Shown here: positions 1-64,000 of the stretch, piece after piece
Numbering within the stretch: the stretch's first letter is position 1
Layout: every line of letters begins with the position of its first letter
NCBI RefSeq assembly: GCF_004364175.1
Contig: NZ_SNZW01000011.1
Location: 682,001 to 746,000 of the forward strand
Length of the DNA: 64,000 nucleotides
Source of the DNA: Maribacter caenipelagi
GTDB lineage: Bacteria; Bacteroidota; Bacteroidia; Flavobacteriales; Flavobacteriaceae
Direction: 5' to 3'
Notes under the pieces: generated by a model
What the model saw: only the letters and a program-made list of their open reading frames with translations
Told to the model about the DNA's origin: nothing
The model's database searches: none
Position numbers and translations under genes: made by a program

Positions 1-2522
1 ATATCGTCAGGAGTAATTATTACCCCACAAGCATGAATACCGGTGTTACGTACAGATCCTTCTAAAATATAAGCTTGGTTTAAGGTTTCGGCCTCAAGAC
101 CATCGCCCTCGGATATCGCTAGAAGTTCATTTATCTTTTCTAAATCTTCTGACCTAAATTTCGCCCGTAAGATTTTTTCATCGATCCCAATAATCTTTTT
201 TAGCTTCGACATATCGGGTATCAACTTCGCCATTCGATCGGAATCTTGCAAAGGCAAATCTAAAGCACGGGCAGTATCTCTAATTGCAGATTTGGCAGCC
301 ATGGTACCATAAGTGATAATCTGTGCCACTTGATTTGAACCGTATTTATCGATCACATAATCCATTACACGACCACGCCCTTCATCATCAAAGTCAATAT
401 CAATATCGGGCATACTCACACGATCCGGATTTAGAAAACGCTCAAAAAGTAGGTCGTACTTAATGGGGTCTAAATTCGTAATCCATAAACAGTAGGCAAC
501 GGCCGAACCTGCAGCAGATCCACGACCAGGACCTACCGAAACATCCATAGCTCTAGCGGCCCTTATAAAATCTTCTACAATTAAGAAATAACCAGGGTAA
601 CCGGTTTTCTCAATTACTTTTAGCTCAAAGTCTAATCGTTCATCAATTTCGGGTGTAATTTCGCCATACCTTTTCTTCGCACCTTCATAGGTAATGTGAC
701 GTAAAAATTTGTTCTCACCTCGTTTGCCCCCGTCTAATTTATCTTCCTCAAATTGAAATTCTTCGGGAATATCGAAAGCAGGTAACAGTACATCTCTTGC
801 TAAGGTGAAGGTCTCCACTTTGTCAACGATTTCTTGAATGTTGATAATGGCTTCAGGAATGTCCTTAAAAAGCTCTTTCATCTCATCAGATGACTTAAAG
901 TAGTATTCTTGGTTCGGTAACCCGTATCGATACCCACGACCACGACCAATTGGGGTAGCTTGTTTTTCACCATCCTTAACACATAAAAGAATATCATGTG
1001 CATGAGCATTTTCTTTTTCTGCGTAATACGTATTGTTAGTGGCAACAAGTTTTACATTGTGTTTTTTGGCAAACTGAATCAATACATGGTTTACACGATC
1101 TTCATCTTCTTGACCGTGACGCATGATTTCAATGTATAGATCATCACCAAAAGTTTCTTTCCACCAAATCAACGCTTCCTCGGCTTGATTCTCACCAACG
1201 TTCAATACTTTACTTGGAACCTCACCATACAAGTTTCCTGTTAAAACAATAACATCTTCTTTGTACTGCTCAATAACTTTCTTATCGATACGAGGTACAT
1301 AATACTTACCCGAAACGAATGCTATAGAAGACATTTTTGCAAGGTTCAAATACCCCTGTTTGGTCTTGGCAAGCATTACTATTTGATACCCGTTGTCTTT
1401 TTGAGATTTGTTGGTGTGATCTTCACAGACCTGAAATTCGCAACCTATAATTGGTGTGATTTCTTGTTCAGGTTCTGGTAATTCGGTTAAAGGTTCTTGC
1501 CCTTCTTCTAAAGTGCCGTTTTGGGTAGCTTCGAATAGTTTTTGGTTTGCTTCATTTCTAGCTACTACACCTTTATTGTGGTTCAGTACTCCGTTTACGA
1601 AATGGAAAGCACCCATCATATTCGCATGATCCGTCATAGCAACCGCAGGCATTTTAGCTTTTGCGGCGGCAGCAACTAAAGCAGGTACGCTAATAGTTGA
1701 TTGAAGGATGGAGAATTGAGTGTGATTATGTAAGTGAGCAAAACTTGCATTTTCTAAGGTGGCTAGGTTCTCTTGTATTTCTTCTTGAGAAACTCCGCCA
1801 GTATCTTTTGCCCAAAGTGCATCGGCTATTTTCTTCGATGCCTTTTTAAGATTGATATGTTTAAGACCAATAAGTTCAATCTCTTTCGGATTCGCCTCAG
1901 AGAAATTCTTGAAATAATCGGGTTGAACATCTAATTGTTCTTTGGTGTACTGTTGCTTACGTATAAGCTCAAGAAAACAACGTGTGGTTGCTTCAACATC
2001 GGCAGTTGCATTATGCGCCTCGCCAAATGGCTCGCCAAATAAATATTGATGCAGTTCTGTTAATGTCGGAAGCTTGAATTTACCACCTCTACCACCAGGA
2101 ATTTGGCACAATTGTGCCGTATGCTCTGTACACGTATCTAAAACGGGAAGTTCTTGTAAGGGGTTTTCAACACCCAAACGGTGAAACTCTGCACCTATAA
2201 TATTTAAATCGAAACCAACATTCTGTCCAACAATGAATTTTGTTTTAGACATTGCTATATTGAACTTCTCTAATACCTCAGATAGGGAAATACCTTTTTG
2301 CTCCGCTAGCTCGGTAGAGATACCATGAATTTGTTCGGCGTCATAGGGTATGTTGAACCCGTCTGGTCGAACCAAATAATCTTCATGTTCTATACATTTT
2401 CCCATTTCGTCATGCAACTGCCATGCAATTTGTATACAGCGTGGCCAGTTGTCGGTGTCGGTAATAGGGGCGTTCCAGTTTTTTGGAAGACCGGTAGTTT
2501 CGGTATCAAAGATGAGGTACAT
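1..2522 (-). CDS. dnaE: DNA polymerase III subunit alpha with N-terminal proofreading exonuclease (5' part)
   Basis: Replicative DNA polymerase catalytic subunit; the reading frame is open to the left edge, so only about 840 N-terminal codons are present. It starts MYLIFDTETTG: a DEDDh exonuclease domain with D6 and E8 in motif I, D105 in NVGFDLNI, and H170/D175 in HNATADVEAT. A PHP domain follows (HLHNHTQFS at residues 263-271, then TDHAN). The polymerase palm begins later, with the catalytic-aspartate segment PDIDIDFDDEGR at about residues 705-716. An exonuclease fused in front of PHP-DnaE is the usual arrangement in Flavobacteriia, unlike E. coli, where DnaQ is separate. The start is the first in-frame ATG and gives a complete exonuclease motif I. 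Identity is very secure; the C-terminus lies outside the window. Confidence 0.95.
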   Translation of the reverse strand, partial: MYLIFDTETTGLPKNWNAPITDTDNWPRCIQIAWQLHDEMGKCIEHEDYLVRPDGFNIPYDAEQIHGISTELAEQKGISLSEVLEKFNIAMSKTKFIVGQNVGFDLNIIGAEFHRLGVENPLQELPVLDTCTEHTAQLCQIPGGRGGKFKLPTLTELHQYLFGEPFGEAHNATADVEATTRCFLELIRKQQYTKEQLDVQPDYFKNFSEANPKEIELIGLKHINLKKASKKIADALWAKDTGGVSQEEIQENLATLENASFAHLHNHTQFSILQSTISVPALVAAAAKAKMPAVAMTDHANMMGAFHFVNGVLNHNKGVVARNEANQKLFEATQNGTLEEGQEPLTELPEPEQEITPIIGCEFQVCEDHTNKSQKDNGYQIVMLAKTKQGYLNLAKMSSIAFVSGKYYVPRIDKKVIEQYKEDVIVLTGNLYGEVPSKVLNVGENQAEEALIWWKETFGDDLYIEIMRHGQEDEDRVNHVLIQFAKKHNVKLVATNNTYYAEKENAHAHDILLCVKDGEKQATPIGRGRGYRYGLPNQEYYFKSSDEMKELFKDIPEAIINIQEIVDKVETFTLARDVLLPAFDIPEEFQFEEDKLDGGKRGENKFLRHITYEGAKKRYGEITPEIDERLDFELKVIEKTGYPGYFLIVEDFIRAARAMDVSVGPGRGSAAGSAVAYCLWITNLDPIKYDLLFERFLNPDRVSMPDIDIDFDDEGRGRVMDYVIDKYGSNQVAQIITYGTMAAKSAIRDTARALDLPLQDSDRMAKLIPDMSKLKKIIGIDEKILRAKFRSEDLEKINELLAISEGDGLEAETLNQAYILEGSVRNTGIHACGVIITPDD

Positions 2523-2923
2523 ATCGAATTTTCTGTGTGTTCAAAAGCGGTCAGTTACATGACCTAAAAAGTGCTTATAAAATTACAAAAAAGGAGGTGT
2601 TCGAAAAAGTAGAGTTGCTAAGAGTTATTAACGAGTGCTTTTTATGTGTGATAAATGAATATTATAGTTAGAATTGTGCTTACTTATTTATAATCGGAAG
2701 GCTAGTATAAATGGTTGTTACTGTTAGATAGTTGTATTTTTGAATCTTGTGTTTTGCATTTTTGAAAAAGCCAATTGAAATAACTTGAATTCATTGTTGT
2801 CAATTCAGCATTTTAAATTATATTTGCACCCGCTTTCAGATTAGCTTTGCTTACTGATGGTGAACGAGTTAAAAAAACTAGAATTAATAATCAAGGGTCG
2901 GGCACCCTACAAATTAATGTGAT
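2523..2923. other. Intergenic region between divergent dnaE and rpsP
   Basis: About 400 AT-rich bases without a convincing gene. The right half holds the rpsP promoter (2794-2826). No tRNA, riboswitch or terminator could be recognised; the dnaE promoter must lie in the left half but no clear TAnnTTTG box was found for it. Confidence 0.6.
2794..2826 (+). promoter_or_regulatory. Promoter of rpsP-rimM
   Basis: TATATTTG at 2819-2826 is an exact match to the Bacteroidota -7 box TAnnTTTG, and a TTG at 2797-2799 lies 19 bases upstream, within the known 17-23 base spacing. It predicts transcription starting near 2833 and a leader of about 90 bases before the rpsP ATG, long enough for leader-mediated control of a ribosomal protein operon, though no specific fold was recognised. 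Confidence 0.7.
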
Positions 2924-3499
2924 ATGCCAGTAAAAATTAGATTACAAAGACACGGTAAAAAAGGAAAACCATTCTATTGGGTAGTTGCTGCAGATGCAAG
3001 AGCTAAAAGAGATGGTAAATTTTTAGAGAAATTAGGTATCTACAATCCTAACACAAACCCTGCAACTATTGAACTTGATGTTGATAGTTCAGTAAAATGG
3101 TTACAAAACGGTGCACAACCTACAGATACAGCTAAAGCTATTCTTTCTTATAGAGGTGTTCTTTTAAAGCATCACTTATTAGGTGGTGTTCGTAAAGGTG
3201 CATTAACTGAAGAGCAAGCTGAAGAAAAATTCAATACTTGGGTTTCTGAAAAAGAACAAGCTATTGCTGATAAAGTTGGTGGTATAGATAAGGTTAAGGC
3301 CGATGCTAGAGCTGCTGCACTTAAAGCAGAAAAAGAAGTGAACGATAAGCGTGCTGCTGATGCTGCCGCTGCTGCTTTACCAGAAGTTGCTGAAGGTGAA
3401 AACGCTGAAGCAGAAGTAGAAGCTGTTGAAGCTGCTGGCGAGCCAGAACAAGCTGTTGAAACTCCAGAAGCTCCTGCTACTGAAGAAGATAAAGCATAA
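2924..3499 (+). CDS. rpsP: 30S ribosomal protein S16 with long C-terminal tail
   Basis: Small-subunit ribosomal protein. Residues 1 to about 85 are a standard S16 domain (MPVKIRLQRHGKKGKPFYWV, then LEKLGIYNPNT). The remaining 105 or so residues form a low-complexity Lys/Ala/Glu then almost purely acidic Ala/Glu tail, making the protein 191 aa where most bacterial S16 proteins are 80-100 aa. Such tails are common in Flavobacteriia; their role is not known to me. rimM follows 13 bases downstream, the conserved rpsP-rimM pairing of ribosomal protein and 30S assembly factor. The antisense open frame across the tail is a by-product of its Ala/Glu codon bias. Confidence 0.97.
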   Translation: MPVKIRLQRHGKKGKPFYWVVAADARAKRDGKFLEKLGIYNPNTNPATIELDVDSSVKWLQNGAQPTDTAKAILSYRGVLLKHHLLGGVRKGALTEEQAEEKFNTWVSEKEQAIADKVGGIDKVKADARAAALKAEKEVNDKRAADAAAAALPEVAEGENAEAEVEAVEAAGEPEQAVETPEAPATEEDKA

Positions 3500-3512
3500 T
3501 TTTTAAGAGACG

Positions 3513-4040
3513 ATGCGAAAGGAAGATTGTTTCTACCTAGGTAATATCGTTTCAAAATATAGTTTCAAAGGTGAGGTACTAGTAAAACTAGATACCGATG
3601 ATCCCGAGATATACGAAAACATGGAATCAGTATTCGTTTCTTTAGGAAACAATCTGGTTCCATTTTTTATTAAAAGATGCCGACTTCATAAATCGAACTT
3701 ACTTCGTATAGATTTTGAAGAGGTGAAATCAGAATCTGATGCCGACCGCATTATGAAATCTGGACTTTATTTACCACTAACCATGTTGCCTAAACTTACG
3801 GGCAACAAGTTTTATTACCACGAAATTATTGGCTTTACCATGATAGACTCCGTTCATGGTGATATCGGTATCGTACAAAGTGTAAACGATACAACGGCGC
3901 AAGCCTTGTTCGAAGTCGAAAAGGAAGATAAGCAACTGCTTATACCTGTAAGCGATGATATCATTACTAAAATAGATCGTGAGAACAAAAGTATTTTAGT
4001 TACTACTCCCGAAGGACTTGTAGATTTGTATCTTTCGTAA
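3513..4040 (+). CDS. rimM: Ribosome maturation factor RimM
   Basis: Assembly factor that binds S19 and helps mature the head of the 30S subunit. At 175 aa it has the normal length: an N-terminal RimM beta-barrel (FYLGNIVSKYSFKGEVLVKL, about residues 7-90) and a C-terminal PRC-barrel (YYHEIIGFTM to LVDLYL, about 100-172). It is co-transcribed with rpsP. Its stop lies only three bases from the stop of the convergent VCBS gene, so there is no space for a dedicated terminator between them. Confidence 0.95.
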   Translation: MRKEDCFYLGNIVSKYSFKGEVLVKLDTDDPEIYENMESVFVSLGNNLVPFFIKRCRLHKSNLLRIDFEEVKSESDADRIMKSGLYLPLTMLPKLTGNKFYYHEIIGFTMIDSVHGDIGIVQSVNDTTAQALFEVEKEDKQLLIPVSDDIITKIDRENKSILVTTPEGLVDLYLS

Positions 4041-4043
4041 AAA

Positions 4044-7000
4044 CTACTTCTGTAGTTCGAAAAATTGCAGAACATCATTATTGTTGCCTACTAAAAAGTA
4101 CTCTTTTTGACCATTGTTTATTGATACTAGCTTTTTGGCATCTTTATTAGCGAAGAATCCTATTTCAGATCCTCTCTGGGTCGTAAAAGCACCTTTTCCA
4201 TTACCGAGTAAAAGAATACCTGTTCCTGCGTCGTTTCTCGGGGTTTCTATTTCTGAAACAAATAGATTGCCGATAGCTAAAACATCTAGAGCTCCATCAC
4301 CGTTAAAATCCCTAATAAGCATATCGTTGAGGTTAGAAAACTGTGCTAAATTGGGCAGGTTGGTGATTACAAATTGACCGTTTCCTTTATTTTCAATATA
4401 AACCGATGCAAAAGTATCGGTAAAGTAGTGGAGCGAGTTCTTCAATTTTTCTTCACCGTAAACATCTTTCAGTTCCATAGAGGCAAAAGCATCGTACTTA
4501 ACAATTTTTTTCTTTAGGTCAGGTATTTGTTCCGAAGAACATGAAAACCCTCGTAGTGGATAATGTTTTTCTTTATTGTAATACCCAAGAACGATATCGT
4601 TATTACCGTTTGCATCAAAATCATTATAATAGACGTCAAAAGGTTTGTCTGTGCTCGTTTTGTATTTGTAGTTCAAGCCTAAATTACCCACGATGTAATC
4701 CATATCGCCATCATTATCAAAATCGCCTTGTTCTATGCTAAACCACCAACCGTTTGTTGCCTTGAAATTTTCAACATCTATTTTGGTGAGTTTTCCATTG
4801 TTATTTTGAAAAACGGTTATCGGCATCCATTCGCCAACTACAATTAAATCTAAATCTTGATCGCCATCATAATCACTCCAAATGGCATCTGAAACCATTC
4901 CAATATCTAATAATTGTGGAGATAATGATTTGGTATTGTTTGATAATTGTCCGTTATCATTAGTAAGCAGCATACTCGAAGGCGGATTTGGATATTGTTG
5001 TGGCGTATGTCTTCCGCCAATAAATAAATCGATATCTCCGTCTCCATCATAATCGGATGATTTTACAACTGATCCACTAATTCTATCGGCATTAAGTATT
5101 GCTCCTTTTTTGAACGTTCCATTACCTTCATTTAAATAGATTCGGTCGGTATAATGGAAATCATTTTTCGGGTATTCATTACCGCCACTTACAACATATA
5201 AATCTTTATATCCGTCTTTGTTGATATCAACAAAAAGGGCATCTACATCTTCATAGCCTGCTTCTTTTTGCCAGAAGGCAGTCTGACTTTCTTTAAAGTC
5301 ACCATCTTTTTGTTGAACAAAAAGAATAGGAGCTTGTTCTGCTGCACCACCTAAATAAAAATCATCTAAACCATCGTTATTAGTATCGCCAGTGGTTAAT
5401 GCCGGACCGAATTGCGATAGTTTATGTGGGAGCAAGACTTGCTTTTCAAAATCATCAAAGTTGTTTTCTTGATGTTTAAATTGAGCAGGGAAAGTTGTTG
5501 TTCTATCTGTAAAGAGATACGATTTAGAATTTTCGGTTTTAATCGTAGTAAATTCCGAATCATTGGAAGAAATTTCTAAAAACTGATTGGCTTTTATATT
5601 TCTTTGAACAGTGGTATTGCCATTAGCCCAAAGAATGCTTAGACTATCTACTTTAGTTAAAGAATGCAGACCAAAATGAAGGGTAGATTCACTTGTGGAA
5701 TAAATGCCTCGTACATTGGTAGCTTCTAATGTCTGAATGCCTTTTTCAGTGTATATATTTACCCTAGATCCAAAAATAGGTTTGTTGGTCTCGTCTTTTA
5801 ATTTAATTCTTAGAAAGTTCTTATCTAAATGTGTTTCTGAATTGTTTCGATATATAAAAGCTTCATTATTGATGTTGTTGGTAACTAAGTCTAGATCGCC
5901 ATCATTATCAAAATCAGCGTAAGCAGAACCGTTAGAAAAAGATTCATCATCTAAGCCCCATTCATTAGAAATGTTTTCAAATACTAAGTCTCCTTGGTTT
6001 TTATAGGCATAGTTTTTTAGCGGTTGCGAGGGAACCATGCTTACTGCTTTTTCAAGATCGACCACATCCCAAATACTTTTGATGTTTTGTGCTTTCGGAT
6101 TTTTTTGAAGCCAGTTTGCTCTTGTCGTATTTATGTAGTTCGCAACGTTTTTATCGGCATCGGTATTCCTAATATCTCTAAGTAATCCGTTCGTGATATA
6201 GGTGTCTTTTAGTCCGTCATTGTCAAAATCGGCAATAAGGTTAGACCAGCTCCAATCGGTAGCCGCCATACCTGTAAATTGGGCAATGTTGCTAAAGGTT
6301 TCATTACCATTGTTCAATTGTACTGTGTTATACATGTATTGATAACCGCCACCATCTTCGACCACTTTCCAGAAAGAATTGATGTTCATTCCGCTCATGT
6401 TCGATTTTAGTCTAAAATTGTCTTCAGAAACCATGTCTAACACAAATATGTCTAAGTTTTGATCATTGTTTATATCGGCAACATCAACACCCATACTGTA
6501 ATATGAGGTTTGTTTTAGCGCACTTTTTTCAATGCTCGAAAATGTACCATCTTGATTGTTTAGAAATAAGAAATCTGGAGCGTAAAAATCATTGGCAATA
6601 TAAAGGTCTGTCCATCCGTCATTATTTATATCACTTGCTGAGACCGCATTTGGGAATCCGGTTTTGTTAATGCCAGCGGTTTTAGAAACATCTTGAAAAG
6701 TATCTCCGTTATTTTTATACAATTTTAAAGAATACTTGGGTATAAGAAGATTATCTGCATTATGATATTTAGATAAACTACCCGGATTTGGTGGTTGTGT
6801 TAAAAGAAATAAATCTAGTAGCCCATCTTTATCATAATCTAAAAATGTAGCATGTCTTGTTCTTTCTGTATTTGCAATTAGAAATTCTTCTGCTTTTTCT
6901 TTGAAAGTACCATCACCTTGGTTAAGATATAATAGATTTCTTCGCCATGCTGGGTTTTCATCATACAGTTCTCTGCTTACGTAAATATCTTGGTGTCCGT

Positions 7001-7379
7001 CATTATTGATGTCGGCTATGGTTACGCCGGTTGAACATCCATTAAAATTTTTAATACCTGCTTTTTCCGTAACATCTTCAAAGTTTAAATCACCTTTGTT
7101 GATGTACAACTTATCTGGTACCATATTACCAGCAAAGAAAATATCTTGTAGCCCATCATTATTAAAATCACCAATACCCACACCTGCGCCACCATAAAAG
7201 TTTGCGTAGGCAAATATGTTTTTGTCCTTATCATCTTTAATGATGTTATTGAAATTGACTCCCGTTTCATTTGAAGGGAGAAGTGTAAATAATTTTGACG
7301 TTACCTTGGTCTCTTCCGGAGCATTTTCACAACATAAAATTAATAAGGAAAAGAAGTATAATAAATGCCTGATTTTCAT
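4044..7379 (-). CDS. VCBS/FG-GAP repeat lipoprotein with ASPIC/UnbV domain
   Basis: Large exported protein (1111 aa). A short hydrophobic N-terminus ending in LLILCC suggests a lipoprotein signal, although the residues before Cys are not canonical. The body is built of FG-GAP/VCBS repeats recognisable by calcium-binding-like D-[IF]-[ND]-[ND]-D-G motifs (for example DFNNDGLQDIFF, DYDKDGLLDLFL, DYDGDGDIDLFI), as in beta-propellers. An ASPIC/UnbV segment (GSRVNIYTEKG to SILWANG) lies at about residues 520-590 between two propeller blocks. It is the last gene of the SusC/SusD locus, where such proteins recur in Flavobacteriia, probably as surface glycan-binding or accessory proteins; the ligand is unknown. 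A hairpin terminator precedes it, so its dose may be lower than that of SusCD. Confidence 0.85.
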   Translation of the reverse strand: MKIRHLLYFFSLLILCCENAPEETKVTSKLFTLLPSNETGVNFNNIIKDDKDKNIFAYANFYGGAGVGIGDFNNDGLQDIFFAGNMVPDKLYINKGDLNFEDVTEKAGIKNFNGCSTGVTIADINNDGHQDIYVSRELYDENPAWRRNLLYLNQGDGTFKEKAEEFLIANTERTRHATFLDYDKDGLLDLFLLTQPPNPGSLSKYHNADNLLIPKYSLKLYKNNGDTFQDVSKTAGINKTGFPNAVSASDINNDGWTDLYIANDFYAPDFLFLNNQDGTFSSIEKSALKQTSYYSMGVDVADINNDQNLDIFVLDMVSEDNFRLKSNMSGMNINSFWKVVEDGGGYQYMYNTVQLNNGNETFSNIAQFTGMAATDWSWSNLIADFDNDGLKDTYITNGLLRDIRNTDADKNVANYINTTRANWLQKNPKAQNIKSIWDVVDLEKAVSMVPSQPLKNYAYKNQGDLVFENISNEWGLDDESFSNGSAYADFDNDGDLDLVTNNINNEAFIYRNNSETHLDKNFLRIKLKDETNKPIFGSRVNIYTEKGIQTLEATNVRGIYSTSESTLHFGLHSLTKVDSLSILWANGNTTVQRNIKANQFLEISSNDSEFTTIKTENSKSYLFTDRTTTFPAQFKHQENNFDDFEKQVLLPHKLSQFGPALTTGDTNNDGLDDFYLGGAAEQAPILFVQQKDGDFKESQTAFWQKEAGYEDVDALFVDINKDGYKDLYVVSGGNEYPKNDFHYTDRIYLNEGNGTFKKGAILNADRISGSVVKSSDYDGDGDIDLFIGGRHTPQQYPNPPSSMLLTNDNGQLSNNTKSLSPQLLDIGMVSDAIWSDYDGDQDLDLIVVGEWMPITVFQNNNGKLTKIDVENFKATNGWWFSIEQGDFDNDGDMDYIVGNLGLNYKYKTSTDKPFDVYYNDFDANGNNDIVLGYYNKEKHYPLRGFSCSSEQIPDLKKKIVKYDAFASMELKDVYGEEKLKNSLHYFTDTFASVYIENKGNGQFVITNLPNLAQFSNLNDMLIRDFNGDGALDVLAIGNLFVSEIETPRNDAGTGILLLGNGKGAFTTQRGSEIGFFANKDAKKLVSINNGQKEYFLVGNNNDVLQFFELQK

Positions 7380-7402
7380 GATTACAAGATACTATTTTAT
7401 AC

Positions 7403-7429
7403 AAAAAAAGGAGAGTTTCCCCTCCTTTT
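7403..7429 (-). terminator. Intrinsic terminator between susD-like and VCBS genes
   Basis: Read on the minus strand, an AAAAGGAG arm (7422-7429) pairs with CTCCTTTT (7406-7413) around an 8-base loop and runs into a T tract (to 7403). It lies in the 119-base gap downstream of the SusD gene and upstream of the VCBS gene, so it would end or attenuate the SusCD transcript. Confidence 0.65.
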
Positions 7430-7498
7430 CAAACTCAATAAAAAATTAACTCAAAACTATTATGAGAGGTTTCACTCAAAAACCTAACGTAATTGTTA

Positions 7499-8980
7499 TT
7501 ATTCGACATCCCACCAAACTCTAGTGGTAAGAACATCTGGTCCTTGAGCCGCTACTGCAGCTGCATAATTATCAGGGTTAGTACTTTGTTCGCTTTCTGA
7601 ATATGTAAGTCTTCTAGGAATAGTTCCGTTTGTAACATTACCAGGGTAGTTTACAGGCGTAAGAACAGGAAAACCTGACCTTCTCCAGTTTGAAAATGTT
7701 TCATATTCATTTAAGAATGTTGCTGCCCAATATTGTGTATTTATTTGCTCTATTGCATTTGCAGTATCAAATGGGTTCGCAGTTAAATAATCGGTAATAT
7801 CTTCATCAGCTATAACTGCATTTTCTCCATAAAGAGATAAATGTTTCATAGCGGCTGTTACACCATTGTTGTAGTGTGTAGCAGCATCGCCGGCAAGACC
7901 CCAACGTACATTCGACTCTGCCAACATAAACTCTACTTCAGCATATGTTTGAAAAATCATTGGAGAAGTTTCTCCTGTTATTATACTTCTATTAGGTTCT
8001 GCATATGCATCTGTATTGTCTTCCCCGGTCATTTCCAATAACATTGGTGAGTCCAAACCATTTGGGAAACCTATTAAATCTGCGGAAGCAGTACTTCCAT
8101 CACTTCGTCTTGCCGCTAAAATTGGCAATCTTGGATCGTTACCAGCTTGTAAGAAATCAATAAAAGTCTTACTCATTCTTGGATTACCGTCTGCTGTAAA
8201 CACTTCTCCTATCCCATTTTTGTTGTCGGCATCATGTTGTAAATAGAAAATATCTTCATTCGAAGTCATTACTCCACCAGCAATAGCTTTTGTTGCCCAT
8301 GCTTGAGATGCTGTAGGGTCAACTTTTATCAATCTAAGTCCTAAACGTAGCATCAATGAATTTGCCAATTTTTTCCATTTAGCTTGATCACCTCCGTAAA
8401 CTACATCTGCAGATCCGAATTCTGAAATTCCAGTACCTAAAGCAGCAGCTGATTCCTCTAATTCTTTTAATAAATCTGGATATATTTCGCTTTGCGCATC
8501 ATATTTAGGAAGAAAAATACCCTCTAGTACTGCTTTACCAGCCTCGCTATAAGGTACATCACCATAAAGATCGGTAAGTCTGGAATATGCAAAAACACGT
8601 AATATTCTAACAATAGCCTTCATTTCATCAGGAGCATTTTCTTCCTCTAGTTGAAACTGTAAATCTTCAATAGATTTTATGGCATTACCATAGTAACGAT
8701 CTAGTAAAGAAGAGGCATAGCCTCTGTTCCAAGTATATTTATCTCCACTCCAATACCCGGCAGTGGTAGAAATATGCTGCATCATTGTAGATTGGTAAAT
8801 CATACCAGCTCTCCAATTGTCATATCGTTCGCTAGAAATAAATTTTATAATGGCAGTTAGTTTGTTACTAGCTGCAACCTGACTAGGTTTTGTAGGGTTG
8901 ACGTTCAATTCCTCGAAACCATCGTCACATGCACCAACAAAAAGTAGTGCGAACATTAGTATAAATATTGATTTTTTCAT
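7499..8980 (-). CDS. SusD/RagB family outer-membrane nutrient-binding lipoprotein
   Basis: Surface lipoprotein that caps the SusC-like transporter and captures the substrate. It has a clean lipoprotein signal (LLFVGAC, Cys18) followed by an acidic stretch (CDDGFEELNVNPTKPSQ) typical of surface-exported Bacteroidota lipoproteins and of the SusD-like_2 subgroup. At 493 aa the length is standard, with TPR-like helices (DLYGDVPYSEAG) and a C-terminal YPGN...IPRRLTYS region. It starts nine bases after the SusC stop, so both are translated from one mRNA. The substrate cannot be read from the sequence; the neighbouring GHL10 and CBM9 genes suggest a carbohydrate. Confidence 0.93.
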   Translation of the reverse strand: MKKSIFILMFALLFVGACDDGFEELNVNPTKPSQVAASNKLTAIIKFISSERYDNWRAGMIYQSTMMQHISTTAGYWSGDKYTWNRGYASSLLDRYYGNAIKSIEDLQFQLEEENAPDEMKAIVRILRVFAYSRLTDLYGDVPYSEAGKAVLEGIFLPKYDAQSEIYPDLLKELEESAAALGTGISEFGSADVVYGGDQAKWKKLANSLMLRLGLRLIKVDPTASQAWATKAIAGGVMTSNEDIFYLQHDADNKNGIGEVFTADGNPRMSKTFIDFLQAGNDPRLPILAARRSDGSTASADLIGFPNGLDSPMLLEMTGEDNTDAYAEPNRSIITGETSPMIFQTYAEVEFMLAESNVRWGLAGDAATHYNNGVTAAMKHLSLYGENAVIADEDITDYLTANPFDTANAIEQINTQYWAATFLNEYETFSNWRRSGFPVLTPVNYPGNVTNGTIPRRLTYSESEQSTNPDNYAAAVAAQGPDVLTTRVWWDVE

Positions 8981-8989
8981 AGTTCTCTT

Positions 8990-11900
8990 TTAAAACTTTA
9001 CATTGATAGTTAGACCATAGCTTCTAGCTGAAGGAACCCCGAAATACTCTAAACCTTGCGAGTTGCCAGCGGTATATGCACTTTCAGGATCGATATTATC
9101 TACACTTCTTTTAATGTAAAATAGGTTAGAAGCAATAAGGGATACATTAACGTCGGTTAAGAATACATTGTCTAAAGATTTTTTTGGTAATGAATACCCG
9201 ATACTCATTTGTCTGAATTTAATATAATCAGAATCTTCAACGAACTCTTCTGCGATGTCATTTATTTCGCCATAGTATGTTTCTAAATCTTCTGGTGCCA
9301 CTGTTGTTGTAAAAGGTTGCCCGGTTGCAACATCGATGCCCGAAACAGATAAACCGTTTTCACGCCCTTCTAAGGTGTTTTTATGTAAACCTGTTCCATA
9401 AAGGATAGTATTGGTACCAGAAAAGATTTGGCCGCCAAATTTACCGTCTATTAAGAAGTTTAGATTGAAATTTTTATATCTAAATGAGTTTGTAAAACCT
9501 ACAGTTAATGGTGGTACACCCTCACCTAAAATTTTACGCTCACCTTCTACTGCTCTTGGTACACCATCACCGTCTATTTCATAAACGATAGTGCCGTTTT
9601 CATCTCTTTCGTAAGATACACCGACAATGGTACCGTAAGTTTCACCAACTATATGAGTAATTCTAACGTTTTGAGTTCTAGGTTCATCTAAATTAACATC
9701 AGAATCAACATCATCAGTAGCAACAACCAAACCTTCGTTATAAGCACCGTTTACTGTAGTATTCCACGTGAAATCTTTTGTTTGGATTGGAGAGCCGCTT
9801 ACAAGAAATTCAACACCTTTATTCGAAACCTTACCTAAATTAGCACTAGCACCAGAAAAACCTGAGTATTCAGATGTTGCAACATTGACAATATCATTGG
9901 TAGTTTCATTATTATAATAAGCGAAATCTAATGAAAGTCTGTTGTTGAACAATCTCATATCTAAACCAATTTCAGTTTCGTTTTTGCTGAAGGCAACAAG
10001 ACTAGCATTTGGTACTGTACTACCTGAAATTCTTCCTAATGGTTGACCTTGAATAGGGTTTCCAAATATTTCATAAGTTAAAGCAAGAGAATAAGGGTCT
10101 TGAGCACCACCCGCAACTTCTGAATAACCACCTCTTAATTTTAAGAAGCTAACGAAAGAAGGCATGTTAAAAGCATCCGATAGAATTAAACTACCATTAA
10201 CTGAAGGGTAGAAATCATCGTTAGGAGTAGTTTTACCTGGGAATGATAATGTAGAGAACCAGTCATTTCTACCAGTAAAGGTAACATATGCCCAACGGTC
10301 GTAAGACAGTTCTAGTGATCCATATACGGATCCAATTTTTCTTTCAGAATATTCTCTACTTCTAGATTGGCTAACAGTGTTGCCTATATCCTCTAGTCCA
10401 GGAACAATAAAGTCATTACCGCCTAAAAATAAATTTTCAGATTTAACGTGGTTGTTGTTCGCTCCCACTAACGCTGAAATGGCAAATTTGTCTGTAATAT
10501 CTTTTTCTGCAGCTAAGATAAGATCTGCATCTACTTGATTATAACGTCTTTCTTCATCGTTAATACCACCTAATGGTTTGTATGCAGTACCAAATGGTTC
10601 TACAGATGTTCTTCTGATAATATCATTATCAATACCAACTCTACCGGTTAAGGATAACCAATCTAAAATATCATAACGTAGAGATGTAGATGCTATTATT
10701 CTATTTCTTACATCTTCATTATTGAAATTATAAGCTGCAAAATACGGATTCGTAGAAAACGTATTGTTTGAAAAACCTCTTTCACTTCCATCAGGATTTG
10801 TTGATGGTTGTAATGTTGTTACATCGATATTGCCTGGTAATAAGGCAACTGAAAAGTTCGCATTACCTGGTGAATCTGAAAGTCTAGGTCTATTTTGTAC
10901 TTTTTCTATAATGTATTTGGCATTAACATTGCTTGTCAGTTTTTCACCCAAAATTGCACTTGCATTTAAAGAGAACGATTTTCTATTTAAACCTGCATTA
11001 GGCAATACATCTTCGTTTGTTAAATCTGATGCCGAAAGTCTATAGGTCATGTTTTCAGAGGCATTTGTTATTGCTACTGTGTTAATGAATGTAGTACCTG
11101 ATCTATAAAATTTATCAACATTATTACCTGTGTATGAGTATGGTCTAGATACACCGTCATATTGTGGAGAACTAAGGCCATCGTAAGCCTCGCCCCATGA
11201 TGAAGTACCTGCTTCAAAAGCAGCTTGTTGAGAACCTGGTCTTACGCCTCGTACACCTTGACCGTATTCAGTTTGAAAATCTTGTAGATCAGTATTTACT
11301 TTATCAAAAGTTACCGAACTACTAAATTCTACTCCAAATCCTTCTTGTCCTTTACCAGATTTAGTGGTTACGATAATTACACCACCTGCTGCACGAGAAC
11401 CGTATAACGCAGATGCCGCACCACCTTTAAGTACTGATATAGATTCGATGTCATCTGGATTTAAACTAGAAATACCATCGCCACCATCAGAACCACCCCA
11501 TAAACTGGCAGAACCATTATTTCCATTACCGATAGGAATACCATCTACTACGTAAAGTGGTTGGTTATTACCAGATAATGAACTTGCACCTCTAATAACA
11601 ACTCTACTAGAACCAGCAGCACCTGTTGCATTTTGAGAAATGTTTACACCGGCAATCTTACCCTGTAAAGAGTTAATCGCATTCGGTGTTTTAATGGTAG
11701 AAATTTCTTCAGCATCAACTTCAGTTAAAGAATAACCTAAAGCTTTGGTTTCTTTACGAATACCTAATGCAGTTACCACTACTTCATCTAATTCGCTCGC
11801 ATCTTCAGCAATAGAGGTGTTAATTGTAGATCTACCATTAACACCAACCTCTTTAGTCTTGTACCCTAAAGAAGAGAATACTAAAGTTGCATTGGTATCA

Positions 11901-12094
11901 ACGTTAATAACGTAATTGCCATCAAAATCAGTTGAAGTTCCGTTCGATGTGCCTTTTTCAACTACGTTAACACCCGGCAAAGGTGATCCTGTATCATCAG
12001 TGACAACACCGGATACGTTTTTATCTTGACCTGTTACTCCTTGAAAAAAAAGCAGTAATGTAATGGTCAAAAAACTTAAGAATTTTTTGTTCAT
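8990..12094 (-). CDS. SusC/RagA family TonB-linked outer-membrane transporter
   Basis: Energy-dependent outer-membrane importer (1034 aa). A Sec signal peptide (MNKKFLSFLTITLLLFFQG) is followed by a carboxypeptidase-regulatory-like beta-sandwich (VSGVVTDDTGSPLPGVNV), the SusC signature region (ELDEVVVTALG), the plug (PLYVVDGIPI, SISVLKGGAASALYGSRAAG) and a beta-barrel ending in YGLTINVKF. The frame is open for another 27 codons upstream, to 12175, but the ATG at 12094 begins exactly at the signal peptide and is preferred. It pairs with the SusD gene immediately downstream and is separated by about 145 bases from the GHL10 gene upstream, so it may have its own promoter. Confidence 0.94.
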   Translation of the reverse strand: MNKKFLSFLTITLLLFFQGVTGQDKNVSGVVTDDTGSPLPGVNVVEKGTSNGTSTDFDGNYVINVDTNATLVFSSLGYKTKEVGVNGRSTINTSIAEDASELDEVVVTALGIRKETKALGYSLTEVDAEEISTIKTPNAINSLQGKIAGVNISQNATGAAGSSRVVIRGASSLSGNNQPLYVVDGIPIGNGNNGSASLWGGSDGGDGISSLNPDDIESISVLKGGAASALYGSRAAGGVIIVTTKSGKGQEGFGVEFSSSVTFDKVNTDLQDFQTEYGQGVRGVRPGSQQAAFEAGTSSWGEAYDGLSSPQYDGVSRPYSYTGNNVDKFYRSGTTFINTVAITNASENMTYRLSASDLTNEDVLPNAGLNRKSFSLNASAILGEKLTSNVNAKYIIEKVQNRPRLSDSPGNANFSVALLPGNIDVTTLQPSTNPDGSERGFSNNTFSTNPYFAAYNFNNEDVRNRIIASTSLRYDILDWLSLTGRVGIDNDIIRRTSVEPFGTAYKPLGGINDEERRYNQVDADLILAAEKDITDKFAISALVGANNNHVKSENLFLGGNDFIVPGLEDIGNTVSQSRSREYSERKIGSVYGSLELSYDRWAYVTFTGRNDWFSTLSFPGKTTPNDDFYPSVNGSLILSDAFNMPSFVSFLKLRGGYSEVAGGAQDPYSLALTYEIFGNPIQGQPLGRISGSTVPNASLVAFSKNETEIGLDMRLFNNRLSLDFAYYNNETTNDIVNVATSEYSGFSGASANLGKVSNKGVEFLVSGSPIQTKDFTWNTTVNGAYNEGLVVATDDVDSDVNLDEPRTQNVRITHIVGETYGTIVGVSYERDENGTIVYEIDGDGVPRAVEGERKILGEGVPPLTVGFTNSFRYKNFNLNFLIDGKFGGQIFSGTNTILYGTGLHKNTLEGRENGLSVSGIDVATGQPFTTTVAPEDLETYYGEINDIAEEFVEDSDYIKFRQMSIGYSLPKKSLDNVFLTDVNVSLIASNLFYIKRSVDNIDPESAYTAGNSQGLEYFGVPSARSYGLTINVKF

Positions 12095-12240
12095 AAATGA
12101 TTGAGTTATGTTAGTTGTATTTATTATCAGCTTAAGGTGGGCCATAATCTGTTGAATGATGAAAAATTTCGACAAATAACTATTGTGAAAAGCTTAACAA
12201 CGTGTCAACAAAAAGTAAAATTTTAGAAATGAAATAATGA

Positions 12241-13374
12241 TTATGGTTTTTGAGAAGACCTAATTATCTCCCATTGTTCTTCTGTTATGGCGGGTCCGTC
12301 AAAGAATGAGACTCCATTTGCACCATTACTTCTTGCTTGATAAATAGCTTCTTTCAACTGCTCAGGGGGCATTTCTGGTACATAAATACCCGTATGTAAT
12401 TCTGTATTTTTTCCTTTTAAATCTTCAACGCCTTGCTTGGTTGCATACCCGATCCAGTCTATTTCTTCGTTATAGAAGACATTATAAATCATTGGTAAAA
12501 CGGCATCCACCTTCCATTTATCCCATCTTTGACGTACCATATGGTCTGCCATTTCTGGATAAGGAAATACTGCTGCGGTCAATAGTTTGCCGTTTTCGTG
12601 GGTAATTTTATAGGCTTCGTCCACAATTGCCTTAACCTTGTTTAATCTGAAATTTTTCCACTCCATGTCAATAGCGGGGTTATTAAAGTCATTCGGATTT
12701 TTATGATGTTCTTCTTCAAATTCTGATGTACAAACATCGCAATAGCAGAAGTCATATTCTGGCAATTCTGTTTCTTGCTTTAAGTCATATTTTGGAAGTA
12801 GCCCAATAGGAAGAAAGATGTCTGAGTATCGTATATAATCTAAATGAAAACTAGCCACCCCCTCAACTTTTGCCAAACCTTCAATTAAACCTAGAATGTG
12901 TTCTCGAGATTCTTTTCTAGTTGGGCAAAGCCACTTGTAATAACCTACATAAGGTGGTTCGTCATAACACGATTTTCCATCCCTACTTACAGCATACCAC
13001 TCTGGGTGCTGTTCTGCAACTTTGTCACCTGGGCGGTTCATAGTAAACATCCAAGCATGTACTTCTAGGCTATATTTTTTAGCAATAGGTACTAATCTGG
13101 CTAGTAATTCGGGGTCGCCATAGGTATTGATTAGTATAGCGTTTAATCCGTTGTCGCTATATTTTTTAAACTCTTCATCGAAAGAGACATCTGTTCTTGT
13201 TTTTTCAGCAGTAATCCACGTCCAAAGTTTGAAAGACTCCTTTTCTATTTTAGAGTTTTCTTTGTTAGTTGTAGTTGTTGCTTCTTTTTTGGTTTCACAT
13301 GAAATGTTTAGTGCGAAGATAAATAGGGCTAGAAAAGGTAATAGTTTAGTCGGTTTTATCATGGTAAGTTTCAA
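12241..13374 (-). CDS. GHL10-like (DUF187-type) glycoside hydrolase, exported
   Basis: Predicted TIM-barrel glycosidase of the GHL10 type (377 aa). An N-terminal hydrophobic segment ends at ALNISCE, a possible though imperfect lipobox. The barrel contains LKLWTWIT-like strand 1, AWMFTMNRPGD, the family-typical HLDYIRYSD with acidic residues at the predicted active site, and GVSFFDGPAIT near the end. FCYCDVCTSEF carries three Cys in a Cys-x-Cys-x-x-Cys pattern, as in several secreted homologues. The start overlaps the end of the CBM9 gene by 29 bases (an in-frame ATG at 13362 is also possible), so the two are translationally linked. Substrate specificity of this family is poorly known and is not assigned here. 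Confidence 0.75.
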   Translation of the reverse strand: MKLTMIKPTKLLPFLALFIFALNISCETKKEATTTTNKENSKIEKESFKLWTWITAEKTRTDVSFDEEFKKYSDNGLNAILINTYGDPELLARLVPIAKKYSLEVHAWMFTMNRPGDKVAEQHPEWYAVSRDGKSCYDEPPYVGYYKWLCPTRKESREHILGLIEGLAKVEGVASFHLDYIRYSDIFLPIGLLPKYDLKQETELPEYDFCYCDVCTSEFEEEHHKNPNDFNNPAIDMEWKNFRLNKVKAIVDEAYKITHENGKLLTAAVFPYPEMADHMVRQRWDKWKVDAVLPMIYNVFYNEEIDWIGYATKQGVEDLKGKNTELHTGIYVPEMPPEQLKEAIYQARSNGANGVSFFDGPAITEEQWEIIRSSQKP

Positions 13375-14434
13375 ATTTTCCGTCGGTATGTATAACTAAT
13401 TTATTATTTGTGAAAGGACTTTTCACCCAAATGGCGAAGCCAAAATTGTTCTTTTCTAACAATGCAATAACCGGTTTGTCCTTTGTTATTTGCACTTCTC
13501 TTTGAAATTTCCCGTCCTTAAGGTCCCACCCCTGTTCATTATTGTTCTTAATATTTCTGTACAATTCGTACATATACCATTTTATATATTCGTCTTCAGA
13601 AATGGTAAATTCTGTGGAATTATCTTTGCTAAAGTATACATAGCCCCAATGTTCTGGCTCGTGCATATTAATTACCCCTTGTGGAGACCAAACCCAATTG
13701 TATTCTGGGAGAAAATTTCCTACTGCATCCTTCTTTCTTGTATATCGACCGTTTTCTAAATCGAAATCCCAATTCACCCTAGAAAAATTAATTCTCCAAG
13801 ATTCATTTTCGGGTACTCGTGTAGTTCCGCCAGGTGTAGTGGTGAAAGACCATGGTATGGCAATTTCAATAGTCCAGCCTTCATCGATATCGGTAGAATT
13901 ATTCAGTGTGCCATTCACTTGTACTGCGCTTTGTATTCCTTTAAAATCCCATCCATCCATAACATATCCGTTATTTCTGTACGGTTTTGATAAATATAGA
14001 TCCCAAATAGTATTTAGAGCGTTCATTTCAAGCTCATAGTAGTTGTGTGTGTCGCCATCTGGGTCTAAGAAGATTTCAAAATCATTATCATAGAATATAA
14101 TTGTGTCTTTTTGTTTTAAAGTAGCCCAAACATGAGGCTCTTTTAATTCAGCAAAAAAATAGATGTTTGTGTCATCCCAAAGCATTTTGAACTTTGTTTC
14201 ATACGTTGGCTTTATAATACCTTCAATATCTACGAAGTTGCTAGACCAAGACGTTTTACTCCATGAAACCTCATCCATTTTACCATCGATATTGATGATT
14301 TCTGTGGTATTTTCAGCTACGTAGGTTCGTGGCTTTATTTGTGCCGCCATTGATATGGCACCTAGGTATAGAAAAAATAATAGTAGGGCAACTGCTTTTT
14401 TTGACTTTAGTGACTTTTTATTGATGATTGCCAT
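13346..14434 (-). CDS. Carbohydrate-binding family 9-like exported protein
   Basis: Exported 362-aa protein with a signal peptide (VALLLFFLYLGAISMAA) and a CBM9/DOMON-like sandwich from about residue 40: IDGKMDEVSW, KMLWDDTNIYFFAEL, FYDNDFEIFLDPDGDTHNYYE and GWTIEIAIPWS are hallmarks of the CBM9_2 family. The C-terminal 100 residues are less characteristic. It is the first gene of the minus-strand carbohydrate locus and overlaps the glycoside hydrolase gene, so it probably delivers or retains the same glycan. The gene diverges from a LytS/LytTR pair across a 351-base intergenic region. Confidence 0.8.
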   Translation of the reverse strand: MAIINKKSLKSKKAVALLLFFLYLGAISMAAQIKPRTYVAENTTEIINIDGKMDEVSWSKTSWSSNFVDIEGIIKPTYETKFKMLWDDTNIYFFAELKEPHVWATLKQKDTIIFYDNDFEIFLDPDGDTHNYYELEMNALNTIWDLYLSKPYRNNGYVMDGWDFKGIQSAVQVNGTLNNSTDIDEGWTIEIAIPWSFTTTPGGTTRVPENESWRINFSRVNWDFDLENGRYTRKKDAVGNFLPEYNWVWSPQGVINMHEPEHWGYVYFSKDNSTEFTISEDEYIKWYMYELYRNIKNNNEQGWDLKDGKFQREVQITKDKPVIALLEKNNFGFAIWVKSPFTNNKLVIHTDGKFETYHDKTD

Positions 14435-14785
14435 AACCTTATTTTCAGTGTGGTAATTAATTTTTCACTAACATACGCTATACCAGTTAATGCAACACTT
14501 AGAGTTGAAGGATATTAGGTAAGTCAATCCTTTTACTTTAATTTGTTCTACTCTTTTGGTATTTATAATATTACAAGACGTTACGAATTGGCTATTAATC
14601 TCATTTTAAAATGAAATTATGTTATTGTTGTTTTTAAGTAATTTAGCAACAATTAAAATTTGCCAATTCTAAACAGTCACGTTGAATATTTTTAAAATAT
14701 TGATCAATCTGAATATTTTTAGCCGTACAACGAAGAATTGATGCCCAACGTCTAATTAAGTGTATAAAAGAAGTGAATTTAGCCT
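14435..14785. other. Divergent intergenic region upstream of CBM9 gene and lytS-like gene
   Basis: 351 bases without a gene. It must contain the control regions of both the carbohydrate locus and the two-component genes. The clearest element is the perfect 14-bp palindrome TCATTTTAAAATGA at 14601-14614. No exact TAnnTTTG promoter pair was found in either direction, and no paired LytTR-type direct repeats could be defined. Confidence 0.5.
14601..14614. promoter_or_regulatory. Perfect palindrome, possible operator
   Basis: TCATTTTAAAATGA is a self-complementary 14-mer placed between divergent promoters. Its AT-richness means chance is a real alternative; the regulator, if any, is unknown. Confidence 0.3.
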
Positions 14786-15871
14786 ATGGATATAAAATTG
14801 AGAAAGTTCTTAAGTAGGTCAAAATTCTTCGGAACCAGCGAAATTAAACTCTGGCACCATGTTTTATTTTGGTTTGTCTACTTCGTTTTCAATACTTTTC
14901 GTTGGAGCTTTATTCACAATGATTTCCTTCTTTCTTTACGTACCAATTTAATAGGTTTTCCTATACACATGTTTTTGGCGTATTTGAATGCTTACTATTT
15001 AATGCCAAAGTTCATTTATACAAAAAAGTACTTTCAGTTTACTGTCTATATTATGTTGGCTTTAGTAATAATGCTCTTATTCAAATATAACCTAACCTAT
15101 TATTTGGTGAGTACAGACGTTATGCCCGAAGCGAACGAAGTTATAGACTCACTTACCATTGGCTATGCAGTGCAGACCATGATCGGTGAAGTATATGTAA
15201 TATCATTTTTTACGGCTATCAAACTAACTGTCGATTGGCTTAGAGAAAGTAGTAAGCTACACGATTTAGAAAAGCGCCAATTGAAAACCGAACTGCGCTT
15301 TTTACGTTCTCAGGTTTCACCTCATTTTTTCTTTAATACCCTAAATAATATATACTCTTTAACATTAGAAAAGTCTGATCAGGCGCCAGAGGTTATTTTA
15401 AAATTGTCTGAGCTGATGCGTTATTTACTGTACGCTACTAAAAAGCAGCGGCAAGATTTAACCAGCGAAATAAATTGTATTAGAAATTACATAGATTTGG
15501 AACGTATTCGTTTTGATAATTCTTTGAAAATAGATATGAATATTTCGGGCAATCTTAATAATTGTAAGATACCGCCCATGTTATTAATTCCGCTTATTGA
15601 AAATTGCTTTAAACATGGGGCAAGTAAAAACATAGGGGAAATGAAGATTATAATTGACGTTAAGGTTGATGATGGTTTTATGGATTTTAAAGTGTCCAAT
15701 TCTATTCCTATCGTTAATAAAGAGTATGTTTATCCTGTGGAAAGAGGTGGCATCGGACTCTCAAATGTGAAAAAGCGTTTGGAGTTAGGGTATGGTAAAA
15801 ACGATTATGATTTACAGATATTCGAAGAAAATAAAATGTTCAATGTTTTTTTAAAGCTTAAGGTGATATGA
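14786..15871 (+). CDS. LytS/YehU-type sensor histidine kinase
   Basis: Membrane sensor kinase (361 aa). The N-terminal half carries about four transmembrane helices (HHVLFWFVYFVF, NLIGFPIHMFLAYL, FTVYIMLALVIMLLF, VYVISFFTAIKLTV) with no recognisable periplasmic domain. The His_kinase domain has the phosphoacceptor H180 in QVSPHFFFNTLNNIYSL and a HATPase part with PLIENCFKHG (N box) and GGIGLSNVKKRLE (G box). It overlaps its response regulator by four bases (ATGA). The pair diverges from the carbohydrate locus and may control it, but LytTR pairs are often unlinked to neighbours, so this is inference. Confidence 0.9.
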   Translation: MDIKLRKFLSRSKFFGTSEIKLWHHVLFWFVYFVFNTFRWSFIHNDFLLSLRTNLIGFPIHMFLAYLNAYYLMPKFIYTKKYFQFTVYIMLALVIMLLFKYNLTYYLVSTDVMPEANEVIDSLTIGYAVQTMIGEVYVISFFTAIKLTVDWLRESSKLHDLEKRQLKTELRFLRSQVSPHFFFNTLNNIYSLTLEKSDQAPEVILKLSELMRYLLYATKKQRQDLTSEINCIRNYIDLERIRFDNSLKIDMNISGNLNNCKIPPMLLIPLIENCFKHGASKNIGEMKIIIDVKVDDGFMDFKVSNSIPIVNKEYVYPVERGGIGLSNVKKRLELGYGKNDYDLQIFEENKMFNVFLKLKVI

Positions 15872-16581
15872 TTTTGAAAGTGATAGTGGTAGATGATGAA
15901 CCGTTAGCAGTAAATGTGCTTAAAAACTATATAGAGAGAGTTAAGGAATTACAATTAGAAGGTACTTTTTCAAATGCTTTAGATGCCTCGGCTTTTTTGA
16001 GAGATCACCAAGTCGATATTATGTTCTTAGACATTAATATGCCCTTTCTTGATGGATTGGAATTCTTGAGTACCCTACACAAAAAGCCGTTTGTTATTAT
16101 GACTACGGCACATGAAGAGCATGCATTGAAAAGTTTTGAACTTGAGGCGATAGATTATTTGGTAAAGCCCATTTCTTTGCCGAGGTTTTTTAAATCTGTA
16201 GATCGTGTAATTTGTTTAAAAAAAGGTTCAGATAACGGTTCGTCAGATAAAGATGAGAAACCATCCATTTTTGTGAAGGTCGATAAAAAGAAACTTCAGA
16301 AAATATATCTTGAGGAAATTATGGTTATAGAAAGCCTTAAAGATTATATTAGAATAATTACCCCAACTGCCAAATATATCATACATAGAACGTTAAGTAG
16401 TTTCACAGATGAGCTGCCAGGCGATAATTTTATTAGAATTCATAGGTCATACACAATTGCCGTAGATAAAGTTAGTGTTGTTGAAGGTAATAGTGTTGAA
16501 ATTGGCGGTATTAGATATACTATTGGAAGAAGCTATCTATCAGATGCCAAAAGTAGAATATTGAATGATTTAACGGATTAA
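15868..16581 (+). CDS. LytTR-family response regulator
   Basis: Two-domain transcription factor (237 aa). The receiver domain has the acidic pair D9-D10, phosphoacceptor D55 in MFLDINMP, the switch Thr in MTTAHEEHA, and K of VKPI. The C-terminal LytTR DNA-binding domain spans about residues 135-235 (IFVKVDKKKLQKIYLEEI, FIRIHRSYTIAV, IGGIRYTIGRSY). Translation is coupled to the upstream kinase through the ATGA overlap. LytTR domains bind paired direct repeats; none could be identified with certainty nearby. Confidence 0.93.
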   Translation: MILKVIVVDDEPLAVNVLKNYIERVKELQLEGTFSNALDASAFLRDHQVDIMFLDINMPFLDGLEFLSTLHKKPFVIMTTAHEEHALKSFELEAIDYLVKPISLPRFFKSVDRVICLKKGSDNGSSDKDEKPSIFVKVDKKKLQKIYLEEIMVIESLKDYIRIITPTAKYIIHRTLSSFTDELPGDNFIRIHRSYTIAVDKVSVVEGNSVEIGGIRYTIGRSYLSDAKSRILNDLTD

Positions 16582-16591
16582 GAATTGTACT

Positions 16592-17305
16592 GTGAACGAG
16601 CCGTTTAAATTTAAGCAATTCAGTGTGAACCAAAATCGCTGTGCCATGAAAATAGGTACGGACGGTGTTCTTTTGGGCGCTTGGACTTCTGTAGATAATA
16701 ACCCAGAATCTATTCTTGATATTGGTGCCGGTACAGGCTTAATTTCTTTAATGTTGGCACAACGTTGCTTTGCAGAAGTAATAGATGCCATTGAAATAGA
16801 TGCAGATGCTTATGAGCAATGTGTAGAAAATTTTGAATTATCGCCTTGGGGAGATAGATTGTATTGCTACCATGCGGGTTTAGATGAGTTTGTTGATGAA
16901 ATTGAAGATCAATATGAATTGATTGTTTGTAACCCTCCTTTTTATTCTGAGACGGTTACTTCAGGTAATCAACAGCGGGATCAGGCACGACAAAATGAGT
17001 TTCTTCCTTTTAGCGAACTTTTAGAGGGAGTTTCGAAATTGTTAACCGAAAACGGACTGTTTACCACAATTATTCCTTTTAAAGAAAAAGATTCGTTTGT
17101 GCATATGGCAGCAGACTTAGGTTTGTTTCCTAAAGAATGTCTTCATGTAAAAGGGAAGCCTACCGCAGAAATAAAACGAGTCTTATTAGCGTTCTCTAGA
17201 TTAGAGCAAGAATGTAAGACTTCACAATTGATTATTGAAACCGATAGGCATGTCTATACCGCTGAGTATGTGGATCTGACTAAAGAGTTTTATTTAAAAA
17301 TGTAA
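16592..17305 (+). CDS. trmN6: tRNA1(Val) (adenine(37)-N6)-methyltransferase
   Basis: SAM-dependent N6-adenine methyltransferase of the YfiC/TrmN6 family (237 aa), modifying A37 of tRNA1(Val) in E. coli. It shows the SAM site ILDIGAGTGL at 41-50 and the catalytic NPPF at 114-117, diagnostic of base-amino methyltransferases, and the conserved N-terminus FKFKQFSVNQ...CAMKIGTDGVLLGAW. The start is a GTG ten bases after the LytTR stop, so it may be co-transcribed with the regulatory pair. The tRNA target is by family analogy. Confidence 0.9.
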   Translation: MNEPFKFKQFSVNQNRCAMKIGTDGVLLGAWTSVDNNPESILDIGAGTGLISLMLAQRCFAEVIDAIEIDADAYEQCVENFELSPWGDRLYCYHAGLDEFVDEIEDQYELIVCNPPFYSETVTSGNQQRDQARQNEFLPFSELLEGVSKLLTENGLFTTIIPFKEKDSFVHMAADLGLFPKECLHVKGKPTAEIKRVLLAFSRLEQECKTSQLIIETDRHVYTAEYVDLTKEFYLKM

Positions 17306-17313
17306 CTTTGGTC

Positions 17314-17346
17314 TTGCATAATGTTATATTTCTTTATTTATCTTTG
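17314..17346 (+). promoter_or_regulatory. Promoter of gcdH
   Basis: TATCTTTG at 17339-17346 matches the -7 consensus TAnnTTTG exactly, with TTG at 17314-17316 22 bases upstream (upper part of the accepted range). It predicts a start near 17353 and a very short leader before the ATG at 17361. Confidence 0.6.
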
Positions 17347-17360
17347 ATAAAAGCATTGTT

Positions 17361-18539
17361 ATGAGACCAGATTTATTTGAAGCACCAGACTATTATAATT
17401 TAGATGATTTACTTTCCGAAGAGCATCTTTTAGTCCGCGATGCCGCACGCCAATGGGTGAAGCGAGATGTATCTCCTATAATTGAAGAATATGCTCAAAA
17501 AGCAGAATTCCCGAAGCAGATTATAAAAGGTCTTGCTGAAATAGGCGCTTTTGGGCCATATATTCCTGAAGAGTATGGTGGGGCAGGTCTGGATCAGATT
17601 AGTTATGGACTCATCATGCAAGAAATTGAGAGAGGCGATAGTGGCGTTCGTTCTACTGCATCAGTACAATCTTCTTTGGTGATGTATCCGATATTTACAT
17701 ACGGTACAGAAGGGCAACGAAAAAAATACTTGCCAAAATTGGCGTCTGGTGAATGGATGGGGTCTTTCGGTTTGACAGAGCCTAACCATGGCTCTAACCC
17801 TAGCGGTATGGAAACCAAATATAAAGATATGGGTGACCATTATCTTTTGAACGGAGCTAAGCTTTGGATTTCAAATTCACCTTTCTGTGATATTGCCGTT
17901 GTATGGGCAAAGAATGAAGAAGGTCGTATTCACGGTTTAATCGTTGAACGCGGTATGGAAGGTTTCACAACGCCCGAAACCCATAACAAATGGTCATTGA
18001 GAGCATCAGCAACGGGAGAGTTGATTTTTGATAACGTAAAAATTCCGAAGGAGAATCTTTTACCAAACAAATCAGGCTTAGGCGCTCCGTTAGGTTGTTT
18101 AGATTCTGCTAGGTTCGGTATTTCATGGGGTGCGATCGGTGCGGCTATGGATTGCTACGATACGGCATTGAGATATGCAAAAGAACGTGTACAATTCGGT
18201 AAGCCTATTGCAGCTACACAATTGCAGCAAAAGAAATTGGCAGAAATGATTACCGAAATTACCAAGGCGCAATTATTGGCTTTTAGATTGGGCCAATTGA
18301 AAAATCAAGGCAAAGCTACTTCTGCTCAAATTTCTATGGCGAAAAGAAACAATGTTGAGATGGCTATTAAAATTGCTCGTGAAGCAAGACAGGTATTAGG
18401 TGGTATGGGTATTACCGGCGAGTATAGTATTATGCGCCATATGATGAATTTAGAAAGTGTTATTACTTATGAAGGTACTCATGATATTCATCTATTGATA
18501 ACAGGAGCCGATATTACAGGAATGCCTGCTTTTCAATAA
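17361..18539 (+). CDS. gcdH: Glutaryl-CoA dehydrogenase (acyl-CoA dehydrogenase family)
   Basis: FAD enzyme that oxidises and decarboxylates glutaryl-CoA to crotonyl-CoA in lysine and tryptophan breakdown (392 aa, normal length). It has the GCDH-type RSTASVQSSL segment, the FAD-binding GSFGLTEPNHGSNP, WISNSPFCDIAVVWAK, and the catalytic base E371 in ITYEGTHDIHLLITG, which is the position and context of the human enzyme's Glu370. The gene stands alone between its own promoter and a strong terminator, without other lysine catabolic genes nearby. Confidence 0.92.
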   Translation: MRPDLFEAPDYYNLDDLLSEEHLLVRDAARQWVKRDVSPIIEEYAQKAEFPKQIIKGLAEIGAFGPYIPEEYGGAGLDQISYGLIMQEIERGDSGVRSTASVQSSLVMYPIFTYGTEGQRKKYLPKLASGEWMGSFGLTEPNHGSNPSGMETKYKDMGDHYLLNGAKLWISNSPFCDIAVVWAKNEEGRIHGLIVERGMEGFTTPETHNKWSLRASATGELIFDNVKIPKENLLPNKSGLGAPLGCLDSARFGISWGAIGAAMDCYDTALRYAKERVQFGKPIAATQLQQKKLAEMITEITKAQLLAFRLGQLKNQGKATSAQISMAKRNNVEMAIKIAREARQVLGGMGITGEYSIMRHMMNLESVITYEGTHDIHLLITGADITGMPAFQ

Positions 18540-18640
18540 TGTAACACTTTGGTAGTATAGCCATAACATGAAACAAATAAGCGACTACTATCTTTGGGTT
18601 GCGCGTGTAAGATGTGTGCATGTTATTTGGATAAAAGCTT

Positions 18641-18667
18641 AAGCCGATGGGAGCATCGGCTTTTTTA
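18641..18667 (+). terminator. Intrinsic terminator after gcdH
   Basis: A perfect 9-bp stem (AAGCCGATG at 18641-18649 with CATCGGCTT at 18654-18662), a GGAG loop and a T tract directly after. It lies about 100 bases past the gcdH stop and only six bases before the 3' end of the convergent GH1 gene. Confidence 0.88.
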
Positions 18668-18672
18668 TGCGC

Positions 18673-20034
18673 TTAATTCTTGTTAGATAAAAATTGAGAA
18701 AACCACTTTCCGGATTCTTTAATTGTTCTTTTTAGTGTTTTGAAATTGATATGTACCAATCCGAATCTAGGGAAATAACCTTCTGCCCATTCAAAGTTAT
18801 CGGTAAACGTCCACACGAAATAACCGTGAATATTTAAACCATCTTGCTTCGCTTTTAGAACTTCACCCAAATAACCTTGTAGAAAATTTAATCGGTTTGT
18901 ATCGGTTATAATCTCTCCCTCAATGGTGTCTTTAAAAGCAGCTCCATTTTCTGTGATAATTATTTTTTTAATCTCATGATACTCACTGAATTTTTTGATC
19001 ATATTGTAAATGCTAGGTGGGTACACCTCCCAATCCATCAATGTGGTAGCTACGTTTCTTTTGCTTGCTTTTACAATTTTTGCTCTTATGTAGGGTACTA
19101 GAACACTGTATTTCACTTTTTCTCGGGTATAATTTTGAATCCCGATGAAATCAAAATCGAACTTACAATCTTCCATGTCGGTTGGTTGAATGTAGGGTTT
19201 TAATTTTTTTAGAATCGGTGCCTCATTTGTGGGGTAACCTAAGCCCAAAGCTGGTTCTATAAATAGGCGATTAAGTAAGGCATCTACCATTATCGCAGTT
19301 TTTCTATCTCGCTTATTTTGTCTGTACGGCGTAATTTGAGAACATGAAAATGTGGTGCCAATTTGTGCGTCGGGCACTAGTGTTCGAAGTATTCTGGCGC
19401 CTTTTGCTTGGCAAAGCACTGCGTGGTGTGCAGCAGGTAGAAAACTCTTCAACCTCTTTTTACCAGGTGCGTGAACACCTAAAAAATACCCGGCACCGGT
19501 AAAAACCATGGGTTCGTTCAATACCATCCAATTTTTTACGCGGTCGCCAAAAGCATTGGCGCAAACTTGAGTGAATTCGGAAAACCATTCAATGATGTCT
19601 CTATTGGTCCATCCGCCTTTTTCTTCTAAAATTTGTGGTAGATCCCAATGGTATAAAGTGACCCAAGGAGTTATTTTTTGCTCCAAACAAAAATTTATGA
19701 CATCATTGTAAAATTGGATGCCCGCTTCATTTATAGATTCTGTTCCATTGGGTAAAATTCTTGGCCATGAGATTGAAAATCGGTAATTGTCAATATTCAT
19801 GGATTTCATTAATAGAATATCCTCTTTATATCTATGGTAAAAATCACAAGACACGTTTGCATTGTCTCCGTTGAGAATCATTTTCGGTGTAGCGGTAAAC
19901 TCGTCCCAGATGGATCGACCTTTACCGTCTGCATCATGACCGCCTTCAATTTGATATGCTGCAGTCGACACGCCCCATGTGAAATCTTTACCAAAATCTG
20001 ATGCGTTCAAAAAGGGTTCTTTTTGTTCTTTCAA
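18673..20034 (-). CDS. GH1 family beta-glucosidase
   Basis: Retaining glycosidase of family GH1 (453 aa). The N-terminal signature FTWGVSTAAYQIEGG, the acid/base E174 in LNEP and the nucleophile E362 in ITENG are all present, as is the substrate-contacting WTFTDNFEWAEG. No signal peptide is visible, so it acts in the cytoplasm on imported or glycolipid-derived beta-glycosides. It follows the glycosyltransferase gene by 16 bases and seems to be the last gene of a three-gene operon; that linkage hints at glycolipid or glycoside turnover rather than a polysaccharide utilisation locus. Confidence 0.94.
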   Translation of the reverse strand: MKEQKEPFLNASDFGKDFTWGVSTAAYQIEGGHDADGKGRSIWDEFTATPKMILNGDNANVSCDFYHRYKEDILLMKSMNIDNYRFSISWPRILPNGTESINEAGIQFYNDVINFCLEQKITPWVTLYHWDLPQILEEKGGWTNRDIIEWFSEFTQVCANAFGDRVKNWMVLNEPMVFTGAGYFLGVHAPGKKRLKSFLPAAHHAVLCQAKGARILRTLVPDAQIGTTFSCSQITPYRQNKRDRKTAIMVDALLNRLFIEPALGLGYPTNEAPILKKLKPYIQPTDMEDCKFDFDFIGIQNYTREKVKYSVLVPYIRAKIVKASKRNVATTLMDWEVYPPSIYNMIKKFSEYHEIKKIIITENGAAFKDTIEGEIITDTNRLNFLQGYLGEVLKAKQDGLNIHGYFVWTFTDNFEWAEGYFPRFGLVHINFKTLKRTIKESGKWFSQFLSNKN

Positions 20035-20050
20035 TGAAATAGGGGATTTT

Positions 20051-21049
20051 TTAGCGGATTACTAAAGACTCTTCAAGAAGTTTTGAAACGATCATATCTG
20101 TAATATCTGGATAATCTACATCGACAATAGTATCTGTCTCTAGCCAATGTTTCACTTTGTCTAGATGTTTGTTCTTAAGTGATTTGATTACAGGAACTCC
20201 CATTTCTGCTAAGGTCGCTGCATTACATTGCTGTTCATACTGCCCTTTCATGGGGACGACAAGCAATTTCTTTTGCATGTAAAGACTTTCTGCAGGAGCC
20301 TCAAAACCGGCTCCGCATAATACACCTTTACTAGAAGACATACTTTTTACAAAAGCATCATTGGTAATCGGTTTTATATGAATGTTTTTGTTGAAATATG
20401 CATATGTGTTGTGCTTAGAGAAAACTTCCCAATTGGTATTCTTCATCTTGCTTAAAAACTTCAGCAATTTTTCATCACTGTAGGAGGGAAGATAAACCGT
20501 ATAGTGCTCACCGTTAGAAATTGTTGCCGTTCGTATATCGTCCCTTATTATAGGCGTGTAAATGTTAGGTTCGTAAGATTTAAAATGAAGTCCGAGTTGT
20601 TGACTGGTTGGTGCGTAGTTATTTAAGATCCATTTGCCCATTCTGTCTGTTTTCTTGGGTTTTGGCGCTTTGGCAGATAATACGGCAGCTTGGTGACTAA
20701 AACTGTAACAGGGTTTATTTTTTAACTTACACGCCCATGCAGTAACAGGTTCAAAATCATTTATGATAAGGTCGTAATCTTCTACAGGTATGCTTTTGAT
20801 TTCTTTTTGTAAGCGCATGGAGTTTGACCTGTAATAGGTTTTCCAAACATCAACACCACCCTTTTTGCCGAAAATGAAACTTAGCCCTTTTAATTGATAT
20901 TTTACAGGGTAAGGCAGCTTAATATCGGCTTGTATGCCGCTTACCAAAATATCTAAAGAAATGTTGTGTTTCAAAAGGGCTGGGATGACGTCTCGTGCTC
21001 TGCTTAAATGACCGTTTCCGGTACCTTGTATTGCGTATAATACTCTCAT
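20051..21049 (-). CDS. MurG/GT28-like glycosyltransferase
   Basis: Predicted GT-B glycosyltransferase (332 aa). The N-terminus VLYAIQGTGNGHLSRARDVIPAL has the Gly-rich loop of GT28/COG1819 enzymes; the C-terminal half has LCGAGFEAPAESLYMQKKLLVVP and a GQYEQQCNA motif, corresponding to the UDP-sugar-binding region with its Glu and Gln residues. It overlaps the LpxH-like gene by four bases and precedes the GH1 gene. The acceptor is unknown; the partner phosphatase suggests a membrane lipid or lipid-A-like product. Confidence 0.8.
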   Translation of the reverse strand: MRVLYAIQGTGNGHLSRARDVIPALLKHNISLDILVSGIQADIKLPYPVKYQLKGLSFIFGKKGGVDVWKTYYRSNSMRLQKEIKSIPVEDYDLIINDFEPVTAWACKLKNKPCYSFSHQAAVLSAKAPKPKKTDRMGKWILNNYAPTSQQLGLHFKSYEPNIYTPIIRDDIRTATISNGEHYTVYLPSYSDEKLLKFLSKMKNTNWEVFSKHNTYAYFNKNIHIKPITNDAFVKSMSSSKGVLCGAGFEAPAESLYMQKKLLVVPMKGQYEQQCNAATLAEMGVPVIKSLKNKHLDKVKHWLETDTIVDVDYPDITDMIVSKLLEESLVIR

Positions 21050-21909
21050 TTACTCTGCTGTGTCATTCCACTAATTCTAAATTCTTCTAACAGACTTTGA
21101 AAAAGCTCAGCCTTTTCTAAAACAAAAGTTTCCTCTTTAATATCTTCCTTATGGTCAATGACTAGTTGATCTTCTAAATAGGAGTATAGTTTCCAGCTGC
21201 CTTTATGGTATTCAAGTGCGGTTAAATTTTCAATCCAGTCACCCGAATTTAAATAGGTAACTTCACCTTTATCCGTCTTTATTTTACGAATTTCTGGTTG
21301 GTGAATATGTCCGCATATCACGTAGTCATATCCATTTTCAATAGCGATAGCTGCGGCAATTTCTTCAAAGTCATTAATAAATTTAACGGCAGATTTTACA
21401 CCGTTCTTTATTTTTTTAGACATAGAAATGGGTCCTTTCCCCATTTTCTTGCTAATGAAGTTAATTGCTCTGTTCAGTAGTATTAAAAAATCATACCCCT
21501 TGGCGCCAAGTTTTGCAACCCATTTAGAATGTTGCATGGTTACATCAAAAACATCACCATGAAAAATCCATGCTTTTTTATTTTCAAGCGGAATTACCAT
21601 TTTATTGACAATGCTTAACGAACCCATGTTATTGCCAGAAAACTTACGTAATAGTTCATCATGATTACCTGTTACGTAATGTACCGGTATGCCTTTAGCA
21701 ACCCACTCTAATAAGAGTTTAATAACCTTCATGTGAGATTTAGGAAAATAACGTTTGCTAAATTGCCAAATATCAACAATGTCACCATTCAGAATTACTT
21801 CTTTCGGCTTTATAGATTTCATATATTTTAAAAGCTCTTTAGCGTGGCAGCCGTATGTTCCTAAATGTACATCAGAAATGACTACAATGTCAACTGGTCT
21901 TTTTTTCAT
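21046..21909 (-). CDS. UDP-2,3-diacylglucosamine diphosphatase-like metallophosphoesterase
   Basis: Calcineurin-like phosphoesterase (287 aa) close to the LpxH/COG2908 family. Metal-binding motifs are in order: ISDVHLG (D13, H15), LNGDIVD, GNHDE, FHGD and CGHIHQPE. LpxH hydrolyses UDP-2,3-diacylglucosamine in lipid A synthesis; whether this copy does so or acts on another lipid-linked or nucleotide substrate cannot be decided from sequence. It is the first gene of an operon with a glycosyltransferase (4-base overlap) and a GH1 enzyme, which is unlike a core lipid A operon. Confidence 0.82.
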   Translation of the reverse strand: MKKRPVDIVVISDVHLGTYGCHAKELLKYMKSIKPKEVILNGDIVDIWQFSKRYFPKSHMKVIKLLLEWVAKGIPVHYVTGNHDELLRKFSGNNMGSLSIVNKMVIPLENKKAWIFHGDVFDVTMQHSKWVAKLGAKGYDFLILLNRAINFISKKMGKGPISMSKKIKNGVKSAVKFINDFEEIAAAIAIENGYDYVICGHIHQPEIRKIKTDKGEVTYLNSGDWIENLTALEYHKGSWKLYSYLEDQLVIDHKEDIKEETFVLEKAELFQSLLEEFRISGMTQQSK

Positions 21910-22148
21910 AAAATGATTGGAGGTTTCTTACCTGAAAATTTTGAAATACGAAATAGGGGTAGATTGACCTCCAACTTGGCATAATATGCAAGAAGGGAAT
22001 TTGAGAAAACGGTCAATTCAATAGATTTCATGCACTGAAACTTATGACCGTAAAGATTCTAAAAATAAGATTATAACAAGGTTACTGCTAACTTATTTTT
22101 GAGTTACTAGATTGTTAAGTAATTGAATGTCAGTAAAATATTAGTTAA

Positions 22149-24446
22149 CTATTTCTTTACTAATCTTACCTTAACTGACTTGCTAATAGGTGTTTTACTA
22201 CGGTCAGCAAAATGATTAAAAGGTACCAGTACATTAGTTTCAGGAAAATAGGATCCCAAATTTCCTGACGGTATATTGTACGGTACTATCTTAAAGTTAT
22301 GAGCAGTTCTAATTTGTTCATCATAAGTACTGGTAATATCTACAACATCGAATTTTTTGAGTCCGATGGCTTTCATGTCATTAATATTCATGAAAATTAC
22401 CCGTCTCGCATTGTATACACCTCTATACCGATCATTAAGACCATAAATAGTGGTGTTGAATTGATCATGAGAACGTATGGTCATCAACATGTATTCATCT
22501 TTTGCCAGCTTGTGCTCTGGTAATTTATTTATAGAAAATTGTGCTTTTCCATTTGGTAACATACTAAAATCTAAATCACGTACATTATTTGGTAAATAGT
22601 AGCCTGCGCATACAGAACGTTCTTCAGTTTTGCTAAAACCTTTTGCTACTTGATCTATCTGTGTTCTGATCAGTTCGTAATCATTACCCAGCGATTTCCA
22701 GTTCATAGAATGACCTTCCCCGAAAAAGGCATGACCCATGTTCGCAATAATCTCAGGCTCGCTCATTATAGTGTCAGAAGCTGGTTTCAAAATCCCTTTA
22801 GAGCGTTTTACACGACCCATACTATTTTCTACCGTAAAATGGCGAGGTTTACCGTCTTTCATATCTTTTTCAGATCTGCCTATGGTTGGCAGAATTAGAG
22901 CTGTTTTACCGGTAATTAAATGTGTTCTGTTCAATTTGGTGCTTACCTGTACTGTAAGGTCGCAGTTTTGAATACCCTTAGCCGTATATTCAGTATCAGA
23001 AGCCGCCATTAAAAAATTACCACCAAGGCACATGAATACTTTTGCTTTGCCTTCGTACATAGCTTTTAACGTGCCTACAACATCAACGCCTTCATGTTCT
23101 GGTGGGTTGAAGCCTAAGTGCTCTTTAATACGTTCGTTCATCGCCTTATCAACAAAATGCTGAATACCAACACTGCGATCACCTTGTACATTACTATGGC
23201 CACGTACTGGGCAGGTACCGGCATTTGGTTTTCCTATAGCTCCTTTAAGTAAAAGGAGATTAATGAATTCTCTAATATTCTCTACCCCGTTCTTGTGTTG
23301 TGTGAGCCCCATTGCCCAGCACACGATAATTTTAGATTTGTTCGCTAATAACGATACCGTTTCATTAATTTTATCTTCTGATACGCCAGTTTGTGCCAGA
23401 AGTTCTTCTGAAGAATAATTTTTGAGGTCAGAAATCAAAGACTCATAACCGTTTGTATATTTTTCTATGAACTCATGGTCAAAAACATTCTTCGATTCTT
23501 CTTCTAATGCAACTAATTTCTTCAGTATCAATTTTACTAAAGGGATGTCTTGATTAATGTTGACCGGTAAATGAATATCTGCCATGTCTTCGCCGCCACC
23601 AATCCATCCGCCAATATGCTGCGGATTTTTAAAATTGACCAATCCTGATTCCTCAAGCGGATTTATACTGATCACCTTACCTCCATTCTGCTTACATTTT
23701 TCTAATGCCGATAACATTCTCGGGTGATTGGTACCTGGGTTTTGACCAGCTATCAATATAACCTCTGCTTCGTAAAGATCCTCTAAGGTTGTTGACCCTT
23801 TACCTATGCCCAATGTTTCGCCTAATGCGACACCACTACTTTCATGGCACATGTTAGAGCAGTCGGGTAAGTTATTGGTACCTATAGCACGGGCAAACAT
23901 ACCATATAAGAATGCAGCTTCGTTACTTGATCTACCAGAGGTATAGAAAATTGCCTCGTCTGGATTGTTTAATTTTTTTAGTTCCGAGGCGATTAAATCA
24001 AAAGCATCTTGCCAAGAAATTGGTTCGTAATGAACGCTACCTGGTTTTAAAATCAAGGGTTCTACTAAACGCCCGAATTTGTTTAGTTCGTAATCGGTTA
24101 GTTGAGATAATTCTTCAACTGAATTTTTTTGAAAGAAACTTGCATCAATTTTTTCTGTAGTAGCTTCATCACCCAAGGCTTTTGCTCCATTTTCGCAATA
24201 TTCGGCTACTGGTGACGGATGTTCTGGGTCTGGCCATGCACAACTAGGGCAATCAAAACCGTCTTTTTGATTCATGCTCAATAATGTGCGCATGGATCGC
24301 AAAACGCCCATTTCTTTAAAGGTATGCTTAAGTGCTTCGCGTACACCTAAATATCCGGCGGCATTTGTAATCGGGTCTTTTAATTCTATGTCAAGAAATT
24401 CTTCTGATCCTCTAAATGAGACGTTGCGTTCGGTTTTTGCATCCAT
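22149..24446 (-). CDS. FdhF/YdeP family molybdopterin oxidoreductase
   Basis: Molybdopterin-dependent oxidoreductase (765 aa) of the FdhF/YdeP family. It has the CPSCAWPDPEH motif near residue 70 in place of the usual N-terminal [4Fe-4S] ferredoxin-like site, then the Mo-bisMGD domain (YTSGRSSNEAAFLYG, NMCHESSGVALGE, LIAGQNPGTNHPRML, GTCPVRGHSNVQGDRSVGI) and the C-terminal molydopterin dinucleotide-binding domain (TIRSHDQFNTTIYGLNDRYRG). No signal peptide is present, so it is cytoplasmic. The true substrate of this family is unsettled, despite frequent annotation as formate dehydrogenase. A DUF7009 gene lies 83 bases upstream in the same direction. Confidence 0.9.
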   Translation of the reverse strand: MDAKTERNVSFRGSEEFLDIELKDPITNAAGYLGVREALKHTFKEMGVLRSMRTLLSMNQKDGFDCPSCAWPDPEHPSPVAEYCENGAKALGDEATTEKIDASFFQKNSVEELSQLTDYELNKFGRLVEPLILKPGSVHYEPISWQDAFDLIASELKKLNNPDEAIFYTSGRSSNEAAFLYGMFARAIGTNNLPDCSNMCHESSGVALGETLGIGKGSTTLEDLYEAEVILIAGQNPGTNHPRMLSALEKCKQNGGKVISINPLEESGLVNFKNPQHIGGWIGGGEDMADIHLPVNINQDIPLVKLILKKLVALEEESKNVFDHEFIEKYTNGYESLISDLKNYSSEELLAQTGVSEDKINETVSLLANKSKIIVCWAMGLTQHKNGVENIREFINLLLLKGAIGKPNAGTCPVRGHSNVQGDRSVGIQHFVDKAMNERIKEHLGFNPPEHEGVDVVGTLKAMYEGKAKVFMCLGGNFLMAASDTEYTAKGIQNCDLTVQVSTKLNRTHLITGKTALILPTIGRSEKDMKDGKPRHFTVENSMGRVKRSKGILKPASDTIMSEPEIIANMGHAFFGEGHSMNWKSLGNDYELIRTQIDQVAKGFSKTEERSVCAGYYLPNNVRDLDFSMLPNGKAQFSINKLPEHKLAKDEYMLMTIRSHDQFNTTIYGLNDRYRGVYNARRVIFMNINDMKAIGLKKFDVVDITSTYDEQIRTAHNFKIVPYNIPSGNLGSYFPETNVLVPFNHFADRSKTPISKSVKVRLVKK

Positions 24447-24484
24447 ACGCTAAACTTAGTAAATGTAAAAGTAACGACCGCAAT

Positions 24485-24492
24485 CAAATTTA
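24485..24492 (-). promoter_or_regulatory. Possible -7 box of the FdhF/YdeP gene
   Basis: On the minus strand this reads TAAATTTG, an exact TAnnTTTG match about 39 bases before the ATG at 24446. No TTG at the right distance was found, so it is only a partial promoter. Confidence 0.4.
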
Positions 24493-24529
24493 TTAAAACT
24501 ACCTTGAAAATGATGAATTTGAATTGGTT

Positions 24530-24895
24530 TTAACTCAACTTAGGGTTTGGGTAATTGTCAGATTGATCTTCAATAGTATTGTCAAGACAGGTAAAATCTT
24601 TTTCTAAAAGTAAGTAGAGTTCGTTGCCAGACGTTGTTTTCAAAGTGTGGTCATAGGTGATGATATCATTTTCAAACCAAACCTTACCTGTAGTTTCTGG
24701 CATTTCTAAAATAATTCGATTGTTCTCAAAGCTAATTCGTAATTGATCAGCATGACTCTTTAGAATAACTCCGTAACTGAATACTTGACCTACAAAATTA
24801 GTACTGTCGTAAATCTCTCCATTTGTAGAGAGCGATTTTACTTCTGATTGGGTTAGTCGAAACCTAACAGAATCACCTTTTATTCTAATTTTCAT
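24530..24895 (-). CDS. Small conserved protein, DUF7009-like
   Basis: A 121-aa cytoplasmic protein without signal or membrane segments. It starts MKIRIKGDSVRFRLTQSEV and has an all-beta look with alternating hydrophobic residues (LRISFENNRIILEMP, KVWFENDIITYDH), ending in an acidic segment with two Cys-free and one Cys (FTCLDN) stretches. The N-terminal pattern recalls the DUF7009 family, found beside molybdopterin oxidoreductases. Its position directly upstream of the FdhF/YdeP gene on the same strand supports a functional link, for example as an assembly or regulatory partner. No biochemical role can be assigned. Confidence 0.7.
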   Translation of the reverse strand: MKIRIKGDSVRFRLTQSEVKSLSTNGEIYDSTNFVGQVFSYGVILKSHADQLRISFENNRIILEMPETTGKVWFENDIITYDHTLKTTSGNELYLLLEKDFTCLDNTIEDQSDNYPNPKLS

Positions 24896-24916
24896 AGCTA
24901 TAAATTCAGTTCACAA

Positions 24917-24924
24917 CAAAAATA
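24917..24924 (-). promoter_or_regulatory. -7 box upstream of the DUF7009-FdhF pair
   Basis: Reads TATTTTTG on the minus strand, an exact TAnnTTTG match 22 bases before the ATG at 24895. A -33 TTG with correct spacing was not found. Confidence 0.45.
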
Positions 24925-25049
24925 GACCATCTGACAACAAAAAATAAGCGGTTGACATCAATTTGTTTTTAATAATTAACCTTACCTGTACATTTATAAT
25001 GTAATAAAAAACGAATTAAAATTTTTTCATTTTCATATAGTGTTCTCGT

Positions 25050-25085
25050 AAAAGAGTCCGGTCTGTTAAGATCGGACTCTTTTTA
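25050..25085. terminator. Strong bidirectional-looking hairpin terminator
   Basis: An 11-bp perfect stem (25050-25060 with 25073-25083; core GAGTCCG/CGGACTC) around a 12-base loop, with T tracts on both strands, best on plus (five T). It could be a second stop for the minus-strand nucleotidyltransferase gene. No gene is known to enter it from the left on the plus strand. Confidence 0.7.
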
Positions 25086-25107
25086 GTTTACATCATTTTG
25101 AAGCAAA

Positions 25108-25140
25108 TAAAAACCCATCAAATGAATATCTAATGGGTCT
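25108..25140 (-). terminator. Intrinsic terminator of the nucleotidyltransferase gene
   Basis: On the minus strand ACCCAT (25133-25138) pairs with ATGGGT (25113-25118), extendable outward by A-U and G-U pairs, and is followed by a T-rich tract. It starts about 25 bases past the stop at 25162. Confidence 0.65.
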
Positions 25141-25161
25141 TGTTTTAATAGGATGAACATC

Positions 25162-26040
25162 TTATTTCCAAATAGGAGCAGGGTATTTACCTGATTCCGA
25201 TTTTTCTTTTAAGCTATTCATAGCTTTTTCTTTATCACTTGCATACGTAACCCCAAACCAGTCTCCGCCAGAAGGTATACATTTTACTTTGATCTCATTT
25301 GCTTGAAGCATTTCTTGTATCATTAAAGGTATGTACAATTCGCTATTTGCAATACGATCTTCATCTTTCAAGAAAATTCTGAATTCTGATTCTATTTTAT
25401 CAAAAATAGAAGGTCTACATACCCAAAAATTCATACTAGCTTGTTCGTCACCGGTAAATTCTAGGTTCGTGTCTTCATCGACAATGCTGTTCTCTTTTTG
25501 TACAAGTTTAAGTCTCTCTTGTACAGAAACCAGATTATCACCGTTTACTTCACAAACACCTCTAGAAACTGATCCGTGCTCAGATAAAGTGTCTTTTAAT
25601 GTGTAACCTAAAAGAGCATATGCGCTATCGTCAGATTTCATGAAATCGGCAGCTTTTTTGTAAGCAGATTGTCCGTAAAAATCATCTGCATTAATAACCA
25701 CAAATGGTCCGTCGATTACTTTTCTTGCTGTCCAAACCGCATGGGCGGTACCCCATGGTTTTTTACGTTCACCTGTGAATGTAACGCCATCAGGTAAATC
25801 TGTAAGTTCTTGGGCAAGAACATTTAATTTAATAGTACTTGGTATTCTTGTTGACAGATGCTCTTCTAAAAAAGAAACGTTTTCTTTTTTGGTGATAACT
25901 ACAATTTGTTCAAAATTATTTTGGATGGCGTCATAAATGGCAAACTCCATTAAAAACTCACCATTTGGTCCTAAATCATCAAATTGTTTAAGCTTTCCAT
26001 ATCTACTACCGCTACCGGCAGCCATTAAAAGTAATGTCAT
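25162..26040 (-). CDS. Sugar-phosphate nucleotidyltransferase family protein
   Basis: NTP_transferase-fold enzyme (292 aa) predicted to activate a sugar phosphate with an NTP. It begins at once with the nucleotide-binding loop LLMAAGSGSRYGKLKQ and has the GTAHAVW substrate motif and the metal-binding aspartates in VVINADDFYG; later GVTYASDKEKA occurs near the C-terminus. No signal peptide. The sugar and base are not identifiable. The gene is monocistronic, with its own tandem terminators, and diverges from the GH109-type gene. Confidence 0.87.
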   Translation of the reverse strand: MTLLLMAAGSGSRYGKLKQFDDLGPNGEFLMEFAIYDAIQNNFEQIVVITKKENVSFLEEHLSTRIPSTIKLNVLAQELTDLPDGVTFTGERKKPWGTAHAVWTARKVIDGPFVVINADDFYGQSAYKKAADFMKSDDSAYALLGYTLKDTLSEHGSVSRGVCEVNGDNLVSVQERLKLVQKENSIVDEDTNLEFTGDEQASMNFWVCRPSIFDKIESEFRIFLKDEDRIANSELYIPLMIQEMLQANEIKVKCIPSGGDWFGVTYASDKEKAMNSLKEKSESGKYPAPIWK

Positions 26041-26183
26041 AATTTTCTGTATTTACGGCGTAAAAATAGCGAATGTGATTAAAATTCATACAAATTATTG
26101 GTTGTAACATCATTATAATTGATGATAAGTTAATATGGGTCGGTAACTTTTTATAAATTCAGAGTTCATAAAATTTACATCGC

Positions 26184-27536
26184 ATGGCATCAAGAAGAAA
26201 TTTTATTAGGAATACATCATTGGCAGGTATGGGCCTATTTGCAGTACCAGGTTTTGCGAATAATAGTTTTAGTGCCGCCGATAAACTTAATGTGGGTTTA
26301 ATAGGTGTAGGCTTGAGAGGAACAAACCATTTGCAGAATTTACTACTGAGAAAAGATGTGAATGTTACCGCTATTTGCGATGTTGATACTGAAAGAATAA
26401 CCATTGCAAAGAAGCATATTGCCGATGCTAAGGGTAAAGCACCAAAGGTTTTCGCAGCAAATGATCTTGATTATAAAAATCTTTTGGCATTGCCAGATGT
26501 TGACGCTGTAATTATAGCGACACCCTGGTTGTGTCATACGCGTATGACTGTTGACGCAATGGAAGCTGGTAAATTTGCAGGTGTAGAAGTATCTGCCTCT
26601 AATACCTTAGAAGAATGTTGGGATTTGGTGAATACCCATGAACGCACAGGTACACATATGATGATTTTAGAAAACGTGAATTATCGTAGAGATGTTTTGG
26701 CAGTTCTAAATATGGTAAAGCAAAATGTATTTGGCGAAATGGTACATTATAGATGTGGCTATCAACATGATTTGCGACATGTAAAATTCAATGATGGTAA
26801 AACGGCTTATGGAAAAGGGGTGGAGTTTGGTGAGAAAGGAATATCGGAGTCTAAATGGCGTACCGAACATTCGGTGAAACGTAATGCAGACGTATACCCT
26901 ACACATGGATTGGGACCCATTGCGGTAATGGCAGATATTAACCGTGGTAATCGTTTTATGTCAATGACCTCGCATGCATCAAAAGGTATTGGGTTGCATA
27001 ATTATATAGTGAAGGAAGGTGGTGAACAACACCCTAATGCAAAAGTGAACTTTAAGCAGGGTGATGTAATTACCTCTACTATCAATACAGCCAATGGAGA
27101 AACTATCATCATTACCCATGATTGTAATTTGCCAAGACCTTATTCTTTGGGATTTCGTGCGCAAGGTGCAAACGGACTCTGGGAAGTAGACGGTAGCCGA
27201 ATTTATGTAGAAGGAAAATCTGAACCACATCAATGGGATGAAGCACAGCCATGGTTAGATGAGTATGACCATCCCCTATGGAAAAAATATGGAGAATATG
27301 CCCTGAATGCTGGTCACGGTGGTATGGACTTTTTTGTGTTGAATTCTTTCGTAGAATCGGCAAAACAGAATATCGCTCCGCCATTAGATGCTTACGACGC
27401 AGCAGCATGGAGTGCGGTTACGCCACTTTCAGAAGTTTCTATTGCGAATAATGGCGAGCCTCAAGATTTTCCTGATTTTACTCGAGGTCTTTGGATGAAA
27501 AGAACACCTTATAAATGGATGAAAGAAACGTATTAG
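26184..27536 (+). CDS. GH109-type exported Gfo/Idh/MocA protein (putative alpha-N-acetylgalactosaminidase)
   Basis: NAD(H)-dependent glycosidase-like protein (450 aa). An N-terminal twin-arginine type signal (ASRRNFIRNTSLAGMGLFA) fits export with bound cofactor. The Rossmann motif GLIGVGLRG (39-47) is followed by family GH109 hallmarks: ILENVNYRRDVLAVLNMV (161-178) and YPTHGLGPIA (238-247), containing the Tyr and His that act in the Elizabethkingia alpha-N-acetylgalactosaminidase. Substrate specificity in GH109 varies, so the activity is tentative. It stands alone between a divergent nucleotidyltransferase and a convergent AEC permease whose stop is only three bases away. Confidence 0.85.
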   Translation: MASRRNFIRNTSLAGMGLFAVPGFANNSFSAADKLNVGLIGVGLRGTNHLQNLLLRKDVNVTAICDVDTERITIAKKHIADAKGKAPKVFAANDLDYKNLLALPDVDAVIIATPWLCHTRMTVDAMEAGKFAGVEVSASNTLEECWDLVNTHERTGTHMMILENVNYRRDVLAVLNMVKQNVFGEMVHYRCGYQHDLRHVKFNDGKTAYGKGVEFGEKGISESKWRTEHSVKRNADVYPTHGLGPIAVMADINRGNRFMSMTSHASKGIGLHNYIVKEGGEQHPNAKVNFKQGDVITSTINTANGETIIITHDCNLPRPYSLGFRAQGANGLWEVDGSRIYVEGKSEPHQWDEAQPWLDEYDHPLWKKYGEYALNAGHGGMDFFVLNSFVESAKQNIAPPLDAYDAAAWSAVTPLSEVSIANNGEPQDFPDFTRGLWMKRTPYKWMKETY

Positions 27537-27539
27537 AAT

Positions 27540-28727
27540 TTAGCTTGCTTTGGCTTCATTCAAAGTTTTTTCATCTTTATAGTTGCCCTTCGCAATTGAC
27601 ATTTTAGATTTCTTTTTCATCTTTTTATGAGAAATTTTACGGTCGCGGTCAGCTCTAAAACTAGTAGATTTAAAGATATCTGGTGCAAATGAAATGGCAA
27701 GAATGACAGCTCCTAACCCCAGTAAACTAACCGGATTTATAAAGTAATCGCTAAAAGAGAAAATGCCTATAATTAATAGTGTTGAAAATGGTAGCGAACA
27801 TGCTAATATATTCAGACCGAAGTTGACATCAAAAGTTGGGTTTGGCTGTTCGTCTTTCTCTTCCATAGACTGTATGGCACTCATGTGTGCAAATGGCCAA
27901 AAGCTACAGGCACTTTGTGGAAATACCACTAATAGTAAAATCATAGCCGGAGTTAAAGCGGGTATTGCATAGGCAAAAAGACCGCTCAATAAAAAAGCTA
28001 GTCCCATTCTACGAAACAACATAGAAATTATCAACTTAAACTCTCCTTTATTGATTCTAACCGCCATACCAATAAATAATAGTACTAACGGCGTCATTAA
28101 ATCTTTAATACTCAAAGCTGTGTTTTGAAAAAATGTTGGTAATGATGACAAATCCAATCCAAAGCCCAACATAACTAAACCTACTACTATAACTATGTTT
28201 ATAGGTTCATTGATTAGAGAAATAAATAACCCTTTTAATTTAGCCGAAGAAGACTCTTGTTTTTCTATGACCGAGTTCTTTCTATACCAATGCATGGCTA
28301 GCATGTATAAAAGTATAAGAACAAATATTTTGTTTCCAATATCTGCAAGTGCGGCCAGTGCCAAGGTATCATCACCTAGGTAAGCTACAATAAATGGAAA
28401 GCATGAAAGACCGGGTGCAGTAGATGGTAAAAGCATCATCAAGGTCCGTTTTTTACTTTTCTCTTCTTTATGTAAAGATGCTGCCAAGAAATATTTGGTT
28501 GCCAATAACATGAGAAGATTAAAAGTTAAGGCAGCTAACGGAAAAACTAACAAGGTACCGTTAAGCTCTATTTTTAAGAGTGCTACGAATATAGTCGCTG
28601 GTAAGGCTACACTTAAAATAAGCACTTTAACACCTTTTAAATCTTGCTTGGCTACCTTCTTCTGTAGAAGTACACCTAGACCAATTATTAGTATTAATTC
28701 GAGGGTTTTTTGTAGAGCAAAATTCAT
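27540..28727 (-). CDS. AEC-family (auxin efflux carrier type) permease
   Basis: Inner-membrane transporter with about ten hydrophobic helices in 395 aa, in two blocks of five around a charged linker (HWYRKNSVIEKQESSSAKLK, near residue 150). Features of the Mem_trans/AEC family include LPATIFVALLKIEL, TAPGLSCFPFIVAYLGDDTLALAALADIGNK and the second-half LLFIGMAVR. The C-terminal 35 residues are basic and cytoplasmic. Transported solutes in this family are organic anions such as malate; the actual substrate is unknown. It lies downstream, on the same strand, of the aminotransferase operon (gap 118 bases) and may move its products. Confidence 0.78.
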   Translation of the reverse strand: MNFALQKTLELILIIGLGVLLQKKVAKQDLKGVKVLILSVALPATIFVALLKIELNGTLLVFPLAALTFNLLMLLATKYFLAASLHKEEKSKKRTLMMLLPSTAPGLSCFPFIVAYLGDDTLALAALADIGNKIFVLILLYMLAMHWYRKNSVIEKQESSSAKLKGLFISLINEPINIVIVVGLVMLGFGLDLSSLPTFFQNTALSIKDLMTPLVLLFIGMAVRINKGEFKLIISMLFRRMGLAFLLSGLFAYAIPALTPAMILLLVVFPQSACSFWPFAHMSAIQSMEEKDEQPNPTFDVNFGLNILACSLPFSTLLIIGIFSFSDYFINPVSLLGLGAVILAISFAPDIFKSTSFRADRDRKISHKKMKKKSKMSIAKGNYKDEKTLNEAKAS

Positions 28728-28845
28728 TTTTCGAGTGATTTGATTTGAGTAGATAGATGAATTATGAATAGTCCGAAGGAGTTGAATTCAGGATTTTTGT
28801 GTCAAGGCAATTATCCAATCTTCCAACTCCTGGACTAATTCAAAC

Positions 28846-30036
28846 TTAAACTAGCACTTTTTCAAGGGCAGCTGTAAATAACTTCATCTCGTCCATAGTA
28901 CCCATGCTTACTCGGCACCAGTTTTTACCATAGATTTCAAAAGCTCGTACACCAACACCTTCGGCGGTCATTTTTTCTAAGAAAGGTTTACCGTCCATTT
29001 CAATTGGAAATATGATAAAACTTGTAGAAGATGGCACATATTCGAAACCTAATCTATCAAGATTTTCATACACATATTCCCTACATACTTTATTCAGTTT
29101 TCTAGATTTATCTTTAAAAGCTACATCTTCCATGCTGGCCATGGCTGCATAAACAGATGGTAATGAAATGCCCATACCACCACGTGTAATTTTTTGAATA
29201 ATATCTAGAGTTTCTGTTTGTGCTACTATATAACCAACACGTAAACCTGCCATACCTTGAATTTTAGAGAATGTACGGGCAATGATTACGTTTTTACCTT
29301 CGTTGATAAGTGATACCATACTCTTTTTAGCAGCATCGTCTAAAAAGCCTAAATAGGCCTCATCTACAAAAATCGGAGTCTTTTCAGATACGCGAGAACA
29401 GAAATCTATCAGCTCTGCATGGTCCGTCATACTACCCGTTGGGTTATTCGGGTTACAGATGTAAACCAATTTTGTGTCATCATCAACTGCTGCTTCCATT
29501 GCTGCTAGATCGTGAGACCAATCTTTTTTAAGAGGTACTGGCTTCCAAGTTGCACCTGTAGCTTCTGCTACCTTGATCAATGACATATATGCTGGGTCTG
29601 CAGAAACGATATTACCGCCATTTTGAAAGAAGACCATGGCCGTTTTTTCTAATAAGTCAGATGAACCAGGACCCATCATAATATTCTCTTGCTTGACACC
29701 TTCTTCAACCGCAATTTTATCCATTAACTGATACAACTCTTTCCAAGCATAACGGTTTCCTTTCGGTGCATACTCTTGCATTGCAGAAACTGCCATTGGA
29801 GATGGTCCGTATGGGTTTTCGTTAGCATTCAGTTTTGCTGCAAGCTCTAGAGGTTGCGTTGGTGCATATGGTAAATACTCTTTAAAAAACGGAGTGTAAG
29901 GGATGTTTCCTTTTGCATCTACCGTAATAGGTTGCGACGGGAAAGCCCCATAGGTCAGATAAGGAGCTGCCATTACGCCTGCTGCGGTAAGAACACCTCT
30001 TTTAAGCCAATCTCTTCTGTTTACATTTGTTTTCAT
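28846..30036 (-). CDS. Tat-exported HisC-like PLP aminotransferase
   Basis: Class I/II aminotransferase most like histidinol-phosphate aminotransferases (396 aa). All catalytic landmarks are visible: KLNANENPYGPSP (68-80), NPNNPTG (195-201), the PLP-phosphate region and the Schiff-base lysine K258 in ARTFSKIQGMAGLRVGY. What is unusual is an N-terminal twin-arginine signal (NRRDWLKRGVLTAAGVMAAP, residues 6-25), meaning the folded, PLP-loaded enzyme should be exported to the periplasm. It is the third gene after a TonB receptor and a small lipoprotein (28-base gap), so it may transaminate an imported amino compound. It is not linked to his biosynthesis genes. Confidence 0.88.
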   Translation of the reverse strand: MKTNVNRRDWLKRGVLTAAGVMAAPYLTYGAFPSQPITVDAKGNIPYTPFFKEYLPYAPTQPLELAAKLNANENPYGPSPMAVSAMQEYAPKGNRYAWKELYQLMDKIAVEEGVKQENIMMGPGSSDLLEKTAMVFFQNGGNIVSADPAYMSLIKVAEATGATWKPVPLKKDWSHDLAAMEAAVDDDTKLVYICNPNNPTGSMTDHAELIDFCSRVSEKTPIFVDEAYLGFLDDAAKKSMVSLINEGKNVIIARTFSKIQGMAGLRVGYIVAQTETLDIIQKITRGGMGISLPSVYAAMASMEDVAFKDKSRKLNKVCREYVYENLDRLGFEYVPSSTSFIIFPIEMDGKPFLEKMTAEGVGVRAFEIYGKNWCRVSMGTMDEMKLFTAALEKVLV

Positions 30037-30064
30037 ACTGTGCTATATTTAAGTTAAAAAATTT

Positions 30065-30568
30065 CTAGTTTGAATCTACCGGCGTAGCATTGGCACCTAT
30101 ATTTCCTTCGGCAACAACAGTGTTATCGACTGTGCTCAATGCAATGCTAACATGTGCGTCTAGTGTTTCTAAACTGTCGTAGAACGATGTGTCCGTAATA
30201 AGAAAGAACTTGTTTTCAGTAAGTTCTCCAGTAGTTCCGTCTACATCATCCAACGTTGTTAAAACCGAAGTACCAACGCCAACGGCTCCATCAATAATCA
30301 CTGCTGGGTGAAAGGTGTCCTCTATGGTATTGTACATTGATATCTGTACCAATGTTTGCTCTAAATCGGTCTTCCAGAATACGATTCTTCCAAAAACATT
30401 GGATCCCATTGGGTCTGTAGAATCTATGGTATAGGCTGTAAAAGTATCTAAGGTGCCACCACCTTCGGCTGCCTCTTGAGCTGAATCTAGCCGCTCTAAA
30501 TCGCACGACCCGAATGTTATTAAGATCATAGTTAATACACTTAACTTTTTTATATATGTCTTTATCAT
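30065..30568 (-). CDS. Small lipoprotein of unknown function
   Basis: A 167-aa protein with a clear lipoprotein signal (LITFGSC, Cys22). The mature part is short, acidic and all-beta in appearance, with segments such as SNVFGRIVFWKTDLEQTLVQI and VSIALSTVDNTVVAEG; no catalytic motif is evident and no family was recognised. It lies 28 bases after the TonB receptor gene and 28 bases before the aminotransferase gene, so it is part of that operon and could be a SusD-like substrate-capture or accessory lipoprotein by position only. Confidence 0.75.
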   Translation of the reverse strand: MIKTYIKKLSVLTMILITFGSCDLERLDSAQEAAEGGGTLDTFTAYTIDSTDPMGSNVFGRIVFWKTDLEQTLVQISMYNTIEDTFHPAVIIDGAVGVGTSVLTTLDDVDGTTGELTENKFFLITDTSFYDSLETLDAHVSIALSTVDNTVVAEGNIGANATPVDSN

Positions 30569-30596
30569 TTTCTTATTTTTTAATATTAAACATCAA

Positions 30597-33566
30597 TTAG
30601 AAGCTTAGTGTAGCCCTTACTGAATAAAAAGCCCCTAGAGATCCTTGTTGTGCATTACCGTATAGGTAAAAACCTCTTTCTTCTGATCGATATAAATCGG
30701 GATAATTATTGAAAATATTTTGTCCTGTAAGGGTAAAAGCCAAGTTCTCAGAAGCCTTATATGTAATCCCTAAATCAGAGGTAACCTGAGCCGAAAATGT
30801 TTGATCTGAATAACCTTGTTCCCCAACATTTGGAAAGTTAGCATCGGTCAAGGTGCCAATTCCATCATCTATTCTGGCGATTTCCCCAAAATAGTTACCT
30901 CTTAGCATTCCAGACCATTTTCCTATGCTATAGGTTGCAGAAGCTATAAATTGTGTATTTGGAACACCTTGCTCATAGGCACCTATTACGGCACGGTCAA
31001 TATAAAGGTCTTCAAGTTCTTGATCGGTCAAAACAGTATTCAAGTCAGGAACGTTGGCACCTTCAAAAGTTCTGTCTGATAGCAATCCGGATACGTTTAG
31101 ATTCAACATTCCTTCACCAACTCTTTCACTATAGTTAGCTACTATTTCTATACCTTTTGTGCTGATATCACCACCGTTTATTCTAAAACTTGCCAAACCG
31201 GCACCTATAAGTGGCTCTAAAGCTGGGGCATTACCTGCACTGAAGTTACCAGTACTGAACAAGCGGTCTTTAATATCGATTTGAAAGGCATCAATACTAA
31301 GGTCTAACTTATTAAAAAGTTTTGCGGTAATTCCTAAACCAATGTTGGTAGATCTTTCTTCCTGTAACTGCTGAATACCAATAGTTTTTGCGACTTGACT
31401 ACTATTTGGGTATAGTGTTCCGTCAAACGGTTCTAGATCTACAAAAAAGGTAAATGTATGTGAGTAATTCAATTCTTGTAATGATGGTGCTCTAAAACCA
31501 TTACTTATCGATCCTCTAACTGATAAATTATCTGTAATAGAATAACGAGTAGCAATTTTTCCGGTAAAAACCCCGCCAAAATCCGAGTATTGTTCTGTAC
31601 GTAAAGCACCACTTACAAACCATTTGTCTGTAACATCTAATTCCAGATCTAGATAAAGTCCAGTAACCGAGCGAAACTCATTTGCCTCGTTCTCAGGTGC
31701 AAAACCTCTAAAACATTGACAATTTGGACTGTATTGTAGTACAGGGTAGGAGCTAACACCACCATAAGGTAGTACAAGAGCATCTCCATTAGCATCAACA
31801 ATTGGACTGCCGTCCAAACCTTCTAAAGGAAAACCATCTGGTCCAATAAGTTGTTGATTGTCTTCTGTTGCGGTAATAACACCTGCATCGCCTGCAGCGT
31901 AACTTTCTTCCTGTCCTCTTTCTATAATATAGTTCTCAATTCTAAATTCTCCTCCAATTGCTATGTTAAGGCCAGATAAAAAATCTGGATAGTATCTAGA
32001 AAGGTCAAAGTTGGTTGTGTTCTGTGTAAATTTGTGCGTACCCAAATCTATTTCTGTTGGTGAAGCAGATTGTAAACTGGCGTTAAACGTATTAAATTGT
32101 CCAAGTCTTTGAGTATTGGTGCCAAAGGTATTGCTGAAATCAAAATCCCATTCACCTACTTTTCCTTTAATACCACCTGTAAAAGCCAAATTGGTTTGAT
32201 CATTGGTCATTTGTGGCCTAAAACCGTTAGGATACAGGTCATAATTGAAACGATCGGTTTGTGCTGATCTACGATAAAAACATCCAAATAGTTGACCGGA
32301 TTTATACCCAAAATCACCAAAGGAATAAAAACTGCTTTCAGACATTTCAGAAAGTGGTATTTCTAAATCATAAGAAACTACGCCCAATACACTTGGTGAT
32401 AAACCTGCAAAGGTTGATATATCTCTCGCAGTAAGGCCACGTGCAGCAAGTAGTCCTGCATCTGTCTGTAATTCTGCGGCAAGTGCAGCATCTCCAGCTG
32501 TTTGTGCGGCCAATAATTCAGGATTGGTTATTATAGGGTTACCCTGCGCATCTGTTCTTTCATTATTTAGATAAGAGTCTCCGTAAGGAGTAGCACCGCT
32601 AATATTTGGGCGAATTGCTGCTTCATTTTGACGATAGGTTCCTGCAACGTTAAGATATCCTCCGTTTTCCAAGGAGGTTCCATAATTGATTCCAAGTTGA
32701 TGTGTTATACCATCTGCTCCGTCCGTATCGTTAAGTAAATCTTGGTCAGATTGACTAATATTGGAATCACTGATATCTGGATTGGAATTGGTATAAAACC
32801 CGGCAGTGTAGTTTGTTGTGAATTTGTCCGTGCCTTTTCTGGTAACTATATTAATTACCCCTGCAATAGCGTCAGAACCATATTGTGCTGAGGCACCGTC
32901 CCGTAAAACTTCCACACGGTCTATGGCATCTAAGGAAATGAAATCCATATCAACTGAATTTGCAGATCCACCTGTTGCCGAACTTATTAATTGTGCTCCA
33001 CTATGGCGTCTTTTGCCATTTACTAGAACCAATAACTGATTGGGACCCAAACCTCTTAAAGAAGGAGGTGTAACCGAAGCACTAAGGTCACCCCCTTGCG
33101 ATCTAACAGCCGTAAACGATGGTGCGGAAGCAACAAGTAATTGACCAACATCCAATTGTGGCATGTTAATGGCCTGTTTACTTACGCTTATAACATCTAC
33201 AGGAGCTGCAGTCTGTAATTTTGTTCTTGCTTGCCCTCTTGAACCTATCACTATGGTTTCTGTTAATTGTTGTGCAGATTCTTCAAGAATGGCATTAATC
33301 GTTGTTTTACTATTTACGGGTATTTCTAGTTTGGCATACCCTATAAAGGAGTATACTAAAGTGGCGTCACTATCCGCTGTAATAGAGTAAAGTCCATCAA
33401 AATCTGTAATGACGCCTTTAGTGGTTCCTTTGACCATAACGTTAACGCCGGGCAAGGGACCTTGTGCATCTGATACTTTACCGTTAATTGTAATTTCCTG
33501 TGCTTGAACTACAATAAATGTGTGTAGTAATAGGAAGGATAATGTTAGAATTTTCTTCATAATCAT
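30597..33566 (-). CDS. TonB-dependent receptor with carboxypeptidase-like N-terminal domain
   Basis: Outer-membrane transporter (989 aa). The signal peptide (ILTLSFLLLHTFIVVQAQ) is followed by a carboxypeptidase-regulatory-like domain (INGKVSDAQGPLPGVNVMVK), the plug (SPPSLRG-like LRGLGPNQLLVLVNGKRRH, IDRVEVLRDGASAQYGSDAIAGVIN) and a barrel ending AFYSVRATLSF. It lacks a SusD partner, so it is not a SusC. It heads an operon with a lipoprotein and an exported aminotransferase and diverges from an Lrp/AsnC regulator 530 bases away, suggesting uptake of an amino acid or related amine. An ATG two codons further in (33560) is an equally good start. Confidence 0.92.
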   Translation of the reverse strand: MIMKKILTLSFLLLHTFIVVQAQEITINGKVSDAQGPLPGVNVMVKGTTKGVITDFDGLYSITADSDATLVYSFIGYAKLEIPVNSKTTINAILEESAQQLTETIVIGSRGQARTKLQTAAPVDVISVSKQAINMPQLDVGQLLVASAPSFTAVRSQGGDLSASVTPPSLRGLGPNQLLVLVNGKRRHSGAQLISSATGGSANSVDMDFISLDAIDRVEVLRDGASAQYGSDAIAGVINIVTRKGTDKFTTNYTAGFYTNSNPDISDSNISQSDQDLLNDTDGADGITHQLGINYGTSLENGGYLNVAGTYRQNEAAIRPNISGATPYGDSYLNNERTDAQGNPIITNPELLAAQTAGDAALAAELQTDAGLLAARGLTARDISTFAGLSPSVLGVVSYDLEIPLSEMSESSFYSFGDFGYKSGQLFGCFYRRSAQTDRFNYDLYPNGFRPQMTNDQTNLAFTGGIKGKVGEWDFDFSNTFGTNTQRLGQFNTFNASLQSASPTEIDLGTHKFTQNTTNFDLSRYYPDFLSGLNIAIGGEFRIENYIIERGQEESYAAGDAGVITATEDNQQLIGPDGFPLEGLDGSPIVDANGDALVLPYGGVSSYPVLQYSPNCQCFRGFAPENEANEFRSVTGLYLDLELDVTDKWFVSGALRTEQYSDFGGVFTGKIATRYSITDNLSVRGSISNGFRAPSLQELNYSHTFTFFVDLEPFDGTLYPNSSQVAKTIGIQQLQEERSTNIGLGITAKLFNKLDLSIDAFQIDIKDRLFSTGNFSAGNAPALEPLIGAGLASFRINGGDISTKGIEIVANYSERVGEGMLNLNVSGLLSDRTFEGANVPDLNTVLTDQELEDLYIDRAVIGAYEQGVPNTQFIASATYSIGKWSGMLRGNYFGEIARIDDGIGTLTDANFPNVGEQGYSDQTFSAQVTSDLGITYKASENLAFTLTGQNIFNNYPDLYRSEERGFYLYGNAQQGSLGAFYSVRATLSF

Positions 33567-33610
33567 GTGAGTTTAGTTGTTGCTCAATGATGTATCTACC
33601 TAATAAATAA

Positions 33611-33627
33611 TCTTGTGGTTAACAAGA
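33611..33627. promoter_or_regulatory. Inverted repeat near TonB receptor start, candidate Lrp operator
   Basis: TCTTGT and ACAAGA arms separated by GGTTA, 45-60 bases upstream of the TonB receptor ATG on the minus strand. Its size and position suit an operator for the divergently encoded Lrp/AsnC protein, but no binding consensus from this regulator is known. Confidence 0.35.
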
Positions 33628-33750
33628 AAATTACAAGGGGAATACATTATGCGTAAAAGAAAAGTTCCGGATACTTTACCAGTCAGAAAACCATGTTATT
33701 AGGTGATTAAATGACTTAGACAATATTATAAATTGTTATAGCAAAATAAA

Positions 33751-33774
33751 AATAGCTCTTATGCTTGAGCTATT
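33751..33774 (-). terminator. Orphan terminator-like hairpin
   Basis: Perfect 8-bp stem AATAGCTC/GAGCTATT with an 8-base loop, followed on the minus strand by a T-rich tract. No annotated minus-strand gene ends here; it sits upstream of the TonB receptor promoter region. Confidence 0.5.
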
Positions 33775-34007
33775 GATTTTAAAGGTGTTATGAGGTTGTA
33801 TTTTGAGTTATCAGTAATTTTTTGATTAAAAAATGTTGATAATTCAAGTTTATAGCTCTTTAAAATTAAAAATCTGACTATCTGATATTATTGCTTAGTA
33901 AAGTGCTTTTTGTGCTATTTGTAATTTGATTAGCAGAAAATAAACAATACCTCATTTATTGGCTTTTTTATTGCCGTATTATTACTAAAAATTACATAAC
34001 TATAAAT

Positions 34008-34015
34008 TAAATTTG
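34008..34015 (+). promoter_or_regulatory. Possible -7 box of the Lrp-family gene
   Basis: TAAATTTG matches TAnnTTTG exactly, 81 bases before the ATG at 34097; no TTG at the proper distance was found. Confidence 0.35.
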
Positions 34016-34096
34016 TTAAAATGGGTTAAATACATATAATAGTTTAATGAAAATTTAGATTTTATTGAAAAAGGTGACTTAAAACGATTAGCACAG

Positions 34097-34570
34097 ATGA
34101 GGAATAAATTAGACCAAGTAGATTTTAGTATTTTAAATATTTTGGCAGAAAATGCTCAGACTCCATATACTGATGTTGCCAAAAAATTAATTGTATCTCC
34201 GGGTACGGTCCACATGCGAATGCGCAAGATGAGAGAAATGGGTTTAATTACTGGTGCGACCTTAAGTCTTGACTATGCTAAAATGGGTTGGAAGATGACT
34301 ATTTTCTTGGGAATCTTCTTGAGCGAAATTAGCTTGTTCAAAAAGGTAATGAAACGATTGAACGATATTGAAGAGGTGGTAAAAATACACCACGTAACTG
34401 GTAAGTACGATATCTTTATAAAAATGCATGCTAGAGATAGTTTTCACTACAAACAAGTGTATCAAGATGAAATTCTTAGTATTTCAGGTATACGTGGTAT
34501 AGAATCTTTTATTTCAATAGAAGAGAACTTGGAACGCCATATTCAATTCGTTGAGGTAGAGGATGATTAG
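34097..34570 (+). CDS. Lrp/AsnC family transcriptional regulator
   Basis: Small feast/famine-type regulator (157 aa). The N-terminal HTH is evident (LDQVDFSILNILAENAQT, then VAKKLIVSPGTVHMRMRKM, ending MGLITGATLSLDY), followed by a RAM/ligand-sensing ferredoxin-like domain (FLGIFLSEI, VVKIHHVTGKYDIFIKMHA, IRGIESFISIEE). Lrp-family proteins respond to amino acids. It diverges from the TonB receptor/aminotransferase operon and is its most likely regulator. Its TAG stop at 34568-34570 abuts the complementary stop of the convergent Gfo/Idh gene, with no base in between. Confidence 0.93.
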   Translation: MRNKLDQVDFSILNILAENAQTPYTDVAKKLIVSPGTVHMRMRKMREMGLITGATLSLDYAKMGWKMTIFLGIFLSEISLFKKVMKRLNDIEEVVKIHHVTGKYDIFIKMHARDSFHYKQVYQDEILSISGIRGIESFISIEENLERHIQFVEVEDD

Positions 34571-35962
34571 CTATAATAATTTCATTTCGGTCGGATTCCA
34601 GTCTACTGGCTGTTTTCTCGAATAACTCTTATTTGCCAAAAGCGCCGCACCTGCTGCCCTTAATCCAAACTTTGGATCTTGTATTACGTTGCCATTATTT
34701 CTTATACTCGAAAAGAAATTATAAAAATGATCGTAATGCGCACCTTTATAATCTCTTGATGCTTTCCAGGTAGTTGTACCAGTAGCTAAATTACTTGCTC
34801 TAGTATCTAATTTTTTTGCAGCATATTCATCTCTTATTTTGGCTTGCATATCTTCGGTAAATGATATCATTGAATATCCGCTAGGTTCCATACCCAATTT
34901 AGAGCGATTTACGGTAACAGAATTCTGACCTATTTCCATCTCGCCTTCGGTACCAATTAATTTAAATCCGCCACCACCGCCACTACCAGCAATGAAGTTA
35001 ATGCGAAATGCAGCATTAAACGGTGCATGTGTTTCCGTTTTTGGGTAATCATAAAGTGTTATAGAAACATCGGGCACATCTCTGCCATCTTTCCAATAGC
35101 GGAGTCCGCCTGTTGCCATAGCCCTGTTCGGTCCGTCTGAACTTATCACGTAGTTTAAGGTAGAGAACGCATGAACAAATAAATCTCCGGCAACACCGGT
35201 ACCATAATCTTGATAGTTTCTCCATCTAAAAAATCGATTTGTATCAAAAGGTACTTTTGGTGCGCTCCCCAAAAAAGTGTCAAAGTCAACGGTTTTAGAA
35301 TTGGCATCGGTAGGTATTGGATATTGCCAAGCACCTTCCGCAGAATATCGATCATTATACATGTCTAACATCACAATATCTCCGATAGCACCATCTTCAT
35401 AAAGCTCTTTTGCTTTTTCATTACCCAGCGATGACATCCCTTGACTACCGATTTGACATATTTTACCTGAATCTTGTTGTGCTTTAATAATTTCTTGCCC
35501 TTCATTAAAGTTTTGAACCATTGGCTTCTCGCAATACACATGCTTGCCCGCTTTTAATGCGGCTATTGTAATGGTCTGGTGCCAATGGTCTGGAGTCGCA
35601 ACTAATACGGCATCGACATCTTTTCTATTTAAAACTTCGCGGTAATCTCTTGTTACAAAAATGTCTTGTCCCCAAAGCTCTTTTGCTCGATCAAGTCTGC
35701 CTGTATACAAATCACATGCGGCAACTAATTTTATGCCATCAACTTGTAAGGCAGCTTGTGTGTCGTAAATACCTTGAATACCTGTGCCTATTAGGGCAAT
35801 ATTAATTTTGTCATTTACTCCAAACTCTTGAAAAGAATACGCTCTTTGTAATAGTTGAGTTTCGTTTTTTGTAGCTGATAATAAAAAAGGTGTTGCGCTT
35901 AATGCGGCAGAGGAAAGCGAGGCTCGTTTTATAAACGACCTTCTAGAGTTGTTTTTATTCAT
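34571..35962 (-). CDS. Exported Gfo/Idh/MocA family oxidoreductase
   Basis: NAD(P)-dependent sugar or sugar-acid oxidoreductase (463 aa) with a twin-arginine signal (NNSRRSFIKRASLSSAALSA) for export in folded, cofactor-bound form. The Rossmann motif NIALIGTGIQG comes at about residues 54-64, the family catalytic-Lys segment is GKHVYCEKPMVQN, and the C-terminal beta-sheet domain includes GSGGGGGFKLIGTEGEMEIG. Exported members of this type are numerous in Bacteroidota and tend to process sugars near PULs; the substrate is unknown. It is not the GH109 subtype, as it lacks the YPTH motif. Confidence 0.88.
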   Translation of the reverse strand: MNKNNSRRSFIKRASLSSAALSATPFLLSATKNETQLLQRAYSFQEFGVNDKINIALIGTGIQGIYDTQAALQVDGIKLVAACDLYTGRLDRAKELWGQDIFVTRDYREVLNRKDVDAVLVATPDHWHQTITIAALKAGKHVYCEKPMVQNFNEGQEIIKAQQDSGKICQIGSQGMSSLGNEKAKELYEDGAIGDIVMLDMYNDRYSAEGAWQYPIPTDANSKTVDFDTFLGSAPKVPFDTNRFFRWRNYQDYGTGVAGDLFVHAFSTLNYVISSDGPNRAMATGGLRYWKDGRDVPDVSITLYDYPKTETHAPFNAAFRINFIAGSGGGGGFKLIGTEGEMEIGQNSVTVNRSKLGMEPSGYSMISFTEDMQAKIRDEYAAKKLDTRASNLATGTTTWKASRDYKGAHYDHFYNFFSSIRNNGNVIQDPKFGLRAAGAALLANKSYSRKQPVDWNPTEMKLL

Positions 35963-36166
35963 GTGTTGGTAAGCGTTGAAATTAGTTGTTGTGAGCTATT
36001 AAAAATAACAAATAATTATGGTCTTAGGTATATACAATAGAAGCATATTCTTTGATTTTTTAAATCCTTAAAGTCGACGCTACATAATTTATGGTCATTC
36101 ACCTGTATAATTGACCAATTGGCAATATTTATGATTTAAATGGCATAAAATTTTTCAAGAACAACG

Positions 36167-36174
36167 TAGTTTTG
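36167..36174 (+). promoter_or_regulatory. -7 box overlapping the longest possible start of the small exporter gene
   Basis: TAGTTTTG matches TAnnTTTG and is followed by CA, as often seen in flavobacterial promoters. Its last three bases are the TTG that begins the longest open frame, so translation must start further downstream if the box is real. Confidence 0.5.
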
Positions 36175-36195
36175 CATTCGCTTAAAAAAACAGAA

Positions 36196-36654
36196 TTGTT
36201 GAAAGATATACTTATAGCAGCACTTTGGAGTATCTCCCCATTAGGAGAGGCTAAAGTTGGTATACCCTACGGTCTTCTACAAGGAGGTAATATTTACGTA
36301 GTATTTGTAGTTTGTTTTTTAGCCAATGTTTTGGTGTTTCCTATTATGATGTTTTTTCTAAACACCGTAAATAGGTATTTACTTAGATGGCATTTTTATA
36401 AAAAGAATGCCCTATTTGTAGCCAGAAGAGCAAAAACAGGTTCTGGAGATCAAATTAAAAAATACGGATTTTACGGACTCATATTTTTCGTGATGTTACC
36501 TGTGCCTGGTACTGGTGTGTATGCGGGGAGTATTGCGAGCTACCTTTTTAAGATTGAAAGAAAGAAAGCCTTCTTGGCTAATACCATAGGTATATTTTTA
36601 TCTTCTCTTATTGTTTGGGCAACTACTTTGTTGACCATGAAGGGTATGGCGTAA
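36196..36654 (+). CDS. Small multidrug export family membrane protein (COG2426)
   Basis: Integral membrane protein of the Sm_multidrug_ex family. Hallmarks are WSISPLGEAKVGIPYGLLQG, FVVCFLANVLVFPIMMFFL, YGLIFFVMLPVPGTGVYAGSIASYLF and a final helix IGIFLSSLIVWATTLLT; a short basic loop (RRAKTGSGDQIKKYG) lies in the middle. Actual drug export by this family is not well established. The frame is open from a TTG at 36172, but a -7 promoter box covers that codon; TTG at 36196 or 36199 is therefore preferred. No ATG is available near the N-terminus. Confidence 0.8.
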   Translation: MLKDILIAALWSISPLGEAKVGIPYGLLQGGNIYVVFVVCFLANVLVFPIMMFFLNTVNRYLLRWHFYKKNALFVARRAKTGSGDQIKKYGFYGLIFFVMLPVPGTGVYAGSIASYLFKIERKKAFLANTIGIFLSSLIVWATTLLTMKGMA

Positions 36655-36736
36655 TAACTTAACGCAATTTTTCTTATCCTTTTTATTTTGTGAATAACTA
36701 TACCCGCTAAAAATTTTAAGAACAAGCTTTGCCTTT

Positions 36737-36744
36737 TAAATTTG
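36737..36744 (+). promoter_or_regulatory. -7 box upstream of the 117-aa hypothetical gene
   Basis: TAAATTTG matches TAnnTTTG exactly and ends 15 bases before the ATG at 36760. It overlaps an upstream in-frame TTG (36742), arguing that the ATG is the true start. Confidence 0.5.
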
Positions 36745-36759
36745 CAGCTTTTTGAAGTT

Positions 36760-37113
36760 ATGGATACCCTTAATATTGGTGATAAATTATATAATGTAGA
36801 GCAGAACGGTTTTAACGATTTTGCCAGATATTCTTTCTCTGAAGTTGTTCGACTTACCGAAACTCTTGCGGTTTTAAAAAACGGAGTACGACTTATTAAT
36901 AGACCTAAACAATCTTACATTATGGAAGATGTAGGGTATTCGGTTTCTAGAAATAAGGGAGCTCATTGGCATATTGTTTCTTTAAAAGCGATTAGAAATG
37001 CCCAGATAGAAAATGAAAAAATTAAGATTCATGACTGGTTTGAAGAGAAACAATTTACCCTAAAAGAGAAACAGCATATCTATAAGATGTTCAAAGCTGA
37101 AGAGGCTCTGTAA
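36760..37113 (+). CDS. Hypothetical cytoplasmic protein
   Basis: Not recognised. A 117-aa soluble protein beginning MDTLNIGDKLYNVEQNGFND, with a beta-rich first half (YSFSEVVRLTETLAVLKNGVRL) that resembles a small SH3/KOW-like barrel and a helical, charged second half (IHDWFEEKQFTLKEKQHIYKMFKAEE). There are no membrane segments and a single His-Trp-His cluster (GAHWHIVSLKAI). The ATG is chosen because the alternative TTG at 36742 is inside a promoter box. It is followed by a structured intergenic stretch with a terminator. Confidence 0.7.
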   Translation: MDTLNIGDKLYNVEQNGFNDFARYSFSEVVRLTETLAVLKNGVRLINRPKQSYIMEDVGYSVSRNKGAHWHIVSLKAIRNAQIENEKIKIHDWFEEKQFTLKEKQHIYKMFKAEEAL

Positions 37114-37189
37114 TATTCAGGAAGGCTATAGTTGTTACAAGAAATGAACAGACCGTTTTTTTATTAAAAAAGCTTTATTACCTTTACAG

Positions 37190-37287
37190 CGTTGTGTTGT
37201 GTCTCAAAGAAATTTGAGACAATTGTGTTTATCGAATTTAATCGATAGAACCCAATGAAAGGCTTTCCATTAAGGGAGGCTTTTTTT
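37190..37287 (+). ncRNA. Candidate small RNA or structured 3' region
   Basis: Three consecutive hairpins lie between the hypothetical gene and the convergent hutG gene: a perfect 8-bp stem GTCTCAAA/TTTGAGAC with a GAAA loop (37201-37220), TATCGA/TCGATA with a 6-base loop (37230-37247), and a terminator stem (37258-37284). A near -7 box, TACCTTTA (37179-37186), lies just upstream. A stand-alone RNA of about 100 nt or a structured 3' untranslated region would both fit. It matches no family I can name. Confidence 0.4.
37258..37287 (+). terminator. Intrinsic terminator after hypothetical gene / candidate sRNA
   Basis: GGCTTTCC (37261-37268) pairs with GGGAGGCT (37274-37281) using three G-U pairs, extended by A-U pairs, and runs into seven T residues (37281-37287). 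The G-U pairs make it specific to the plus strand. Confidence 0.7.
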
Positions 37288-37296
37288 GTTTTTACC

Positions 37297-38253
37297 CTAA
37301 AGCTTATGAATTACGTAATGAACCAACGATGCTGCCAGTTTTGCGGTTTGGTCATCAATATCATAGTTAGGGTTTAATTCAACCACATCAAACCCTACTA
37401 ATTTTTCAGATTCGATAATTAATTTTAGACTTTCTGTTACAATATCTGGAGAAAAGCCCATAGGTGATGGGGAGCTTACCCCTGGGGCGTAAGCAGAAGA
37501 AAAACCATCTAGGTCTATGGTAGTATACACATAATCTACATCTTCTAGAAATTGAATAATCCTTAATTGAACATGCTCAAGGTAGTTCATATTAAAATAC
37601 TTCTGAAAAAGGTAGTTGATTTGATGTGCCTCGGCAAATTCAAATAATTCTTTTGTATTTGAATCTTTTCGAATACCTAAAGCCATATATTTAATAGCCT
37701 GACCTTTTTCGTTATGATCCATGGCAATTTGGTAAAACGGAGTGCCAGAATTATTTCCATTGGTATTTGCCCTTAAATCAAAATGGGCATCGAAATTTAT
37801 AATTCCTATTTTTTCTTTAGTTTTTATATGTTCTAGTAATCCGTTATAGTGAGCATATGCCAAATCGTGACTGCCTCCAATAAGTATTGGTGTTGCCCTA
37901 TTTTTTATTAAATGGCTTACGGCCTTAGTAAATTCGATTTGTTGCTCTTCTAAATCTTGATCTTTACATTCTAAATTTCCAAAATCTATTAGTCGGGTAT
38001 TATCTTTTAAATGATTTGGCATTTTCGCCAATTGCTTACGAATTTCATCTGGTCCTATTGCGGCACCAACTCTGCCAGAATTTCTTCTAACACCTTCGTC
38101 ACTATTATAGCCTAATAATGCTATAGTCTTATTGTTCGTAATAGGTAAAGCCTCTTTAATGCTTGAAAATGATATTTTTTCGTGCAGATAGAGCTGTTGG
38201 TCAGAAATACGTCCTTTCCAATTATCTTTGTTCGCTAATTTATAATTTGACAT
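37297..38253 (-). CDS. hutG: Formimidoylglutamase
   Basis: Ureohydrolase (arginase) fold enzyme (318 aa) that hydrolyses N-formimidoyl-L-glutamate to glutamate and formamide, the last step of histidine breakdown. The dinuclear Mn site is visible: GGSHDLAYAHY, INFDAHFDLR and TIDLDGFSSAYAPGVS, plus the C-terminal Glu region GFDVVELNP. Arginase and agmatinase have the same fold; the assignment to HutG rests on its place directly after hutU in the hut operon. The gap to hutU (82 bases) contains an inverted repeat with TCGTTTTA/TAAAACGA arms at 38295-38311. Confidence 0.93.
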   Translation of the reverse strand: MSNYKLANKDNWKGRISDQQLYLHEKISFSSIKEALPITNNKTIALLGYNSDEGVRRNSGRVGAAIGPDEIRKQLAKMPNHLKDNTRLIDFGNLECKDQDLEEQQIEFTKAVSHLIKNRATPILIGGSHDLAYAHYNGLLEHIKTKEKIGIINFDAHFDLRANTNGNNSGTPFYQIAMDHNEKGQAIKYMALGIRKDSNTKELFEFAEAHQINYLFQKYFNMNYLEHVQLRIIQFLEDVDYVYTTIDLDGFSSAYAPGVSSPSPMGFSPDIVTESLKLIIESEKLVGFDVVELNPNYDIDDQTAKLAASLVHYVIHKL

Positions 38254-38335
38254 ATTATTTAAAAATTCAGATAAATATTACGATTTTGAATCTGTCGTTT
38301 TATTAAAACGATAAAGTAGTCTTAATCTTACATTT

Positions 38336-40336
38336 TTAGAATAAATCTTTTAGATGTTTATCTTCGACTATAGATGGCATGGTAACTTTTAAAGTTTTGG
38401 TTCGCTCCATTTCACGTTGTAACGCAAACATTGCTTCTGGGTTTCTTGCCCAGCTTCGCCTGGCTATACCGTTATTTACATCATAGAATAACATGTTTTT
38501 TAGTTTACTCGCTGCATCTGCAGATCCGTCTAATACCATACCGAATCCGCCATTAGTAACCTCGCCCCAGCCAACTCCGCCACCGTTATGTATTGATACC
38601 CAAGTTGCACCTCTAAAACTATCGCCAATAACATTGTGAATGGCCATATCTGCAGTAAATTTACTCCCGTCATAAATGTTACTGGTTTCTCTGTAAGGTG
38701 AATCTGTACCACTTACATCATGGTGGTCTCTACCTAATATGATTGCATCACTTAACCCTCCATTTTCTATAGCTTCGTTGAACGCCAATGCAATTTTTGC
38801 CCTACCTTCTGCATCGGCATATAAAATTCTAGCTTTTGAACCTACAACCAATCTATTTTGCTCGGCTTCAGCTATCCACTTTATATTATCTGATAGTTGC
38901 TGTTGAATTTTTGCCGGAGCATCTTTTTTAATTTCCTTTAAAACTCGTAATGCAATCGCATCCGTCATTTGTAAATCTTCTATTTTTCCTGAAGAGCATA
39001 CCCAACGAAATGGTCCGAAACCATAGTCGAAACACATAGGTCCTAATATATCTTGCACATAAGAAGGGTACTTAAAGTCTATTTCGTTTTCTGCCATTAC
39101 ATCGGCACCCGCTCTCGAAGCTTCCAATAAAAAGGCATTTCCATAATCAAAGAAATAAGTGCCTTTTGCTGTATGCTGATTAATAGTATCTGCATGTCTG
39201 CGTAAAGATGCTTGAACACTTGTTTTGAAAGATTCTGGATCCTGATTCATCATTGTATTCGATTCTTCAAATGATAATCCAACAGGGTAATAACCACCTG
39301 CCCATGGGTTGTGTAATGAGGTTTGATCAGATCCTAGATGAATGAAAATATCTTCCTTATAAAACCGTTCCCATACATCTAACACATTGCCAATAAACGC
39401 TAGAGATACGATTTCATTTTTAGATTTAGCTTCTTTTGTTCTGGCAACCAAAATGGCTATATCGTCGATTAATTCATCTACCCATCCTTGTTCAAATCTT
39501 TTTTTTGCCGCAAGCGGATTTATTTCTGCACAAACGGTAATACATCCGGCAATGTTACCGGCTTTTGGTTGCGCACCGCTCATACCTCCTAATCCGGCAG
39601 TGAGGAATATTTTCCCACCCGGATCTTCATCCGCATTCAACACCTTTCTAAAAGCATTCATTACGGTGATAGCTGTACCATGAACAATGCCTTGCGGACC
39701 AATGTACATATAAGAACCTGCAGTCATTTGACCGTATTGGGTAACGCCTAGCGCATTGAATTTTTCCCAATCGTCTTGTTTGGAGTAATTCGGAATCATC
39801 ATTCCGTTTGTGACTACAACTCTTGGTGCTTCTTTGGATGACGGGAATAATCCCATTGGGTGACCGGAATAGATATGTAAGGTTTGTTCGTCGGTCATTT
39901 CAGACAAATACTGCATGGTCAATAGATACTGTGCCCAATTCTGAAATACAGCACCATTGCCACCATAGGTAATGAGTTCTTGGGGATGTTGTGCAACGGC
40001 AGGATCCAGATTATTCTGAATCATGAGCATGATGGCTGCAGCGTGACTAGTCTGTGCAGGATAATCTGAAATAGAACGAGCATGCATATCATAAGAGGGT
40101 TGAAAACGATACATATAAATTCTACCATACGTCTGTAATTCCTCCGCAAATTCAGGAGCCAATACCGCATGCCAGTCCGCCGGAAAATAACGCAAGGCAT
40201 TTCTAATCGCCAATTGCTTTTCTTCTTTAGAAAGTATCTGCTTTCGGTTTGGGGCGTGACTTACCGCTGAAGACCGCTCTTTCTTTGGCGGTAATTCAGT
40301 AGGTATTCCCATCTGTATCTGTACTTTAAAATCCAT
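38336..40336 (-). CDS. hutU: Urocanate hydratase
   Basis: NAD+-dependent enzyme converting urocanate to imidazolonepropionate. It is of the longer type (666 aa against about 555 in Bacillus and Pseudomonas), which occurs in Bacteroidota. Conserved features are YGGNGAVFQNWAQYLLTMQY, TYSG-like IYSGHPMGLFPS, GPQGIVHGTAIT, FLTAGLGGMSGAQPKA, and the C-terminal DHHDVSGTDSPYRET and WVSIHNGGGVGWGEV. The frame is open for 37 more codons, but these run through a dispersed repeat and overlap hutI, so MDFKVQIQMG at 40336 is the likely start. Confidence 0.95.
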   Translation of the reverse strand: MDFKVQIQMGIPTELPPKKERSSAVSHAPNRKQILSKEEKQLAIRNALRYFPADWHAVLAPEFAEELQTYGRIYMYRFQPSYDMHARSISDYPAQTSHAAAIMLMIQNNLDPAVAQHPQELITYGGNGAVFQNWAQYLLTMQYLSEMTDEQTLHIYSGHPMGLFPSSKEAPRVVVTNGMMIPNYSKQDDWEKFNALGVTQYGQMTAGSYMYIGPQGIVHGTAITVMNAFRKVLNADEDPGGKIFLTAGLGGMSGAQPKAGNIAGCITVCAEINPLAAKKRFEQGWVDELIDDIAILVARTKEAKSKNEIVSLAFIGNVLDVWERFYKEDIFIHLGSDQTSLHNPWAGGYYPVGLSFEESNTMMNQDPESFKTSVQASLRRHADTINQHTAKGTYFFDYGNAFLLEASRAGADVMAENEIDFKYPSYVQDILGPMCFDYGFGPFRWVCSSGKIEDLQMTDAIALRVLKEIKKDAPAKIQQQLSDNIKWIAEAEQNRLVVGSKARILYADAEGRAKIALAFNEAIENGGLSDAIILGRDHHDVSGTDSPYRETSNIYDGSKFTADMAIHNVIGDSFRGATWVSIHNGGGVGWGEVTNGGFGMVLDGSADAASKLKNMLFYDVNNGIARRSWARNPEAMFALQREMERTKTLKVTMPSIVEDKHLKDLF

Positions 40337-40360
40337 CTTTAATATTTTAGTAGTTTGAAG

Positions 40361-40386
40361 GGTTCTCGACTGCGCTCGAACTGACA
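40361..40386 (-). repeat. Dispersed intergenic repeat between hutI and hutU
   Basis: On the minus strand it begins TGTCAGTTCGAG and continues through a CGCAG centre to TCGAGAACC. TGTCAGTTCGAG and TCGAGAAC are shared with the repeat array at 51155-52002, so this is a short member of the same dispersed family, here within the hut operon. Confidence 0.7.
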
Positions 40387-40415
40387 TACATTTTTTAGGT
40401 TCAACCAACAACCAA

Positions 40416-41663
40416 CTATTTATGTCTATCAAAAACCAACTCCCCATTTTTCCAAATCATACATGGTTTTAGATTTCCTTGGTTGTATAGAATATCTTGG
40501 TAATTATCTGAATGAAAAACCGCTAAATCAGCTAAAAGTCCCGCTTCTAATTTTCCTCGATCTGATAGGTTTAATGCAGCAGCAGCTCTAAAAGTGATAC
40601 CAGCTAGAACTTCGGCATTGGTCAGTTTTTCAAATGTTCCCAGAATGCTGGCTTGGGTCAGTAAATCTCCCATTGGTGCGGATCCTGGGTTATGATCACT
40701 GGCAATGGCAAGTGCTGCGCCAGCATCTAATAATTTACGTGCAGGAGTAAAATCGCACCCTAACCCTATGGAAGCTCCGGGTAATGCAACGGCAATGGTA
40801 TCACTATTTGCCAAAAGCTTTATTTCTGTATCGGAACTTGCTTCTAAATGATCTGCACTTATGGCATTAAAGTCAACAGCTACTTTACTGCCACCCACAG
40901 AAAATTGGTCTGCGTGCACAGTAATATCAAAATATAGCTCACTTGCTTTTGAAAAATACGTTTTTATATCATCCGCAGAAAAAGCACTTTGCTCAATAAA
41001 GGCATCAATACGTTGAGCTAGATTTTCTTCTTTAAGTATAGGAAATAACTCCTCAGCTATCATTTTTAAATATTCATTCTCTGAGCCTTCAAAATCTTTT
41101 GGTAACATATGAGCTGCAAGGCAAGTAGAAATCAATTCTGGCAACGCCTCTTTATCTGCTTTCTTAATAGCACGAAGCATTTTCAGCTCTTCGGAAATTG
41201 TTAGTCCGTAGCCACTTTTAATCTCAATAGTAGTCGTTCCGTTTTTCAAATGACGATTGGCCCTTTTTATAGTACTTTTGGTTAATTCTTCTATGCTCGA
41301 TTTTCTGGTTTGGGTAACGGTATCCCAAATACCACCACCAGATTGCGCAATTTCTAAATATGTTTTACCTGCGTTTCGCATGGCGTAATCTTTAGCGCGG
41401 GATCCACCAAAGCAAATGTGGGTATGGGCGTCTACAAAGCCTGGAAGACAAACATGATTTCCTTTTAGTTGATGAATAGCTATTTCTGGGAATTTCAATT
41501 TTAAATTTTCAAAATTCCCTATCGCTAGAATCAGGTCGTTCTCTATTACAATTCCGCCATCAGTAATAACCTTAAGCTCATCGTCGACAAGGGCACCTTT
41601 CAATGCTAATTCGGTCATGGGTATAATTTGTTTAAACGGACCTATAAGTGTTCTCTTTTTCAT
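40416..41663 (-). CDS. hutI: Imidazolonepropionase
   Basis: Metal-dependent amidohydrolase that opens imidazolone-5-propionate to N-formimidoyl-glutamate (415 aa). Motifs include GFVDAHTHICFGGSRAKDY (metal His-x-His and family FGG), SGGGIWDTVTQTR, TTTIEIKSGYGL, the metal-binding VHADQFS, ADHLE and the catalytic SDHNPGSAP. The ATG at 41663 gives the N-terminus MKKRTLIGPFKQI, four bases after the hutH stop; an in-frame ATG at 41681 would overlap hutH by 14 bases. Confidence 0.95.
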   Translation of the reverse strand: MKKRTLIGPFKQIIPMTELALKGALVDDELKVITDGGIVIENDLILAIGNFENLKLKFPEIAIHQLKGNHVCLPGFVDAHTHICFGGSRAKDYAMRNAGKTYLEIAQSGGGIWDTVTQTRKSSIEELTKSTIKRANRHLKNGTTTIEIKSGYGLTISEELKMLRAIKKADKEALPELISTCLAAHMLPKDFEGSENEYLKMIAEELFPILKEENLAQRIDAFIEQSAFSADDIKTYFSKASELYFDITVHADQFSVGGSKVAVDFNAISADHLEASSDTEIKLLANSDTIAVALPGASIGLGCDFTPARKLLDAGAALAIASDHNPGSAPMGDLLTQASILGTFEKLTNAEVLAGITFRAAAALNLSDRGKLEAGLLADLAVFHSDNYQDILYNQGNLKPCMIWKNGELVFDRHK

Positions 41664-41667
41664 ACAA

Positions 41668-43242
41668 CTAGTAGTTTTCAAACTCTTCTGAGTGTTTTGT
41701 TTTTAAAGATATGTTATGTTCCGCTTGTACACGGTCTATAACTTTTAGTATTGTTTGATCTTTTATCATGGCAATACCCTTTTCAATATCATCTGCAAAT
41801 ACACGATCTTTACTTGCAAAAGATACCTGCTCACGAACGGCATTATGTACCTCGTCTAAATAAATACCCGATTTCAAAGGTTTTCTAAATTCAAAAGCTT
41901 GTGCAGCGGTCAGTAATTCAATTGCTAATATCTTCTCAACATTGCCGATTACCTGTAAAGCTTTTCTGCCGCCAATAGAACCCATACTCACATGATCTTC
42001 TTGACCTAGTGAAGTAGGAATACTATCTGCACTTGACGGAAAACATAGTCCTTTATTTTCACTTGCCAGTGCTGCGGTAGTATATTGTAAGATCATGTAT
42101 CCGGAATTGATGCCGGTATCGTTCATGAGTAATTTTGGTACACCGGGGCTATTACCTTCTAAGGATAAATAAATACGACGGTCTGAAATATTACCGATTT
42201 CGGATGCAGCTAAACAGGCATAATCTAATGCCATTGCCAATGGCTGACCGTGAAAATTGCCACCGCTAATGGTCAGTTCTTCATTGATAATTACCGGATT
42301 GTCAGTTACCGAGTTCAGCTCAACTTCTAATAACTCTTTAAGGTGTAGCCAGGCAGTTCTAGAAGCACCATGTACTTGTGGTATACAGCGAATGGAGTAG
42401 GGGTCTTGCACTTTTTCGCAGTCTACATGGGCTTCCATTATTTCTGACCCCTTTAATAATTTCTTTACTCGTTTTGCAACATGCACATTACCTTTAAATG
42501 GTCGTAACGCATGCAATTCGTTATAAAATGGCTTTACAGAACCTTGTAAACCTTCTATCATCATAGCGCCAATAACATCTGCCTGAGCTAAAATTGAATG
42601 AAGTTGTGCTACTACTTTTACTGCGTGTGCAGCAATAAATTGTGTTCCGTTTATTAATGCTAGACCTTCTTTTGGTCCAAGAGCAATTGATTCTAATCCT
42701 GTTTTTTTGAAAAGAGCTTCGGTCGTAATCGTTTCATTTTTATATTCTACTTTACCTAAACCAATTAGCGGTAAAAACAAATGGGATAGCGGAGCCAAAT
42801 CACCTGATGCACCTACTGATCCTTGCGATGGTACTACAGGTATAGCATCGTTCTCTATATGCCATATAATTCTCTTTAAGGTGTTAAGGGCAATACCAGA
42901 ATAGCCTTTTGCCAACGATTGTGCTTTGAGAATCAACATCAATTTAGCGATATCTTTTGCTATAGGTTCGCCAACACCTACACTGTGACTTTGAAGTATA
43001 TTGGTCTGTAAAATATTAGTTTCTGACTTAGATATTTTCGTTGTGCATAATGGTCCAAAGCCCGTGTTGATGCCATACACAGGATTACCTTTCTCTACAA
43101 TGTTCTGTACAATTTTCCAGCTTTTGGTTATTTTTTGTTCTGTAGTTTCAGACAGTACAGTAGATAAATTACCATTAACAATCTGCATGGCTTTACCCGC
43201 GGTTAGCCAATCTTCACCTAATTTAAAAGACTGTACGTTCAT
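41668..43242 (-). CDS. hutH: Histidine ammonia-lyase
   Basis: First enzyme of histidine degradation: deaminates histidine to urocanate (524 aa). The Ala-Ser-Gly triad that cyclises to the MIO electrophile is A145-S146-G147 in GSVGASGDLAPLSHL. Further conserved parts are VYGINTGFG, NGTQF, QDPYSIRCIPQVHGASR and the NPVII...GGNFHGQP segment. It is the promoter-proximal gene of hutHIUG and diverges from a LysR regulator across 84 bases. Confidence 0.96.
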   Translation of the reverse strand: MNVQSFKLGEDWLTAGKAMQIVNGNLSTVLSETTEQKITKSWKIVQNIVEKGNPVYGINTGFGPLCTTKISKSETNILQTNILQSHSVGVGEPIAKDIAKLMLILKAQSLAKGYSGIALNTLKRIIWHIENDAIPVVPSQGSVGASGDLAPLSHLFLPLIGLGKVEYKNETITTEALFKKTGLESIALGPKEGLALINGTQFIAAHAVKVVAQLHSILAQADVIGAMMIEGLQGSVKPFYNELHALRPFKGNVHVAKRVKKLLKGSEIMEAHVDCEKVQDPYSIRCIPQVHGASRTAWLHLKELLEVELNSVTDNPVIINEELTISGGNFHGQPLAMALDYACLAASEIGNISDRRIYLSLEGNSPGVPKLLMNDTGINSGYMILQYTTAALASENKGLCFPSSADSIPTSLGQEDHVSMGSIGGRKALQVIGNVEKILAIELLTAAQAFEFRKPLKSGIYLDEVHNAVREQVSFASKDRVFADDIEKGIAMIKDQTILKVIDRVQAEHNISLKTKHSEEFENY

Positions 43243-43326
43243 AGCTTTCTGCTTTCAATATTTAAATTAAAACTAATGACTATTTTTAATACCTGGTAAT
43301 ATCAATTTTATCATCAATTCATAACT
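43243..43326. promoter_or_regulatory. Divergent hutH / lysR-type control region
   Basis: 84 bases between the two ATGs. It contains a short dyad TACC-T-GGTA (43290-43298) flanked by AT-rich sequence and compatible with a T-N11-A LysR site, and on the minus strand a near -7 box TAGTTTTA. Both readings are tentative. Confidence 0.4.
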
Positions 43327-44220
43327 ATGAGTAATCAAATAGAATTACGTCATCTTACCTATTTTCTAGCGGTAGCGCAAGATTTACATTTTAGAAAGGC
43401 TGCAGAAAAACTGTTTATTTCGCAACCGGGCCTCAGTAGGCAAATAAAGCAAATGGAAGAGATTCTAGAAACGCAATTGTTTGAGCGTAATAAGAAAAAA
43501 GTAGGTTTAACACCTGCGGGGTACTACTTAAAAAAGGAGGTTGAATATATTTTCAACCATTTAGAGAAGGTTGAACGGCAATTGAAATTGGTTGGCGATG
43601 GTAATAGTGGCGAATTACGTATAGGGTTTTTAGGTTCTGCAATGCAAGAGGTAATACCTAAATTATTACTGAATATAAAGGATAAATACCCAAAAGTAAA
43701 AACGTCTTTAGAAGAACTTTCAAATTTTGCACAAGTAGATGCGGTATTAAATGATCAATTAGATATGGGGTTTGTACGAGTATCTAGAGTGCCAAGTACC
43801 CTAGAAATGAAAACTGTTTTGACTGATACCTTTTCTTTGGTTTTACCAGAAAGGTACCCAATGTTGACAAGGGAATTTGATGGTATGGAACGATTTGCTA
43901 AAGAGGACTTTATTCTTTTTAGTCAGGCGTATAGTCCGTTGTACTATGATACCATTCTCAGTATTTGTAAAGATGCTGGTTTTACACCTAAAGTCTCACA
44001 CAAATCGGTTCATGCCCATACCATTTTTAAATTAGTGGAAAATAATATGGGCATAGCAATCGTGCCTACTTCTTTACAAAACGGATTTCAAATGCGGATA
44101 AAGTTTGTGGAGTTGAAAGATATTCCCCAGCGAGCCGAACTTTCTGTAATTTGGAAAAAGGAACATACAAATCCGGTTCTTAAGAATTGTATGGAATTAC
44201 TTTTAAAAGATAAGTTTTAA
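43327..44220 (+). CDS. LysR family transcriptional regulator, probable hut regulator
   Basis: LysR-type regulator (297 aa). The winged HTH occupies residues 1-60 (IELRHLTYFLAVAQDLHFRKAAEKL, SQPGLSRQIKQME, LGVKLFERN-like QLFERNKKKVGLTPAGYYL), and the effector-binding domain follows (GELRIGFLGSAMQEVIPKLLL to MGIAIVPTSLQ). Its divergent placement 84 bases from hutH makes it the likely controller of histidine catabolism, responding perhaps to urocanate; many other bacteria use HutC or HutP instead. Confidence 0.92.
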   Translation: MSNQIELRHLTYFLAVAQDLHFRKAAEKLFISQPGLSRQIKQMEEILETQLFERNKKKVGLTPAGYYLKKEVEYIFNHLEKVERQLKLVGDGNSGELRIGFLGSAMQEVIPKLLLNIKDKYPKVKTSLEELSNFAQVDAVLNDQLDMGFVRVSRVPSTLEMKTVLTDTFSLVLPERYPMLTREFDGMERFAKEDFILFSQAYSPLYYDTILSICKDAGFTPKVSHKSVHAHTIFKLVENNMGIAIVPTSLQNGFQMRIKFVELKDIPQRAELSVIWKKEHTNPVLKNCMELLLKDKF

Positions 44221-44325
44221 TACTTATCTAACATAGAATCAGTTTTTGAAGCGTTAATTTTACTTTGATTTTGGAATAGAAAAGAGAGCGTGCTGCGCTT
44301 GGCGTATTGCGTTCAGCGAACAAAC

Positions 44326-44360
44326 GAACAACGAACAACGAACAACGAACAACGAACAAC
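44326..44360 (+). repeat. Heptanucleotide tandem repeat upstream of nitroreductase
   Basis: Five perfect head-to-tail copies of GAACAAC, ending six bases before the ATG at 44367, preceded by an imperfect copy. A 7-base unit changes both frame and spacing when copy number changes. Confidence 0.85.
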
Positions 44361-44366
44361 GAAAAT

Positions 44367-44924
44367 ATGATATTAAATATAATAAAGAAGAGACGATCGG
44401 TATTTCCGGTACAGTATAACGGTACACCAATTGCAAAAGAAGATATTGAAAAGGTATTAGAGGCCGCAAACTGGGCACCTAACCATAAATGTACAGAGCC
44501 ATGGCGATTTAAAGTAATTCAAGGTGAGGCACAGGGCAGACTTGGTGCTTTCTTAGCTAAAAAGTATGAGGAGTTAGACGCCAAGCCAAAGGCAATGAAG
44601 ATTAAAAAATTACAGGAAAACCCGAAAATGGCAAGTGCTATTATTGCTATTTGTATGCAGAGAGACCCAAAGGAATCGTTGCCGGAGTGGGAAGAGGTAG
44701 CAGCTGTTTCAATGGCTGTACAGAACATGTGGTTGCAATGTACCGATATGGGAATAGGTTCGTACTGGTCTTCTCCGGGACTCATAAAACACATGGGAGA
44801 GTTCTTAAGTTTAGCCGAAGGAGAAAAATGTTTAGGCTTTTTCTATATGGGTAATTTTGATGGTGAATTAGGTGAAGGCAAACGTGAGCCCATTGAGACC
44901 AAAACCGAATGGATTACCGAATAA
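44367..44924 (+). CDS. Nitroreductase family protein
   Basis: FMN-dependent oxidoreductase of the nitroreductase fold (185 aa). It shows the phosphate-binding IIKKRRSVFPVQYNGTPI, LEAANWAPNHKCTEPWRFKVI and the FMN-contacting MGIGSYWSSPG, with FFYMGNFDG near the C-terminus. The physiological substrate is unknown. The frame stays open up to an ATG at 44307, but those 20 codons (RTTNNEQRTTNNEN-like) are the heptamer repeat read as protein, so the ATG at 44367 is preferred. Its stop is seven bases from the stop of the convergent DUF456 gene. Confidence 0.9.
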   Translation: MILNIIKKRRSVFPVQYNGTPIAKEDIEKVLEAANWAPNHKCTEPWRFKVIQGEAQGRLGAFLAKKYEELDAKPKAMKIKKLQENPKMASAIIAICMQRDPKESLPEWEEVAAVSMAVQNMWLQCTDMGIGSYWSSPGLIKHMGEFLSLAEGEKCLGFFYMGNFDGELGEGKREPIETKTEWITE

Positions 44925-44931
44925 CCGTATG

Positions 44932-45447
44932 CTAATTAAAAAAGGGGAACAGGGCATTACTGTGCTCCCAAGCCTTTGAAATAAAGAGTCCCAAATAAAC
45001 AATGGCGACCATAAATTTCAAAAATGTACCTGTTAAGAATCCTAAGAATGAACCAAAAGCCGCTTTCGTAGCGGTTTTTTTGTCCGCCTTATTTAATAAC
45101 TCTCCAACTAAAGCACCCACGAAAGGCCAAATGATAATACCGAAAGGACCTAATATTGGAAATATCAAGGCAACCAATAACCCTACCGTGGTGCCAATAA
45201 CACCGGCTTTTGTGCCGCCAAATTTTTTGGTGCCCATTGCGGGGATCACATAATCCAACCCGAATACAAGTAGTGCTATGGCAAGGGTTATACCCAAAAA
45301 TGTCCAATTCATTGCTATTGCACTGGTAGAATACAGTAAAAGTAAACCTACCCAACTGATCGGTGGTCCTGGTAAAACGGGTAAAAAGCTTCCTAAAATG
45401 CCCACAAGCATTAAAAGAAATCCTAGAACTAGTAAAAATATATCCAT
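44932..45447 (-). CDS. DUF456 family membrane protein
   Basis: Integral membrane protein (171 aa) with about four to five helices rich in Gly. The DUF456 signatures are GILGSFLPVLPGPPISWVGL at residues 17-36, LDYVIPAMGTKKFGGTKAGVIG, and IFPILGPFGIIIWPFVGALVGE. Glycine-zipper-like helix 3 is typical. Function unknown in the family; no operon partner. Confidence 0.9.
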   Translation of the reverse strand: MDIFLLVLGFLLMLVGILGSFLPVLPGPPISWVGLLLLYSTSAIAMNWTFLGITLAIALLVFGLDYVIPAMGTKKFGGTKAGVIGTTVGLLVALIFPILGPFGIIIWPFVGALVGELLNKADKKTATKAAFGSFLGFLTGTFLKFMVAIVYLGLFISKAWEHSNALFPFFN

Positions 45448-45535
45448 TGAAAATAGTAAGTGTTGCTTATAAGACTAATATAGGTTGCATTTGTTACATG
45501 ATCACCTATCAAAAGTAATTTTTTTAACTATAAAA

Positions 45536-45589
45536 TTAGTTTAAACTAAATATTTAGTTATATTTGAGTATAGAACTAAAAGATTAGTT
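45536..45589 (+). promoter_or_regulatory. blaI-type promoter with three palindromic operators
   Basis: Three dyads with TTAGT/ACTAA half-sites: TTAGTTTAAACTAA (45536-45549, perfect), AACTAAATATTTAGTT (45544-45559, perfect, sharing a half-site with the first) and AACTAA-AAGA-TTAGTT (45574-45589). A -7 box TATATTTG (45559-45566) lies between the second and third, and the ATG follows at 45592. Binding of BlaI would cover the promoter on both sides, a self-repression layout. Confidence 0.75.
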
Positions 45590-45591
45590 GA

Positions 45592-45954
45592 ATGAAACAG
45601 TTGACAAAAGCAGAGGAAGAAGTAATGATTGTACTATGGGAATTACAGAAATGTAACGTAGCATCGATCATTGAAAAGTTGCCTGAACCAAAACCGGCAT
45701 ATAATACCGTTTCTACTATTGTTAGAATTTTAGAAAGCAAAGGTTTTGTAGATCATGAACAACTAGGTAAGGGGTATTTGTATTTTCCTTTGGTGAAGAA
45801 ATCAGATTATAGTAATCAGTCCATCAACAAATTGGTAGACGGCTATTTTCAAGGTTCGTTTAAAAGTATGGTGTCATTTTTTATGAAGAAGAATGATATG
45901 AGCCTGTCTGAATTGGAATCGGTTTTAAATGAAATTAAAAAGGAAAAACCATGA
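45592..45954 (+). CDS. BlaI/MecI/CopY family transcriptional repressor
   Basis: Winged-helix repressor (120 aa): LTKAEEEVMIVLWELQKCNVASIIEKL, then the recognition region KPAYNTVSTIVRILESKGFVDHE and wing YLYFPLVKKSDY, followed by a C-terminal dimerisation helix. It is preceded by three TTAGT/ACTAA dyads and overlaps by four bases a gene for an M56 membrane protein, the conserved repressor-sensor pairing. In this family the partner metalloprotease inactivates the repressor after sensing a signal; the signal here is unlikely to be a beta-lactam because the M56 protein has no penicillin-binding domain. Confidence 0.93.
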   Translation: MKQLTKAEEEVMIVLWELQKCNVASIIEKLPEPKPAYNTVSTIVRILESKGFVDHEQLGKGYLYFPLVKKSDYSNQSINKLVDGYFQGSFKSMVSFFMKKNDMSLSELESVLNEIKKEKP

Positions 45955-47666
45955 TACAGCATATTTTGGAATGCATTGCCTTTCAACTTCTTTTCTTGGT
46001 TATATATGACTTTTTTCTAAAGAAAGAGACCTTTTTTCAATGGAACAGAGTGTATTTGATCGGAACTTTTGTTTTGTCCTTGGTACTGCCTTGGGTGAAA
46101 ATAGAAGCTTTTAAGCAACAAGTACCACAAACGTTTGCCCAATACCCAGAATATTTATGGGGATTACAAAATGAAGCGGTTGTGGTTAAAGTTCAGGAAT
46201 CAGCAAGCTGGAATCTCACTTGGCAAGAAGGTGTTCTTTATGGCGGAATGCTTTTGGCATCGTTGTTATTTATATTAAAAATTAGACAATTATATCTGTT
46301 AAGAAAGAGTGGAGAGAAAGTTCATTATCCGTTTTTTACGCAAATTGTTATCGCCAATAGCAGCATAGCTTTCTCATTCTTTAAGTCCATTTTTATTGGT
46401 GACCGTGTATTACGCATGAAGCATGATACTATAATTGCCCATGAATTGGTGCATATAAAGCAAAGGCATACGTACGACTTGTTGTTCTTTGAGTTTATGA
46501 GAGTTATAGGCTGGTTTAATCCGTTAGTGTACGTGTATCAGAATCGCATTTCAGAATTACATGAGTTTATTGCCGATGCTCAGGTATCAAAAGAGCATAA
46601 AGCAGACCATTATGAGCAGTTGTTGGCTCAGGTTTTTCAAACCGAACATATATCATTCATAAATCAATTTTTCACAAAATCATTAATCAAAAAACGAATA
46701 ATCATGTTACAAAAATCAAAATCAAAAAAAGTAGTTCAACTGAAGTATTTATTATTAGTCCCTTTGGTGCTGGGGATGTTGTTGTATACGAGTTGTGAAA
46801 TGAACTCAGAGAATATGGATGAATTGAATCCGATTATTGAAGTTGCTAGTATTAATAATCTCAGTTCAGAGCAAAGAACAAAACTTTATAATCAATTAAT
46901 TAAACTTTCTCTACAGCCTAAAGATTGGACAATGATTGTAAAAGATCACAGTTCTAAGATTACTTTTTCAAAGGCTCCAAAAGGCTCTGGTATTTCTGGA
47001 CTGGGTGGTGATATAATAGAAGCAAGAATGCATATTGAATCGAAGTTTTTAGAAGATGATTTTGAACTATTTAAAACTAATTCAAAACAAATCAGGATAT
47101 TAGATAATGATGTACCTTTTGCTGTAGTTGATGAAGTCCCTATTTTCCCCGGTTGTGAAGATGCTGTCGATAAACGTGCTTGCTTTAATGAGAAAATACA
47201 AAATCATATTGGTAAACATTTCAAATATCCACAAGCTGCGTATGACGCTAATATTGAAGGTAGGGTAAATACTATGTTCACAATTTCTTCAGAGGGTACC
47301 ATTGAAAATATTAAAATGCGAGGACCCGATAAACTGTTGGAAGATGAAGTGGAGCGCATAATAAAAAGGCTGCCGCAAATGACTCCAGGAAAGCAATCGG
47401 GAAAAGCAGTTAATGTTCCTTTTTCTATTCCTGTACAGTTTAAATTACAGGAGGATAATACGGCAAGCATAGTTTCCGAAATTTCGAATGAAAGCAAAGT
47501 AGATCCTTTATATTATGTTGGCGATAGAAAAATTACTAAACTAGAAATGGAAGCTATAGACCCAAATACTATTGAAAGTATTTTTATTCTTAAAGATGAA
47601 AAAGCGATAGAAAAATATGGTGAAGAGGGTGAAAATGGAGTAGTTGAAATTAGCATTAAAAAGTAA
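45951..47666 (+). CDS. M56 (BlaR1-type) membrane metallopeptidase with TonB C-terminal domain
   Basis: Membrane sensor-protease (571 aa). Helices at about 5-24, 34-50 and 95-112 precede the zinc site HELVH (164-168) and its third ligand in HEFIADAQV; a further helix follows (LKYLLLVPLVLGMLLYTSCE). The periplasmic part carries a TonB_C-like domain (about 395-505: PGCEDAVDKRACF, YPQAAYDANIEGRV, VPFSIPVQF) in place of the penicillin sensor of BlaR1, and ends with a plug-like tail (IESIFILKDEKAIEKYG, NGVVEISIKK). Overlaps blaI by four bases. It probably senses or transmits an envelope signal. Confidence 0.9.
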   Translation: MIQHILECIAFQLLFLVIYDFFLKKETFFQWNRVYLIGTFVLSLVLPWVKIEAFKQQVPQTFAQYPEYLWGLQNEAVVVKVQESASWNLTWQEGVLYGGMLLASLLFILKIRQLYLLRKSGEKVHYPFFTQIVIANSSIAFSFFKSIFIGDRVLRMKHDTIIAHELVHIKQRHTYDLLFFEFMRVIGWFNPLVYVYQNRISELHEFIADAQVSKEHKADHYEQLLAQVFQTEHISFINQFFTKSLIKKRIIMLQKSKSKKVVQLKYLLLVPLVLGMLLYTSCEMNSENMDELNPIIEVASINNLSSEQRTKLYNQLIKLSLQPKDWTMIVKDHSSKITFSKAPKGSGISGLGGDIIEARMHIESKFLEDDFELFKTNSKQIRILDNDVPFAVVDEVPIFPGCEDAVDKRACFNEKIQNHIGKHFKYPQAAYDANIEGRVNTMFTISSEGTIENIKMRGPDKLLEDEVERIIKRLPQMTPGKQSGKAVNVPFSIPVQFKLQEDNTASIVSEISNESKVDPLYYVGDRKITKLEMEAIDPNTIESIFILKDEKAIEKYGEEGENGVVEISIKK

Positions 47667-47669
47667 TAA

Positions 47670-48809
47670 GTGAAGCATCTTTTTATTTTAACACTGCTAT
47701 TATTACAGATTAAAGTCGAGGCGCAAACCTCGGCTTTAACTGTTGCCGATAGTTTATATTCTATAGGTAATTATTCAAAAGCGATTAATGAGTACTCTAA
47801 AGTTGGTGGGCTTTCTTCTGCGCTACAAATTGCAAGAAGTTATAATGCTGTTGGTAATTATGAGAAAGCTATTACGCAATATCAATATGTGGTTGAAGAA
47901 GATGATACTGATCAACTTGCTCAATTAGAATTAGGTAAACTATTATTAAAAGTAAACAGATTTGAAGAGGCTAAATCTGTGTTTACCAATTTAACAGACT
48001 TCAATACAGACCATCCTGAATTTCAGTTTTATTTAGGTGAAGCCAATAGGAAGTTGAACTTATCAGAAGAAAGTTTAGAGCAATACAAAAAAGCAATTAG
48101 ACTAGATAGTACACATCTAAGAAGTCTGTTTCAACTCGCAAAACATTACACTATAAAACGAGAACGCGACAAAGCTTTAAAGTATATTTTATTGGGTTTG
48201 GATTACTATGAGAATGATGTCTCTCTCATTAATTTACATGCATTGGTGCTATTTAATGATTCTCAATTCGAGAAAGCAATTCCTTTATTCGAACGGGTAT
48301 TAAAATTAGGAGAGGATAAAGATTACGTCTATGAAAAACTAGGAATTTGCTATAACCGGAATTGGGAGTTCAAAAAAGCTAAAGAAGCTTACGCTATTTT
48401 ATTGAAGAGAGATGATACCAATTCACAGACCTATTTTGACCTAGCCAGCGTTTATCAAAAAGAAAGCAAATTAGATAGTGCGAAAATTTTCATTAAAAAA
48501 GCAATGGCAGTTCAAAAACCGATTTTTGCAAATGGTTATAGTCAATTGGCATATATAGCCCGTGAACAAAAAGATTTTAAAACAGCATTCAGATTCTTCA
48601 AAATGGCTCATCAAGAAGATACATTTGATGCTCGTATATATTACAATATGGCCACTACGTACGATCAGTTTGGTGCTGACTTGCAGAAGAAATTAACCTA
48701 TTATGAGAATTTTTTAAAAGATTACCCCAATGAGCATCCGTATTATTATGAAACCGCTGAAAAACGTATTTCTGAATTAAAGTCCGAAATCCATTTTGCC
48801 AAAGAATAA
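47670..48809 (+). CDS. Exported tetratricopeptide repeat protein
   Basis: A 379-aa protein with a signal peptide (LFILTLLLLQIKVEAQ) and at least seven TPR units, recognisable by A-x-x-x-Y...A/P patterns (YSIGNYSKAINEYSKV, YNAVGNYEKAITQYQYVV, GKLLLKVNRFEEAKSVF, GICYNRNWEFKKAKEAYAIL and others). It starts with GTG three bases after the M56 stop, so it belongs to the BlaI-M56 operon and is a probable periplasmic scaffold or adaptor in the same response. No catalytic domain is present. Confidence 0.85.
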   Translation: MKHLFILTLLLLQIKVEAQTSALTVADSLYSIGNYSKAINEYSKVGGLSSALQIARSYNAVGNYEKAITQYQYVVEEDDTDQLAQLELGKLLLKVNRFEEAKSVFTNLTDFNTDHPEFQFYLGEANRKLNLSEESLEQYKKAIRLDSTHLRSLFQLAKHYTIKRERDKALKYILLGLDYYENDVSLINLHALVLFNDSQFEKAIPLFERVLKLGEDKDYVYEKLGICYNRNWEFKKAKEAYAILLKRDDTNSQTYFDLASVYQKESKLDSAKIFIKKAMAVQKPIFANGYSQLAYIAREQKDFKTAFRFFKMAHQEDTFDARIYYNMATTYDQFGADLQKKLTYYENFLKDYPNEHPYYYETAEKRISELKSEIHFAKE

Positions 48810-48851
48810 ACTCCTCAAAAAAATCGTAATTTCACCAGTAGAATAGGTGTA

Positions 48852-49328
48852 ATGAAACGAGTTGTATTTTTTCTTTTGATGATATTAATAAGTTCATGTT
48901 CGTTCTTTGACTCAAAACAAAAAAGAACGCAAGAGCTTATTGATGAAGAATTACGCCATATGGATTGGAACAGTGTAGACTCTTATCCGTTTTTCTATAC
49001 CTGCGATGAAGCGGATACCAAAGAACAGCAGAAAATTTGCTTCGAAGAAACTCTTATTTCTCATTTTCAAGAAACATTAAATGATTTTGAATTCACCTTG
49101 ACCGATAAAGAAAGTGAAACGGTTGATGTCATTTTTGTCATTGATACCTTAGGTCGAATAAGAGTTGATAAGATTTATAAAAATGCGCTGGTATTAAATC
49201 AAATGCCAGAATTTGATGGCGTTATTACGCAAAGTTTAAAGAATCTTCCTAAACTTGCACCCGCTTTAAAAAGAGGGATTCCGGTGAATACTAAATACCG
49301 AATTCCCGTTCAATTAAATACAAACTAA
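48852..49328 (+). CDS. Small lipoprotein with TonB_C-like domain
   Basis: A 158-aa lipoprotein (signal VFFLLMILISSC, Cys16). The mature domain has the same plan as the TonB_C-like domain of the M56 protein two genes upstream: a Cys pair in FYTCDEADTKEQQKICFEE (compare PGCEDAVDKRACF), a strand VIFVIDTLGRIRV (compare MFTISSEGTIENI), a helix with LKNLPKLAPALKRG (compare IKRLPQMTPGKQSG) and an ending IPVQL. This looks like a detached paralogue of that domain. It is probably still in the BlaI-M56-TPR operon and precedes ruvC by five bases. Confidence 0.75.
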   Translation: MKRVVFFLLMILISSCSFFDSKQKRTQELIDEELRHMDWNSVDSYPFFYTCDEADTKEQQKICFEETLISHFQETLNDFEFTLTDKESETVDVIFVIDTLGRIRVDKIYKNALVLNQMPEFDGVITQSLKNLPKLAPALKRGIPVNTKYRIPVQLNTN

Positions 49329-49333
49329 GTATT

Positions 49334-49939
49334 TTGGCTAACGAAAAAATAATATTGGGTATTGATCCAGGTACGACCATTATGGGTTTCGGAATCATAA
49401 AAGTAGTAGGAAAAAAAATGGAGTTTATTCAAATGAACGAATTGCTTCTTCAAAAATATAGCGACCCATACACCAAATTAAAACTCATTTTTGAGCGTAC
49501 GATAGAATTAATTGATACGTATCACCCAGATGAAATTGCCATTGAAGCACCTTTTTTCGGTAAGAACGTGCAATCTATGTTGAAACTAGGTAGAGCACAA
49601 GGTGTTGCCATGGCTGCGGGACTATCACGACAAATACCTATTACAGAATACTTGCCCAAAAAAATTAAAATGGCCGTTACCGGAAACGGAAATGCCAGTA
49701 AAGAACAAGTGGCTAGAATGCTACAAAGCGTATTGGGACTAAAAACGCTGCCAAAAAATCTAGACAGTACTGACGGACTAGCAGCTGCCGTATGTCACTT
49801 CTACAATGCTGGTAGAGTTGATGTGGTCGGTAAGAGCTACTCTGGCTGGGATGCTTTTGTGAAAAGTAATAGCCCCCAAACCCCCAAAGGGGGCAAACGC
49901 GGAAATACGGTTATTGATCTTCGTAATAAGAAAAAATAA
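49334..49939 (+). CDS. ruvC: Holliday junction resolvase RuvC with repeat-derived C-terminal extension
   Basis: Crossover junction endodeoxyribonuclease that cuts Holliday junctions (201 aa). Catalytic acidic residues lie in ILGIDPGTTIMGFGII, AIEAPFFGKNVQSMLKLGRAQG and STDGLAAAVCH. The start is TTG, five bases after the lipoprotein gene. After the normal end of the fold (WDAFVK) the frame continues through a C5/G5-rich repeat (49872-49894), which encodes SPQTPKGGK, before the final VIDLRNKK; the protein is therefore longer than usual (about 180 aa). The extension lies outside the catalytic core and probably does no harm. Confidence 0.93.
   Translation: MANEKIILGIDPGTTIMGFGIIKVVGKKMEFIQMNELLLQKYSDPYTKLKLIFERTIELIDTYHPDEIAIEAPFFGKNVQSMLKLGRAQGVAMAAGLSRQIPITEYLPKKIKMAVTGNGNASKEQVARMLQSVLGLKTLPKNLDSTDGLAAAVCHFYNAGRVDVVGKSYSGWDAFVKSNSPQTPKGGKRGNTVIDLRNKKK
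49872..49894 (-). repeat. C5/G5-rich short repeat within ruvC 3' end
   Basis: Pattern on the minus strand: C5-TTT-G5-TTT-G5-C. Related copies in the opposite orientation lie at 49983-50004 and 59476-59497. It is read as protein at the end of ruvC. Confidence 0.85.
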
Positions 49940-49946
49940 AAATTCT

Positions 49947-51137
49947 TTGAAATCATTAGATCCAAATAATTTATTAAGAACTCCCCCTTCGGGGGCTGGG
50001 GGGCAGGTCGGAATCTACATCCACATCCCATTTTGCAAGCAGGCTTGCCATTATTGTGACTTTCATTTTTCTACCTCTATGTGGAAGAAAGAGGCGATGG
50101 TGAATGCTTTGTGTAAAGAACTGGAGCTCCGAGAAAAAGAATTTTTAGGGGAACAGGTGGCAACCATCTATTTTGGTGGTGGTACGCCTTCTGTTTTGGA
50201 GACCGAAGAAATAGTACGATTGATTAACACCGTTCGTGAGCACTATGATGTTGTGGACATTCCGGAGATTACCTTAGAGGCTAATCCTGATGACCTGTCC
50301 GAAGATAAAATACTTCAGCTGGCAGCGAGTCCTATAAATCGTTTAAGTATAGGTATTCAATCATTTTTTGAGGAAGATCTAAAACTGATGAACCGTGCGC
50401 ATAATGCCTTGGAAGCTGAAAAATGTTTAACATTGGCACGTGAACATTTTAATAATATTTCCATAGACCTAATTTACGGAATGCCGAATATGACCTTAGA
50501 CCGTTGGAAACGGAATATTGAAATAGCACTAGGTTTTGGTATACCGCACATCTCCAGTTATGCCTTAACGGTTGAGCCGAAAACGGCTCTTGCTAAATTT
50601 GTTGAAGACGGATTAATTACTCCCGCTTCTGATGAAGAAACACAAGAACATTTTAACCTATTAAATGACACCTTGCTTGCGGCAGGATTTGACTGTTATG
50701 AGATATCGAATTTTGGAAAGCCAGGATATTATTCCCAAAACAATTCCGCCTATTGGCAACAGAAAAAGTATATAGGTATTGGTCCGTCCGCTCATTCGTT
50801 TGATGGTAAACAACGTGGGTGGAATATTAATAATAATCCGAAATACATTAAATCCATAGAACAAGATATAGTACCTATGGAGGTTGAGGTACTTTCTGCG
50901 ACCGATAAATATAATGAGTATGTCATGACGGGCTTGCGTACGATTTGGGGTGTTTCGTTATCTAGAATAGCGACTGAATTCGGATCGAATTATAAAGAGT
51001 ACATTTTAATGCAAGCCGATAAGTTTTTAGAAGAGCATTTGCTTTTCGTTGATGGTGACATTCTGAAGACCACTAAAAAAGGGATGTTTCTAGCAGACGG
51101 CATTGCGGCTGATTTGTTTATGTTGAATTTGAAATAA
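49947..51137 (+). CDS. hemW: Radical SAM protein HemW (heme chaperone, coproporphyrinogen III oxidase-like)
   Basis: Radical SAM [4Fe-4S] protein of the HemW family, a heme chaperone formerly annotated as HemN-like oxidase. The cluster motif Cys-x3-Cys-x2-Cys is CKQACHYC after GIYIHIPF; YFGGGTPS, ITLEANPDDL and IGIQSF follow, with the HemN C-terminal domain (EYVMTGLRTIWGV). No ATG lies before GIYIHIPF: the region normally holding the start is filled by a C5/G5 repeat (49983-50004, read as PPSGAGG). TTG at 49947, just after the ruvC stop, is chosen; TTG at 49914 overlapping ruvC is the alternative. Confidence 0.9.
   Translation: MKSLDPNNLLRTPPSGAGGQVGIYIHIPFCKQACHYCDFHFSTSMWKKEAMVNALCKELELREKEFLGEQVATIYFGGGTPSVLETEEIVRLINTVREHYDVVDIPEITLEANPDDLSEDKILQLAASPINRLSIGIQSFFEEDLKLMNRAHNALEAEKCLTLAREHFNNISIDLIYGMPNMTLDRWKRNIEIALGFGIPHISSYALTVEPKTALAKFVEDGLITPASDEETQEHFNLLNDTLLAAGFDCYEISNFGKPGYYSQNNSAYWQQKKYIGIGPSAHSFDGKQRGWNINNNPKYIKSIEQDIVPMEVEVLSATDKYNEYVMTGLRTIWGVSLSRIATEFGSNYKEYILMQADKFLEEHLLFVDGDILKTTKKGMFLADGIAADLFMLNLK
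49983..50004 (+). repeat. C5/G5-rich short repeat within hemW 5' end
   Basis: Pattern C5-TTC-G5-CTG-G6-C. It is in inverted orientation to the copy at 49872-49894; the two are about 88 bases apart and could pair over some 20 bases, enclosing the ruvC stop and the hemW start. Confidence 0.85.
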
Positions 51138-51154
51138 TCTATTTGCAGAGTTGA

Positions 51155-51252
51155 GGTAAAACGTAATGTCAGTTCGAGTGATTTTTTATTGAAGTGGAAC
51201 GGAAATGAAAAATTGTATCGAGAATATGTTTGGAACACGCGAGCTTCTCGCC
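51155..51252 (+). repeat. Repeat array, copy 1 (left of the GIY-YIG gene)
   Basis: Contains GTCAGTTCGAGTG (51168-51180), the conserved spacer ATTTTTTATTGAAG, TTGTATCGAGAA (51213-51224) and ACGCGAGCTTCTCG (51237-51250). The same ordered blocks recur in copies at 51676-51758 and 51869-51940. The copy is broken at 51250 by the GIY-YIG gene. Confidence 0.85.
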
Positions 51253-51586
51253 TTTACGAGAACTTCTTTCTCGAAAGATTCGGCAATTCGTCGTATTCTC
51301 CTGCAATAAGCGCCCTTTTCTTAGCTTTTGACCACTTTTTAATACGCTTTTCGGTTTCTATTGCCATATTGGGGTCAGTGAATTCACAATAATAGACAAG
51401 AGTGACAGGTCTTCTTTTATTTGTATAGCTATCCGTATATTTTCCTGATTGGTGCGATTCTATCCTTTGAGTAAGGTTAGAGGTTATGCCTGTGTAAAAA
51501 GTGCTATCGGCACATTCCAATATGTAAACATAATAAGTTATCACCTTTTCAATTTACGATTTAGATGGTTAAACGCGAGCTTCTCG
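51237..51586. mobile_element. Putative GIY-YIG cassette bounded by 14-bp direct repeats
   Basis: ACGCGAGCTTCTCG occurs at 51237-51250 and again at 51573-51586, flanking the GIY-YIG gene. Removing one repeat with the intervening DNA would bring TTGTATCGAGAA (51213-51224) next to TTCTCGATACAA (51581-51592), restoring the 12-bp hairpin that is uninterrupted in the related copy at 51721-51762. This is the pattern expected of an insertion with target duplication, or of a repeat element carrying a nuclease gene. No transposase is present. Confidence 0.55.
51254..51544 (-). CDS. Small GIY-YIG nuclease family protein
   Basis: Single-domain nuclease of the GIY-YIG fold (96 aa, GTG start). It has the two strands YYVYILECADSTFYTGIT (Tyr and Gly of the GIY-YIG motif), the conserved Arg in NLTQRIESHQSGK, the Glu in AIETEKRIKKWSKAKKRAL and the C-terminal basic helix. 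Members like this (UPF0213/YhbQ-like) are small stand-alone proteins with unclear roles. The gene almost fills a 336-bp segment between two 14-bp direct repeats (51237-51250 and 51573-51586) and is embedded in a repeat array, which suggests a mobile or repeat-borne cassette rather than a host gene. Confidence 0.9.
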   Translation of the reverse strand: MITYYVYILECADSTFYTGITSNLTQRIESHQSGKYTDSYTNKRRPVTLVYYCEFTDPNMAIETEKRIKKWSKAKKRALIAGEYDELPNLSRKKFS

Positions 51587-52002
51587 ATACAAATTTTCTC
51601 GTGCCTCGAAAATTCACTCGAAGTGACATGAGTACTAGAAACATTCATTTTGTTAGGGTTAATGTTAAACGCTTTGTCAGTTCGAGTGGTTTTTTATTGA
51701 AGAGAATCGAAAATTAAAAATTGTATCGAGAACAGGTTTGGAACACGCAAGCTTTTCGATACCCTCCTCAACGGCGGGCAGGTAAATTTTCTCGTACCTC
51801 AAAAATTCACTCGAAGTGACATGAGCACTAGAAGAAATCATTTTGTTAGGGTAAATGTTAAACGTTTTGTCAGTTCGAGTGATTTTTTATTGAAGTAAAA
51901 CGGAAATGAAAAATTGTATCGAGAACAGGGTTGGAACACGAAAAGGCTTCTTGATTCTCTTTATTACAGTTTATGTATCGAGAACAAGCTAGGAACACGA
52001 AT
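51569..52002. repeat. Repeat array, copies 2-4 (right of the GIY-YIG gene)
   Basis: Two nearly full units of about 190 bases and one partial. Ordered blocks are: CGAGCTTCTCGATAC-like arm, TTTTCTCGT, CACTCGAAGTGACA (51615-51628; 51808-51821), TTTTGTTAGGGT, TGTCAGTTCGAGTG (51675-51688; 51868-51881), TTTTTTATTGAAG, TATCGAGAACA and TTGGAACACG; a terminal fragment with TGTATCGAGAACA lies at 51974-51999. CACTCGAAGTGACA and TGTCAGTTCGAGTG pair in 13 of 14 positions across a 46-base loop in both copies. The 549 bases from 51545 to 52093 contain no gene. Confidence 0.8.
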
Positions 52003-52093
52003 ATTTACCTCTTCTAGAATCCTTCACAATAACCGCTCAAAAAGTTGTAATTTTCTTATCTCAAAACTGCCTTGTAATTTGAGCGTAAGTAAA

Positions 52094-52840
52094 ATGAAGA
52101 CTACCATAACCCATAATGCTAAGGAATACGAAATAGACCTATCTAAACCATTGGATATTTCAATACCAATCACTAGTAAAAAGGAAAATGTAAACGCGTG
52201 GTATATTGATGCCCCAAAGATAGAACCACATCGGGAGAAGGATTTTGTTGGGAGTATTCCGGCAGGGGCGAGCACCAATTTTAATGATATATGGTTTAAT
52301 CCGCATGCACACGGTACACATACCGAATGTGTTGGGCATATATCTTCAGCACATCAATCTATAAACCAAAATTTACATCAGTTTTTCTTTTTGGCAGAGT
52401 TGATTACTGTTACTCCATCCGAAGAAAAAGAAGATTTGGTCATTACTAAAAAACAATTGCAAAATGCTATTGGCGAGATTACTCCAAAAGCATTGGTGAT
52501 ACGCACCTTGCCCAATTCAGAGTCAAAACGAAATAGGCAGTATTCACATACCAATCCGCCTTACCTTTTAGAAGATGCCATGACATATATAAAAGAATTT
52601 GGTGTAGAACATTTGTTGGTAGATTTACCATCTGTAGACAAAGAAAAAGATGATGGAAAGCTTTTGGCGCACAAAGCCTTTTGGAATTTCAACGGTAATG
52701 TTCGACTTGGTGCAACTATCACAGAATTTATTTATGTACCAAATGCGATTGTTGATGGTTCGTACTTTTTAAACTTACAAGTAGCGCCCTTTGAAAATGA
52801 TGCTAGCCCAAGTAGACCTGTACTTTATAAAATAGAATAG
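52094..52840 (+). CDS. Cyclase family protein (kynurenine formamidase-like)
   Basis: Metal-dependent hydrolase of the cyclase/arylformamidase superfamily (248 aa). The metal site is HAHGTHTECVGH (His-x-x-x-His/Asp pattern variant), with LDISIPITS at the N-terminus, and HLLVDLPSVDKEKDDGKLLAHKAFWN matching the conserved second-shell region. Known members hydrolyse N-formylkynurenine or isatin; the substrate here is unknown and no tryptophan pathway genes are adjacent. The frame is open to 51914, but those 60 codons translate the repeat array, so the ATG at 52094 is used. Confidence 0.85.
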   Translation: MKTTITHNAKEYEIDLSKPLDISIPITSKKENVNAWYIDAPKIEPHREKDFVGSIPAGASTNFNDIWFNPHAHGTHTECVGHISSAHQSINQNLHQFFFLAELITVTPSEEKEDLVITKKQLQNAIGEITPKALVIRTLPNSESKRNRQYSHTNPPYLLEDAMTYIKEFGVEHLLVDLPSVDKEKDDGKLLAHKAFWNFNGNVRLGATITEFIYVPNAIVDGSYFLNLQVAPFENDASPSRPVLYKIE

Positions 52841-52842
52841 TT

Positions 52843-53202
52843 ATGAAAAATCTACTCAAATTAGAGGAACTCGCTTTAATGGTTCTCGGTATTTTTATGT
52901 TTGGTCTATTAGGTTATCAATGGTGGTGGTTACCGGTTTTGATACTTACTCCAGATATTTCAATGTTGGGTTATTTACTAGGTACTAAAATAGGTGCGTT
53001 GTGCTATAATTTTTTTCATCATAGGGGTTTTGCCATACTTTTATACTTTGTAGGCATATATTTTATGTTGCCCATAGTACAATTAATAGGTACAATTCTT
53101 TTTATACATATAGCCATGGACCGTATCTTTGGCTACGGACTCAAATATGATAATGGGTTTAAGTTTACGCATTTAGGCGAAATAGGAAATAAAAATGGAT
53201 AA
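52843..53202 (+). CDS. DUF4260 family membrane protein
   Basis: Small membrane protein (119 aa) with three to four helices. It has the DUF4260 pattern: LKLEELALMVLGIFMF, WWWLPVLILTPDISMLGYLLG, YNFFHHRGFAI and the C-terminal DRIFGYGLKYDNGFKFTHLG. Function unknown. It begins two bases after the cyclase stop and overlaps the DUF4230 gene by eight bases, so all three are co-transcribed. Confidence 0.9.
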   Translation: MKNLLKLEELALMVLGIFMFGLLGYQWWWLPVLILTPDISMLGYLLGTKIGALCYNFFHHRGFAILLYFVGIYFMLPIVQLIGTILFIHIAMDRIFGYGLKYDNGFKFTHLGEIGNKNG

Positions 53203-53815
53203 TATTTTTGATACGATTCTCGGTCTGGTTTTAGGTGCCATTGGCATGTATTGGCTTTTCAATTTTTTTAAAGGCAAGAAAAGTAAAGAGATTACCACGC
53301 ATCAATCTACCGTGTTATTAGAGAAGATGAAAAGTGTTTGTAAGTTGATATCTGTAGAAGGCGAGTTTGCCGAAATCTACAAGTATGAGAACGTAAAGGA
53401 CTTTTTGAGTTTGGTAAGTAGCAAAAAGAAGGCGCTGGTGGTTATAAAAGCAAAAGCCCATATTGGCTATGATTTAAGCAAGCTTTTAATGCATGCCGAT
53501 GAAAAAAATAAAAGAATTGTTCTTGATAATTTCCCACAGCCAGAAGTGTTGAGTATTGAACCAGAATTGGAATTTTATGATATTAAAAGCGGATTTTTTA
53601 ACTTCTTTGCTCCCGATGACCTCACTAAATTGAACTCAGAGGCGAAAACCCACATTCGAGAAAAAATACCGGAAAGCGGATTGATGGAAACCGCTAGAAA
53701 TGAAGCATTGCAAACCGTTTTAATCATGGAAAAAATTGTAGAAACTATTGGTTGGACACTAGATTACTCCGCACTTAAAATTCCCCAAAAACAAATTGAT
53801 CTACTCGAAAAATAA
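53195..53815 (+). CDS. DUF4230 family membrane-anchored protein
   Basis: A 206-aa protein with one N-terminal transmembrane helix (ILGLVLGAIGMYWLFNFF) and a DUF4230 domain facing the periplasm or cytoplasm: MKSVCKLISVEGEFAEIYKYE, KKALVVIKAKAHIGYDLSKL, IVLDNFPQPEVLSIEPELEFYD, and KTHIREKIPESGLMETARNEA. The domain resembles a small lipid-binding-like barrel with a helical tail. Role unknown. Overlaps the DUF4260 gene by eight bases. Confidence 0.88.
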   Translation: MDNIFDTILGLVLGAIGMYWLFNFFKGKKSKEITTHQSTVLLEKMKSVCKLISVEGEFAEIYKYENVKDFLSLVSSKKKALVVIKAKAHIGYDLSKLLMHADEKNKRIVLDNFPQPEVLSIEPELEFYDIKSGFFNFFAPDDLTKLNSEAKTHIREKIPESGLMETARNEALQTVLIMEKIVETIGWTLDYSALKIPQKQIDLLEK

Positions 53816-53839
53816 TAACAAACAACTAAGATTTAAAAA

Positions 53840-54235
53840 ATGAAAAACGTAATTTGTATCCTTGTATTAACACTAATGACCACAGTAACTTTTGGTCAAA
53901 ATGATAAAGAAATGACAGAATTCGATGCTAATTTTTCACATACCGTATTTTTTTGGTTGAAAAACCCTGATAACCAAGCAGACCGAACTGCCTTTGAGAC
54001 TTCATTACGTAAGTTTTTAGATAACTCGGCATATGCCAAAACTCAATTCATTGGTAAGCCACCAAAGGCGAGTAGAGATGTTGTTGATGGTTCATTTACA
54101 TATTCTCTAATAGTAAGTTTCGATTCTTCAGAATCGCAACAAGCATATCAGGATGAGGCACCACATAAATTATTCATTGAAGAATCTAGTGCGCTTTGGT
54201 CAAAAGTAATTGTTTATGATTCTATTGGAATCTAA
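53840..54235 (+). CDS. Exported Dabb (stress-responsive A/B barrel) protein
   Basis: A 131-aa protein with a signal peptide (NVICILVLTLMTTVTFGQ) followed by a dimeric alpha/beta-barrel (Dabb) domain: FSHTVFFWLKNPDNQADRTAFETSL and YSLIVSFDSSESQQAYQDEAPHKLF are typical, including the conserved His in the first strand. Dabb proteins occur as stress proteins and small cyclase-like enzymes; export of one is typical of Bacteroidota. It is 24 bases after the DUF4230 gene. Confidence 0.85.
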   Translation: MKNVICILVLTLMTTVTFGQNDKEMTEFDANFSHTVFFWLKNPDNQADRTAFETSLRKFLDNSAYAKTQFIGKPPKASRDVVDGSFTYSLIVSFDSSESQQAYQDEAPHKLFIEESSALWSKVIVYDSIGI

Positions 54236-54244
54236 ATTTGCCGT

Positions 54245-54799
54245 ATGATTTTTAGAAAGGCAACTGCAGCAGATGTAGCGAAGATAGCAACACTACATTC
54301 AGTAAGTTGGCAACAAAATTATCGAGCATCTTTCAGTGCTGATTTTTTAGATAATTTGGCTTTTGATAATAGGCTCAAAGAATGGAAGAAGCGTTTTCAA
54401 AATCTGTCAAATGATCAATTTGTTATTATCTCTGAGGAAGATGACGAGTTCTTAGGCTTTATGTGTGCATATTTTAATCATGATGCTCATTACGGCACAT
54501 TGTTAGACAATTTACATGTTAGCCTAAATGCCCAAGGTAAAGGTGTTGGTACAAAACTGATGACAGCATTGGCACAAGAGATTCTTTCTATAGATAACGG
54601 GAACAACTTTTATTTATGGGTGTTAGATACCAATGCTGCCGCAATAGTATATTATGAAAAATTAGGCGGTGTTGCTATAGAACGTGTAGAATCTAATGAT
54701 ATTGGAGATAAGACCTTTGTGAAAATTAGGTACTATTGGGATGATGCCTCTCTATTTTTAGAGAACATAAAAGCTAAAACGCTAAAAAATGAATGTTGA
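54245..54799 (+). CDS. GNAT family N-acetyltransferase
   Basis: Acetyltransferase (184 aa). The acetyl-CoA pyrophosphate loop is LNAQGKGVGTKLM (Gln/Arg-x-x-Gly-x-Gly/Ala), preceded by DNLHVS and followed by the LWVLDTNAAAIVYYEKLG motif of the RimI-like branch. The acceptor is unknown. It lies nine bases after the Dabb gene and overlaps the YjbR gene by 11 bases. Confidence 0.9.
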   Translation: MIFRKATAADVAKIATLHSVSWQQNYRASFSADFLDNLAFDNRLKEWKKRFQNLSNDQFVIISEEDDEFLGFMCAYFNHDAHYGTLLDNLHVSLNAQGKGVGTKLMTALAQEILSIDNGNNFYLWVLDTNAAAIVYYEKLGGVAIERVESNDIGDKTFVKIRYYWDDASLFLENIKAKTLKNEC

Positions 54800-55142
54800 G
54801 GAATACCGAGAATACTGTATTTCAAAAAAAGGAGTTACAGAGTGTTTTCCTTTTGATGAGGTAACCTTGGTGTTTAAAGTAATGGGCAAAATGTTCGCGC
54901 TTTGCGGATTAGACCACTTGCCATTACGTATCAATTTAAAATGTGACCCAGAAAGAGCCATAGCACTTCGTGAAGAGCATGATGGCATTATAGAAGGGTG
55001 GCACATGAGTAAAAAGCATTGGAATACTGTTTACCTAGACAAAATTTCTAAAGATCTTACGAAAGAACTTATTGACCATTCTTATGATTTGGTGGTTTCT
55101 AAATTGACTAAGAAAGTTAAGGCAGAGTTGGAGGCGCTTTAA
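54789..55142 (+). CDS. MmcQ/YjbR family protein
   Basis: A 117-aa protein of the YjbR fold: MNVEEYREYCISKKGVTECF, FDEVTLVFKVMGKMFALCGL, LRINLKCDPERAIALREEHD, and the terminal GWHMSKKHWNTVYLD and LIDHSYDLVVSKL. The family is described as DNA-binding by fold similarity, with a CyaY-like/double-wing structure, but its function is not settled. It overlaps the GNAT gene by 11 bases and ends the cyclase-to-YjbR run. Confidence 0.9.
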   Translation: MNVEEYREYCISKKGVTECFPFDEVTLVFKVMGKMFALCGLDHLPLRINLKCDPERAIALREEHDGIIEGWHMSKKHWNTVYLDKISKDLTKELIDHSYDLVVSKLTKKVKAELEAL

Positions 55143-55177
55143 AACTGTTTCCATTAATAGAAATCACTTTCTAAGGT

Positions 55178-55185
55178 TATCTTTG
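55178..55185 (+). promoter_or_regulatory. -7 box of the MutS-like gene
   Basis: TATCTTTG followed by C matches TAnnTTTG exactly, 27 bases before the ATG at 55212. It lies in the short gap after the YjbR gene and indicates a separate promoter; no clear TTG at -33. Confidence 0.5.
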
Positions 55186-55211
55186 CCTTTTTCTATAATA
55201 GGTTGATATTC

Positions 55212-56984
55212 ATGAATAATTTAGAGGAATTTTACACCCAACGCGTACAAAAGTTTGATGAGGTTATTGATGCTTTAAATAAGAAGCTCTTTTTATTTAG
55301 TACGTTACGTTTACTCATATTTTTAGGCACTATCGCTGCACTTTATTTTGCTTCGATAAATGCAAAATATGTGGTTGCCGTGCTATTTGTAGGTATACCA
55401 TTATTCTTGTTTTTAGTAAGTAAGTACACAAATCTGAAACTTCAAAAAGCTAAAATAGAGGAATTAAGAAATATCAATCTGGTAGAATTGCAAGTGCTAA
55501 AAAGAGACTTTTCCAACTTGTCCAACGGAAAAGAATTTGCAGACGATATCCATTTTTTTAGTCAAGATATAGACTTGTTCGGTGAGGGGTCTTTTTATCA
55601 AATTTCCAACAGAACAAAACTTGCAGAAGGGAGTTTGTTATTGGCGGATATCTACAAAGAAAATTCCATCAATGACATAAAGCAAAAGCAAGAAGCTATT
55701 GCCGAGATTGGTGAAAAAGTAGACTGGCGACAAGAATTTTCTGCCATGGCAGCTTTGACCAAAACAGAAATGTCAACACATACTATTGTTAAGTGGCTTA
55801 AAAACTATGAACCTTTTGTACCAAAGGCCATGAGGTTTATTCCCTTGGTATTTTCTATCATTTCGGTATGTATATTTATCGCTTATTTTTTAGATTTTTT
55901 ACCCGAAACGGTTTTGATTATGTGGTTGGTGCTTGGTATGATTATCGTTGGTGTTTTTTCAAAGAAAGTTACCAATTTAGGTCAGAATGCTACCAAAATG
56001 AAATCTACTTTTGATCAGTACAATCAATTGCTGTCAATGATAGAAACAACGGAATTTTCGTCTGGTCTATTGAAGAAACAGAAATCCAATATTTTAAGCA
56101 ATGGGGAGAATAATTCTAAAGTACTAAAGAAATTCGCATCGCTTTTAAGTAATCTAGACCGTAATAATAATCTTCTATATCTAATTTTTGCAAACGGATT
56201 TTTCCTCCGCTCGTTGACCGATTGCCTTGCGGTAGAAAACTGGATCCAAAAACATGGTAAGAGTGTAGAATCATGGTTCAATACTATTGCATTTTTTGAT
56301 GCTTATAATAGTTTCGGAAACTTCGCATTTAATCACCCAACATTTACATACCCTAACCTTACTGATGATGGTGTAGTTCTAAAGTCAAAAAATGCAGGTC
56401 ACCCTTTATTGGATCCCAAGAAAAGTATATTGAATGATATCACAATAAAGGGCGGACAGTTCTTTATTATCACAGGAGCAAACATGGCAGGTAAAAGTAC
56501 TTTTTTAAGAACAGTTTCCCTGCAGATTATGATGGCTAATGTTGGGTTGCCAGTTTGTGCAGAAGCTGTAAGTTATTCTCCAATTAAGTTAATTACCAGT
56601 ATGCGTACTACAGATTCATTGACAGATGATGAATCGTACTTCTTTTCAGAATTAAAGCGCCTTAGATACATTGTAGATGAAATACAAACGGACCGTTATT
56701 TTATTGTGTTAGATGAAATTTTGAAAGGAACCAATAGTACCGATAAGGCATTGGGTTCACGAAAGTTTGTAGAACGATTAGTAAAGAGTAGATCTACCGG
56801 AATTATAGCTACTCACGATCTTAGCCTCTGTGAAGTTGCCAAAGAATATAATGCAGTAAAGAACCATTATTTTGATGCGGAAATCATAGATAACGAACTA
56901 CATTTCGATTACACGTTTAAAGACGGTATTTGTCAAAATATGAATGCTTCTTTTCTGTTAAAGAAGATGGGGATAATAGAATAA
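55212..56984 (+). CDS. Membrane-anchored MutS-like ATPase
   Basis: A 590-aa protein with a MutS C-terminal ATPase but no mismatch-recognition domain. Two N-terminal helices (about 31-50 and 53-70) and two central ones (207-228, 232-250) predict a membrane protein. The ATPase has Walker A TGANMAGKST (421-430), the MutS SxxDDxxS-like SLTDDESYFF, Walker B YFIVLDEIL with the following KGTNSTD loop, and ATHDLSLCEVAKEY. Such MutS-related proteins are frequent in Bacteroidota; a role in DNA mismatch repair is unlikely because of the membrane segments, and the actual role is unknown. ATG at 55212 is preferred over the TTG at 55203. Confidence 0.87.
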   Translation: MNNLEEFYTQRVQKFDEVIDALNKKLFLFSTLRLLIFLGTIAALYFASINAKYVVAVLFVGIPLFLFLVSKYTNLKLQKAKIEELRNINLVELQVLKRDFSNLSNGKEFADDIHFFSQDIDLFGEGSFYQISNRTKLAEGSLLLADIYKENSINDIKQKQEAIAEIGEKVDWRQEFSAMAALTKTEMSTHTIVKWLKNYEPFVPKAMRFIPLVFSIISVCIFIAYFLDFLPETVLIMWLVLGMIIVGVFSKKVTNLGQNATKMKSTFDQYNQLLSMIETTEFSSGLLKKQKSNILSNGENNSKVLKKFASLLSNLDRNNNLLYLIFANGFFLRSLTDCLAVENWIQKHGKSVESWFNTIAFFDAYNSFGNFAFNHPTFTYPNLTDDGVVLKSKNAGHPLLDPKKSILNDITIKGGQFFIITGANMAGKSTFLRTVSLQIMMANVGLPVCAEAVSYSPIKLITSMRTTDSLTDDESYFFSELKRLRYIVDEIQTDRYFIVLDEILKGTNSTDKALGSRKFVERLVKSRSTGIIATHDLSLCEVAKEYNAVKNHYFDAEIIDNELHFDYTFKDGICQNMNASFLLKKMGIIE

Positions 56985-57035
56985 ATCTTTTTTATTCTTA
57001 GATTTAAAATTGTAATCATTTTCCGTCTTTTTTTT

Positions 57036-59435
57036 ATGCATAGAATTTCGCTTTTATTCCTTTTTCTTTTTTCAAATATTCTTCTGGCCCAAAATGAAAT
57101 TGGTAACAATTTGGTCAAGGATAAATTCTTGAAATATTTTGAGTTACCAAGAGAGTCAGCTTTTTTACATACGAATAAAACAACGTATATAGCAAATGAA
57201 GAAATATGGCTAAAAGGTTATGTATACGATAGGCATAACAATAAACCCTTTAACCAAACTACAACAGTTCATGTAGGCTTGTATAATGCCGACGGTAAGA
57301 AATTTAATGACTACCATTTTAAAGCCGGTGATGGTTATTTTAAAGGTAATATTGCTGTAGATTCAATGCTTGCTAGTGGTGAATATTATCTTCGTACAAG
57401 TACAAATTGGATGAAGAATTTTAAAGAAGATGATTCATTTGTTCAGAAAATCACTATACTAAACGAGAAGCCGATTGAAAAGGCTAAATCCATTAAAGAT
57501 TATGATATCCAGTTTCTGCCTGAAGGCGGTAAATTCGTTCAAGATGCGCCAGGTGTTATGGGAGTTAAAGTTACCGATGCTAACGGATATGGTGTTAGAA
57601 TTGTTGAAGGGTCTGTATTCGATAAGGATAATACTCAGGTAGCCAGATTTTATACATCAATTTTTGGTTTGGGAAAATTTAATTTTAATCCTAAGGCGGA
57701 TGTTGAGTATGTGGCTAAAATAGTGTTTGACGATGGTAGTGTGGAAACCACTACACTTCAAAAACCTTCTAAAGTAGGCATCTCTTTTAATGTAAAGAAT
57801 GTTTATGATGACCGATTCATTATTAGTTTGACAACAAACGAGGCGACAAAGGAACTCATTAAAGAAAAACAGTTTTATTTACTGGTACACAAAGATGGTC
57901 ATGCAAATAGAATACCCATTACCTTCCCCAAGAATAAACTATTTGTATCAAAAGTTTTAAATAAAGAGGTGCTTAATAAAGGAATGAATATCTTGACGTT
58001 ATTCAATCTAGAGGGTAAGCCAATTGCTGAGCGATTGATTTTTAATCATGCAGATCTTTTTGACTCTAAATTGGAGGTAAGAAAATTAACCACAGATGGC
58101 GATTCTTTGAATATTCAAGTCAAACTTCTTGATAACGTTAATGTGCAACAAAATTTAAGTGTCTCTGTTTTACCTGGCAATACAATTTCTTACAATCAAA
58201 AAAACTCTATTTATAGTGCCTTATATTTAAAACCTTATGTAAAAGGATTTATTGAAAATCCAAAATATTATTTTAAGGATGTTACCCCTAAGAAAGAGAA
58301 TGATCTAGATCTTTTATTGATGACCCAAGGTTGGTCTAAATATGATTGGACAGATATTTTTAAAGGTCCTCCTGGTCAGTTTTATGAATTTGAAAAGGGA
58401 ATAGATTTAGAAGGAACTATTTATAATAAAGGAGTTACATCAGAAGAAAAGCTATTAGTTAGTTTTCCGGATGGTCGTAGTAGATATTTAGACATCTTAG
58501 ACAATAGATTTTTAATACAGAAAAAATTTCCTGTAAAAGGCGAAACCTTGGATTTTACCCTCATTGTTAAGAATGGAAAATTGGCAAAACCAAATATAGG
58601 TTTGAATATGAAGTTAGGGGCAATCATCGATGAAATGGATACTATTTGGAAAGAAAAAGTAGAATTTGAAAATGAAAATAGTTCTAAAATAAATAATGCG
58701 CTAGATTTAATTTCTTCTGATAATACCATAAGTCTAAATGAGGTTACAGTTGTTGAAGATAAGGTCCAAACTACTGTCGCAAAGAATTCTTTAATTCCTA
58801 AATACTTGGTGAATAGGATGACTGAAGTTACTGAAAACTTGGAATTTAGTTTACCGTATGTTACCGATATCATTAGGTCTAGGGGTTACTATGTGCTGGA
58901 GAATCTTCAGTTTGGTAGTGTGAGTCGTGTAATTATTAGGTCAATTATACCATCTTCTTTTATGGGAGCTAATATTTACCCTGTTCCTATTGTATATTTA
59001 AATAATGCCCGTTTACCAAACTTTGACATTCTATATAAAATGCCTACAAGCGAAATAGAAAGTTTTATGATAGATAAATCAGGGTCTAGAGAAGGAGCAA
59101 GAGGCGCCGGTGGCGTAATTCGTATTTATACTAGAAGATTGCCAAGAGATTATAATAATCAATATGGTAAAGATGAGAATGTTTTTAAATACGAACTTAA
59201 AGAAGGATTCGAACCTGTTAAGAAATTCTATACCCCTAAATACACTTCATATCTTTCTAATGAATTTGAGAATTTTGGTACTATACATTGGGTTCCTGAA
59301 TTAAAGACTGATGAAAATGGTATAGCTACATTCAAAATACTAAACACCTTACAGAATAATATCAATTTTTATATTGAAGGCATGGGGTCTGATGGTAGTT
59401 TGATTTCTGCTGAACAAAATCTTGTAATTGATTGA
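57036..59435 (+). CDS. Large exported protein with MG2-like and TonB-receptor-plug-like domains
   Basis: A 799-aa protein with a signal peptide (ISLLFLFLFSNILLAQ). The first 250 residues look like macroglobulin-type (MG2) beta-sandwiches: FLHTNKTTYIANEEIWLKGYVYD, GEYYLRTSTNWMKNF, DIQFLPEGGKFV. The middle carries further beta-domains, and residues about 640-715 resemble a TonB receptor plug (VYLNNARLPNFDILYKMP, IESFMIDKSG, GARGAGGVIRIYTRR), followed by a final sandwich (ETDENGIATF-like TDENGIATFKIL). There is no barrel, so it is not a transporter itself. Proteins of this layout are widespread in Bacteroidota; function unknown. Confidence 0.75.
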   Translation: MHRISLLFLFLFSNILLAQNEIGNNLVKDKFLKYFELPRESAFLHTNKTTYIANEEIWLKGYVYDRHNNKPFNQTTTVHVGLYNADGKKFNDYHFKAGDGYFKGNIAVDSMLASGEYYLRTSTNWMKNFKEDDSFVQKITILNEKPIEKAKSIKDYDIQFLPEGGKFVQDAPGVMGVKVTDANGYGVRIVEGSVFDKDNTQVARFYTSIFGLGKFNFNPKADVEYVAKIVFDDGSVETTTLQKPSKVGISFNVKNVYDDRFIISLTTNEATKELIKEKQFYLLVHKDGHANRIPITFPKNKLFVSKVLNKEVLNKGMNILTLFNLEGKPIAERLIFNHADLFDSKLEVRKLTTDGDSLNIQVKLLDNVNVQQNLSVSVLPGNTISYNQKNSIYSALYLKPYVKGFIENPKYYFKDVTPKKENDLDLLLMTQGWSKYDWTDIFKGPPGQFYEFEKGIDLEGTIYNKGVTSEEKLLVSFPDGRSRYLDILDNRFLIQKKFPVKGETLDFTLIVKNGKLAKPNIGLNMKLGAIIDEMDTIWKEKVEFENENSSKINNALDLISSDNTISLNEVTVVEDKVQTTVAKNSLIPKYLVNRMTEVTENLEFSLPYVTDIIRSRGYYVLENLQFGSVSRVIIRSIIPSSFMGANIYPVPIVYLNNARLPNFDILYKMPTSEIESFMIDKSGSREGARGAGGVIRIYTRRLPRDYNNQYGKDENVFKYELKEGFEPVKKFYTPKYTSYLSNEFENFGTIHWVPELKTDENGIATFKILNTLQNNINFYIEGMGSDGSLISAEQNLVID

Positions 59436-59475
59436 TTTTTAATTTATTAAAATAATATAACAACACTTATTAATA

Positions 59476-59497
59476 CCCCCTTTGGGGGCTAGGGGGC
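59476..59497 (+). repeat. C5/G5-rich short repeat upstream of the YdjM-type gene
   Basis: Pattern C5-TTT-G5-CTA-G5-C, the same family as 49872-49894 and 49983-50004. It ends six bases before the ATG at 59503. Confidence 0.85.
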
Positions 59498-59502
59498 ATC
59501 AT

Positions 59503-60504
59503 ATGGATTCATTAACACAAATTGTACTTGGCGCAGCAGTCGGTGATGCGGTTCTTGGGAAGAAAGTGGGCAATAAGGCTATGCTTTATGGTGCTATCGC
59601 TGGTACAATTCCCGATCTAGATGTAATAACGCGCTATTTTCTCGATACCGTTACGGCTACCGAATGGCATAGGGGAGTTAGTCATTCTATTTTCTTTTCA
59701 GTAGTATTTGCACCCGTTTTTGGTTGGTTGGTTTGGAAGATAAATAAGAATGAACCAGCTACTTGGAAAGATTGGTCTTGGCTTATGTTTTGGGGACTTT
59801 TTACTCACCCCTTATTAGATGCATTTACTACCTGGGGCACACAATTGTTTTGGCCCTTTAATACCAGATTGGCATTTCAAAGTGTTTTTGTGATAGACCC
59901 GTTGTATACAGTTCCGTTTATTATTTTCTTGATACTGGCGATGTTTCAAAAACGGACATCTATAAAACGCAGAACATATATAAAGATGGGACTTGCATGT
60001 AGTACGGCATATTTGATATTGACCTTGCTTTTAAAAGGAATCTCTTTTAATCACTTTGAAAAAGCACTAGAAAGTCAAGCAATATCTTATAGCGAAATGA
60101 ATACAAGACCTGCACCTTTAAATACGGTACTGTGGATGGCGAATATTGAAACCAAAGATGCCTATTTAATGGGAGATTATTCCTTTTTTGATAACCAACC
60201 AATTTCATTTACATCATACCCAAAAAATCATGAATTGCTCGGAAAATGGTCAGGAAATGATAAAATAGAACGACTCATAAAAATAACAGAAGGCTGGTAT
60301 ACTATAACCGAAAATGATGGACAACTTTATTTTAATGACCTAAGATTCGGACTCATTAGTTTGAACGAAAATGAAAACCAATTTGCATTCAGCTATAAAT
60401 TAGTGCCTGAGGGTGATGATTTAATTGTTGAAGAAAGACCTAAGTTCAAAAGAGATGCTAAACGGTTAATGGCTGCACTATGGCAACGTATGTGGGGGAA
60501 TTGA
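59503..60504 (+). CDS. YdjM/YbcI-type membrane-bound metal-dependent hydrolase (DUF457)
   Basis: Membrane protein (333 aa) of the LexA-regulated YdjM family. MDSLTQIVLGAAVGDAVLGKK at the N-terminus, GAIAGTIPDLD (metal-binding Asp), EWHRGVSHSIFFS (His ligands) and FWGLFTHPLLDAFTTWGTQLFWPF are family signatures; about four to five transmembrane helices are spread through the first 200 residues. The C-terminal 130 residues form a soluble beta-rich domain. Enzymatic substrate unknown. The frame is open seven more codons into the C5/G5 repeat; the ATG at 59503 is preferred. Its stop is five bases from the convergent tamL stop. Confidence 0.87.
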   Translation: MDSLTQIVLGAAVGDAVLGKKVGNKAMLYGAIAGTIPDLDVITRYFLDTVTATEWHRGVSHSIFFSVVFAPVFGWLVWKINKNEPATWKDWSWLMFWGLFTHPLLDAFTTWGTQLFWPFNTRLAFQSVFVIDPLYTVPFIIFLILAMFQKRTSIKRRTYIKMGLACSTAYLILTLLLKGISFNHFEKALESQAISYSEMNTRPAPLNTVLWMANIETKDAYLMGDYSFFDNQPISFTSYPKNHELLGKWSGNDKIERLIKITEGWYTITENDGQLYFNDLRFGLISLNENENQFAFSYKLVPEGDDLIVEERPKFKRDAKRLMAALWQRMWGN

Positions 60505-60509
60505 ATTTA

Positions 60510-62864
60510 TTAAAATGGATAACCGATAGCAAAGTTCAAAGTCATATTGTTATCTGCATTTCCAAAGAAAGGCACGTTCCAACGTTCATTTTCGTCCAAG
60601 TATGGTATACGAATCGGAGAAGCCAAATCTAATCGAATTACAAAGTTTTGAATATCTAATCGCAAACCAAAACCTACACCTGCCGCTACTTCACTTAGCC
60701 AATCTTTTTCAAATTTTCCGTCTGTAAAAAGTGCTTCAGATGAAGCACTGATAGATTCGTCTTCTAGAAGTTCAGAGTAATCTCCCGTAAGCCAAACATT
60801 ACCAGCATCAACAAAGAAGGCACCTTTTAAATATGAGAATAAAGGAAAACGATACTCCACATTGGCTTCTAGTTTTAAATTACCAGATTGGTCGTAGTAA
60901 TCTGTAGTGTCATCATCGGAGCCCGGATAAAAATTACCTGGTCCTAAAGATCGAATATCAAAAGCACGAATACTATAAGGACCTCCCGAATAAAACTGTT
61001 TAACAAAAGGTAGGGTAGAACTGTTGCCGTAGGGTATGCCCCAGCCTGCATATAAACGAGAAACTAAAGTACGCTCCTTTTTCCACCTTATATATAATCG
61101 TAAATCGGCATCTACTTTTGCATATTGTGCATATTCAGAACCAAAAATAGTATTAGAACCACCGCTTGCAAGACTTAACATATTCCCGGCAACATCAAAA
61201 TTTGTATTGAAATAGATAGGAGTTTCCTTATCAAGGTCAGATACCTCGTCATATGTAAAACTATATAATAAACCGGCGATAAAACGTTGCTCGAAACTTT
61301 GACTTAAATATTCGTTATCATCAAGAATAGCCTGAAATTCATCTGTTACATTAGATAATTTCGAATAGTTGATACTAATAGGGTCTAAGGTGTGGTATAC
61401 AAATTTGTTTTCTTTCCAAGTGTAACCAAATGTGCCATTTACAGAGCTTAACGTAAAGAGATCACTACGTTGTAGAAAATCTACCCCTAGCGATATTTTG
61501 GTTTTTGGCACTGCATATTTGAATCTACTTGGAGAAAAAGGTATGGATCGAGGTATAATTAAATCTGCACTTATTCCACCAGCTATACTGGTTAAATTGG
61601 TGTTGCTACTATTAGACAACTGTAGCTCATAAGAGAAATCAGCAGAAACACTGAATGTTTCGCCACCATTGAATATATTTCTATTTGTATGACTCAATAA
61701 AATTCCTGGACCGGTGTATCCATTAGATTTTGATACCGCTTGTAACTCGGCTCTAATAGAGCGTTTGGTTAAAGGTGCTAAATAGATACTAGCGGCCAAA
61801 GAACCGCCATCACCGTCAATGCCAGTGGTGTCTAATTCTGTATACTGTACATTTACGTACTTATAACTACCTAATGCAGATAATCTATTACTCGTTTGTT
61901 TAGATGTGTTGGCATCATACAAATCACCTTCATTGAATAATAAATACGATTCTAACAATTCGGGTTTGAAATACAATTCATTCTGAATAAAATCGATGCT
62001 GTCAATTCGTGTTACGTTTTCTTCCGTTAGGGGTAATGTATCACCTTCAATCGAATAATTTGGATAAACTGCAATAGAATCAATAGTGTAGGGGATAGAA
62101 GCACGCGCAGGTACGTCTTTCTTCAATCTAAGAAAAAGATCGAATTTTCTATTCTTGTATTGGTTGGTATCTGCTTCAAATATTAATAAATCTTCTTTAC
62201 TGTTGTAAAACCCTTTTTGCTTGAGTCCGTTATTTAAACGTGCTCTTTCAGCTTTCAATAAATCTAGATCAAACCGGTCACCTTTTACAAGAGCCGTTTC
62301 TGGAAGCATTTTTTCAATTTCTTTATAAATCGGTAAGGAGTCAGACTCTAAGTTATAGTTTTCAAGTACATAGGGCTCTGGTAATGTGGCTGTGTATTTA
62401 ACAGACGCAAAATTGCCATCAATAATGGTTTCAGATGCTGACCGACTGTAGAAAAAACCGTTATTATCTAGTCTGTTCAATATTAATTCTTCTACCCGTT
62501 CAGGATTTACATCAGAGAAGTAAACCGGTTCTTCACCAAAAGATTTGTTCAAGAATTTATACAGAAACCCTGGTTTTTCTCGCTGTGCTTTGTAATGAAA
62601 AAATAAGGCAGGTTTCATTCCTAGAAATCGAGTGTTGGGGTTCGGTTCAATAAGACTAAGTAATTCTGTGTTTACTTCTTTACGGTCTTTAAGGCCACTA
62701 TCCGTCTTTAGCTCTAACTCGGCACCAGTATATAATTGTTCGCCTTCAGGTATATATTTTTCTATACCGCAAGAGTAGACAAGCATAAATGCCAAGCAGA
62801 ATAATGTACGATATGTAAAAATCTTATTTTTCAATCTTTTCTTGTTCTTCTTTATCCTTTGCAT
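60510..62864 (-). CDS. tamL: TamL-type outer-membrane lipoprotein (TamA-like Omp85 protein)
   Basis: Omp85-superfamily barrel protein (784 aa), the Bacteroidota lipoprotein version of TamA. A lipoprotein signal (TLFCLAFMLVYSC, Cys32) is followed by POTRA-like repeats (IPYTIDSIAVYP, LLESYLLFNEGDLYD, LGSYKYVNVQYTELD) and a C-terminal surface-antigen barrel with the conserved QFYSGGPYSIRAFDIRSLGPGNF, where the Arg of the lid-lock motif sits, ending FAIGYPF. It overlaps the tamB gene by 41 bases and would cooperate with it in the TAM complex for outer-membrane assembly or lipid transport. Confidence 0.9.
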   Translation of the reverse strand: MQRIKKNKKRLKNKIFTYRTLFCLAFMLVYSCGIEKYIPEGEQLYTGAELELKTDSGLKDRKEVNTELLSLIEPNPNTRFLGMKPALFFHYKAQREKPGFLYKFLNKSFGEEPVYFSDVNPERVEELILNRLDNNGFFYSRSASETIIDGNFASVKYTATLPEPYVLENYNLESDSLPIYKEIEKMLPETALVKGDRFDLDLLKAERARLNNGLKQKGFYNSKEDLLIFEADTNQYKNRKFDLFLRLKKDVPARASIPYTIDSIAVYPNYSIEGDTLPLTEENVTRIDSIDFIQNELYFKPELLESYLLFNEGDLYDANTSKQTSNRLSALGSYKYVNVQYTELDTTGIDGDGGSLAASIYLAPLTKRSIRAELQAVSKSNGYTGPGILLSHTNRNIFNGGETFSVSADFSYELQLSNSSNTNLTSIAGGISADLIIPRSIPFSPSRFKYAVPKTKISLGVDFLQRSDLFTLSSVNGTFGYTWKENKFVYHTLDPISINYSKLSNVTDEFQAILDDNEYLSQSFEQRFIAGLLYSFTYDEVSDLDKETPIYFNTNFDVAGNMLSLASGGSNTIFGSEYAQYAKVDADLRLYIRWKKERTLVSRLYAGWGIPYGNSSTLPFVKQFYSGGPYSIRAFDIRSLGPGNFYPGSDDDTTDYYDQSGNLKLEANVEYRFPLFSYLKGAFFVDAGNVWLTGDYSELLEDESISASSEALFTDGKFEKDWLSEVAAGVGFGLRLDIQNFVIRLDLASPIRIPYLDENERWNVPFFGNADNNMTLNFAIGYPF

Positions 62865-64000
62865 TCTTCTTTGAAGGCTTCTTTTCTATTTTTTCTTTTT
62901 CTAGCGGACTGAACAACTGACTGAATTTGTTGAACTCGCGGTTAAATATAAAGGCTACTCCCGTTATTATTAACTGCCCGTCTATTATATTTTGATATTC
63001 TTGCCTTCTAAACCCTTTAAGTCTATAAATACCTTCTTCACTTAGCAGATACTCTAAGGTTACATTACCTATTAATGGGGTTTCCGTTTCACTTGATGTC
63101 GCGCTACCTTCTACGTCTACGGCACTGCCAGCGGTGACAATTAACCGATCGTTAAAAAGTTTTTTGCTCGCGTTGATATTTAGTTGAGTTCTGCTTTGGG
63201 CACTTCCGCTTTCATAATCATCAAAGCTGTCTAGATCGAAACCAAGCTCAAAACCTGTTTTGCCCAATAATTTATTAGAAATAGCGGTAAGTTCATTTGA
63301 GAGTACTTTATTCACATTATTTCTTGCCATAGAAACTACTCCGCCACTACTACCATCACTTCCCGTGGTTGGGTAAAAACGATTTAATGCTAGGAGTGAG
63401 AATACCTGCTTGTTCAGTTCAGACTCTTGCTCGTTCAATTGTTGAATACGACCATACACGGCACCGCCAAAATTACCTTGTTCACTTTCGGGCATGTCTA
63501 AAGCAAAAGATATTTCTGGTTGTGTTAGCTGTCCGTCAATATTTAGATACACCAAAAAATCGGTAGCCTGTTGGTATGTTCCAGAGACACTGCTATCTGT
63601 ACCGTAACTTATAGATGACATTAATGACGATGCTGAGGTTTCTATTTCATAAATTGCAGTAACATCCATCTTTGCATCGAATGGGTCACCGCTCCAAACA
63701 ATGCTACTGCCTTTTTGTATTTTAAATTCACGACTCACCAAATTGTACAAGCTTGTTCTGTAAAAGCCTGAGTTTAATTCTAATCTACCCGATAATCGAA
63801 TATCTTGGTTTGGATCAATATTTAGATTTAAAGTTGCTGCCCCAGATGCGCGTAACTTATCATCGGTCTTTTCGTCAAGAACAATAGTAAATTCCGCCTC
63901 ATTACCTATTTCTAAAATGGTATTGATATCCATTCCTGCAAAAAATGAATTAGACTTTTCACCATCGCTTCGGGTGAGTATGGCATCAGGGTTTTCTTTA
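62824..64000 (-). CDS. tamB: Translocation and assembly module protein TamB (C-terminal part)
   Basis: C-terminal end of a TamB/DUF490 protein; the frame is open without a stop to the right edge (an internal ATG at 63933 is not the start), so the gene continues outside. About 390 residues are visible, with the amphipathic beta-strand repeats typical of the AsmA-like groove (ATLNLNIDPNQDIRLSGRLE, YRTSLYNLVSREFKIQKGSS, FLVYLNIDGQLTQPEISFAL) and the TamB signature VFSLLALNRF, and a Lys/Glu-rich tail. It lies directly before tamL, forming a TAM operon. Confidence 0.92.
   Translation of the reverse strand, partial: KENPDAILTRSDGEKSNSFFAGMDINTILEIGNEAEFTIVLDEKTDDKLRASGAATLNLNIDPNQDIRLSGRLELNSGFYRTSLYNLVSREFKIQKGSSIVWSGDPFDAKMDVTAIYEIETSASSLMSSISYGTDSSVSGTYQQATDFLVYLNIDGQLTQPEISFALDMPESEQGNFGGAVYGRIQQLNEQESELNKQVFSLLALNRFYPTTGSDGSSGGVVSMARNNVNKVLSNELTAISNKLLGKTGFELGFDLDSFDDYESGSAQSRTQLNINASKKLFNDRLIVTAGSAVDVEGSATSSETETPLIGNVTLEYLLSEEGIYRLKGFRRQEYQNIIDGQLIITGVAFIFNREFNKFSQLFSPLEKEKIEKKPSKKNAKDKEEQEKIEK

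Follow-up and report, generated by a model that had tools for sequence, protein, structure and literature searches.

A small GIY-YIG nuclease gene and the palindrome that encloses it: a likely mobile partnership in Maribacter and related genera

In Maribacter caenipelagi, the gene of a small GIY-YIG nuclease forms the loop of a composite palindrome, and the linkage between gene and palindrome is lasting, specific to the protein clade, and found at many unrelated places. The nuclease, predicted to be Slx1-like, and the palindrome likely constitute a mobile selfish partnership analogous to REP/RAYT, in which both cutting and movement are inferred. It is supported by the linkage itself, the paired arms of the palindrome, a gene-less orthologous site, decayed copies in the same genome, and the absence of a Y1 transposase accompanying the repeat, all of which are observed.

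The window, i.e., the whole stretch of 64,000 nucleotides that was analysed, contains a spacer between a gene that we take to be hemW-like, ending at 51137, and a gene that we take to be cyclase-like. This spacer contains an array of one palindromic repeat, with the following features.

51167-51180, no strand: left outer arm TGTCAGTTCGAGTG, the tag TGTC followed by box 1 (inverted repeat I3)
51213-51224, no strand: left inner arm TTGTATCGAGAA, box 2 (inverted repeat I6)
51237-51250, no strand: 14-bp direct repeat ACGCGAGCTTCTCG, copy 1, exact
51254-51544, minus strand: GIY-YIG nuclease ORF (PF01541)
51573-51586, no strand: 14-bp direct repeat ACGCGAGCTTCTCG, copy 2, exact
51581-51592, no strand: right inner arm TTCTCGATACAA (inverted repeat I6)
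51615-51628, no strand: right outer arm CACTCGAAGTGACA (inverted repeat I3)
51675-51821, no strand: palindrome unit without a gene, which folds as a nested hairpin
51868-51942, no strand: half unit, from sequence reading and repeat search
51974-52001, no strand: remnant comprising box 2 and loop (repeat family D2)

The first unit spans 51167-51628 and has the GIY-YIG gene as its loop. The units of the window exhibit TGTCA at both ends, and a 160-nt repeat family has copies at 51083, 51591, and 51784. The gene-less unit is matched in folding by 6 of 200 shuffled sequences. No RNA family of Rfam is found at the GIY-YIG locus; the only Rfam match in the window at the gathering score is the S16-Flavobacteria ribosomal protein leader at 2883-2918.

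The preliminary description, made from the sequence alone, had placed one small nuclease gene between two copies of ACGCGAGCTTCTCG and had noted more copies of the same repeat around it. Both statements hold, the additional copies being those of the 160-nt family. The 12-bp hairpin reported as intact at 51721-51762 is degenerate, with 9 of the 12 bases of TTCTCGATACAA kept in its right arm, and the view of this hairpin as the unit is only partly correct, the actual unit being larger and comprising outer and inner arms. The 14-bp direct repeats do bound the insert here, as had been claimed, but they are not a signature of the system: among the 11 clade members of the genus set, only that of the window has them, and the near flanks of the other ten have just 5-8 nt in common. 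They are also located inside the palindrome unit and not outside its ends. What the copies have in common is a pair of palindrome arms enclosing the gene, which forms the loop; the direct repeats are incidental. Their interpretation as a target-site duplication was rejected, as they are present in the window's copy only; no target-site duplication was resolved, nor were the element ends resolved against repeat-free spacers.

The ORF is the single one between both copies of ACGCGAGCTTCTCG; it starts with GTG and encodes 96 aa. It exhibits a GIY-YIG domain (Pfam PF01541, E 7e-18) and has no match to any NCBIfam family. The residues Y17, G19, R27, H31, and E65, which we take to be the catalytic positions, are unchanged across 13 homologues. 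The structure model of the protein has a pLDDT of 86, and the Foldseek search returned UPF0213 BH0048 first (E 4e-6) and then EF2693 (0.002), with Slx1 weak (E 0.01-0.09) and still ahead of UvrC (0.25). The phmmer comparison with BH0048 gave 3e-13. Sequence and modelled fold thus predict a UPF0213/Slx1-like GIY-YIG nuclease, for which cleavage is inferred. Stand-alone prokaryotic proteins were placed in the Slx-1 cluster by Dunin-Horkawicz et al. 2006 (PMC1564403), and Slx1 cuts branched DNA (published abstracts). A hairpin would be a fitting target for a structure-specific nuclease, a step that is inferred.

The genome of the window contains 14 copies of the 14-nt repeat end CACTCGAACTGACA, three of them at the locus, so the palindromes recur without the gene; this repeat end is present in 30 of the 36 genomes of the genus. 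As the reversed pattern gives one match in all 36 genomes, the repeat end cannot be ascribed to chance. The protein clade of the window, defined within the genus by at least 62% identity (the next match being at 51%), comprises 16 genes in 14 of the 36 genomes. The median number of repeat ends per genome is 11 with the gene versus 2 without it (Mann-Whitney p 2e-4), an excess that drops to p 0.007 after removal of the copies within 2 kb of the gene. Six of the 22 genomes without the gene carry 6-18 repeat ends, and one genome with the gene (G007) has zero repeat copies away from it. As proof of function, copy number is weak.

hemW was found in 35 of the 36 genomes, and 30 of the spacers were read by eye. 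The gene is located in this spacer in eight genomes (G000, G008, G011, G019, G022, G023, G041, and G042) and elsewhere in five (G005, G007, G010, G012, and G046); the remaining genome with a clade gene, G049, is the one in which hemW was not found. The hemW spacer of G048 has the palindrome and lacks the gene. When the flanks of the window's gene are joined across one 14-mer, the resulting sequence can be aligned with this spacer without a gap along 141 nt, with 13 substitutions, which corresponds to the empty site that had been predicted. The spacers of G003, G018, and G013 exhibit partial repeats, and that of G043, the nearest genome by hemW (93%), has only a remnant like the one at 51974-52001. 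In most of the other spacers among the 30 read, no repeat was seen by eye.

The linkage extends well beyond the genus. With the clade alignment as query, 582 relatives were confirmed in GTDB genomes, of which the best 80 were kept. Of these 80 loci, one lacks its left flank and 74 extend for at least 200 bp to either side; 60 of the 74 have at least 58% identity, a cut that was chosen after the table had been seen. Box 2 (TATCGAGA) is found within 300 bp in 65 of the 74 loci: in 60 of 60 at or above 58% identity and in 5 of 14 below. No clade gene without the palindrome, which would have spoken against the proposal, is therefore found among the 60 loci with full flanks. These represent 40 neighbourhoods and 25 named genera, as counted from the record titles, and box 2 is on both sides in 56 of them. 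Both boxes are present in 55 of the 60 loci versus 12 of 276 shifted stretches of the same loci. A box is present on either side in 63 of the 80 loci, and in 39 of these the boxes closest to the gene point inwards round it. Three simple loci (L193, L212, and L222) consist of one gene inside one palindrome. In L193 and L212, the element is held by the spacer before a gene that we take to be recJ; in the 30 genomes of the genus in which this spacer was read, no repeat is present in G024, G002, and G014, and a different palindrome family, incomplete in some of them, was recognised by eye in eight.

The units share a common layout: a tag GTCA, box 1 ([S]TTCGAG), a freely varying hairpin, and box 2 (ATCGAGAA[S']), arranged as two inverted halves. 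In 258 distinct units from the named loci, the base following GTCA covaries with the last base of box 2 (G/C 133, C/G 96, C/C 10, G/G 1, others 18), and the same covariation is observed in 92 units of the genus loci (G/C 43, C/G 34, C/C 9, G/G 0, others 6). The corresponding p-values are inexact, as the units are related to one another. A stem of at least 6 bp is found between the boxes in 180 of 255 distinct cases, despite the variable sequence, versus 23 of 255 after shuffling. The paired core comprises 4 nt, with a second variable hairpin in its loop. The arms behave as paired stems, and the palindrome is under structural constraint. Tip hairpins can also be seen in other contexts: in the spacer before recJ of the window's genome (L359), a family E REP has the tip hairpin CCGATAGCTATCGG inside its loop, and a hairpin of this type occupies the anticodon arm of a broken tRNA copy in the right flank of L104, as though such tips could be interchanged.

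Other small GIY-YIG genes were scored for their location, and the pattern is broader than had been claimed, with other clades using other palindromes or tRNA genes. We hand-picked 73 small or decayed loci from the window's genome and 39 relatives; this set omits two small or decayed loci (in G017 and G023) and the frames of 218-277 aa. Similarity between the left and right flanks is found in 61 of the 73 loci versus 4 of 109 control ORFs, the other 12 loci being under the threshold. According to hand labels, 41 loci are in REP-like palindromes of six families, 30 are in or beside tRNA genes or parts of them, and two are in neither. The protein clade predicts the setting, with 18 changes on the tree for 16 states versus at least 50 in 500 shuffles; REP and tRNA settings alone are separated by one change versus at least 17. 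With automatic labels, which differ from the hand labels in 4 of 73 cases, there are 21 changes versus at least 49. The 73 loci occupy just 30 neighbourhoods, so part of this agreement between tree and labels reflects shared ancestry of place.

A single repeat for all the GIY-YIG genes of the window's genome was considered and rejected, the other small genes being located in other palindromes or in tRNA genes. One of them (L011) is in neither. Two are decayed, one with three internal stops (L103 2466-2787) and one with one internal stop (L104 2374-2626); of this pair, one is within a different palindrome family and one adjoins a tRNA-Met gene.

At the level of the phylum, 68 loci were assembled, 28 as returned and 40 picked by hand from among the stronger matches. 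Flank similarity is present in 55 of the 68 versus 0 of 65 shifted controls, and a tRNA is nearby in 15 of the 68 versus 1 of the 65. A strict paired-tag pattern, which matches 27 of the 73 loci above and is too narrow for families D and E, was used here solely alongside flank similarity. Any of the three signs is found in 58 of 68 loci versus 4 of 65 controls, and 10 of 68 have no sign. Longer GIY-YIG genes have no flank similarity (0 of 20); these, identified by length, comprise 12 genes of UvrC length and eight of 395-467 aa. One genome of the same family (G102, with L275 and L318) has 23 GIY-YIG domain matches at E <=1e-8. By eye only, the left flank of L320, upstream of its GIY-YIG gene, resembles a piece of a Y1/RAYT transposase.

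For other phyla, the sample consisted of 12 plasmid loci (11 from 35 records and one from nine), without chromosomes. Three of the 12, two from Methylobacterium and one from Planktothrix, have a flank score of at least 30; a Sphingomonas locus has a palindrome on one side by eye, and eight of the 12 have no palindrome. The two Methylobacterium genes have, by eye, CCTC-tagged palindromes on either side. The gene of Planktothrix agardhii plasmid p1 (L263) has GTCATTCTGAG-type repeats on both sides, and its neighbours are an annotated MmeI-type restriction gene and drmA of DISARM. The megaplasmid of Cupriavidus metallidurans CH34 (L264) carries a small GIY-YIG gene without palindromes, directly downstream of what appears by eye to be a 5S rRNA end.

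The tRNA-associated clades exhibit two arrangements. In the first, the order is intact tRNA, gene, and 3' tRNA remnant, with mostly 45-65 bp between the intact tRNA and the gene, and a palindrome is located in the anticodon arm of the remnant (Arg, Ala, Met, Val, and Asp); in the His case, just the last 14 nt match. In the mirror arrangement, the gene is preceded by a 5' remnant (tRNA positions 1-22), and the intact tRNA comes after the gene, as for Arg-cct in L095 and L099 and for Ala in L090. No intact tRNA was found within 600 bp in 4 of the 30 tRNA loci, and no tRNA copy could be aligned in L091 and L094. Both arrangements would fit insertion into an anticodon arm with half of the tRNA carried along, which is an inference. 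Split or partly duplicated tRNA genes with a small GIY-YIG gene can be seen in L105 (3700-4500), L079 (2360-3200), L083 (2350-3550), and L099 (2400-2900), where the anticodon arm of the broken tRNA copy contains a palindrome; L083 and L079 have tandem units of ~0.4 kb.

Based on these observations, we propose the following mechanism. The coding form would be a small Slx1-like GIY-YIG nuclease gene in the loop, and the gene-less units would be its non-coding kin. The nuclease may recognise its own palindrome as a hairpin or cruciform and then nick or cut it, and repair would then fill the break with a copy of the palindrome, which may or may not include the gene, i.e., homing between palindromes, with occasional copying to new sites. 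Sister GIY-YIG clades would do the same with other palindrome families or with tRNA anticodon arms, leaving one complete tRNA. The earlier proposal, in which a repeat family either spreads together with a GIY-YIG nuclease or is its target, following REP/RAYT logic, is thus supported, with cleavage and movement inferred. The gene may have entered repeats that were already there, or the repeats may be relatives of the element that lack the gene. A bolder reading, which in our judgement could as readily prove wrong as right, is that small Slx1-like GIY-YIG nucleases serve the CGTC-tagged REP superfamily as its dedicated enzymes in different phyla. They would then be encoded by very small mobile elements (~0.4-0.5 kb) that insert into hairpin-forming DNA, with one palindrome family per clade, or, in other clades, tRNA anticodon arms, a copy of the broken-off tRNA half being taken along, which would leave one tRNA intact.

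Three other explanations can be considered. Under pure homing, the palindromes would be older and independent, and the nuclease would cut an empty loop and be copied in by repair without ever spreading the palindrome. This is consistent with gene-less palindromes outnumbering genes and occurring in genomes without the gene, with the gene-less palindrome at the orthologous site of G048, and with a tRNA branch that targets a host gene. Nevertheless, the palindrome family switches with the protein clade, which independent repeats need not do, and simple elements of one gene and one palindrome exist (L193, L212, and L222), so we regard pure homing as unlikely. The palindromes might instead be spread by another enzyme, with small intergenic genes landing among them by hitch-hiking, and Y1 transposases do move REPs elsewhere (PMC3733652). 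However, Y1_Tnp (the RAYT/IS200 domain) is found in 10 of the 36 genomes of the genus and not with this repeat: 24 of the 26 fetched matches have no box in the stretch, and the boxes of the remaining two are ~800 bp or more away. RAYT is thereby ruled out as the mobiliser. The clade-specific linkage over 40 neighbourhoods, together with the scarcity of flank similarity around control ORFs (4/109) and longer GIY-YIG genes (0/20), also makes hitch-hiking very unlikely.

In the remaining alternative, the nuclease would serve the host as a genome guard that trims palindrome hairpins and is kept near its substrate. The Slx1-like fold and the ability of the palindromes to fold are in favour of it. 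Such a guard would have no need to be located inside its substrate's loop, to vary by palindrome family, or to occupy many places, and many repeat-bearing genomes lack the gene; we give this explanation very little weight. The partnership of nuclease and palindrome remains the preferred reading, and its interest lies in the CGTC-tagged REPs: REPs are widespread among bacteria, and the enzyme of the CGTC-tagged ones was described as apparently missing in 2013 (PMC3733652); the Slx1-like nuclease is perhaps that enzyme. Its constant association with the palindrome in 25 named genera makes the nuclease a candidate, one that is small and easy to purify, and the question becomes testable. If the partnership is real, it would account for the many tiny GIY-YIG genes of Bacteroidota (up to 23 domain matches per genome). 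The findings also hint at a tRNA-targeting mini-element without an integrase.

With regard to known systems, the claim that none of this kind has been described holds within the open-access literature searched, where GIY-YIG proteins tied to REPs or bacterial tRNA genes were not found; most subscription journals and bioRxiv were not covered. A MITE is a gene-less inverted-repeat element that shares its arms with a coding parent transposon. The present system likewise combines a gene-less element with a coding form that has identical arms in kind, but it has no known transposase and no resolved target-site duplication. The nearest folds and sequences are those of UPF0213/YazA and the Slx1 cluster (PMC1564403), whereas YazA-type genes (L268 and L270) are in an operon with a methyltransferase gene and rsmI, without palindromes. 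GIY-YIG homing endonucleases share the catalytic domain, have their gene within their own target, and occur with empty and filled sites. The G048 hemW spacer is similarly an empty allele that matches the joined flanks. In contrast to homing endonucleases, there is here no intron, no interrupted reading frame, and no one fixed site; the target is a dispersed palindrome or a tRNA arm, and there is no extra DNA-binding domain within the 96 aa.

The CGTC-tagged REPs are short palindromes with an unpaired tag at one end, often in opposite pairs (PMC3733652), and Di Nocera et al. 2013 described CGTC-, TGTC-, and CCTC-tagged REPs as apparently lacking a dedicated transposase (PMC3733652). The tags observed here are mostly TGTC or CGTC, including in paired units of other loci, and family E (CGTCATTGCGAG...) looks close. 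Their stem, however, is 8-9 bp and starts with AT, with a loop of 4-5 nt (PMC3733652), whereas the loop of the window's palindrome is a second variable hairpin. As this family breaks the stem and loop rules of CGTC-tagged REPs, it is a relative at best. No link between GIY-YIG proteins and CGTC-tagged REPs is made in the relevant sections of PMC3733652, and the relevant passages of the RepRanger paper (PMC12306157) contain nothing on an enzyme. The closest parallel in design is REP/RAYT (REPIN): in both systems, an enzyme gene is located between palindromes that also recur without it, and each enzyme lineage has its own palindrome. The enzyme differs, being a Y1 tyrosine transposase there and a GIY-YIG enzyme here, and the partnership, if true, would represent another enzymatic solution, with an unrelated enzyme, for a design like that of REP/RAYT.
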